From the NCBI GenBank assembly GCA_021108215.1, contig JAIORK010000033.1, positions 1 through 35,414 of the forward strand: a DNA stretch of 35,414 bases, given 5' to 3'. A program made the translations under genes and the position numbers. The notes beneath the pieces are model-generated. The model searched no databases. It saw only the letters and a program-made list of their open reading frames with translations, and was not told the DNA's origin. Below, piece after piece: positions 1 to 35,414 of the stretch (positions within the stretch are counted from its first letter, which is position 1; each line of letters begins with the position of its first letter). The stretch comes from a bacterium. GTDB taxonomy: Bacteria > Oederibacteriota > JAAXVQ01 > JAUVAV01.

Positions 1-56
1 GAACAGCGGAACAGCGGAACAGCGGAACAGCGGAACAGCGGAACAGCGGAACAGCA
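1..56. repeat. 8-bp tandem repeat (GAACAGCG)n, cut by window edge
   Basis: Seven consecutive copies of GAACAGCG are visible, the last ending in A instead of G, and the array continues off the left edge. The same GAACAGCGG string occurs inside the repeat elements that follow both tRNA genes, so the array probably arose by slippage in such an element. No coding function is apparent. Confidence 0.95.
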
Positions 57-107
57 GACCGCAGCAGAACTTTTCGCTGTTCCGCTGGTCGGCTGTTCTG
101 CTGCTCT
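57..107 (-). repeat. tRNA-downstream repeat element, copy next to tRNA-Val
   Basis: Read on the minus strand this block starts AGAGCAGCAGAACA right after the tRNA-Val hairpin. It matches by eye, with few differences, the block that follows tRNA-Gln in the 137-bp array (6316-6767). Shared landmarks are CAGCGGAACAGC, an A-run, AGTTCTGC and GCGGTCTGCTG. Its GCAGCAGAAC and GTTCTGCTGC segments can pair. The function is unknown. Confidence 0.8.
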
Positions 108-136
108 CCATTTTTCCGCCAAAGGCGGAAAAATGG
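108..136 (-). terminator. Perfect hairpin that includes the CCA of tRNA-Val
   Basis: On the minus strand the sequence CCATTTTTCCGCC, loop TTT, then GGCGGAAAAATGG forms a perfect 13-bp stem. The first three bases are the encoded CCA of tRNA-Val. No T-run follows, so it is not a classical terminator. It may be a termination or 3'-processing structure. The equivalent hairpin behind tRNA-Gln has a different sequence but the same design. Confidence 0.7.
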
Positions 137-210
137 TGGGCAGTACAGGACTCGAACCTGTGACCTCTTGCGTGTCGAGCAAGCACTCTAACCAGCTGAG
201 CTAACTGCCC
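134..210 (-). tRNA. tRNA-Val (GAC), CCA encoded
   Basis: The minus strand folds as a complete cloverleaf: acceptor GGGCAGT/ACTGCCC, D arm GCTC/GAGT, anticodon stem CTTGC/GCAAG and T arm ACAGG-TTCGAGT-CCTGT, followed by A and CCA. The seven-base anticodon loop is TCGACAC, giving anticodon GAC (valine). Position 33, almost always U, is C here, which is odd. A near-consensus promoter lies about 50 bases upstream (258-286). Confidence 0.93.
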
Positions 211-257
211 TTCTATTAATAAAAAAAAATATAACCTTATCAAAATGCAGGAAAGGC

Positions 258-286
258 ATTGTAGAAAAAAACCGTTCTTTTTTCAA
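258..286 (-). promoter_or_regulatory. Sigma-70-type promoter for tRNA-Val
   Basis: On the minus strand TTGAAA (281-286) and TACAAT (258-263) are separated by exactly 17 bases. They lie between the surE stop and the tRNA, so tRNA-Val can be transcribed independently of surE. Confidence 0.75.
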
Positions 287-303
287 GTGAAAATTAAAAT
301 TTC

Positions 304-1074
304 TCAGCTCATCCATTCTTTCATTTTACCCAAAAAATCCCGCTGAGTTAAATTCAAGGATAGTGGTGTCAAAGACGCATAGCCTGCTGCCACGGCATTG
401 GCATCTGCATCCGGACTATCATCCAATACTTGAGCATCTTCCAGGGAAAGCCAGTAGTAGTCACGCCCGCGGGGATCTTTTCGCTTCTCATAGCTGTCAT
501 TATATTGATACACCGATTGAAAGGTGGTCTTCAATCCTTTGATCGCTTCTTGCGGAAGACTGGGGACGTTCAAATTAAGCATGACGCCTTTGGGCAGTCC
601 TTTTTCAAGCATCATGGCTGCCACCTGCCTGGCATAAAATTGAGCCGGACGAAAATCCTGTTTATTCTTCAGGGTTCCCATCGAAACCGCCAAACTGGGA
701 ATCCCATAAATAGCGCCTTCCATAGCTGCTGAGACGGTCCCGGAATACAACACATTGGTTCCGGTATTGGGTCCCGGGTTCACGCCGGATACCACCAGCT
801 GAGGCGGTTTGGCAATTAAGTTGCTCAATGCCAGTTTAACGCAATCCGCCGGGGTGCCATTAACCGCTCTTCCGAAAACATCCCCGTTTTTATAAATATC
901 AAAAACCCGTAAAATGTGCAGCATGGTGATCGCATGACCGGCAGCGCTCCGCTCGGTATCCGGGGCCACGACTTCAATATCGCCTAATTCCTGCATCACT
1001 TCTGCCAAGGCTGCCAATCCAGGTGCATGGATACCATCATCATTGGTAATCAAAATTTTAGGTTTGTTTGACAT
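304..1074 (-). CDS. surE: 5'/3'-nucleotidase SurE
   Basis: SurE is a metal-dependent phosphatase that dephosphorylates nucleoside 5'- and 3'-monophosphates in the cytoplasm. The 256-residue length is normal for the family. The N-terminal strand is followed by the metal-binding NDDG motif (N11-D12-D13-G14). Ser43 in TERSAAGHA and Asn99 in SGVNPGPNTG match the other metal-site positions, and VNGTPADCVKL (71-81) is also a family signature. AAAGGAA lies a suitable distance before the ATG. A palindrome with a T-run ends about 15 bases before the start, so transcription from the upstream lipoprotein gene may be attenuated. No separate surE promoter was identified. The tRNA-Val promoter follows the stop codon. 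Assignment is secure. Confidence 0.97.
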   Translation of the reverse strand: MSNKPKILITNDDGIHAPGLAALAEVMQELGDIEVVAPDTERSAAGHAITMLHILRVFDIYKNGDVFGRAVNGTPADCVKLALSNLIAKPPQLVVSGVNPGPNTGTNVLYSGTVSAAMEGAIYGIPSLAVSMGTLKNKQDFRPAQFYARQVAAMMLEKGLPKGVMLNLNVPSLPQEAIKGLKTTFQSVYQYNDSYEKRKDPRGRDYYWLSLEDAQVLDDSPDADANAVAAGYASLTPLSLNLTQRDFLGKMKEWMS

Positions 1075-1091
1075 GATAAAAATTCCTTTGT

Positions 1092-1126
1092 AAAAAAAGT
1101 AGGGGCGACCGGCCGGTCGCCCCTAC
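1092..1126 (-). terminator. REP-like GTAGGGGCG palindrome acting as intrinsic terminator
   Basis: Positions 1099-1126 are a perfect 28-base palindrome with half-site GTAGGGGCGACCGG. On the minus strand it is followed directly by seven T residues (1092-1098), the layout of a Rho-independent terminator for the lipoprotein gene at 1157-1699. The same GTAGGGGCG/CGCCCCTAC ends recur at 6863-6911, so this is a dispersed palindromic repeat that may also serve as a terminator. Confidence 0.75.
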
Positions 1127-1156
1127 AAATTATTTCAAATTATTTTCAAATAAAAA

Positions 1157-1699
1157 TTATTTCTTTTTCTCCGGCGCGGCTTTTTCTACCGGTTTGTCTT
1201 TATCAACATTTTTAGGATTGGCGGCGCCATATTTCTTTTTACTCTGTTCCAGGAAAAGTTCGGTCAAATGGTTGTTGTATTTTTCCCGTTCCTTGGGAGC
1301 AAGACCGCTGATATAGCGCATCATCTCACCCATCGTGGTATTGTGCTTTGCATAAATTTTCTCGCTTTTTTCGCGGATCTTTTCATTAAGCGCCATAAGC
1401 TTTTTAGGGTCTTTGGGAAGATTTTTACCCGAGGGGAATTCCGCCATACTCTGTTGAGATACTTCATGGGTAATGGCGGCAGCCTTCTCCGGTGTCAGAT
1501 TACCTTTATACGGTTTCTTGGCTGCATCCATTTTTTTAACAACTTCCTGCAGCTTGGCATCAATATCCGCCTCAGTTTTGGGAGCATCCTGCGTGGAACC
1601 CTTCCCCGACTTCAGCTTGCCACACCCAAATGTACCGGCCATCATGGCAACCGTTAAAATAACAACACTTATACTCCAAAAGGATTTTCTCAAAGTCAC
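1157..1699 (-). CDS. Putative small lipoprotein, unknown function
   Basis: This 180-residue protein is not recognised as a named family. It has a basic N-terminus, a hydrophobic segment (about 9-25) and Cys26 in AGTFGC, which suggests an exported lipoprotein, although the -3/-2 residues (Thr-Phe) are not the usual lipobox. The mature part is highly charged and predicted helical, ending in a Lys/Glu/Pro-rich tail (KPVEKAAPEKKK). The GTG start is chosen because AAAGGGGT precedes it at good spacing. It has its own near-consensus promoter (1741-1768) overlapping the mgtC stop, and is followed by the palindromic terminator at 1092-1126, so it is probably a single-gene transcript. Function is open. 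Confidence 0.75.
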   Translation of the reverse strand: MTLRKSFWSISVVILTVAMMAGTFGCGKLKSGKGSTQDAPKTEADIDAKLQEVVKKMDAAKKPYKGNLTPEKAAAITHEVSQQSMAEFPSGKNLPKDPKKLMALNEKIREKSEKIYAKHNTTMGEMMRYISGLAPKEREKYNNHLTELFLEQSKKKYGAANPKNVDKDKPVEKAAPEKKK

Positions 1700-1740
1700 G
1701 TTATTTACCCCTTTCGTTTGATGAAATCATATTGAAAATA

Positions 1741-1768
1741 ATCATATCACAGATGCCCGGACCGTCAA
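1741..1768 (-). promoter_or_regulatory. Sigma-70-type promoter for the 1157-1699 gene
   Basis: On the minus strand TTGACG (1763-1768) and TATGAT (1741-1746) are separated by 16 bases; each hexamer differs from consensus at one position. The -35 box overlaps the stop codon of the upstream mgtC-like gene. Confidence 0.7.
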
Positions 1769-2235
1769 TCTTTTTTCTGAGACAGGCGTGCGCGCTTTTT
1801 GTGGGCCTGCTCAAAACGATTCACCAGCGCAAGGGTCACCACGACCAATAAAGTGGCGGTCATCGCCAAAAAATACATCCCGCTCCCGCAAGCCAGTCCG
1901 ATACCGGCAACGGTCCAGATCGAGGCTGCGGTGGTGAGACCTTTAATCAATCCACCCTCTGCGTGTATAATCGTACCCGCACCTAAAAAGCCCACTCCTG
2001 TAATCACTTGTGCCGCAATCCTACCGGGATCAATATTATTACTTAGACCGATATATCTTTGAAACATATCAATGGAGATCATCATAATCAGTGCCGAACC
2101 AAGACTGACCATAAGATGGGTTTTAATACCCGCCGGTTTATGCGCGCGTTCCCGATTGAGTCCAATAAAAGCCCCCAATACAATGGCCGACGCCAGCCGC
2201 AAAATGAGTTCCCACCATGAGTATGCTTCAGGCAT
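1765..2235 (-). CDS. MgtC/SapB family inner-membrane protein
   Basis: This 156-residue protein belongs to the MgtC/SapB (YhiD) family of small inner-membrane proteins. Some members help survival in low magnesium and modulate the F-type ATPase, but most environmental members are uncharacterised. Family landmarks are GLNRERAHKPAGIKTH (25-40), DPGRIAAQVITGVGFLGAG and GLTTAASIW, with about four hydrophobic segments. It has only the membrane domain and lacks the long C-terminal cytoplasmic domain of true MgtC, so it is closer to SapB. AGAGGTG precedes the ATG at good spacing. It lies 51 bases after the ComEA-like gene. No Mg2+-responsive leader was recognised. The family is sure; the role is not. 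Confidence 0.9.
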   Translation of the reverse strand: MPEAYSWWELILRLASAIVLGAFIGLNRERAHKPAGIKTHLMVSLGSALIMMISIDMFQRYIGLSNNIDPGRIAAQVITGVGFLGAGTIIHAEGGLIKGLTTAASIWTVAGIGLACGSGMYFLAMTATLLVVVTLALVNRFEQAHKKRARLSQKKD

Positions 2236-2286
2236 GCCTTCACCTCTTTGCGATATGATCTAACTTAACAGAAAAAATTTATGATT

Positions 2287-2607
2287 TTATTGCTCAACTG
2301 ACAAATATTTGCGTAAGCGCGATAGCTTTTTATGTCCAATACCTTTGACTGCAAGCAAATCATCAATGCTGCGAAACGCGCTTCCGGATTTCCGCAGTTC
2401 AACAATCCGCCCGGCTAAAACCGGTCCGATACCCGGCAAAGCGTCCCATGCCTGCTGACTGGCCTGATTAATATCAATTTTCGCCGATTCCGCAGGCGGG
2501 ATCGTCACATCAGAAATAGATTTCGCGGTTAGGTTGACCAAAGTTACCCCGGTCAAAAAAAACATAAAAAAAATAATTACCAGCGCGGTCCAGGGACGTA
2601 AACGCAT
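2287..2607 (-). CDS. ComEA-like helix-hairpin-helix protein
   Basis: This 106-residue protein has an N-terminal membrane anchor or signal (about 8-28) and a C-terminal tandem helix-hairpin-helix domain: IDINQASQQAWDALPGIGP (45-63) and DLLAVKGIGHKKLSRLRKYL. This is the layout of ComEA, the periplasmic DNA receptor of natural transformation. Many bacteria carry such short proteins without proven competence, and no other competence genes are in the window. Its ATG overlaps the pth stop codon (TAATG), so translation is probably coupled to pth. The domain call is firm; a DNA-uptake role is inference. Confidence 0.85.
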   Translation of the reverse strand: MRLRPWTALVIIFFMFFLTGVTLVNLTAKSISDVTIPPAESAKIDINQASQQAWDALPGIGPVLAGRIVELRKSGSAFRSIDDLLAVKGIGHKKLSRLRKYLSVEQ

Positions 2608-3164
2608 TAATTATACTCGCGCATGGCACATTCAATATCCTGTCCCAGCCAGCATTTCAAGCTCTCAACCGCCCGGTCAAGCACTGGTCCCATCTCTTTT
2701 TGCTCATCCGGACTGAACCGTCCCAGAACAAAATCCGTAACTTGCATGTGTTGGTGGGGATTATTGATTCCAATGCGCAATCTGTGAAAATCCAGGCTGC
2801 CGGTTTTTTCAATAATGGATTTCAAACCATTATGCCCGCCGGCGCTTCCCTGCGCCCTAAAACGCATTGCGCCCACCGGCAGATTCATATCATCAATAAC
2901 CACGAGTATTTGTTCAAACGGGATTTTATAATATCGACTTAGCGCGGCTACGGCCAACCCGGAGAGGTTCATATACGTTGTAGGCCGCGCTAAGATAACA
3001 GGTTCATTTTCATATCTGCCGCGCCCCCATTGAGCCTGCATGGTGGTATGCGACAGTGGAATATTCAATTGACGTGACAATTCGGTCACAACCATAAATC
3101 CCAGGTTGTGCCTCGTTTTTTCATAGTCCCGTCCGGGATTTCCCAAACCAATGATTAATTTCAC
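2607..3164 (-). CDS. pth: Peptidyl-tRNA hydrolase
   Basis: Pth releases tRNA from peptidyl-tRNA that has dropped off ribosomes. The 185-residue length is typical. The N-terminal signature IIGLGNPGRDYEKTRHN carries Asn9 and catalytic His19. The MNLSG segment supplies the second Asn (Asn66), Asp91/Asp92 lie in VVIDDMNLP, and Asn112 lies in SAGGHNG. All expected catalytic and substrate-binding positions are present. It follows rplY by 18 bases and overlaps the ComEA-like gene by one base, in the conserved prs-ctc-pth order. Confidence 0.97.
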   Translation of the reverse strand: MKLIIGLGNPGRDYEKTRHNLGFMVVTELSRQLNIPLSHTTMQAQWGRGRYENEPVILARPTTYMNLSGLAVAALSRYYKIPFEQILVVIDDMNLPVGAMRFRAQGSAGGHNGLKSIIEKTGSLDFHRLRIGINNPHQHMQVTDFVLGRFSPDEQKEMGPVLDRAVESLKCWLGQDIECAMREYN

Positions 3165-3182
3165 GACACGAAGTAATTCACC

Positions 3183-3878
3183 CTATTTTTTATCTTTGTC
3201 AGACCGGCGGTCCTCACGTTCCTTTTCACCGATCACTTCAGGCTGCTTGGCTTCTGCAGCCGGTGCTGCTGTGGCAGCAGCCTCTTCGCTTTCCTCGGTC
3301 TTGGTCTCCTCAACCCGCGGCGCAACAACATGCACGACCGGCTCGTGAGTATCCACCAAAATCTCGACGCCTTCTCCCACCGGGAGGTCGCCGACGGTAA
3401 TCGAATCTGCAATACCCAAGTCCGTAACATCAATTGAAATATTTTCCGGCAGCAGCGCGGGAAGACATCGTACAAGCAAATCACGATGGACGAGTTCAAG
3501 CATCCCGCCTTCTTTAATCCCTTTTGCGGTCCCGGTCACGACCACTGGAATACTTGTTTCCAATGGCTTGTCCATCGATATTTTCACAAAATCAATGTGC
3601 AGCAACTTGGAACTGACAGGATGGCGCTGCAATTCCTTGACCATCACGATCTCCTCTTGGGCGCTTTCGCCGCCTAAAATGTTCAATTTAATCAGAACAT
3701 TGGTCGGGGTGGAAGAATGAAAGGCATGAAAAATATCCTTATCATTCAACTGTAGATTGACTGCCGTCTGACCCTGGCCATAGAGTACCGCAGGCACCTT
3801 GGCTTCCATGCGCAGCCGGTTCATGGCATTTTTTTTCAATGTTGTGCGGACATCCGCGGATAATTGAATCTGTTTCAT
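3183..3878 (-). CDS. rplY: 50S ribosomal protein L25 (CTC form)
   Basis: This 231-residue protein is the long two-domain L25/general-stress-protein CTC form that binds 5S rRNA in the large subunit. The N-terminal L25 domain (about 1-95) contains RLRMEAKVPAVLYGQG. The C-terminal TL5/CTC beta domain runs to about residue 190 and includes VTGTAKGIKEGGMLELVHRDL. The last ~40 residues form an Ala/Glu- then Lys/Asp-rich low-complexity tail. A strong AGGAGGAG lies just before the ATG, as expected for a ribosomal protein. It sits between prs and pth, its usual place in many bacteria. Confidence 0.96.
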   Translation of the reverse strand: MKQIQLSADVRTTLKKNAMNRLRMEAKVPAVLYGQGQTAVNLQLNDKDIFHAFHSSTPTNVLIKLNILGGESAQEEIVMVKELQRHPVSSKLLHIDFVKISMDKPLETSIPVVVTGTAKGIKEGGMLELVHRDLLVRCLPALLPENISIDVTDLGIADSITVGDLPVGEGVEILVDTHEPVVHVVAPRVEETKTEESEEAAATAAPAAEAKQPEVIGEKEREDRRSDKDKK

Positions 3879-3931
3879 TTTCTCCTCCTACTTGATGCGT
3901 ACCTTTTTTTTAAAATTGTGTATTCCTTTTT

Positions 3932-4870
3932 CTATGTAAAAAGCGTACTCACCGTTTTTTCCAGATGAATACGTCTGATCGCCTCCGCGAAAAGATCTGC
4001 TACCGAAATCACAAAAACGTTCTTGAAAAGCTCGCGGTTTTTTAATGGAATGCTATTGGTGACCATCAGTTCCTTGATTTCAGAATTTCGGATCAATTCA
4101 GCTGCCGGACCTGATAATACCGGATGAGTCCCGCAAGCATATACTTCCTTGGCCCCCTTATTTTTGATGAATTTGACGGCTTCCACCAAACTTTTACCGG
4201 TCGCGACCATATCATCGACAACCAGTACGTTTTTCCCTTTAACTTCACCGATCACATTAAGCGCCACCGCTTCGGTCGGCCCGGTACGCCGTTTATCCAC
4301 AATCGCCATCGGCGCTTTTAATTTTTCAGAATAATGCCGCGCCAGCTTAATGCCGCCAACATCCGGGGTTACAATCACCAAATCCTTAATACGCTTGCGT
4401 TTCCAGTGGTCGATCATCACCGGTGCTGCCTGAAGATTGTCAACCGGAATATCAAAAAATCCCTGAATCTGATCAGCATGCAAATCCATGGTCAACACTC
4501 GATTGGCACCTGCGGTGGTAATTAGATTGGCCACCAACTTGGCGGTAATCGGTACACGCGGACGATCTTTGCGGTCCTGGCGCGCATAGCCGAAAAAAGG
4601 CAGCACCGCTGTGATACGCCGGGCGGATGCACGCCTTAAAGCATCCATCATAATCAACAGTTCCATCAAATTATCATTGCTCGGCGGACAGCTGGATTGA
4701 ATCACAAAAACATCAGCACCCCGAACGTTTTCCTGGACCCGTACCGAAATCTCACCTTCGGGAAAACGCCCCACATCAATTTTTCCCAGCGGTTTCCGCA
4801 AGACCTTGGCAATGGCTGCCGCCAGTTTTACATTTGCATTTCCCGAAAATATTTTCAATTCATTTGCCAC
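3932..4870 (-). CDS. prs: Ribose-phosphate pyrophosphokinase
   Basis: The enzyme makes PRPP from ribose 5-phosphate and ATP for nucleotide, His and Trp synthesis. Class I signatures are FPEGE (ATP region), the flexible loop FGYARQDRKDRPRVPITAK, and the PRPP-binding loop VLVVDDMVATGKSL. The GTG at 4870 is chosen as start because AGGGAGG lies 8 bases upstream and the product then begins MANELKIFSGNAN, like other Prs proteins (312 aa). In-frame ATG (4891) and TTG (4903) codons upstream are possible but have poorer ribosome binding sites. It begins 36 bases after the glmU stop. Confidence 0.95.
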   Translation of the reverse strand: MANELKIFSGNANVKLAAAIAKVLRKPLGKIDVGRFPEGEISVRVQENVRGADVFVIQSSCPPSNDNLMELLIMMDALRRASARRITAVLPFFGYARQDRKDRPRVPITAKLVANLITTAGANRVLTMDLHADQIQGFFDIPVDNLQAAPVMIDHWKRKRIKDLVIVTPDVGGIKLARHYSEKLKAPMAIVDKRRTGPTEAVALNVIGEVKGKNVLVVDDMVATGKSLVEAVKFIKNKGAKEVYACGTHPVLSGPAAELIRNSEIKELMVTNSIPLKNRELFKNVFVISVADLFAEAIRRIHLEKTVSTLFT

Positions 4871-4906
4871 GCGTACATCCTCCCTGCTCATTTTAAATCC
4901 CAAAGA

Positions 4907-6280
4907 CTACTTTCTTTTTTTAACCACCCTGGCCGGAACACCGACTGCAACTGTCCCCGCCGGAATATGTGAACCGGCTTTGACCACCGCACCTGCGCCG
5001 GTCAAAGCCCGTTTGCCGATCCGGCAGGGTGCAATTAAGATACTCCCGCTGCCGATAAACGCTTTCTCCCCGATCAGGGTTGCCTGCTTACGAATCCCGT
5101 CATAATTTGCGATGATGGTTCCTGCACCAATATTGGTTTTTCGGCCGATGGTCGCATCCCCCAAATAAGCAACATGACCGACCTTCACGCCTTGTTTGAG
5201 ACGGCTGCGATTGGTCTCAGCAAAATTCCCAATATGCACACCGGATTCCACCACGGTTCCTTTGCGCAAATGAGAATAAGGCCCTACTGAAATTGCATTT
5301 GCCAACGTAGCGTGTTCTACCACGGAATAGCGTATGGTAACATCCAAACCTGTGCGGGATGAATCAATGGTGACATCCGGCCCAAGACAATTCTCCCGGC
5401 CAATCACGCTTTTCCCTGTGATCACTGTTCCGGGGAATATCTGGGTATCCCGGCCGATCACGACGTCCGGTCCAATCCATGTTCGGGCCGGATCCCAAAT
5501 CGTAACACCGCTTTCCATCAAGGCCTCAATTTTCCGTTGGTTTAATATCCCAGCTGCTGTGGCCAAATCGCGGCGGGTATTGATACCCACTATTTCCGAA
5601 GCCTCCGGCACACAAACCGCAGCAATCCTTTCACCTGCTTGGCGAAGCAATCCAATAATATCGGTGAGATAATATTCACCTTTTTTATTATTATTTTTCA
5701 GCCTACCCAGCATTTCCCTCAGGGTATCCATCGAAAAACAATATGCTCCGCTGTTTATTTCATGAATACTTTTTTCCGCCGGGCCAGCCTCTTTTTCCTC
5801 TACAATTTTCGTCACCCAGCGCGAATCCTTCAGATCGCGAATAATTCTACCATAGCCATACGGATCCGTGATCCGGGCCGTTAGAATGGTCGCCTTGGTT
5901 TTCCGACGTCTGTGTTCCCTGACCAATTTTTTCAAAGTCTGCGGTCGAATCAAGGGTGCGTCGCCGCAAAGAATCAACACCTCACCTTTTTCACCGGCCA
6001 GTTTCTTCTGCGCCATTTTCACGGCATGCCCGGTCCCCAATTGACGGGTCTGTGTAACGGTATCTACCTGCGCTGAAAGTGTTTTTGCCACATCTGCGGC
6101 CTGATGTCCCAGCACGACAATCGTCCGGGTTGCACCGGCTTTTTCTGATGCATCCAGCACCCATTGCAGAAGCGGCTTATTGCCAATGGTGTGAAGCACT
6201 TTCGGAGTACGGGATTTCATACGTGTCCCTTCTCCTGCTGCCAAAATGATGGTGATCAATGACTGTTTTTGTTTCTTCAC
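4907..6280 (-). CDS. glmU: Bifunctional GlcNAc-1-P uridyltransferase / GlcN-1-P acetyltransferase
   Basis: GlmU makes UDP-GlcNAc, the precursor of peptidoglycan and lipopolysaccharide. The N-terminal pyrophosphorylase domain has ILAAGEGTRMKSRTPKVLH, QLGTGHAV and LILCGDAPLI, then EINSGAYCF and GEYYLTDI. The C-terminal acetyltransferase is a left-handed beta-helix of hexapeptide repeats, including IGNFAETNRSRLKQG, HVAYLGDATIG and NIGAGTIIANYDG. The GTG at 6280 is preferred because GAGG lies 7 bases upstream, giving 457 residues, the normal length; another in-frame GTG lies at 6292. The start is only about 35 bases from the end of the 137-bp repeat array. Confidence 0.96.
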   Translation of the reverse strand: MKKQKQSLITIILAAGEGTRMKSRTPKVLHTIGNKPLLQWVLDASEKAGATRTIVVLGHQAADVAKTLSAQVDTVTQTRQLGTGHAVKMAQKKLAGEKGEVLILCGDAPLIRPQTLKKLVREHRRRKTKATILTARITDPYGYGRIIRDLKDSRWVTKIVEEKEAGPAEKSIHEINSGAYCFSMDTLREMLGRLKNNNKKGEYYLTDIIGLLRQAGERIAAVCVPEASEIVGINTRRDLATAAGILNQRKIEALMESGVTIWDPARTWIGPDVVIGRDTQIFPGTVITGKSVIGRENCLGPDVTIDSSRTGLDVTIRYSVVEHATLANAISVGPYSHLRKGTVVESGVHIGNFAETNRSRLKQGVKVGHVAYLGDATIGRKTNIGAGTIIANYDGIRKQATLIGEKAFIGSGSILIAPCRIGKRALTGAGAVVKAGSHIPAGTVAVGVPARVVKKRK

Positions 6281-6292
6281 AACCCGCCTCAC

Positions 6293-6315
6293 TCTACAAT
6301 AATGTTCAATTTACC
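6293..6315. other. Short AT-rich leader between repeat array and glmU
   Basis: This short stretch holds the presumed untranslated leader of glmU. I saw no clear promoter here; glmU may be transcribed through the repeat array from the spoVG/tRNA-Gln side. Confidence 0.4.
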
Positions 6316-6767
6316 CGATTGTTCTGCTGCTCTGCCAAAATTTCGTAAAACGAAATCTAAATTAATCCCCAGTGGTTATCCTTCTCAAAAACCATTTCTT
6401 CTGATCAGTAGACCAGCAGACCGCCGCAGAACTTTTTTGCTGTTCCGCTGATCGATTGTTCTGCTGCTCTGCCAAAATTTCGTAAAACGAAATCTAAATT
6501 AATCCCCAGTGGTTATCCTTCTCAAAAACCATTTCTTCTGATCAGTAGACCAGCAGACCGCCGCAGAACTTTTTTGCTGTTCCGCTGATCGATTGTTCTG
6601 CTGCTCTGCCAAAATTTCGTAAAACGAAATCTAAATTAATCCCCAGTGGTTATCCTTCTCAAAAACCATTTCTTCTGATCAGTAGACCAGCAGACCGCCG
6701 CAGAACTTTTTTGCTGTTCCGCTGATCGATTGTTCTGCTGCTCTGCCAAAATTTCGTAAAACGAAAT
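6316..6767 (-). repeat. 3.3 tandem copies of a 137-bp repeat after tRNA-Gln
   Basis: The copies start at 6316, 6453 and 6590, and a partial 41-bp copy (6727-6767) abuts tRNA-Gln. The three full copies are identical by eye. The unit contains the tRNA-downstream block also found behind tRNA-Val, an ATTTCGT-TTT-ACGAAAT hairpin and a unique AT-rich spacer. The period is not a multiple of three and no convincing reading frame runs through it, so it is not a protein repeat. With tRNA-Gln it fills the gap between spoVG and glmU. The layout recalls the 178-bp repeats downstream of E. coli tyrT. Confidence 0.95.
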
Positions 6768-6772
6768 TTTGG
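6746..6772 (-). terminator. Perfect hairpin that includes the CCA of tRNA-Gln
   Basis: On the minus strand CCAAAATTTCGT, loop TTT, ACGAAATTTTGG forms a perfect 12-bp stem. Its first three bases are the encoded CCA of tRNA-Gln. No T-run follows. In the internal repeat copies the outer five base pairs are missing, so only the tRNA-proximal copy can form the full hairpin. Confidence 0.7.
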
Positions 6773-6843
6773 CTGCCGGACCAGGATTCGAACCTGGATA
6801 GACGGCGTCAAAGGCCGTTGTCCTGCCGTTGGACGATCCGGCA
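6770..6843 (-). tRNA. tRNA-Gln (TTG), CCA encoded
   Basis: The minus strand folds as a cloverleaf: acceptor TGCCGGA/TCCGGCA, anticodon stem ACGGC/GCCGT, loop CTTTGAC with anticodon TTG (reads CAA), T arm CCAGG-TTCGAAT-CCTGG, discriminator G and CCA. The U-A end pair of the acceptor is usual for tRNA-Gln. It lies between spoVG and glmU and may be co-transcribed with spoVG or use the -10-like TACAAT at 6860-6865. Confidence 0.97.
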
Positions 6844-6859
6844 ACATAATCCCAAAAAT

Positions 6860-6888
6860 ATTGTAGGGGCGTTTCATACCCAACAGAC
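6860..6888 (-). promoter_or_regulatory. Possible tRNA-Gln promoter borrowing the palindrome arm
   Basis: The 3' arm of the GTAGGGGCG palindrome ends in TACAAT (6860-6865 on the minus strand), a good -10 box 16 bases before the tRNA. Seventeen bases upstream (6883-6888) is only TCTGTT, a weak -35 box. The assignment is tentative. Confidence 0.35.
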
Positions 6889-6911
6889 GGGCACAAATAA
6901 AACGCCCCTAC
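6863..6911. repeat. REP-like palindromic element GTAGGGGCG...CGCCCCTAC
   Basis: Arms GTAGGGGCGTTT (6863-6874) and AAACGCCCCTAC (6900-6911) pair perfectly over 12 bp around a 25-base loop. The outer nine bases are identical to those of the palindrome at 1099-1126. It sits in the 108-base gap between spoVG and tRNA-Gln. Confidence 0.8.
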
Positions 6912-6951
6912 ACCTTCCAGCTCTATTGCGAAATGTCGCAAAAATCAAAAA

Positions 6952-7266
6952 CTAATTTGTCTCAAATGCTTCCTGGCGTCCCTGTACACCGGGCATGCTG
7001 GAAAATTGAGTAAGTAAGGATTCGCGTTTATATTCCGCCAGAATCTTTTCTTCCAGCTCTTTACGCAACTCACTATTGAGCGGATGCGCAACATCCATAT
7101 AGGTGCCATCCCGGCGTTTCCGCGAAGGCATGGCAATAAAAAGACCACTGGTTCCTTCAATAATTTTAAGATTATGGACAACAAAAACATTATCAAATGT
7201 CACAGTCGCGTACGCTTTTAGCTTGTTTTCTTTACGAGAGAATACTTTCACATCAGTAATTTCCAT
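6952..7266 (-). CDS. spoVG: SpoVG family RNA/DNA-binding regulator
   Basis: SpoVG is a small nucleic-acid-binding regulator, first named for a sporulation effect in Bacillus but widespread in non-sporulating bacteria. The family core is [20 protein letters not shown], then [19 protein letters not shown] and [13 protein letters not shown]. About 105 residues is the usual length. The ATG at 7266 gives the normal MEITDV start. A GTG at 7281 lies directly against AGAGGA, so the true start is uncertain. It lies between ispE and glmU, as in Bacillus. No sporulation genes accompany it; the SpoIID-like protein in this window is the secreted type also found in non-sporulating bacteria. Confidence 0.95.
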
Positions 7267-7293
7267 GATAATGTAGGCCACTCCTCTTGCTTA

Positions 7294-8151
7294 CTAAATG
7301 GATGCGCTGGTTTGTGTCGCAATAACGGTTGGATAACGTTGCTTTAATTGTTGCGCTATTTTCCGGGCTGCTGTGCCTGAACGGACAAGTCCGAATACTG
7401 TGGCGCCGCTACCGGCCATCAGCACACCCGCCGCCCCCAAACGCAGTAAATCCGCCTTTATTTCCGTAATTTCAGGATGCATTTTTTCTGTAACGCTCTC
7501 CAGATGATTAAACAGATATCGGCCTATTTTACCTGCATTTTTTTCCTTAACAGCCAGGCGCATCATATTAATACACGCCTTTTTTCTTGTCAATCGTAAA
7601 TTAAATTTTTTATAAACCGCTGCGGTTGAGACCGAAAACCCCGGATTCACCACCACCAGATGGATTCCCGGACATGCAGGCCAAGGTCTGATCTTCTCAC
7701 CCCGTCCCAGACCAAGTGCACACCCTTGCGCAAGAAAAAACGGAACATCCGACCCCAGCTGTTTAGCCACATTCAGCAGCATTTTAGGCTGTTTTCCGGA
7801 CCAAAAACGCGAAAGCCCAATCAATGCAGCAGCAGCATCACTGCTACCTCCGCCCATCCCGGCAGCGACAGGAATACGCTTCTGAATATGAATACCTACG
7901 TTGGGAAGCACCCCAAATTTGTCTGCCAGCAATTGCGCTGCCTGAAAAACAAGGTTCCGCTCATCTGTCGGAACATCGGGATGATTGCACGTAATACGAA
8001 TACCCCTGCGCCGTTCTGATAGTTTAAGCGTGTCCGCCAAATCAAGCGTATGCATCACGGTCTTTAACTCATGATAACCATCATCCCGTTTTCCTATAAT
8101 TTCGAGGAATAAATTAACTTTGGCCGGTGCGTGTAAGGTCAGTACTCTCAT
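7294..8151 (-). CDS. ispE: 4-diphosphocytidyl-2-C-methyl-D-erythritol kinase
   Basis: IspE phosphorylates CDP-methylerythritol in the MEP pathway of isoprenoid synthesis. It is a GHMP-family kinase of 285 residues. Lys11 in APAKVNLFL and Asp135 in GSDVPFF match the catalytic pair. The ATP-binding glycine-rich loop is PVAAGMGGGSSDAAA (94-108), and the GHMP C-terminal motif is LMAGSGATVFGL. The start overlaps the end of the TPR lipoprotein gene by 38 bases, with GGAGA upstream, so the two are probably translationally coupled. spoVG follows closely. Confidence 0.96.
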   Translation of the reverse strand: MRVLTLHAPAKVNLFLEIIGKRDDGYHELKTVMHTLDLADTLKLSERRRGIRITCNHPDVPTDERNLVFQAAQLLADKFGVLPNVGIHIQKRIPVAAGMGGGSSDAAAALIGLSRFWSGKQPKMLLNVAKQLGSDVPFFLAQGCALGLGRGEKIRPWPACPGIHLVVVNPGFSVSTAAVYKKFNLRLTRKKACINMMRLAVKEKNAGKIGRYLFNHLESVTEKMHPEITEIKADLLRLGAAGVLMAGSGATVFGLVRSGTAARKIAQQLKQRYPTVIATQTSASI

Positions 8152-9898
8152 AATTTGCGTCTTCTCCAGGGTGTAAGCGTTTTTCCAGTTTATTCCGAAT
8201 TATTTTATTTTCAGGTTCCAGCTCCAATGCCTGCTGCCAGGCCTCTTTGGCTTTGCGATACTGCTCCAGCTGATAATAAACATCACCCAGATGATCATAA
8301 ATTACCGAATCCACCCTTTGACCGTTATTTTTAAAACAGTCACGGCTGGCGACCAATTTTTGCAACGCCAATTTAAATTTTCCTTGTTTATAATAAATCC
8401 ATCCTAACGAATCAAGATAATAACCGTTTCCCGGACGCAGCGCGAGGGCTTTTTCAAGCCATTTCCCGGCCTGTTCCAGATTTTTTCCTTGTTCCGCATA
8501 CAGATACCCCAAGTGATTGTAAACGTCGGCAAATTCCGGATCCAAGCCCAATGCCTGCTTCCATACTGTCACCGCTTTCTCAAATTGACCGGCTTCATTG
8601 TATGCACGCCCGGTATGAAAATACACCAAAACATCCTTCGGTGATAAAAGCATTGCTTTTTTTAAGACCACCAACGCTTTTTCCGGATTTTTTTGCCGCA
8701 GCATGACCAAACCATAATTGAGCCAGACTTGGTAAATTTTTGAAAACCGAAAAGAAGCTTCTTGTAAAACAACTGTCGCGCGCTCCAGTTCATTTATTTT
8801 CATCAACGCACCGGCCAACCCCAGATGCGCCTCCACCATATCCTTATCCAGTTTTTTTGCTACACTAAATTGATCAACTGCCAAATAGTTCAAATTAAAT
8901 TTACGATAAATCGACCCCATCAGATAATGTGTCAGTGCATCGCCCGACTCCCGCTGCAACAACATCTCAAGATGCCGTCTGGCTTCCCGGTACTCCCCCA
9001 ATTTATACAATGCCAATCCCAAATTTCGCCGCGCCAGCGGATCTTTGGGATCAGCCTGTAACAGCTGTTCCAGCTGACGAATTGCCCCGTCCCAATCATT
9101 TTGTTTTAAATAGTAAATTGAAAGAAAACGGTGTGCTTCAATACTCTTGGAATGAGACGCCAACAGTTGTTGATAGACAGTTGCAGCTTTCTCTTTTTTA
9201 CCTGCGTTCGTATAAAAACCTGCCAATTGGTTAAGCCACTCAACATCATCAGGCGTATCTTCCAAAGCAGATAAAAGCAGGTGCTCAGACTTGACCGGCT
9301 GATTTTGCGTCAAATAATAATTAACCAAAATCCGGCGTGCTTCTCGGTCCGCCCGGTTAATGGTAAGCGCTTTTTCTAAAAAAGGAATTGCCGCATGCGG
9401 TTTATCCTGGCGTAATAATAAAATCCCGAGTTTTGTAAAGGGACCGGAATGCTCAGTACTGACACCTATGGCGTCCCGGTAAAGCGTCTCTGCCATGTCG
9501 ATGTCCCCGACCGCCTCAAAAAGCTGGCCCAGCATATACCGGCTTTGACTATCTCCCGTATCATTTTCTATAATGACATCATATTCTTTCCGGGCTTCAT
9601 GAAAACGTTCCAACCGAATAAGATCACCGATCAAATGCCGCCGAATCGTCAAAGAACCAGGATCATGGACAAGTGCCTGATAATAATAGCGAATCGCTTT
9701 TTGAAATTCCCCGGATGAATCAGCAAGTTGCGCGGCAAAAAACGCAACCCGGGCTTCATTTGCCGGAGAAAGCCGCACTTGAGAGGCAGACCGGGCTGCG
9801 GGCACACGGTGTTCGACTGCAGCACAACCACTGAGGCATGCAAACATCCCGCAAATAAGAAAAAAAGAGTTTGGTTTGCGCATCCATTTTATTGGCAT
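8114..9898 (-). CDS. TPR-repeat lipoprotein
   Basis: This 594-residue protein has a signal peptide ending in lipobox LSGC (Cys25), so it is probably anchored in the envelope. Nearly all of the mature part (about 45-580) is tandem TPR repeats, for example PKDPLARRNLGLALYKLGEY and DVYNHLGYLYAEQGKNLEQA, a scaffold for protein-protein contacts. Similar TPR proteins often sit just upstream of ispE in Gram-negative environmental genomes. The ribosome binding site is weak, and another in-frame ATG lies at 9883. The partner is unknown. A role in envelope assembly is a guess from location and architecture only. Confidence 0.88.
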   Translation of the reverse strand: MPIKWMRKPNSFFLICGMFACLSGCAAVEHRVPAARSASQVRLSPANEARVAFFAAQLADSSGEFQKAIRYYYQALVHDPGSLTIRRHLIGDLIRLERFHEARKEYDVIIENDTGDSQSRYMLGQLFEAVGDIDMAETLYRDAIGVSTEHSGPFTKLGILLLRQDKPHAAIPFLEKALTINRADREARRILVNYYLTQNQPVKSEHLLLSALEDTPDDVEWLNQLAGFYTNAGKKEKAATVYQQLLASHSKSIEAHRFLSIYYLKQNDWDGAIRQLEQLLQADPKDPLARRNLGLALYKLGEYREARRHLEMLLQRESGDALTHYLMGSIYRKFNLNYLAVDQFSVAKKLDKDMVEAHLGLAGALMKINELERATVVLQEASFRFSKIYQVWLNYGLVMLRQKNPEKALVVLKKAMLLSPKDVLVYFHTGRAYNEAGQFEKAVTVWKQALGLDPEFADVYNHLGYLYAEQGKNLEQAGKWLEKALALRPGNGYYLDSLGWIYYKQGKFKLALQKLVASRDCFKNNGQRVDSVIYDHLGDVYYQLEQYRKAKEAWQQALELEPENKIIRNKLEKRLHPGEDANYESTDLTRTGQS

Positions 9899-9936
9899 AA
9901 TTCTATACTCGCATCCGAAAAAAAACGTCTGTCGAA

Positions 9937-10377
9937 TCAGAGGTCCAGTATCTTTGCATTGGTATCCCGAAGACGCTTACTTAAGATTTTTAAAAAAGCT
10001 ATCAATATTTTATTCGCGCCTTCCGGCGAGGCTTTGAGAATATCCTGAAAATTTTTCCTGGTGATCACCATCAGTATCGAATTTTCACTCACCCGTGCTG
10101 CTGCGGAGCGCGGTTCATCATCAATCAGGGACATCTCACCGACAAAATCTCCGGTCCCCAGCTTGGCAATGGCTATTTCCTGCCCGGCTTTTTTAACAAA
10201 TATTTCAACCGTTCCTTTTTTTACCAGATACATTATTCCGCCGGCCATGCCCTCAAAAAAGAGCGCGGTTCCTTTGCGGTATTCTTTTTCAAAAATCAAG
10301 TGCTTGATTTTTAAAATTTCCTCGTTGGTCAGTGTTTTGAATAAATAACTTTTCTTTAAATCCTCAATTTCAACCAT
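9937..10377 (-). CDS. Single-domain cyclic-nucleotide-binding protein
   Basis: This 146-residue protein is a lone cNMP-binding domain of the CAP/PKA type. The phosphate-binding cassette GDFVGEMSLIDDEPRSAAARV (about 91-111) keeps the Gly-Glu and the Arg expected for ligand binding. There is no C-terminal helix-turn-helix, so it is not a Crp-like transcription factor. It may act on a partner protein. AGGGG precedes the ATG at 6-7 bases. It has a possible promoter at 10400-10429 and is followed after 38 bases by the TPR lipoprotein gene. Ligand and partner are unknown. Confidence 0.9.
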   Translation of the reverse strand: MVEIEDLKKSYLFKTLTNEEILKIKHLIFEKEYRKGTALFFEGMAGGIMYLVKKGTVEIFVKKAGQEIAIAKLGTGDFVGEMSLIDDEPRSAAARVSENSILMVITRKNFQDILKASPEGANKILIAFLKILSKRLRDTNAKILDL

Positions 10378-10399
10378 TCGCGGCCCCTGTCTTTATGAA

Positions 10400-10429
10400 A
10401 TTTTAGCGTGACTGTTCTATTTTAACCAA
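10400..10429 (-). promoter_or_regulatory. Possible promoter upstream of the cNMP-binding gene
   Basis: TAAAAT (10400-10405) is a good -10 box. TTGGTT (10424-10429) is a weak -35 box, with an 18-base spacer. It would start the cNMP-TPR-ispE-spoVG transcript. Confidence 0.4.
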
Positions 10430-10455
10430 TTTGGAATCCATTTCATTATGCCGAA

Positions 10456-11391
10456 TTATGCCAGAGATTCAACAAAATTCTTATAATCACCCGGCCAGGG
10501 AGAGTGAAACAGCATCGGTTTATCCGTAAACGGATGAATAAATTCCAGCGATCGGGCATGCAGGAGTTGACGCCGTGGTTGGACCAATCCCAATTTCATC
10601 ATCTGCGCGCTTTCATTCCGCCGGCCGTAAGTCCGGTCCCCTGCCACCGGCAGGCCAATATACCTGCTATGAACACGGATCTGATGCGTCCGGCCTGTTT
10701 CCAATTTTGCGGCGAGTAGTGTAAATTCTGCAAACTTTTTCTGACGGGAAAAATGCGTCACCGCATGCTTCCCTCCCGAAGAAAGAACGCTGAAGCGTTT
10801 CCGGTCCTTGGGGTCCCTTCCCAGCTGCGTATCCACTGTCAGGGATTCATCTTCCATCCTTCCCCAGGCCACAACATCATAAATACGGATAACTGTGCGT
10901 TGCTGGATTTTTTCCGACAATGCACGGTGCGCACGGTCCGTTTTGGCGACCATCAAAAGTCCGGAAGTTTCCTTATCCAGGCGATGGACAATCCCCGGCC
11001 GCTTCACCCCGCCCACACCGGACAGGTTATCCAAATGATGCAGCAAGGCGTTCACCAGCGTTCCGGCATGATGACCGACTGCCGGATGAGTCACCATGCC
11101 CGTCGGTTTATCGATAATGGCAAGATCATCATCCTCAAATACAATCGATATTGGAATGTCTTCCGCACAGATCTGTGTGTCCACAACCGGCACCGGTTCA
11201 AAAATAACCCGGTCGCCGCCTTTGACTGAAAAACCCGCTTTTGAAATCACCTTTCCCTGAACACGTACCTTGCCGCTTTGCAGTGCCCGGACCACTGCAG
11301 AACGGGACGTATCAGGAATGTTTTTGGATAAAAACAAATCAATCCGCATCCCTGTGGACGGGTCATCAACAACAAATACCATCACGGCCAT
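10456..11391 (-). CDS. rluD: 23S rRNA pseudouridine synthase, RluD family
   Basis: RluA/RluD-family synthases convert uridines to pseudouridine; RluD itself modifies helix 69 of 23S rRNA. An S4 RNA-binding domain (about 15-60) precedes the catalytic domain. The active-site motif is RPGIVHRLDKETSGLL with Asp139. LLAAKLETGRTHQIRVH is the second family signature. The length of 311 is typical. The ATG overlaps the end of the SpoIID-like gene by 10 bases, so translation is probably coupled. The exact target uridines cannot be told from sequence. Confidence 0.93.
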   Translation of the reverse strand: MAVMVFVVDDPSTGMRIDLFLSKNIPDTSRSAVVRALQSGKVRVQGKVISKAGFSVKGGDRVIFEPVPVVDTQICAEDIPISIVFEDDDLAIIDKPTGMVTHPAVGHHAGTLVNALLHHLDNLSGVGGVKRPGIVHRLDKETSGLLMVAKTDRAHRALSEKIQQRTVIRIYDVVAWGRMEDESLTVDTQLGRDPKDRKRFSVLSSGGKHAVTHFSRQKKFAEFTLLAAKLETGRTHQIRVHSRYIGLPVAGDRTYGRRNESAQMMKLGLVQPRRQLLHARSLEFIHPFTDKPMLFHSPWPGDYKNFVESLA

Positions 11392-13484
11392 ATTTCTATA
11401 CTTCCCTCCGGGAAATAATGTTTAAGAATTTCCTGATACGTGTATCCCTCGCGTCCCATCTGACCCGCACCGACCTGACAAAGTCCCACTCCATGACCCC
11501 AGCCACCGCCCCAAACCAGCCAGGCATAAGGATGCGCTTTGTCTCCCACCGGAAAAAGTGTAAACAAATTACTGCGTAGTCCGCCCAACGAGGATCGAAT
11601 ACGATCGCCACGCACAATAACATTACCCTCATCACCGGATACATAAATTTTCCGGACATAAGCGCTGGGACTACGCTCAATAATTTTCACTTCCCGGACC
11701 GCGCCGATGTTGTATCGCCGATCCAATACTGCGGTTAACTCCGCTTGTGTGAGTATCTTCAGCCAGCGAAAATTACGCGGGGCTGAATAGCGGGGGGCAT
11801 TACAAAAAACATCCGGTGAATCGGACAGCCATTGGTTCAAAGATCCCGGCCGCAATGGCAGTGCCCGACATGTGGAAGAATTGACATCCATATCATAAAT
11901 CCCACCCGGTTGGGACGGTTCCGGAAGTTTCTTCCACCAAGCTTCTTGATTGCTCTGGGTCATACCGCCGCAGGAATGTGAATAAAAAGTGGGCAGTAAT
12001 TTCCGGTTCCCTTTCATCACGACTAACCTGCGGGTTTCCAGGACCGCCTGATGAGACCTTGGGTGCTCGGCAGTCACACCTTTGTACATTGCACAATGCG
12101 CATTGTTACAGACATCATATCCTTGTTTTCGATGCGTTCCCCGGCGCAGTAACGTGTCCGTACGGGCTACCACCACTTGTGTTTTCAAAGCCTCCAGCGG
12201 CCAAAGCGCCGGCATCTCTCCGGGTACAACGCTGATCAAGTATTCTTCCAGCGAAACAAGATTAAGCAATGTGATGCGCTTTCGCGCTGTTTTGATTTGA
12301 AGCTTGCCGCGGTAATAACGGGTCTTCCTGCCGCCCACACTCCAAAAATACCCACTGGTCTGAAAAAGATCAAAAACCGCCAAAACCGCATCCGAATCAA
12401 CAGGTTCCAGGGTTATTTTTTTTCGGATCTGCTTAAAAGGTTTACCCTCCCAGTTTTTCAACCACCAGCGACCGCGCGTATCCTTCTCGATCCGGTATCC
12501 TCGTTCACCCAGGCCTTCCCAGAACAAACGGCCGCGATGATCCCTGGCACGCCAGGCGCCGGTGCACCCAAAAGCAATACGGGATAGTTTATTACCCAGA
12601 CCAACCTTAATCACCGGATCCCCGGGATTGACCTGCCAGGCCTGGGCCGCAATCGGACCAAACACCGGCGGTTTTGGTGCGGCTTTTATTACCAAGGTCT
12701 TCGGTGTCGCTGTCATAGTCGGTACAGGAAGTTGTTCCATCAAACCGGCTATCGCGAGTTTAACCTCATCGGCATTCCCAATCGTGGATTTTACACGTCG
12801 CCAATGCCGTAAGGCTTTTTTAATATTTTTTGAATCCGTTGCCAAAAACGCCAAATCCCGATGGACCTGCCAAAGACTGGGATCAAGTGTGATGGCACGA
12901 TTATATTCCTGCTTGGCCCGGCTTACAAAATAATCCCGCTCTACCGATTCCTGTGTCGCAAGCGCTTGGAAGGCCCGTCCCAGCATAAGATGGATGCTCC
13001 CTTGCTTGGGGTTAATATCCTTCGCTCGCCAAAGCTGTTCAGCTGATTCTGCATAATTTCCATCCAAATATTCAACCAGTCCCAGATAAATCCGTGTCTG
13101 TCTCGGCGGTTCCGGTGATTCGAGCATTTCCTGAAGTATTTTCCGTGCAGTGGAACGATCACCCTCTGCCATTACCGCTTCAACGGTGCGCAATCCATAA
13201 AGCCGGTTTTGTTTCAACACTTTAGCGGCATCAGCAAAACGCCCTTCGGCCATCATGGCCGCAGCCAAATCCAGCACCCACGCGGTTTTTTCTTTATGCA
13301 CGGCCACCAGACGTTCATACTCTTCAATCGCTGCGGGATACTCCCCCTGATAAAAAGCCGCCAATGCCCGTTCTTCGTTTCCGGGAATTTTTCCACCGGA
13401 TTGCGACATAACGGGCAGTCCCATTAGAAAAATGCAAACGTAAAACGGTATCTGCTTGCTTATCGTTAACAGTATGTGTTGAAT
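11382..13484 (-). CDS. Secreted SpoIID/LytB-domain protein with N-terminal TPRs
   Basis: SpoIID-type proteins are lytic transglycosylases that act on peptidoglycan, often on denuded glycans. The C-terminal half carries the family landmarks EEYLISVVPGEMPALWPLEA, YSHSCGGMTQSNQEAW and GWGHGVGLCQVGAGQMG. The N-terminal half has TPR-like repeats. With the first ATG (13424) the protein is 680 residues and lacks an export signal. Extending in frame to an ATT codon at 13484 adds a good signal peptide (n-region IQHILLTISKQ, core IPFYVCIFLMGLPV), and AGGAG lies exactly 6 bases upstream of that ATT. I therefore annotate an AUU start (700 aa). It is 9 bases downstream of lgt and overlaps rluD. Confidence 0.85.
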   Translation of the reverse strand: MQHILLTISKQIPFYVCIFLMGLPVMSQSGGKIPGNEERALAAFYQGEYPAAIEEYERLVAVHKEKTAWVLDLAAAMMAEGRFADAAKVLKQNRLYGLRTVEAVMAEGDRSTARKILQEMLESPEPPRQTRIYLGLVEYLDGNYAESAEQLWRAKDINPKQGSIHLMLGRAFQALATQESVERDYFVSRAKQEYNRAITLDPSLWQVHRDLAFLATDSKNIKKALRHWRRVKSTIGNADEVKLAIAGLMEQLPVPTMTATPKTLVIKAAPKPPVFGPIAAQAWQVNPGDPVIKVGLGNKLSRIAFGCTGAWRARDHRGRLFWEGLGERGYRIEKDTRGRWWLKNWEGKPFKQIRKKITLEPVDSDAVLAVFDLFQTSGYFWSVGGRKTRYYRGKLQIKTARKRITLLNLVSLEEYLISVVPGEMPALWPLEALKTQVVVARTDTLLRRGTHRKQGYDVCNNAHCAMYKGVTAEHPRSHQAVLETRRLVVMKGNRKLLPTFYSHSCGGMTQSNQEAWWKKLPEPSQPGGIYDMDVNSSTCRALPLRPGSLNQWLSDSPDVFCNAPRYSAPRNFRWLKILTQAELTAVLDRRYNIGAVREVKIIERSPSAYVRKIYVSGDEGNVIVRGDRIRSSLGGLRSNLFTLFPVGDKAHPYAWLVWGGGWGHGVGLCQVGAGQMGREGYTYQEILKHYFPEGSIEIWP

Positions 13485-13490
13485 GGAGTT

Positions 13491-13495
13491 CTCCT
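13491..13495 (-). promoter_or_regulatory. Ribosome binding site that supports the AUU start of the SpoIID-like gene
   Basis: AGGAG overlaps the lgt stop codon region and lies 6 bases before ATT at 13484. No ATG, GTG or TTG is available in this frame until 13424, well beyond normal spacing. Confidence 0.6.
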
Positions 13496-14273
13496 ACCTT
13501 GTCCGATTTGAATGGTTTTTTTTAATCGTTGCACCGCGCCCCAGGATGCCCAGCATACCGGCTGAAACCACAAACAGGATGAGTGCAATCAATTGCGATG
13601 TATGCAGCCAGGAAATCCCGATCGTCCCGCGAATTTCATCCCCGCGTAAAAATTCCAGACCAAAACGTACCAAAGCATAGACCATGATGTATAGCCAAAG
13701 AAGTTGTCCTTCAAAGCGCTTAAATTTCCTGAAAATAACCAGTCCGGTAAAAATCAAAAAATCCGCCAGACTTTCATACAACTGAGTCGGCAAATGCGGC
13801 ATAGAATCATTCAATGCCGGAAACACCACACCCCAGGTTGCGTTCACCTTGCCGTAGCAACAACCATTTAAAAAACAGCCGATACGCCCCAGGGCATGTC
13901 CTAATGCCGCATAGGGTGCACAAATATCAAATAATTTCCAAATAGCAAATTTATGTTTCCGGCAATACAGTAAAACCGCCAGAAGCGCACCGATCAAACC
14001 GCCGTAAAACACCAATCCGCCTTGCCATAGTTTAAAAACATCCAGCCAATGATCTGTAAATTGTTCCCAAGAAACAATCACATAGAGTGTTCGCGCGCCG
14101 AGAATCCCGCCCACAATCACCCAAAGTGACATATCGAGAAAAATCTCGGATTGAATACCTTCCCGGATCGCCTGCCGCCATGCCAAATAGATCGCAACCG
14201 AAAATGCCAGAGCAACCATCACGCCGTAGCTGTGTAAGGTAAAGGAACCGATGGAGAACAACGTAGGAATCAT
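13494..14273 (-). CDS. lgt: Prolipoprotein diacylglyceryl transferase
   Basis: Lgt transfers diacylglycerol to the lipobox cysteine of prolipoproteins in the inner membrane. The 259-residue protein has about seven hydrophobic segments. Family motifs are GGLVFYGGLIGALL, the signature GRIGCFLNGCCYG and PTQLYESLADF. The Cys-rich form of the signature (rather than GRIGNFINGE) is common outside Proteobacteria. It follows lspA by 28 bases, so both maturation enzymes are made together. Several lipoprotein substrates are encoded in this same window. Confidence 0.96.
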   Translation of the reverse strand: MIPTLFSIGSFTLHSYGVMVALAFSVAIYLAWRQAIREGIQSEIFLDMSLWVIVGGILGARTLYVIVSWEQFTDHWLDVFKLWQGGLVFYGGLIGALLAVLLYCRKHKFAIWKLFDICAPYAALGHALGRIGCFLNGCCYGKVNATWGVVFPALNDSMPHLPTQLYESLADFLIFTGLVIFRKFKRFEGQLLWLYIMVYALVRFGLEFLRGDEIRGTIGISWLHTSQLIALILFVVSAGMLGILGRGATIKKNHSNRTR

Positions 14274-14301
14274 CGCACTGCCTGAAAAAAAGATCTCGAA
14301 T

Positions 14302-14856
14302 TCATCTACCCAAACGCCGCGAGAAAGTTATCAGCAAAAGAAGGAAGATACCTATGACAACAGCTGCATCGGCCAAATTAAAAACCGGCCAATGAAGCTT
14401 TTTATAACTAAACTCTATAAAATCTACGACTGTCCCTGAAAACGCCCGATTAATAAGATTACCCGAAGCGCCTCCACTCGCCAGCCCTAAAGCAACCATT
14501 AAAATCCTGCCCCGCCTTTTTCCCCGATAAGCCATGATGGTAAAAATTATAATTGCCGCTGCCGCAATGCTGATAAGCAGCACCATCTTCCCGGGACCGG
14601 TATCATCCGCCAAAAGACTAAATGCAGCACCTGCATTGCGAACATAGGTTAACTTGAAAAATGTCCCAACCATAGGAACACTCTGGTGTAATACCATGGT
14701 CTGTGCGACCGCCCATTTGCTGAGTACATCCAACACAAGTGTACAGAAAAAAACGGTCCAATAAACTTGGACGGAGCCAAACAAGCGTCTGCTCTTCCCC
14801 AGACTGCCGACTTGCCGGTCACCCTTGAATTCACGGGAATATCCAAAAATACCCAC
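14302..14856 (-). CDS. lspA: Lipoprotein signal peptidase (SPase II)
   Basis: LspA cleaves the signal peptide of Lgt-modified prolipoproteins. It is an aspartyl protease of the inner membrane with four transmembrane helices. Conserved blocks are YVRNAGAAFSLL, GNLINRAFSGTVVDFIEF (first catalytic Asp) and FNLADAAVVIG (second catalytic Asp). The GTG start has AGGT upstream. The protein is 184 residues, slightly long because of a ~25-residue basic N-terminal extension. It begins 8 bases after the ileS stop; the ileS-lspA order is widely conserved. Confidence 0.96.
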   Translation of the reverse strand: MGIFGYSREFKGDRQVGSLGKSRRLFGSVQVYWTVFFCTLVLDVLSKWAVAQTMVLHQSVPMVGTFFKLTYVRNAGAAFSLLADDTGPGKMVLLISIAAAAIIIFTIMAYRGKRRGRILMVALGLASGGASGNLINRAFSGTVVDFIEFSYKKLHWPVFNLADAAVVIGIFLLLLITFSRRLGR

Positions 14857-14864
14857 GCCAATAC

Positions 14865-17672
14865 CTACGCTTTCTTTGCAGCCTCCGGCGGTTGCAGTAC
14901 AACCACCACCTCATGACAGCGATCGCATAATCCGGGATGGTCTTCATGCTTGCCGACAGAGGGCAGCATTCTCCAGCAGCGATCGCATTTCTTATTGGTG
15001 GAGGGTTCCACCCGAATCATCATTTCCGGCCCGGCGGACCCTGCCTCTTCCAACTCAACAGTTGAAACCACAAAAAGTGATTCCAACAAGTCCCGATGCG
15101 CAGCCAGCCATGATCTTTTTTCACCCCGTACCCGGATGCACACCGATGCCTCATAGGAATGCCGGATTTTTTTCCGATTCCGGGCCTCCTCCAGTTGTTT
15201 GGTGACATCAAAACGTATCTCCAGCAATTGTTTCCAAGCGGTCCCCAGTGCCTCATCCTTCCAGTCGCGGGGGGTTGGCAGCCAGGATGCCAGGTGAACC
15301 GAAGGTACTATCTCTTTTTCCGTCAGGAGTCCCTGGGCCTGCATAACCTGCCAGGCCTCCTCCGCGGTATGCATCAGAACCGGCGCAATGACCCGGACAA
15401 GATAATGCAAAAGATGCCATAGCGTGGTCTGCGCACTCCGCCGTGAATGCGAGTCGGCACCGTCGGCATAAAGCCGGTCTTTTAAAATATCAAAGTAAAA
15501 GGAGGACAAATCATTGGCACAAAAATTCTGCAACACCTGGTAAAAACGGTAATATTCATAAGCATCACAAGCCTCAGTACATGCTTCATTGAAAACATGA
15601 ATCCGGTGCAGCATCAAACGGTCAATCTCCAGTTGTTCCTTTTTTTTCACCGCCATATCCGGCGTAAAATCTTTTAAATTGCCCAGTAAAAACCGGAGAG
15701 AATTACGAACCCGACGATACGTATCCACCGTCCGCTTTAAGATTTCTTCAGAAAAACGAACATCATTCTGAATGTTTTCCGACGATACCCAAAGGCGGAC
15801 GATATCAGCACCACCGTGACGTGCAATCGCCTCATCCGCGGTAATAAAATTACCCAGTGATTTCGACATTTTCCTGCCATCGCCGTCGACAACATATCCA
15901 TGGGTCAATACATTTTTATAGGGTGCTTTGCCTGTGGTGGCTGCCGCAGTCAAAAGCGATACCTGAAACCAACCGCGGTGTTGATCCGAGCCTTCCAAAT
16001 ACAAATCTGCCGGAAATTTGAGTTCCTTGCGATTTTCCAATACCGCCGCATGGCTCACACCTGAATCAAACCAGACATCCAAAATATCAGTTTCCTGGCG
16101 AAAGGCATTGCCTCCACAATGAGGACAGGTCGTTCCCTCAGGAAGGATCTCCTCCGGCTTTTTCAAAAACCAGGCATCTGCGGTCTCTTTGGCAAATAAT
16201 TGCTCCACCGCATGAAAGACCTCCTTCACAAGCAATGGTTTGGCACAGGCCTCACAATAAAAAACCGGCAAGGGAACACCCCAAGCCCGCTGTCTGGAAA
16301 GACACCAGTCGGGCCGCTGCGCGACCATCGCGCTTATCCGGTTTTTAGAAACTTCCGGTATCCATTTGACATCCTCTTCAATTTTATCCAGCACCTGTTG
16401 CCTAAAACCGTCCTTATCAACATTCATAAACCACTGCTCGGTTGCCCGAAAAATAATCGGTGTGCGATGCCGCCAACAATGGGGATAGGCGTGAGAAATT
16501 TCTTCCGCATGCATTAAGGCCTGCTTTTCCTTGAGCAGATCAATAATTTTTCCATTTGCCTTAAAAACAAACTCCCCCTCCATTTCAGGAAACTCCGCTG
16601 TAAAACATCCATTGGGACCCACCGGATTGAATATTTCCAATTTGTTTTCCAACCCGACAACATAATCATCCTGACCATGCCCGGGTGCGGTATGCACACA
16701 TCCGGTACCCGCCTCCAAAGTCACATGAGATCCTGAAATGAGAGGTACCTCCCTGGACAAAAACGGATGTGTAAGCAAATGTCCGACCAGGGACTCCCCG
16801 GGAAATTCCGCTTCCAGCACATAGGGTTTTTTCATTTTTTCCCAGTTGGCATGAATCAACTCTTTGGCCAGAATATAGTGATCGCCTTCCGATTCAATCA
16901 ACGCATAGGTCAATTCAGGATGAATTGCCACTGCCCGATTGGCAGGCAATGTCCAGGGTGTGGTTGTCCAAATAGGCACAAAAACCCGGCCGGCCGGCTT
17001 TGCTCCCCAGGTTTCCGGCCATGCACCGGCCCACTCAAAACGTACTGTCACCGAAGGGCTGGTATGATCTGAATATTCCACTTCCGCCTCAGCCAGTGCA
17101 CTTCGGCACTGGGTACACCAGTAAACCGGTTTTAGACCACGATAAATAAATCCCTTGAGAGCCAACTCCCCAAACATCTTGACAATCGATGCCTGATAAA
17201 GAGGATGCATGGTTAAATACGGATTGTCCCAGTCCCCGAAACCGCCCAAACGTTTGAACTGACGTCGTTGGTGATTCACAAATTTCTCTGCATAAGCGCG
17301 GCACTCGCTCCTCACACGGTTGCGGTCAGCCGCCTCGTCTTGGGTGAGCTTTTCCACCACCTTGTGTTCAATCGGCATCCCGTGACAATCCCATCCGGGA
17401 ACATAAGGCACATCAAAACCGCGCATACTCTTGTACTTTATGATAAGGTCCTTGGAAATTTTATTAAAGGCTGTGCCGATATGCACGTCCCCGTTGGCAT
17501 AGGGCGGCCCATCATGCAAAATAAATTTCGGCCTGCCGCGGCTGTGCCTACGAAGCAGGCTGTAAATATCCATTTCCTCCCACTTGGCTTGCATGGCAGG
17601 CTCTTTGTCATTAAGGCCTGCCTTCATGGGAAATTCCGTTTCCGGAAGATTCATCGTATCGCGATAGTCCAT
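14865..17672 (-). CDS. ileS: Isoleucyl-tRNA synthetase
   Basis: IleRS charges tRNA-Ile. Class I signatures are PPYANGDVHIGT (HIGH box) and GRKMSKSLGNF (KMSKS box). The editing domain is present in the middle (TTTPWTLPANRAVAI). The C-terminus has the zinc-finger CDRCWRMLPSVG...CDRCHEV. About 935 residues is the standard bacterial length. The ATG at 17672 is preferred because GGAG lies 6 bases upstream; the ATG four codons earlier (17684) has no visible ribosome binding site. A near-consensus promoter lies just upstream, making ileS the first gene of the ileS-lspA-lgt-spoIID-like-rluD operon. Confidence 0.97.
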   Translation of the reverse strand: MDYRDTMNLPETEFPMKAGLNDKEPAMQAKWEEMDIYSLLRRHSRGRPKFILHDGPPYANGDVHIGTAFNKISKDLIIKYKSMRGFDVPYVPGWDCHGMPIEHKVVEKLTQDEAADRNRVRSECRAYAEKFVNHQRRQFKRLGGFGDWDNPYLTMHPLYQASIVKMFGELALKGFIYRGLKPVYWCTQCRSALAEAEVEYSDHTSPSVTVRFEWAGAWPETWGAKPAGRVFVPIWTTTPWTLPANRAVAIHPELTYALIESEGDHYILAKELIHANWEKMKKPYVLEAEFPGESLVGHLLTHPFLSREVPLISGSHVTLEAGTGCVHTAPGHGQDDYVVGLENKLEIFNPVGPNGCFTAEFPEMEGEFVFKANGKIIDLLKEKQALMHAEEISHAYPHCWRHRTPIIFRATEQWFMNVDKDGFRQQVLDKIEEDVKWIPEVSKNRISAMVAQRPDWCLSRQRAWGVPLPVFYCEACAKPLLVKEVFHAVEQLFAKETADAWFLKKPEEILPEGTTCPHCGGNAFRQETDILDVWFDSGVSHAAVLENRKELKFPADLYLEGSDQHRGWFQVSLLTAAATTGKAPYKNVLTHGYVVDGDGRKMSKSLGNFITADEAIARHGGADIVRLWVSSENIQNDVRFSEEILKRTVDTYRRVRNSLRFLLGNLKDFTPDMAVKKKEQLEIDRLMLHRIHVFNEACTEACDAYEYYRFYQVLQNFCANDLSSFYFDILKDRLYADGADSHSRRSAQTTLWHLLHYLVRVIAPVLMHTAEEAWQVMQAQGLLTEKEIVPSVHLASWLPTPRDWKDEALGTAWKQLLEIRFDVTKQLEEARNRKKIRHSYEASVCIRVRGEKRSWLAAHRDLLESLFVVSTVELEEAGSAGPEMMIRVEPSTNKKCDRCWRMLPSVGKHEDHPGLCDRCHEVVVVLQPPEAAKKA

Positions 17673-17709
17673 TGAACGCTCCATTGGTAGAAATGATTAG
17701 ATTTTGCCT

Positions 17710-17738
17710 ATAGTATCACCGGACAACCTGCCTGTCAA
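17710..17738 (-). promoter_or_regulatory. Near-consensus sigma-70-type promoter for ileS operon
   Basis: On the minus strand TTGACA (17733-17738) and TACTAT (17710-17715) are separated by exactly 17 bases. The predicted leader to the ileS ATG is only about 30 bases, so there is no room for a T-box. Confidence 0.85.
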
Positions 17739-17784
17739 CGCATGCCGTCAGACCGCATATGAAATCCCCTGTTTTTCCGGCGCA

Positions 17785-19197
17785 TCACTTATGCTCTGAA
17801 AACGCAGAATTGTTTTTTCGCCTGAAAATAACAAATCCTTGCTTTTGAAGACTTTTTTCATACTGAGAATCATTGGCCATGTCCCGGTAGTGTGCATCGC
17901 GGGACTCCTTTGTCATGGGAAAGGGGTTGCCTTCCAGATCCCAGATGACGGTCTGTGCTTCTCGAGTCATTTCGGGCAGGACCTGAAGTTTGGGGCAATA
18001 CTTGAGATGAGGAACCAAATTTCCCTGTGCTGCGACAACTTGATTACAGTCAATTTGCCGGACAATCGCGCTGCCCGTACGATGCCGCGCAACCACTTTG
18101 TCAGGTTTATATATATGTAGATTAAACACCACCAAACCGGCTGTCAGAACGGCCATCATAATAGGGCGAATTTGTACAGGTGTCCACGTCTGAAAAGTTC
18201 TAATTCCAAAAATCAGCGCAAAAAACACAAAAGGAATAACCGGTGCGGCATAATAAAGCATGAGATTCGATTGCAATGGGTTGGCACTGCTCAGGTTGAT
18301 CAAAAGCGGTGCCGCCGCGAATAATCCCCACAAATGCAAAAACGGTATCCCAAACAAAGGCAGAAACATACGTAGCAGACTTGATATATTGAACACAATC
18401 CTTTTGCCTGAGTGCCAGCTATCAAAAAATGAATATCCCATTATATTCCAGCCGCGATTGTCAAACATACTAATCACCAGCAGCGCCATAACAAACCAAA
18501 TTACGGTGATTGCCATGACCCATGCCCCTGTCTTGCGATGTTTTTTTTCAATCATTGCAATCATGCCAAAAAAGAAGAGATAAATTGGCACATCTTCTTT
18601 GCACATCAATGCCAACACAAAATAAACCCAAAACCATCGGCGCTGCTGAAGAAAATGCATGAGCATCATCAAAATGATAAAAGGCATGAACATCTCAACA
18701 TGAAATTCATATAAAAGGCCGTGTACCACATGCCATTGATTAAAATAAATCAGCACCATCCAAAATCCCATTTCCGGGCTTTTGAGTATGTCTCGGGCAA
18801 TCCGCCACAACGGCCATGCCGCCGCAACCACAGCCAAAGACTGGAGGACCAATAAAAATGCTGCGTTTTTGAACACGCCATATATCGGAACCAGCAAAAT
18901 CAGCAATGGACTGAAATGTTCTTTAAAAAAAGAAGCCTTCCAAAAAGCGACATACAACCATTTGCCCTGCCAGGTGGCATGCAGGGCATACTGAAAAACC
19001 GAAAAATCATGCGCGTTGATGTTGAAGGAATAATATTGGGCGAATTTCAGCCATAAGTAGAATAGGAAATAGAGACCTGCCAAGATGCTGGTAAAAACAC
19101 CCCATGGGATGGCGATATTATTTTTTTTGACAATTCGATGTCCCCAGAAAAGTGCGGCCGCGCCCAATCCAATTAAAATGACACGATAAATAAGCAT
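17785..19197 (-). CDS. DUF2079 multi-pass membrane protein
   Basis: This 470-residue protein has about ten hydrophobic segments and matches the DUF2079 pattern: an acidic-aromatic motif after the second helix (HDFSVFQYALHATWQGKWL), FFKEHFSPLLILLVPIY and CKEDVPIYL in a later loop. DUF2079 proteins resemble GT-C glycosyltransferase-fold membrane proteins, but no substrate is established. A short hydrophilic domain (about 370-460) follows the last helix. AAGGA precedes the ATG. It follows the 19215-19931 gene by 17 bases and is probably co-transcribed. Confidence 0.8.
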   Translation of the reverse strand: MLIYRVILIGLGAAALFWGHRIVKKNNIAIPWGVFTSILAGLYFLFYLWLKFAQYYSFNINAHDFSVFQYALHATWQGKWLYVAFWKASFFKEHFSPLLILLVPIYGVFKNAAFLLVLQSLAVVAAAWPLWRIARDILKSPEMGFWMVLIYFNQWHVVHGLLYEFHVEMFMPFIILMMLMHFLQQRRWFWVYFVLALMCKEDVPIYLFFFGMIAMIEKKHRKTGAWVMAITVIWFVMALLVISMFDNRGWNIMGYSFFDSWHSGKRIVFNISSLLRMFLPLFGIPFLHLWGLFAAAPLLINLSSANPLQSNLMLYYAAPVIPFVFFALIFGIRTFQTWTPVQIRPIMMAVLTAGLVVFNLHIYKPDKVVARHRTGSAIVRQIDCNQVVAAQGNLVPHLKYCPKLQVLPEMTREAQTVIWDLEGNPFPMTKESRDAHYRDMANDSQYEKSLQKQGFVIFRRKNNSAFSEHK

Positions 19198-19214
19198 GAT
19201 TGCGCATCCTTGAT

Positions 19215-19931
19215 TTATTTGCGACGACGCACAGTCAAACCGGAGGTCGTGACAAAAATATCAAACCGCTCGCCGGGCCGGGCCGGACGGGAAACGGCAT
19301 TACCATAAACCGCATCAACCAAAGGAAAACTTTTTCCATAGTGCGAGAGAAATCCCCAAATAATATCCGTCCCATTGGCAAGGGCATAGGCGCGATGTGG
19401 TTTTTGATTTTCATCCTTTGCGCGGATATACGTCCCTTTGATTTGATTGAATCGGTAACCCGTATGCAATCCCAGCAAATTGACATTGGGATGCCATTTC
19501 AATATATGGGCACTGATCTCCCATTGATCGCCGTACAGACTAAATGTTTGCGATTTTCCAATCCGGCCTTTCTCTATCTTGGTCAGACTCACGACCATAA
19601 ACTGCTCCTGCGAATTCCAGGCCAGACATTCCACAATGCCCACCTGATCAGCCCGGGTAAAGGCAACATATGTTTTAACTGTCATGCCGCCGAGAATGCC
19701 CGTGGTGCCGATAAAAACCAATAACAGCGCACCCAAGAGCAACATGCTTTTCCGACCCGGTGCCAAGCGTATTTTTCGTGCCGTTAAATTTTTTTTCCGG
19801 AAAAAATAACGATAAAAATCAGTCAGCGTACGGGCCGCCAGGACCAATGCCGCCAACAGTATCACACTCCCTACAAAAATAAGGCCATTGCCCGCTTTTA
19901 ACATCCCCAGTAGATCAAAGTCCAATTGCAT
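19215..19931 (-). CDS. Two-helix membrane protein, unknown function
   Basis: This 238-residue protein has two transmembrane helices (about 14-33 and 62-84) and then a ~150-residue soluble domain, probably periplasmic. The soluble part contains SLYGDQWEISAHILKW and LLGLHTGYRFNQIKGTY, resembling a family often labelled 'multidrug transporter' or 'cation/multidrug efflux pump' in databases; nothing in it looks like a transporter. AGGCGG lies 7 bases before the ATG. It sits between hisS and the DUF2079 gene. Function is unknown. Confidence 0.7.
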   Translation of the reverse strand: MQLDFDLLGMLKAGNGLIFVGSVILLAALVLAARTLTDFYRYFFRKKNLTARKIRLAPGRKSMLLLGALLLVFIGTTGILGGMTVKTYVAFTRADQVGIVECLAWNSQEQFMVVSLTKIEKGRIGKSQTFSLYGDQWEISAHILKWHPNVNLLGLHTGYRFNQIKGTYIRAKDENQKPHRAYALANGTDIIWGFLSHYGKSFPLVDAVYGNAVSRPARPGERFDIFVTTSGLTVRRRK

Positions 19932-19993
19932 GCATTAACCGCCTATCTACCGTCCAACTACCGAAAAACGATATTTCAAATCTTGACAATCCG

Positions 19994-21277
19994 TCACGCA
20001 CTCGTTTGCAGCAGAGACGGTAATGCTTCCCACGTTTTAATAAACTGTTCTCCGGTTTGCATGTTTTTTACTTCAACCGACTCCGAATCGGTCGTGGATA
20101 CCATCAATGCAAACCGCGCTCGCGCTCGATCCGCTTTTTTAAACAGCGCCTTCATACTGCGCGCTTCATGCTCGAATCCGACTTTGCACCCGGCACGACG
20201 CAGAGCGAGAACCCTCAAAAAAATTTTCTCCAAATCATTTCCCGGCGAAACAACAAAAAAATCCAAGCCCGTTTTCTCCCAAGTATCCGCCGGTACTAAT
20301 GCCAACAAACGCTCCACACCGAGGGACCAACCTATGGCCGACGTCTTTGGCCCGCCCAATTCCCGGACCAATCCATCGTACCGCCCACCCGCTGCAACCG
20401 CATTTTGTGCGCCCAAATCGCTCGACACCACTTCAAAAACGGTTTTGGTGTAATAATCCAGTCCGCGCATCAAACGCGGTTCCAACGAAAAACGGATACC
20501 GGCCTTCTCAAGCAGACGCAAAACCGAACCTTGATGTGTCCTGCAATCCTCACACAATGCTTCCTGAATTGAAGGCGCCGATCGCATTGCCGCGCGGCAG
20601 TGCTCTTTTTTACAATCAAAAAGTCGCAAAGGATTTTTAGCGACCCGAGTCTTACAGTCTTCACACATATCTGATAATCTATCCTGACTATGTTTTCGTA
20701 ATTTTTCAATATACGCCGGTCGGCAAACCGGGCAACCCACTGCGTTAATTTGAAACGTCAGGGTATGCAGTCCAGTCTGAGACAACAACGCTTGCAAAAG
20801 AACAATTGCTTCACCATCCGCGAGGGGTGATTCAGACCCCAACAACTCGATCCCAATTTGAGAAAATTGACGATAACGCCCCTTTTGGGGACGTTCATAA
20901 CGGAACATGGAACCTATATAGTAATACCGCTGCATCCCGGGATTTTTTTTATGAATTTCGTGCTCCACATAGGCCCGCACAACCGATGCGGTCGCCTCGG
21001 GTCTTAAAACCATCTTTTTTTCCCGCTCACCGGCCGCCGCTTCATCTTGATCTTTGGCAGGAACATAAAACATTTCTTTATTAACAATATCCGTCCCCTG
21101 ACCAACGCCGCGCTCAAAAAGCACAGTGTGCTCCACGACCGGTGTTTTTATTTCGCCAAAATAAAACCTTCCGAACAATTGGCGCGCCAATGTTTCCAGC
21201 CGGAATATTTTCTCCGCTTCTTCGGGAAAAACATCTTTCATCCCTTTGACACTTTTAAAATAATAATTTTCCAACAT
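19994..21277 (-). CDS. hisS: Histidyl-tRNA synthetase
   Basis: HisRS charges tRNA-His. Class II motifs are visible: motif 2 MFRYERPQKGRYRQF, HisA signature RGLDYYTKTVFEV with AAGGRYDGL, and motif 3 GWSLGVERLL. The 427-residue length is typical. The insertion domain has eight cysteines in four pairs (182/185, 205/208, 222/227, 242/245), including LRLFDCKKEHC and LCEDCRTH, a likely zinc-binding form known from other bacterial HisRS proteins. It starts 3 bases after the stop of the periplasmic-binding lipoprotein gene, so it is the last gene of the envelope operon, an unexpected companion. Confidence 0.96.
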   Translation of the reverse strand: MLENYYFKSVKGMKDVFPEEAEKIFRLETLARQLFGRFYFGEIKTPVVEHTVLFERGVGQGTDIVNKEMFYVPAKDQDEAAAGEREKKMVLRPEATASVVRAYVEHEIHKKNPGMQRYYYIGSMFRYERPQKGRYRQFSQIGIELLGSESPLADGEAIVLLQALLSQTGLHTLTFQINAVGCPVCRPAYIEKLRKHSQDRLSDMCEDCKTRVAKNPLRLFDCKKEHCRAAMRSAPSIQEALCEDCRTHQGSVLRLLEKAGIRFSLEPRLMRGLDYYTKTVFEVVSSDLGAQNAVAAGGRYDGLVRELGGPKTSAIGWSLGVERLLALVPADTWEKTGLDFFVVSPGNDLEKIFLRVLALRRAGCKVGFEHEARSMKALFKKADRARARFALMVSTTDSESVEVKNMQTGEQFIKTWEALPSLLQTSA

Positions 21278-21280
21278 AAT

Positions 21281-23566
21281 TCAACGGACCTGCTTTAATT
21301 TTTTGTTTTTAATTTTTAAAAAAATGGGTTCGCGGCGAATTTCCCCATCAGGAGAAATCCTAATCCTGCCGGTCATGCCTGAAAAAATTTTTACAGCTGC
21401 CAGCACCCTCTGAAAATCTTCCTGATTGGCATTGGGCCGGACGATTTGTTTCAAAACATGGCTGATTAAAAAAAGCGCGTCATAGGCTTGAACCGCCAGC
21501 ACGGTCGGCTGGACTTTGTAAAGATTCTCATAGCGCATTACAAATTCTTGATTACGTTTGGACGGCGCATCCGGCCAATAACCAGTGGCAAGCACAGCGC
21601 CATCAGTCTCTCTGCCCGCCTGCCGAAAAAACTTCCGCGAAAGCCAGGCATCGGATCCGAAAACCGCAGCCTTCAGATCGTAAAAAGCCAGTTGCGATGC
21701 AACCAGCACCGCATCCCGGGCAGATACCGGCAAATAAATTGCTTCCATATCCTTAACATTTTTATCCGGCGGAATGCTCTTGATCCAGGTTTCCTTAAAA
21801 CTTTTTTTGACCGCACCGCTGGCGGCATGCACCAACCGGGCTTTCACGGTATACCGAATTGGCAGTGGTTCTCCCGGTAAGTGAACTGTCTCTTCCCCGA
21901 CTTGCCGGATGCTGCCGACAATGAGATAGTCCGCATTGAGGGCTTCGCCAATTTTCCGCCATTCATATTTTCCCAGACCCAGGGTGGACAAACCAATGGA
22001 TTTTATCCCCTTAAATGTTTTCGCCTGGGTTAAAACCTCAACTCCGTTACGCGGTGCCAATGCATAAGATATTTTTTCAGTGAACAATTTCCCCAATCCT
22101 TCGCGAACTGTCCGGTCCCCTTCCTCGGCAAAGCGAATAATCGCGACCCGCTTTTCCGGCAAAACCACCGGGGTCGCCGGGGGCGTGGGATCAATGACTT
22201 TAGGAACCAAATACTGCTGAGAGGTATAGCTGATTTTTTCGACAATCCGTTCCATCTGTTTCCGTTCACGTACAATCAAATCTTTCAAATAACCGGGATC
22301 CACACCACCCAATGCCATCATTTGTGTTTTAAAATCCGTCGCACCGCGGGAATATTCCAACCGAGCCACAATTTCGCCACCCAACGCTTTGACCTTTTCG
22401 GAAAACGCCTCTGCCAAAGAACGGTCATACGCCGCCTCGCCATTGAGAATCCCTATTTTTTGAAGATTCTTTCTCAGCACAACATACTCCGCCATGGCTT
22501 CACCCTGATCCTGATTGGTTAACATATAGCGGAACAAAAAAGGTGAGTGGGCGGCCAGTCCGGGCTCAGCTGCGGAGGTGGTTAATACCGTCACTTTTTT
22601 ACGCTTGAGTTCCGGAACGAGGGCTTTCACCGACTCTGATAATGCCGGCCCAATAATCGCAATAACTTTCTCCGTCTCCGCCAAACGTTTGAAACCCGCC
22701 ACAGCGCCGGCGGTGGTTCCCGCTGTATCCACCACGGCGAGTTTCAAATAATCATTTTCATCACGGAATCGATTAATTTCATCCAGCGCCAGTTCCAGAC
22801 CATTTTGAATGGTTTTACCATAAGGAGCATAGGACCCGCTCAAGGGTAATAAACATCCAATCCGTGTACGGTTTACCGGAACAATCCGGACCGCTTTTTC
22901 CATGAGTTCGCGCGCGACGTCAACAAACGCACTCAGCGGATACTGCTTAAGAAATTGTTCGAAAAATTTTATTGCCTGGTCCGGATTTCCAAAATCGAGA
23001 TTCCGTTTACCAATCACAAACAGCGCCTGTTCAGCCCATGGCGTTTTCTGATACGTAACCCGTACTCGGGCTAATTCCGAAAGACTCAATTCGTCATTGA
23101 TGATTTTGTGCACCAATTGATTTGCCGCAGTTTGCATGGCGGTTTGTTGGGGATAATTTTTCTCCAGCTTAGCCAAAAATGCCAAGGCAGCAAGATTTCG
23201 TTTCAGCTTCACTTGCGCTCGGGCAGTCATAATGCCGGCTGCCGGCGCCCAGCTTGAGTTGGGATATTTTTTCAAAACAGCTGAAAATTGCTTTTGTGCC
23301 TGATTCCATTGCAGGCGATTAAAGGCGTCCTGCGCAATCCAAAATTTAGCCTGATCAACGCCGGGCGAATAAGGGCTTGCTGAAATTTGTGCGCGATAGG
23401 ATTCCAATTCCTGTTTCTCAACCGGAATATAAGGATAGCGTAAAATTGCGGTTGGTGTTTTCTCCAAATAACGGGGTGCACACCCATTATTCAAAAACAG
23501 AAAAACCGGAATCATTGAGAAAAAAAACAGTTTTAAAAACGGTTGACGCGCAAAAATGGCATTCAC
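21281..23566 (-). CDS. TPR/periplasmic-binding-protein lipoprotein with CsgG/FlgO-like insert
   Basis: This 761-residue protein starts with a signal peptide and Cys29 (LNNGC), a likely lipoprotein. Residues about 70-225 are TPR-like helices (FSAVLKKYPNSSWAPAA, IKFFEQFLKQYP). From about 233 a type 1 periplasmic-binding fold begins (IGCLLPLSGSYAPYGKTIQNG) and resumes at about 606 (MEAIYLPVSARDAVLVASQL) to the end. TPR plus this fold is the layout of LpoA-type penicillin-binding-protein activators. Between the two parts, residues about 471-600 (RVAIIRFAEEGDRTVREGLG, LNADYLIVGSIRQVG, ARLVHAASGAVKKSF) resemble the CsgG/FlgO family. The GTG start overlaps the OmpA-like stop by 4 bases (GTGA). Ligand unknown. 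Confidence 0.82.
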   Translation of the reverse strand: MNAIFARQPFLKLFFFSMIPVFLFLNNGCAPRYLEKTPTAILRYPYIPVEKQELESYRAQISASPYSPGVDQAKFWIAQDAFNRLQWNQAQKQFSAVLKKYPNSSWAPAAGIMTARAQVKLKRNLAALAFLAKLEKNYPQQTAMQTAANQLVHKIINDELSLSELARVRVTYQKTPWAEQALFVIGKRNLDFGNPDQAIKFFEQFLKQYPLSAFVDVARELMEKAVRIVPVNRTRIGCLLPLSGSYAPYGKTIQNGLELALDEINRFRDENDYLKLAVVDTAGTTAGAVAGFKRLAETEKVIAIIGPALSESVKALVPELKRKKVTVLTTSAAEPGLAAHSPFLFRYMLTNQDQGEAMAEYVVLRKNLQKIGILNGEAAYDRSLAEAFSEKVKALGGEIVARLEYSRGATDFKTQMMALGGVDPGYLKDLIVRERKQMERIVEKISYTSQQYLVPKVIDPTPPATPVVLPEKRVAIIRFAEEGDRTVREGLGKLFTEKISYALAPRNGVEVLTQAKTFKGIKSIGLSTLGLGKYEWRKIGEALNADYLIVGSIRQVGEETVHLPGEPLPIRYTVKARLVHAASGAVKKSFKETWIKSIPPDKNVKDMEAIYLPVSARDAVLVASQLAFYDLKAAVFGSDAWLSRKFFRQAGRETDGAVLATGYWPDAPSKRNQEFVMRYENLYKVQPTVLAVQAYDALFLISHVLKQIVRPNANQEDFQRVLAAVKIFSGMTGRIRISPDGEIRREPIFLKIKNKKLKQVR

Positions 23567-24495
23567 TGGACTTTTGGCGTCTCCGGCTTCTTTTCGAGAA
23601 TAATTTCCACGCGTCGATTTAATTGACGGCCTGTGGGAGTGTTGTTGGTCGCAATCGGCCGGGCACTGCCCAATCCAACAGCCATCATGCTGTCAAACGG
23701 AACACCTTGTTGCTGCAGATAATTCAAAACATTTTCAGCCCGGGCCTGCGAAAGCGTATTGTTGGTTAGGTCGCTGCCCGTGCTGTCTGTATGCCCTTCT
23801 ATTTTTACCTTATATTGAGTATAGTTTCTTACAAACCCAGACACCCCATCCAATGCTGATTTGGCACCTGCCCGTACCTTGGAGCTGCCGGTATCAAAAA
23901 GGACTTTCCCGGACAAACTAATGACCAGCCCTCGCGCCTCCATCGTAACATTCGCATTTTTTATCTTCTTGGCTTCTTCCATCATTTTCTGAAGTTCTTC
24001 GCGCTTTTTTCTTTCCGCTTCCGCTTGTTTTGCAGCAGCTTCAGCCTGCGCTTGTGCAAGCCGTTTGTCTTCCTCGGATTTTTTTATCTGGTCCTTGACA
24101 CGCTGGATTTCCGCATTTTTCACGGTCAATGTCTGCAGCATGGTCTGCTGTGTTATCAAGGCCTGCTGTGTGGTTTCATACTCTTGCTCTGTAATGCGAA
24201 CCCGCGCATGGGCTTCAGCAACCTCGGCATAGGCTTTGGCCTCAAAGGACAATTCCTCCACTGTGGCGATACTTTGATCCGCTGAAAAAGCGCCTTCCGC
24301 CTGTTCCAGGCGTCGTCTGGCTTCCTGATATTCGTCCGGTATCATAATATCCGCTTTGACTTCTTTAGCACTCGAAAGTGCAGAACGAGCATCAATCAGC
24401 GCCTGTGGCACAATTGTCGGCACAGTGGCACACCCCAGCATGGAAAGAATAAACACGGAGCTTAACAGCAACTGAATGGACTTTCTCTGCTTCAT
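23563..24495 (-). CDS. DUF4398/OmpA-domain outer-membrane lipoprotein
   Basis: This 310-residue lipoprotein (lipobox SMLGC, Cys22) has an N-terminal helical DUF4398-like region (about 30-100), a long Ala/Glu/Lys-rich coiled coil (about 105-180) and a C-terminal OmpA-family peptidoglycan-binding domain (about 190-303). The OmpA domain shows VLFDTGSSKVRAGAKSALD, IEGHTDSTGSDLTNNTLSQ and ATNNTPTGRQLNRRVEIIL, with the Asp/Arg residues that bind diaminopimelate. It probably links the outer membrane to peptidoglycan. It overlaps both neighbours by 4 bases, showing tight translational coupling in a three-lipoprotein unit. Confidence 0.9.
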   Translation of the reverse strand: MKQRKSIQLLLSSVFILSMLGCATVPTIVPQALIDARSALSSAKEVKADIMIPDEYQEARRRLEQAEGAFSADQSIATVEELSFEAKAYAEVAEAHARVRITEQEYETTQQALITQQTMLQTLTVKNAEIQRVKDQIKKSEEDKRLAQAQAEAAAKQAEAERKKREELQKMMEEAKKIKNANVTMEARGLVISLSGKVLFDTGSSKVRAGAKSALDGVSGFVRNYTQYKVKIEGHTDSTGSDLTNNTLSQARAENVLNYLQQQGVPFDSMMAVGLGSARPIATNNTPTGRQLNRRVEIILEKKPETPKVQ

Positions 24496-24989
24496 GGTTT
24501 CACCTCCACCGGTGTTGTTGCTGTTGGTGTCGGTTGCCCACTTGAAGACGCCGGATTCGTTTGTGACGCCGGTACCACGGGTACCGTTGGTACCACGGAC
24601 ATTGTCGGCACCGCCGGTTTCATATAGGTTTCAGTCAGTGCACGTACCTTGGCCAATTGTTGTTTTACTTCCACAAGTTTTTCCTCGGATTTTTTCTGCT
24701 CGGTCTTTGCTTTGGCAACCAAGGCGTAAATGGTTGCCTTCTTGGAAAAATCAAATGCCCGCTCAAACGCCTGGTTGGCATAGGCATCACGCGCAATGGC
24801 AAGTGCATCCTGGGCATGGCGAAGATCCTGAGATGCATAGGCTTTGGCATCCATTTTTTCAGCAGTTTCCACCGCGACCCTGGCATTGGTCATCTGTTCA
24901 ACCGTTGATCGCGTATCCACCGTGCCACATCCTGTCGATAAAATAGATATCATGCCAACAGCTGCAAAAAAATAAAATCGTTTTTTCAT
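24492..24989 (-). CDS. DUF4398-like lipoprotein
   Basis: The ATG at 24989 is chosen because GGAGG and AAAGG lie just upstream and the product then starts with a signal peptide ending in LSTGC (Cys21); longer in-frame extensions have no export logic. The 165-residue protein has an alpha-helical DUF4398-like core (ARVAVETAEKMDAKAYASQD, LRHAQDALAIARDAYANQAF) and a Pro/Thr/Val-rich tail. The core resembles the N-terminal part of the next gene (OmpA-like), so the pair may interact or derive from duplication. Its stop overlaps the next start by 4 bases. Function is not established. Confidence 0.85.
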   Translation of the reverse strand: MKKRFYFFAAVGMISILSTGCGTVDTRSTVEQMTNARVAVETAEKMDAKAYASQDLRHAQDALAIARDAYANQAFERAFDFSKKATIYALVAKAKTEQKKSEEKLVEVKQQLAKVRALTETYMKPAVPTMSVVPTVPVVPASQTNPASSSGQPTPTATTPVEVKP

Positions 24990-25047
24990 GCCTTTCGCCT
25001 CCAAGCAAAATAATAGTACAACGAATTGTACAGTTTTTCTTCTGCAT

Positions 25048-25078
25048 ATTATAAAACGATATCCATAAAAGATGTAGA
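25048..25078 (-). promoter_or_regulatory. Possible promoter of the three-lipoprotein operon
   Basis: TATAAT (25048-25053) is a perfect -10 box; TCTACA (25073-25078) is a moderate -35 box at a long 19-base spacing. Downstream, GTACAA-TTCG-TTGTAC (25016-25031) forms a small inverted repeat in the leader that could be an operator or mRNA hairpin. Confidence 0.45.
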
Positions 25079-25152
25079 AAAAACATAAATACATCACTGA
25101 TTTTTCACGATTGAATAAACTGCCGTAAAAAAATAAAACCCATAAAACAAAA

Positions 25153-25189
25153 CGGTGAAGACCTAAATAATTTATTTAGGTCTTCACCG
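25153..25189 (-). terminator. Intrinsic terminator after the small lipoprotein gene
   Basis: A perfect 37-base palindrome (half-site CGGTGAAGACCTAAATAA) is followed on the minus strand by TTTTGTTTTATGGG. It lies about 20 bases after the stop codon of the 68-residue lipoprotein. Its symmetry means it could also work in the other direction. Confidence 0.85.
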
Positions 25190-25209
25190 CATAGATAAAT
25201 TCTTCTTAA

Positions 25210-25416
25210 TTATTCAGCTTTTTCGTCGGAACCGGCAGGAGCTGCTTCTGCTGCTGGAGCTGCTTCTTCCGCTGCAACTGCTCCTTCTTCTGCTGCTGGA
25301 GCCATCTCTTCAGCCATAGGAGCCGCTTCTTCAGCCTTTTTGGGTGCGCAACCCGCAACCATCATCATTGAACCGCTAAATAATACTGTCAGTAACAAGG
25401 CTAAAACTTTCTTCAT
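25210..25416 (-). CDS. Small Ala/Glu-rich lipoprotein
   Basis: This 68-residue protein has a signal peptide with lipobox MVAGC (Cys23). The mature 46 residues are almost entirely Ala, Glu, Pro and Gly (for example AAPAAEEGAVAAEEAAPAAE), acidic and of low complexity. No family is recognised. It has a near-perfect promoter (25489-25517), a full-length AAGGAGGTGA ribosome binding site and a strong terminator. It is therefore probably an abundant monocistronic envelope lipoprotein, by analogy with (but not homology to) Braun-type small lipoproteins. Whether it binds peptidoglycan is unknown; it has no C-terminal Lys. Confidence 0.85.
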   Translation of the reverse strand: MKKVLALLLTVLFSGSMMMVAGCAPKKAEEAAPMAEEMAPAAEEGAVAAEEAAPAAEAAPAGSDEKAE

Positions 25417-25488
25417 AATTATGTTTTCACCTCCTTCTATCCTGAAATGTGATAGATTTCCTTTTCCTGATAGGAAACAGATGTTGAG

Positions 25489-25517
25489 AGTTTACCGTCC
25501 GTTATTTGTTTTGTCAA
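25489..25517 (-). promoter_or_regulatory. Strong sigma-70-type promoter for the small lipoprotein
   Basis: Perfect TTGACA (25512-25517) and TAAACT (25489-25494) are separated by 17 bases on the minus strand. A leader of about 65 bases follows and ends with AAGGAGGTGA before the ATG. Confidence 0.85.
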
Positions 25518-25564
25518 CTTTTTTTGTTGCTAAAAAAATAATATAAATTGTATCTATTCTTAAT

Positions 25565-25696
25565 AAAGATCCATAGGCTTATCCGGCATTCGCCGAACAC
25601 AGTACGCCGGGCAGGCTGCCCCAACCGAAAAATTACCGTTCCTGCTACGCTTCGCAGCCCATCGTGTTCGCGTGGCACGATGAGCGTAAACCTATA
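25565..25696. repeat. Intergenic palindromic repeat, copy A (downstream of ackA)
   Basis: The ends pair as ATAGGCTTA with TAAACCTAT. Inside are CATCGTG/CACGATG arms and a CCGGCATTCGCCG hairpin. The second copy at 31441-31509 shares GGCATTCGCCG, CAGGCTG and TGTTCGCG in the same order and orientation but lacks about 40 internal bases. No gene fits in this gap; the rest of 25417-25701 is the promoter and leader of the small lipoprotein. Confidence 0.75.
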
Positions 25697-25701
25697 AATT
25701 T

Positions 25702-26889
25702 TCATTTTTTCTTGTCAATAACACGCCTGGTTTCACGGGCAATCATGTATTCTTCTCGTGTTGGTAAAACCAAAATCTTTACTTTGGCAGACACTGTATG
25801 AATAAATCTTTCCTGCGAAATTGTACCGGCGTTTTTGCGCTTATCGATTTTAATGCCAATACCAAAAAGCCTTTCACATATTTTTTCCCTTAAATAAGGA
25901 CTTTTTTCACCAATTCCTGCTGTAAAAACGATGGCATCTGTCCTGCCTAAAATAGCGTGGTAAGCACCGATATATTTTTGAATACTATAGATAAAAACAT
26001 CCAAACTAAGCCGGGCTCTCCGGCTCCCTTTTTCCGCCTTGGCAAGCACTTCGCGAAGATCATTGGAAACACCGGACAAACCTAAAATACCGCTTTTTTT
26101 GTTTAAAAGCTGATCAATTTCCCGCACACTTAGTTTTTCCTTTTCCATTAAGAACGGTACAATGGCCGGATCGATATCTCCACACCGGGTTCCCATAACC
26201 ACACCTGCCAAGGGGGTTAATCCCATGCTGGTATCGACACATTTCCCGCCTTGAATTGCGGAAATGGAAGAACCATTTCCCAAGTGAAGGGTGATCAAAT
26301 TCGTCCGATTCGCCGGTTTACGTAAAATGCGGATGGCTTCTTGCGTAACATATTTATGCGAAGTTCCGTGAAAACCGTATTTCCGGATATTGTGCTTTTT
26401 CATGAGCTGATGGGGCAGCGCATAAGTAAAAGCATGTTCGGGCAGGGTCTGGTGGAATGCCGTATCGAAAACCGCAACCTGGGGGATTTTCGGAAAAATC
26501 GTAAGGCAAGCCTCGATACCCGCATAACTCACCTGATGTAACGGAGCCAAATTTCTACCAATGGGATCGTTGATCACGCTTTGATTAACCAATACAGCGT
26601 CGGCATATCTGGGACCGCCATGCACAACCCGGTGTCCCACCGCTCCAATCGCACAATGATGGGCAATCACCCCGTCTTCAACCAGCGAATCAACCACAAG
26701 TTTAATCGATTGCCGATGATTGGCCACAGCAACCGATTGGGAACGTTTTTTTCCATTGGAGACGGTGCGTGAAAAGGAAGATTTTGCAGTTCCAATCCGG
26801 TCCACCAATCCTGCAGACACTTCCCGGTCTTGATTGAATAAGGTATACTTAAGAGACGAACTACCGCAATTAATCACCAGAATAAGCAC
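25702..26889 (-). CDS. ackA: Acetate kinase
   Basis: AckA interconverts acetyl phosphate plus ADP with acetate plus ATP, giving substrate-level ATP in fermentation or activating acetate. Signatures are VINCGSSSLKYTLF at the N-terminus, VFDTAFHQTLPEHAFTYALP, HLGNGSS, GVVMGTRCGDIDPAIV and FTAGIGEKSPYLREKI. The GTG at 26889 is chosen because AGGGGGA lies 5 bases upstream; it gives 395 residues with the normal N-terminus. The ATG at 26931 would add 14 non-conserved residues and lacks a well-spaced ribosome binding site. No phosphotransacetylase gene is in the window. It follows the TPR gene of the signalling block by about 80 bases. Confidence 0.96.
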   Translation of the reverse strand: MLILVINCGSSSLKYTLFNQDREVSAGLVDRIGTAKSSFSRTVSNGKKRSQSVAVANHRQSIKLVVDSLVEDGVIAHHCAIGAVGHRVVHGGPRYADAVLVNQSVINDPIGRNLAPLHQVSYAGIEACLTIFPKIPQVAVFDTAFHQTLPEHAFTYALPHQLMKKHNIRKYGFHGTSHKYVTQEAIRILRKPANRTNLITLHLGNGSSISAIQGGKCVDTSMGLTPLAGVVMGTRCGDIDPAIVPFLMEKEKLSVREIDQLLNKKSGILGLSGVSNDLREVLAKAEKGSRRARLSLDVFIYSIQKYIGAYHAILGRTDAIVFTAGIGEKSPYLREKICERLFGIGIKIDKRKNAGTISQERFIHTVSAKVKILVLPTREEYMIARETRRVIDKKK

Positions 26890-26968
26890 ACTATTTCCCC
26901 CTAAACCGGTTTCACCCTTGAAAATAAACATCCCTTGTGGAAAAAAACGGCAAACCCTGAAAAGTTTT

Positions 26969-28084
26969 TTAGAAGTAAAGAATTGCCCGAAGCAGAATTA
27001 AAAAACCTTTGCCTTCGTTCTCAGCCAGTTTAAGATTTTTCTTTGCCTGAGTATAATTTTCATTAATTGCCAAAGCGCGTTTAAACTCATTAATCGCCCG
27101 GTTAAATAAAAACCTGCACTGAATGAGGTAGGCCACACCCAGATCATTGTGGATGTCAACATAGTGCGAATGCTTTTCCAGTATTTCTTCAAGCCGAATA
27201 ATATACTGTTCGGTGGCTCTGCGGTCAACACCTTCTTCTCCGTACTTTAAACGCAGATAAAATTCATGGTAAATTTCACTGCCGGTTTGCGACAATACTT
27301 CTGTCTTCGCTTCAATCAGCGCTTGGCGGGCCTCGTCGTACTGCTCCTTGCTTAGATAATTTTGCGCCACTTTAAAAAACTGATTGTTTAAGTAAGCATT
27401 GAATTCAACTGCCTTATTTAAATTTCGGGTGATACGCTGCTGCACGTCTTCCGTCGGCGTACCGTTGCCTGCCACTTGCGACACAAGACATAATCCAATA
27501 TTAAAATAGGCCTCGGCATATTTTCCATTAATTTCAATGGCGTGGTTGAATTCCTTCTGCGCATCCTCAAATTCCCCGGATTTTAGTAACGCAAGCCCAT
27601 AATTATTATGCAGATCAGGATAGGTTGGTTTGAGTTCGACGGCACGTTTAAATACCTTAAGCGCCTCGGCATGCTTTTCTTCCAGTAAAAGAGCCAGACC
27701 CAAATGATTCAAAACCGGCGCACTCTCGGGAGAAAGTGAGAGTGCGCGTTTAAATTCAGCGATGGTTTCCCTGCCCATACCATTGTGCAAAAAAACCAAC
27801 CCCAGTTTATGATTGGAGTCAACATTAGGTTTGACTTCCAGTTTAGCGGAAATCTTCATGAGTTCCTGCAAACCATTGACTCTCTCATGATGCTGCAATT
27901 TGACCCGTTCCATAAGGTTTTCATCACTCAAAGCAGGATCATAGGGAATCTCACGTGTATTGATAACTTTGTCTTTATCATTCAGATTAATCACAATCCT
28001 CCGGATCGAATCAAAATTCATGGTCCGAACAGTATAATCATATTGTTTACCGTGGATTGTTGATGTAAAGCTAAACCCACTCAA
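26969..28084 (-). CDS. TPR protein of the signalling block
   Basis: The TTG at 28084 is chosen as start because GGAGGGA lies 6 bases upstream and it then begins 22 bases after the STAS stop; an upstream TTG (28123) would overlap STAS. The 371-residue protein has no signal peptide, so it is probably cytoplasmic. The first ~80 residues form a distinct domain (GFSFTSTIHGKQYDYTVRTM, IRRIVINLNDKDKVINTREI) that I do not recognise. Then come TPR repeats (GRETIAEFKRALSLSPESAP, AEALKVFKRAVELKPTYPD, RAINEFKRALAINENYTQA). It may be a scaffold for the phosphatase/STAS pair; this is inferred from the operon only. Confidence 0.85.
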   Translation of the reverse strand: MSGFSFTSTIHGKQYDYTVRTMNFDSIRRIVINLNDKDKVINTREIPYDPALSDENLMERVKLQHHERVNGLQELMKISAKLEVKPNVDSNHKLGLVFLHNGMGRETIAEFKRALSLSPESAPVLNHLGLALLLEEKHAEALKVFKRAVELKPTYPDLHNNYGLALLKSGEFEDAQKEFNHAIEINGKYAEAYFNIGLCLVSQVAGNGTPTEDVQQRITRNLNKAVEFNAYLNNQFFKVAQNYLSKEQYDEARQALIEAKTEVLSQTGSEIYHEFYLRLKYGEEGVDRRATEQYIIRLEEILEKHSHYVDIHNDLGVAYLIQCRFLFNRAINEFKRALAINENYTQAKKNLKLAENEGKGFLILLRAILYF

Positions 28085-28106
28085 GAAACGTCCCTCCAAT
28101 GCATCA

Positions 28107-28898
28107 TTAAATATCTCTGGCAAATTTAAAACGATTTTTTTTGGACCCGAGATTGTTATATTTCAATTCCGCCCGGACTTCTCCCCAACTAACCTTGGGT
28201 TGCGATCCGCGGCGGAAATTTAATTCATTTTTCAACTTCCAGGCTCCCCAATCAGGATGTGCCTTGACCAAACCCCGAATACGGTCAATCAACGGCAGCA
28301 AAGACGATGATGGCTTCTTGGGCGCTCCCATTGCCGGCTGTGATGCCGCCGCAGGTTGCACCACTGAAACCGGAGACGGCGCAGACGCTGCTGCCGGTCT
28401 GGTAACCTGCGGAGCAACGGGTCTGACCGCGGCCGGAGTAACGCGGGGTGCAACCGGCTGAGGTGCCGGGTTGGGTGGTGGCGCGAATTTGGCCGGCGCT
28501 GCGACGACCGGTTTCGGCTGAGATTTTTCAACCGGCGCTGTTCCGGGTTCAAAAAGCCTGACGGCATCGGCAACCGTGTTCGCTGATGTCAGAATGGTTG
28601 AAAACTCAAGCAACTCATAAACTTCATTGACTGTTTCGGACATCAAAGCAAGTTTTAGATCACCGTGATGGGTCCGGATATTTTTAATCTCAGAAATAAA
28701 AATACCCCAGCCGGCTGAACTGATATAATCAACACTTTGCAGATCAATAATAATTTTATAGTGCTGCTCCCGAAGCAGCCCCTGGATCACCCGCTCCAAT
28801 TCTCCTGAAGTGGTCGTATCAATGTATCCCGAGATTTTGACAACATAGAGATCCTTTTGCGCTCCGGTCGTTTCAACGGCAATTTGAATACCTTCCAT
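28107..28898 (-). CDS. STAS-domain protein with C-terminal winged-helix domain
   Basis: Residues about 5-115 form a STAS domain like anti-sigma-factor antagonists (SpoIIAA/RsbV), with the phosphorylation-site motif VDYISSAGWG (Ser60/Ser61). A Pro/Ala/Val-rich linker (about 118-195) follows. The last ~65 residues (LLPLIDRIRGLVKAHPDWGAW, KLKNELN, KVSWGEVRAELKYNNLG) resemble the winged-helix segment of transposases. They also resemble the C-terminus of the neighbouring phosphatase (P-x-x-G, L, RG, KV, S, V, ELK, L, R in register). Phosphorylation by the HATPase and dephosphorylation by the PP2C domain next door are likely from family knowledge. DNA binding is inference. Confidence 0.85.
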   Translation of the reverse strand: MEGIQIAVETTGAQKDLYVVKISGYIDTTTSGELERVIQGLLREQHYKIIIDLQSVDYISSAGWGIFISEIKNIRTHHGDLKLALMSETVNEVYELLEFSTILTSANTVADAVRLFEPGTAPVEKSQPKPVVAAPAKFAPPPNPAPQPVAPRVTPAAVRPVAPQVTRPAAASAPSPVSVVQPAAASQPAMGAPKKPSSSLLPLIDRIRGLVKAHPDWGAWKLKNELNFRRGSQPKVSWGEVRAELKYNNLGSKKNRFKFARDI

Positions 28899-28945
28899 AG
28901 ATCGACTCCTTTTTATCGTCCAGATAATATCATACCAAAAGTACG

Positions 28946-31411
28946 CTAGTCAACTTTCTTCTTGGCAACATACTCTTCACGCTCTTCGCGCGTTGAAAGC
29001 CGCAACCGTTTCAACTCCTGATAAACCATTTTGGGAGATAGCTTTACTTTCCCCCGCTTCATCTTAGCCAAGTCTTCTGAAATTCTCTTGGACCCAAATA
29101 GGGGATTTCGCATTACCGCGTCAACAATCTGCTGGCGTTCGGCTAAAGAAAGCTGCTGCATCTGAACATCTTTTCTGGCGATATTGCTCCGCAAGGCCTT
29201 GATCCCATGCTTGTCCCGTAATTGCTTCAGTCGGTAATAGGTTGTTGTCGATACATTTAAGTGTCGGCAAGCCTCGCGAACCGACACACCTTTTTCTTCA
29301 ACCAAATAGAAAAGTTTCCGGCGAAGATTGAACTGCACATCATCCGCCATCATCTTCTCCTTCACCGCCACACAGGTGATGTCATCATTTTGGGGATAGT
29401 CCTCAGTAAACGTGACAATATCATCAGAAAGTTTGCCGATAAAATCCTCGGCAGAAAGCTTGTGATTTTGTTTCATAAGATCAATCAGGCGCTGTTCACC
29501 ATACTGTTCCCGCCGGGGATTCATGGCTTCGGTAATACCATCTGTATAGACCAATAATAAATCCCCTTTTTTCAATTTGACGCTTTCCTGTGTCAATGAT
29601 TTCCTAAAAAGATCCGGATTGGGCAAATCAATTCCCAATGGAAATCCGCGGGGTTTTAAAAAATAAACTTCTTCATTTTCTTCACGATAGAGGATCATCG
29701 GATTATGGCCGGCGCTGGAATAATTAATCACACGCCGCCGTGCATCTAAAATAATGTAAAACATGGTGACAAACATGCCTTTTTTCATATCGCGGGTCAC
29801 AAAAGCATTCACTTTATCCATTACCTCGGTTGCGTTGTGGTTGCCCCGCGCCTCCAACCGCAAGGCGGTCCGAATCATGGTCATCACCAATGATCCGGGA
29901 ATCCCTTTACCGGAAACATCCGCGACCGCCACGCCTAAAACATTATCATCGACCCAGACAAAATCAAAATAATCACCACCGACTTCTTTGGCACTCCGGT
30001 AATAACTCGCGACCTCATAGCCCTCAATTTTCGGCAACTCACGCGGCAAAAGTGTATGCTGAATTTCCTGCGCCACCTGCATTTCCTGTTGGAGACGCTC
30101 CTGCTCAAGCAGGTTGTGCTGGGCGGCATTAAATTTCTGCGTCATCTCATTAAACACATTGGCAATCTGCCCAAATTCATCATTGCTCTGAATCATAATC
30201 CGATGATCCAGTTTCCCCTGGCTAACCGCCAGCATCCCATCGGTCAATTTCCGGATTGGCGCAATTAAAAATGCCATTAGAAAATAGGCACCTGAAGTAC
30301 TTACTGCCAGAGCAATGAAAAAAATGAGCACTGCGTTTTTTCGGCCGGTCTTAATATCTTGTAAAATAGCGTCTTCCAAAACACCGATATGTGCAGTTCC
30401 CAGCCGCATATCCCCCAGATAAATCGAAGCACTAATGTTGTGCACCTCTTTTTTATTTCCATCCTGAATACTTTGAATAACCGTCTCTTGTTTTTTCGGA
30501 AGCTTGAATCCCGGTCCGGGTGTAAATGATTTGAACATTTTTTGAGTAACCGAATGGGCATAAATCAAATTTTCATTATCCACAATAAATGCATAGGCCA
30601 GTTTGGTATTGGTCTGCACCATGGTTTTCACCAGCCCGGTCAAGTGAAGGTCATCATGTTTGAGCAGATAGTTCTCCGAATCCTGCGCAAGCCGCCTGGT
30701 GGCTTCCATGGCGCTGGAAATAATCTCACTGCGCATCGATTTTGCCTGATTGGAAAACATATAAGCAAAAATCACAAGCACCAAAACAGCCACCGAGATG
30801 GTTACAGGAAAGAGATATTTAATACTGACACTGCTCATCCGGCGTTGCTTTGGCTGCGCAACCGCCGACGTTGTTTCCGCGGATCCCTCCGGCAGAGCCG
30901 GTACCTGTCCGATTTTTTTTCCTCCGGCTTTAACCTTTTTCAACAGGCGGAGTCGATTGCCCTGCCGGGTACTTTTATAGTCGGCATCATCCATAAGCTT
31001 ACGGATAAACCAAATACCCAATCCACCCCGCTTGCCGATCTCTACATAACGATTAAGATCCGGAGTTTTGGATTTTTTCCATTCAAAACTTTTCCCACGG
31101 TCAATAACAACAACTTCCATTTCATCGGTACGCCGTAAAACTTCCAGTTTTAAACTACCTGGTTCCATCCCTTTGTAGGCATGACGCACCACATTGGAAC
31201 ACGCTTCGTCCAATGCCAGTTTGATGTTATTGATTTCATGTTGAGAAAAACCGGTTTCAACCGAAACCTGGGTGATAAAATCCCGAATCTCACCCAAATG
31301 ACGTTCCTCGGCCGTGACTTCAATCTCGTATTTTTGTACAACCGGTTTTTTAAATAACTTGGAAAGAATTCCCGCCAATGTCTCTTTCCCCTCACTCTCG
31401 TTTGTCCTCAA
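28946..31411 (-). CDS. Membrane HATPase-HAMP-PP2C phosphatase with C-terminal transposase-like HTHs
   Basis: The 821-residue protein has an RsbW-like HATPase domain (about 28-160: N-box LALDEACSNVVRHAYKG, IDRGKSF, GKRGGLGIWFI) and a transmembrane helix (196-219). A ~135-residue sensor segment, probably periplasmic, and a second helix (358-383) follow. Next are a HAMP domain (384-437) and a SpoIIE/PP2C phosphatase (about 445-685: VGGDYFDF, VADVSGKGIPGSLVM, SSAGHNPMIL, YTDGITEAMN, NDDITCVAV). Residues 700-815 are two helix-turn-helix units like transposase N-termini (GVSVREACRHLNVSTTTYYR; NPLFGSKRISEDLAKMKRG). It is thus a membrane sensor with both kinase and phosphatase parts, probably acting on the STAS protein 47 bases downstream. 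The TTG start is uncertain; a TTG at 31378 is also plausible. Confidence 0.9.
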   Translation of the reverse strand: MRTNESEGKETLAGILSKLFKKPVVQKYEIEVTAEERHLGEIRDFITQVSVETGFSQHEINNIKLALDEACSNVVRHAYKGMEPGSLKLEVLRRTDEMEVVVIDRGKSFEWKKSKTPDLNRYVEIGKRGGLGIWFIRKLMDDADYKSTRQGNRLRLLKKVKAGGKKIGQVPALPEGSAETTSAVAQPKQRRMSSVSIKYLFPVTISVAVLVLVIFAYMFSNQAKSMRSEIISSAMEATRRLAQDSENYLLKHDDLHLTGLVKTMVQTNTKLAYAFIVDNENLIYAHSVTQKMFKSFTPGPGFKLPKKQETVIQSIQDGNKKEVHNISASIYLGDMRLGTAHIGVLEDAILQDIKTGRKNAVLIFFIALAVSTSGAYFLMAFLIAPIRKLTDGMLAVSQGKLDHRIMIQSNDEFGQIANVFNEMTQKFNAAQHNLLEQERLQQEMQVAQEIQHTLLPRELPKIEGYEVASYYRSAKEVGGDYFDFVWVDDNVLGVAVADVSGKGIPGSLVMTMIRTALRLEARGNHNATEVMDKVNAFVTRDMKKGMFVTMFYIILDARRRVINYSSAGHNPMILYREENEEVYFLKPRGFPLGIDLPNPDLFRKSLTQESVKLKKGDLLLVYTDGITEAMNPRREQYGEQRLIDLMKQNHKLSAEDFIGKLSDDIVTFTEDYPQNDDITCVAVKEKMMADDVQFNLRRKLFYLVEEKGVSVREACRHLNVSTTTYYRLKQLRDKHGIKALRSNIARKDVQMQQLSLAERQQIVDAVMRNPLFGSKRISEDLAKMKRGKVKLSPKMVYQELKRLRLSTREEREEYVAKKKVD

Positions 31412-31440
31412 CAGCTGCCTGCCCTAAAAAACGGTACGCC

Positions 31441-31509
31441 CATAAAAATCCACGGACTTACCCGGCATTCGCCGGACAGGCTGTCCATCATGTTCGCGCT
31501 AGCACGATA
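31441..31509. repeat. Intergenic palindromic repeat, copy B (upstream of the signalling block)
   Basis: This copy shares CCGGCATTCGCCG, CAGGCTG, ATCATGTTCGCG and CACGAT with copy A at 25565-25696, in the same orientation, and is about half as long. It lies in the leader of the phosphatase gene. The rest of the 31412-31607 gap is AT-rich, with no clear promoter or gene. Confidence 0.7.
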
Positions 31510-31607
31510 AAAAATCGCTTATATTTTAACCACATTGCCGTTTCGGAAACAAATCAATTATTTATTTTTTTTTACAAATTATTCCCGGATGACACCACTT
31601 TTGTATT

Positions 31608-33194
31608 TCACCGTTTGGGAGGATTGCCGGAATCCTGATTTTCTTCTTGTTCAACCGTCTTGGTAACCGCTTTCAATTTGGCAATGCGCTCCCTGGCTTC
31701 CTCGATATTTCTAAGCACCAGCGCATTGTTCGGTTCTTGTTCCAGTACTTTTTGCCAAACAAGAATTGCTTTTTCAAATTCACTGGCAATATAAAAATCA
31801 ATCCCTTGATAATAAAGTTGGAAATTTTTCTCACTCATAAACTGTACTGTGGTCTTATCACCGGAAAGCCGTTGACGTGTACGCGAAAGGTACAACGGCA
31901 ATTCCAAATACTTGGGATCATATTTTTCAACGGTTTCAAATTCCACCAATGCTTGCTGGTAATTTTTTCCCATATAATCTTTAATTCCCTGGAAATAATG
32001 CATAGCCTTAAAATATTCATCCGTCACTGCTGCTTTGCGTTTTACTGTCTGACGCCTTTTTTCTGCTGTGATCAGACGTTTTTGTTTGGCCAGCATTGAT
32101 TTTTTTTCACGACGGTGCTGTCGGGCCACGGATTTCATAGCTTTATTCATTTTTTTCCGGGTCGTTTCCACCGCAGCCTTGGCACGCCGTTCCGCCTCCC
32201 GGTCCATTGCTTCCGCTCTTTGTTTCTCACGCAAAGCACGCTGTTTAGGCAGCGGTGTACCAAAACGGTAAGAAAGTGTAAACCGGTGGGTCAATCCCAA
32301 GGCTTCTCCCGCCAAGGCGTAATCCAACAGGATGCCCGCATACCGCACCCCGCCCCCGGCTGTCCAGGATGAATTTGATATACCCCCGCGCAATGCCACC
32401 AGCTCGTAGAGGCTGTATTCCAAACCCGCCGCCAGAATAGATTCACGCCAGGTTGACTTTTCCCAGGCCAGACTGCCAATTATTTTTTGTTTCAAGGTAT
32501 CACGCGTTTGATAGGTATAGGCAATACCGGCTTTGGTATTTAGGGGTATCACATCCGTTGTTTCCCCGAGTTTCAACTGTGAACCCAACAGATTTTGAAA
32601 CGCCAGTCCTAACGTCAACCGGCTCCAATCAAACCCGTTTTTTCCCGTCAAATCACGGGGAAACTGATAATGAAACCCCATGTCCATCCCGACTCCGGTA
32701 TCAAAATCCCCCAACAGCCTTTGCTGATCAATTTTCACGGCAATACCGGCGCGAACATTCCAAATCAGGTCACGGCTGTAACCAATTAGGTATTCACGCA
32801 TATCCAGACTGCCTTCCCCGCTACCAATAATTTGTGATTGTTCGTCACGCAAGACAACACCTTCGGTTGCCACCCGAATGGCCCCTACTGTAAATGTTCC
32901 CCAATCCAATATGGGATATGCCACGCCGAAGTAATCATACGGTGTATCAAAATACAGATCAATATGCATGGCAGCGATCTCGATTTGTTCCAATTGCGCC
33001 AAACCGCCCGGATTCCAAAACATAGCGGTCACGTCATCAGCAATTGCAACATACGCACCCGCCATGGCCAATGCACGGGAACCGGCTCCCAATTCAAAAG
33101 GATTATTGGTACCGGCATCTTCCGCTGCCATAACAGTGTGCTGTACGCCGATTACAATCACTATCATCATGAAAAAAACAATTGCTTTTTTCAT
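31608..33194 (-). CDS. PorV/PorQ-type outer-membrane barrel with coiled-coil/TPR tail
   Basis: A signal peptide (cleavage near MAAEDAG) precedes a beta-barrel domain (about 30-315) with the PorV/PorQ (UPF0164-like) start FELGAGSRALAMAGAYVAIADD and MFWNPGGLA. In Bacteroidota PorV shuttles cargo in type IX secretion. Uncharacterised relatives are common in candidate phyla. A very basic, Arg/Lys/Ala-rich coiled coil (about 320-400) and two TPR-like repeats (YFQGIKDYMGKNYQQALVEF, DFYIASEFEKAILVWQKVLE) follow, which typical PorV lacks. The tail probably sits in the periplasm. It lies 37 bases after the Thr/Pro-rich surface protein, a possible cargo. No other type IX genes are in the window. Confidence 0.82.
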   Translation of the reverse strand: MKKAIVFFMMIVIVIGVQHTVMAAEDAGTNNPFELGAGSRALAMAGAYVAIADDVTAMFWNPGGLAQLEQIEIAAMHIDLYFDTPYDYFGVAYPILDWGTFTVGAIRVATEGVVLRDEQSQIIGSGEGSLDMREYLIGYSRDLIWNVRAGIAVKIDQQRLLGDFDTGVGMDMGFHYQFPRDLTGKNGFDWSRLTLGLAFQNLLGSQLKLGETTDVIPLNTKAGIAYTYQTRDTLKQKIIGSLAWEKSTWRESILAAGLEYSLYELVALRGGISNSSWTAGGGVRYAGILLDYALAGEALGLTHRFTLSYRFGTPLPKQRALREKQRAEAMDREAERRAKAAVETTRKKMNKAMKSVARQHRREKKSMLAKQKRLITAEKRRQTVKRKAAVTDEYFKAMHYFQGIKDYMGKNYQQALVEFETVEKYDPKYLELPLYLSRTRQRLSGDKTTVQFMSEKNFQLYYQGIDFYIASEFEKAILVWQKVLEQEPNNALVLRNIEEARERIAKLKAVTKTVEQEENQDSGNPPKR

Positions 33195-33231
33195 CGCCGA
33201 GTCCTGTCCATACTTTTTCCAACTTCCCTTT

Positions 33232-35414
33232 TTATTTAAGCACTGCGATTTTCAGTACCAATTGCTTACTCTCGCCGCCTTGTACCGGTTTTATTTGTAA
33301 AACCGCAAAGTAAATACCATTGAGTACAATCTGCCCGCTGCCGTTTCGGCCGTCCCAAGTATAGCGAAATAAACTATTGGAAACCGGTTGAATCTGAGCC
33401 GGTACGATCACCTTGACCAACTGTCCTACGATATTATATATCTTAAGACTGACTTCCGCTTCCGCTTCAAGAAAATATTCTAAATCTGTGGACTGACGGC
33501 CGGCAATAAACGGATTGGGATAATTAATAAATGATTCGGCAAGTACGCGCGAACGTATCGCAACATCATCGGAAAACATCGGAAAAGTATCCGTGCTTGC
33601 CGAGCGCACCAGCATTGTGGTGCCATCCAGGAAACGCGACTCCAGGTGAGCCGCCTCTGAAATACCAATCCGCAGGGTCGCAATTGAAGTCACCGATGCG
33701 ATGGTGATCTGTACATGTAATCGTCTGGTTTGTTCCGGATAGATAAGCAAACTTTGTGCCGGAAAGCTGATATATTGCGTGTCTCCGGCTGCGGGTATGC
33801 TGATCGCAGCCAGTATCGCCTGATTCTGACCATCCAGCACAGCAATATGTGAAATCGCTTGGTTAAAAGCTACTGCGTGTCCCTGATAGTCGCCGGCAGT
33901 CAAGGTCAAACCCATAACATCATACACCGAAGAACCGGAAGCATTGGGATTGCTAAGATTCAATGCGAGCATATCAATGTTGGACTCACCCTGCAAAGCG
34001 GTGATGGGTGCCAGCGATTGATGGTCCATCTCTAAATAAGGATCTAAGGAGTGAGTTCCGGCATCACAAGGTATCGGGCGTGTCGTTCCCGGCAGAATGA
34101 ATGACGGCGTAAGAGCATTTGCCAAAATGGTAAACGTCTGTCCCGGCACCATCAATCGCGGCGTCACCACCGCCTCACCATTCACCAAATTCACTTCATT
34201 GGGCAATTCTTGCACATCGCCGACAGTCCCTGAGGGAGTCAAAATCAGTATACCATTAAGCGATACTGTCTGAAATGTACTCATATCAAGCACACGAATC
34301 GTAATTGTGACTGGGTAACCGGCAATGGCTGTGGCAACAGTCCCGGTATAACCGGGATTAACACCGGCAGTAAATGTTTCGTTGTCCGTAACCAGAACCA
34401 ATTGGTAAACCGGCGTGGGTGTGGCTGTCATTGTAATCGTAGGGGTCGGTGTGATCGTACCGGTCTGTGTCCGGGTATGTGTGGCGGTGGCGGTTACGGT
34501 CACAGTAAACGTCAAACTTCCTGTTGGCGACGGCGTCGGCGTCGCCGAAGGTGTCGCTGTCATCGTCGCTGTCGGGGTCACGGTGGCTGTATGAGTCAGG
34601 GTTGCCGTCGTGGTTGCCGTATAAGTCACGGTGGCTGTGGGGGTCGGTGTATACGTCGGTGACGCAGTAAGGGTCACGGTTAAAGTGGGCGTAGCGGTCG
34701 GCGTCACCGTAAGTGTCGCCGTAAATGTCACGGTTGCAGTCGGCGTCGCAGTCGGTGTCATTGTAAACGTCGGGGTAAACGTCGGGGTCGCGGTTGCGGT
34801 TGCGGTAAACGTCGGCGTTGCGGTCGGCGTTGCAGTCGGGGTGGCGGTCATGGTAAACGGTGGTGTATCGGTTGGCGTGACCGTCGGGGTGGCCGTATAG
34901 GTCGGGGTCGCGGTCGGAGTATGTGTCGGTGTAAATGTCGGCGTAACCGTTGCTGTTGCTGTAATTACAGTTACATATTGTATTTTCGTAACCGGTGTTG
35001 TTGTTTGATAGGTTCCGTCATTGAGATAAGAATTCCAGTAATAAACGCCACCACTACCGGGCGCTGTGGCTGTAAGTGTAATACTGTCAAAAACACCGAC
35101 ACTCATGGGCGGTGTATACGTTATTTGAATTTGACTTCCCGCAAATGAAACCAGCCCGCCTAAAATATTAGAGGACGGTGTTGTCGGTACCGCCCATCCT
35201 GAAGGAATTGAAATATAAAGTGTATTAATATCACTATTGCCTCTTGCCACGACTGTATATTCATAGTTCTGGGTTTGATTGAGTAATGTCACATTGTCTT
35301 CAATATAGGCATCCGCCCACGGTGTATTGGTCGGTGTAACGCTTGGTGTAATCGTCGCAGTATACGTCGGCGTATACGTCGGGGTGGCTGTTGGTGTAGC
35401 AGTATAGGTCGGCG
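33232..35414 (-). CDS. Thr/Pro-rich surface protein (5' end outside the window)
   Basis: The frame is open to the right edge, so the N-terminus is missing; at least 727 residues are visible. From the edge: a Thr/Pro stretch (35414 to about 35320), a beta-sandwich-like domain (35300-35000), and about 190 residues in which nearly every second residue is Thr (about 34970-34410, such as [20 protein letters not shown]). Then follow Ig-like beta domains and a C-terminal module with [28 protein letters not shown] and GIYFAVLQI. This last module is the FlgD-Ig/type IX-like end seen on surface proteins of many candidate phyla. The Thr stretch is a likely extended, possibly glycosylated linker. The product is probably an exported adhesin or surface-layer protein; the cargo route is unproven. 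Confidence 0.85.
34410..34975 (-). repeat. Low-complexity DNA encoding the Thr-x repeat
   Basis: On the minus strand an ACN codon occurs every six bases, mixed with CCN, GCN, GTN and TTY codons. The plus strand therefore reads as long GTC/GGT-rich frames (Val-Gly), which are artefacts. A second, shorter run lies at about 35320-35414. Confidence 0.85.

Follow-up and report, generated by a model that had tools for sequence, protein, structure and literature searches.

What a partner switch controls when its STAS protein carries a DNA-binding-like tail of its own is the question raised by two neighboring genes in the DNA examined here, a window of 35,414 nucleotides that comprises the whole stretch analysed (contig JAIORK010000033.1, assembly GCA_021108215.1). 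For many STAS proteins no sigma target is known, and how these reach gene expression is still to be explained. Both open reading frames were located where the first-pass annotation had placed them, on the minus strand, as are all features described below. The ORF and its Pfam domains identify the first gene (28946..31411; 821 amino acids as listed) as encoding a membrane kinase/phosphatase with a helix-turn-helix (HTH) tail, hereafter the PP2C protein, whose start is probably the TTG at 31378 rather than position 31411, as this codon, which yields a protein of 810 amino acids, aligns with a TTG in several relatives. The second gene (28107..28898) encodes a STAS-HTH protein of 263 amino acids, recognized from the ORF, Pfam and an AlphaFold model, and is followed by a gene for a TPR protein (26969..28123; TPR Pfam matches and synteny in relatives), the third member of a conserved PP2C-STAS-TPR block whose order is kept in families f1, f2, f9, and f10.

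Pfam and hydropathy analyses of the PP2C protein gave the domain order HATPase-TM-sCache-TM-HAMP-PP2C-HTH-HTH. The N-terminal portion is an RsbW-type HATPase_c_2 serine-kinase domain (residues 28-157, 30941..31330; Pfam 6.1e-27) with RsbW 6m36 as its best PDB match (E 3.1e-15), and its N-box (E69/N73), D104-G106 and GGLG (129-132) are intact and invariant in all relatives that cover these positions. It is followed by an sCache_3_2 sensor domain (residues 226-354, 30350..30736; Pfam 8.2e-12), which is flanked by TM-like segments at residues 200-218 and 361-379 according to hydropathy, and therefore the sensor probably faces outward while the kinase, the phosphatase and the tail are probably cytoplasmic. 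The SpoIIE/PP2C phosphatase spans about residues 440-684 (29360..30094; Pfam 1.6e-48, with the SpoIIE match at 489-684), and its metal-binding aspartates D480, D498, D676, and D677 are invariant in 26 proteins. HATPase_c_2 and SpoIIE thus occur in one ORF, in agreement with the earlier proposal that a kinase-like domain is fused to the phosphatase.

The STAS protein yielded a single Pfam assignment, the STAS domain itself (residues 14-112, 28563..28859; 4.2e-15), which matched SpoIIAA/RsbV in Foldseek with TM-scores (target) of 0.86-0.92. The predicted phospho-acceptor is Ser61 (28716..28718), since the YISSAG motif aligns with YMDSTG of RsbV (PDB 6m36), and residues S60, S61, A62, and G63 are nearly invariant among relatives. 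Because the kinase N-box, the ATP-site glycines and the PP2C aspartates are invariant and Ser61 aligns with the RsbV phosphoserine, the input half of the partner switch is, judged by its sequence, intact. Downstream of the STAS domain, a Pro/Ala-rich linker (residues about 117-199, 28302..28550), mostly modeled with pLDDT values of 44-67, leads to a C-terminal HTH (residues 203-262, 28113..28292) with four predicted helices (203-213, 219-228, 238-247, and 253-262) and a pLDDT of about 90. This tail is basic in all seven sequences aligned (pI 10.4-11.1, net charge +7 to +11), and its predicted recognition helix holds two acidic residues, E240 and E244. When the same pairs of genomes were compared, identity reached 75% in the STAS domain, 71% in the STAS tail and 54% in the second HTH of the PP2C protein, and fell to 23% in the linker; the conservation of the tail at a level similar to that of the STAS domain, across a poorly conserved, disordered linker, argues that the tail is under selection.

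The tail of the PP2C protein can be assigned to a known type of DNA-binding module. Pfam detected HTH_28 (707-745) and a weak HTH_32 (726-798), and the tail matched the IS481 transposase model NF033577 of NCBIfam with an E-value of 1.5e-13 over positions 2-115 of 284, a model also matched by 16 of 25 PP2C tails from relatives (best 1e-16). Its first HTH (residues 689-735, 29207..29347), identified by HTH_28 in seven of seven sequences and by AF2, constitutes the first half of the IS481-type DNA-binding domain, so that the transposase-like HTH noticed before the C-terminus of the phosphatase proved to be real. The second HTH with its C-terminal helix (residues 756-820, 28952..29146) is the part homologous to the STAS tail, and AlphaFold places its helices at 756-768, 774-784, 793-802, and 808-820. 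By these matches, the PP2C tail corresponds to the bipartite DNA-binding domain of IS481-type transposases in its entirety; the DDE catalytic domain is absent, as the protein ends after the HTH. In Foldseek comparisons with the PDB, the top ranks were TnsB transposases, and Pax5, Pax6, and SETMAR were also retrieved, with weak E-values of 0.2-2.7; every one of these matches is a two-part DNA-binding domain. Sequence searches of the PDB with profiles of the PP2C and STAS tails returned no match better than E 0.01. The STAS tail, for its part, consists of the second HTH only, without the full bipartite domain.

The first-pass annotation had suggested that the two C-termini are related to each other and to transposase HTH families. 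Single-sequence BLASTP of the STAS tail against the PP2C tail was marginal (E 0.026), and for this reason a profile comparison was adopted, using orthologues gathered from 45 genomes of the same phylum, whose public relatives are named FCPU426, Goldiibacteriota or Firestonebacteria (FCPU426/Goldbacteria-like). Alignments of seven STAS tails (A1) and seven PP2C tails (A2) matched each other over 59 columns with a probability of 96.3% and an E-value of 1.5e-9. Since E-values of single pairs can mislead, the columns of the STAS alignment were shuffled 200 times; the real score was 54.4, compared with a mean of 11.2 (sd 2.4) and a maximum of 20.0 for the shuffles and 12.3 for the reversed alignment. 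Moreover, the PP2C-tail HMM recovered STAS tails in six of the seven genomes having one (1.9e-6 to 1.3e-4 per genome), the genome of the window not being among the matches listed, and the STAS-tail HMM recovered PP2C tails in six genomes (3.9e-5 to 0.0033). When the latter model was searched against the 45 genomes at E <= 0.01, nothing was found besides the gene families bearing the STAS and PP2C tails. The STAS tails also matched HTH_21 (six of seven relatives, best 5e-4) and Tc3-type HTH models, which, together with the NF033577 match of the PP2C tail, bears out the proposed kinship with transposases. Altogether, these comparisons confirmed that the PP2C and STAS proteins end in homologous, transposase-derived HTH domains.

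Structure prediction, which had been proposed as a check on these tails, upheld one part of the earlier description and not the other. AlphaFold was run on separate alignments that had no row in common, and the models showed an equal four-helix layout for the STAS tail and the second domain of the PP2C tail, in support of a similar fold. No wing strands were predicted in either model, and the term winged helix was consequently abandoned: a helix-turn-helix followed by a C-terminal helix is the description that better fits the predicted folds.

The distribution of the tails within the phylum provides indications about their origin. The PP2C tail was detected with the A2 model in 28 of the 45 genomes, a few of these matches being STAS tails or transposases, and it sits at an equivalent locus downstream of an outer-membrane/TPR gene in relatives that represent many families. 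This recurrence speaks against an origin by assembly error or by a single transposon insertion, and both were rejected. Compared with the IS481 family transposases represented by NF033577, with which it shares the bipartite N-terminal HTH domain, the PP2C tail lacks the DDE domain and is fixed at one chromosomal locus across the phylum. Among the same 45 genomes, the STAS tail was seen only in families f1 and f2, which belong to the order of the window. In families f9 and f10 the PP2C tail lies next to a plain, tailless STAS protein, and families f12-f16 retain the second HTH of the PP2C tail together with a decayed first HTH. A match in Holophagaceae (L038) from the scan of close relatives was discarded as a 13-residue chance match in an unrelated von Willebrand-type/Bat-like ORF.

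Two histories of the STAS tail were considered. Most genomes of the phylum contain IS481/IS3-type transposases, and HTH_21 and Tc3-type HTH models match the STAS tail, as would be expected if this tail had been captured straight from a transposase and owed its likeness to the PP2C tail simply to the fact that both are HTHs of transposases. We regard such an independent capture as decidedly improbable, given that the STAS-tail profile scored 54.4 against PP2C tails of the same order and 46.6 and 36.9 against those of other families, compared with 26.4 against transposases of the phylum. Besides, the C-terminal helix pattern L-x-T-x-x-x-R-x-x-Y/F aligns the STAS with the PP2C tails and lies outside the STAS-transposase alignment, and a phylogenetic tree grouped all STAS tails in one clade (100/100) that is set among the PP2C tails with modest support and on a long branch. 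Because the STAS tails score far nearer to PP2C tails than to transposases and are limited to one order, it is likely, although not proven, that the STAS tail was copied from the partner PP2C gene. According to this history, the phosphatase would have acquired a transposase DNA-binding domain early in the evolution of the phylum, and the adjoining STAS gene would later, in one order, have received a copy of the second half of the resulting tail.

The genomic context bears on what the pair controls. Neighboring genes checked with Pfam were housekeeping, TPR and envelope genes, and no immune operon was found among them beside the PP2C-STAS pair. The contig of the window yielded no sigma factor gene and no HATPase_c_2 gene other than that of the PP2C protein, which agrees with the earlier observation that no sigma factor or free anti-sigma lies near the pair. 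Elsewhere in the genome there are other HATPase_c_2 proteins and two FliA/WhiG-like sigma factors. These genes, the RsbW-like character of the kinase domain and the precedent of HsbA, which serves two partners, HsbR and FlgM (PMC6482189), would suit a classical partner switch with an addition, in which a sigma factor remains under the control of the STAS domain by way of either the fused HATPase_c_2 kinase or another one, the HTH tail serving just to localize the STAS protein. However, no SigB/F/G-type sigma factor in the genome reached the TIGR02980 cut-off, with FliA/WhiG-like and RpoD-like matches falling below it, and considering also the lack of a sigma gene and of a second HATPase_c_2 gene on the contig, we judge this explanation to be improbable.

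The interpretation that we favor, and that we hold to be on balance probable from sequence comparison and analogy, is that the two proteins form a membrane signaling switch that takes effect through the STAS protein, which would bind DNA with a tail copied from its partner; a DNA output was one of the two options put forward in the first-pass annotation. The fused kinase would phosphorylate Ser61 of the STAS protein, and the PP2C domain would strip this phosphate once the Cache sensor is triggered. Unphosphorylated STAS dimers would then place two HTH tails on DNA and regulate transcription, as in CapS, while phosphorylation may break the dimer or pass the STAS protein to another partner, taking it off DNA. 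The bipartite HTH of the phosphatase itself probably binds DNA too, or would hold the enzyme close to a substrate that is bound to DNA. That the STAS-HTH protein binds DNA is suggested by the transposase ancestry, the charge and the constraint of its tail, together with the CapK-CapS case. The direction in which phosphorylation takes the protein off DNA is borrowed from CapK-CapS and is uncertain, because phosphorylated STAS proteins elsewhere gain partners (HsbA, PMC6482189). An alignment of the regions upstream of the PP2C gene revealed no conserved operator; in several relatives the genes overlap, or come close to overlapping, and the other regions are too divergent.

Some observations were counted against a DNA output, namely that the predicted recognition helix contains E240 and E244 and that the domain of the partner shares the ELK motif, which would also fit a protein-contact surface. 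The presence of only the second HTH on the STAS protein, the long branch of its tail and a possible distant sigma output, given the other HATPase_c_2 and FliA/WhiG-like genes, were counted likewise. A contact surface is the basis of another explanation, that the tails are docking modules by which the STAS tail pairs with the phosphatase tail and unites substrate and enzyme, with a third protein, such as the TPR protein of the operon, providing the output. The tails are indeed homologous and carried by cognate partners, and a duplicated dimerizing domain would give a heterodimer; in addition, the PP2C tails of f12-f16 retained precisely the second HTH, and the PP2C-STAS-TPR order is conserved. 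Nevertheless, since f9 and f10 pair the PP2C tail with a plain STAS protein, this tail serves some purpose for which no STAS tail is required, and both the fold and the strongly basic charge are typical of DNA-binding domains, so that docking appears unlikely to us. It is also conceivable, although we find it quite unlikely, that the homologous HTHs take the two proteins to identical or adjoining DNA sites. The membrane kinase/phosphatase would in that case use its bipartite domain to tether the operator at the membrane, and would load or strip the STAS-HTH protein there by (de)phosphorylation; such an arrangement would amount to a one-step, membrane-to-DNA partner switch made from a transposase domain that was domesticated and then duplicated.

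In the open-licence literature, the only direct precedent found for a STAS protein combined with an HTH was CapK-CapS, a DNA-damage-controlled regulator of immune operons (EMBO J 2026, PMC13373217). CapS is a STAS-wHTH repressor whose dimer binds palindromic DNA and is released when the GHKL kinase CapK phosphorylates the equivalent serine (PMC13373217). The two systems share a GHKL serine kinase with an adjacent STAS protein bearing a C-terminal HTH, an HTH in the kinase protein as well, and a conserved STAS serine that is the phospho-site in CapS and is predicted to be so here for Ser61. In contrast, CapK has an HTH-STAS-GHKL architecture and is activated by ssDNA, whereas the kinase protein described here has a transmembrane Cache-HAMP sensor and a PP2C domain; the wHTH of CapS is MarR/ArsR-like and directly follows the STAS domain, whereas a wingless, IS481-type (HTH_21-like) HTH follows a linker of ~80 residues in the present protein. 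Furthermore, the PP2C and STAS tails are homologous in our pair, and no immune operon lies nearby. By analogy, the pair would therefore work like CapK-CapS, yet it is not a member of that system, because it departs from it in the architecture of the kinase protein, the HTH family, the linker, and the genomic setting.

Other partner switches share the input half. SypE-SypA of Vibrio fischeri also combines an N-terminal RsbW-like kinase and a C-terminal PP2C in one protein and has a STAS partner without known sigma output, but SypE has a central receiver domain, no membrane sensor and no HTH, and SypA is a bare STAS domain (PMC10120452). HsbR-HsbA and CrsR-CrsA of Pseudomonas and Shewanella likewise control a STAS protein by PP2C and kinase domains in one protein, and differ in their receiver-PP2C-kinase order, in their outputs (RpoS, FliA through FlgM, and HsbD) and in having an HTH on neither protein (PMC6482189). 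The RsbU/RsbW/RsbV and SpoIIE/SpoIIAB/SpoIIAA systems have the three enzymatic and substrate folds and the position of the acceptor serine in common with our pair, but consist of separate proteins with a sigma factor output and no DNA-binding domain. The open-licence papers searched yielded no description of a PP2C/kinase and a STAS substrate that both end in homologous HTH tails. The publication in 2026 of a STAS-wHTH transcription factor controlled by a GHKL kinase (PMC13373217) means that the earlier, categorical claim of a new wiring of the partner switch does not hold; what would be new with respect to CapK-CapS are the transmembrane Cache-HAMP sensor, the built-in PP2C domain and the transposase-type HTH common to both partners.

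If it acts as proposed, an HTH-bearing STAS protein under the control of a membrane kinase/phosphatase would be a direct and testable answer to how STAS proteins without a known sigma target reach gene expression, and would stand beside CapK-CapS as a second, unrelated form. Moreover, the capture of a transposase DNA-binding domain by a signaling enzyme, and its apparent later copying to the substrate, suggest a pathway that evolves by domain duplication between partners.

The STAS gene is followed in families f1 and f2, which make up the order of the window, by a gene for a TPR protein (26969-28123, minus strand), and a related TPR-protein gene likewise occupies the following position in families f9 and f10. 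The C-terminus of this protein (GKGFLILLRAILYF) is near-invariant across f1 and f2, suggesting that it may serve as a membrane or partner contact. On the other side, the PP2C gene is preceded by an outer-membrane/TPR gene, and one gene further upstream lies the gene for a large secreted-type protein (33232-35292), which contains a long run of Thr/Pro-rich repeats and resembles FlgD at its C-terminal end; the gene order around it is similar in relatives.

Elsewhere in the window, a perfect tandem repeat (6316-6767; 137 bp unit, 3.3 copies, 100% identity) was found a short distance upstream of the coding start of an NTP-transferase/hexapeptide (GlmU-like) ORF (4907-6292, minus strand). The contig edge (1-55) consists of an 8-bp repeat (GAACAGCG, 6.9 copies), and the contig was apparently broken here by low-complexity sequence or a repeat array.

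In families f13-f16 (L109-L112 and L114-L119), the PP2C-HTH gene does not adjoin a STAS gene and has genes resembling hisD-hisC-hisB downstream, and its tail retains the second HTH while the first has decayed. Besides, the genome of the window carries a 442-aa open frame (L140:1480-2805) with STAS and HATPase_c_2 domains in one protein, a fusion of substrate and kinase. A STAS protein in family f10 (L014, L021, L022, L023, and L028) bears another short tail, terminating in LF-x-PWKWF, and since this tail is different, the sequences indicate that STAS C-termini have been extended repeatedly within the phylum.
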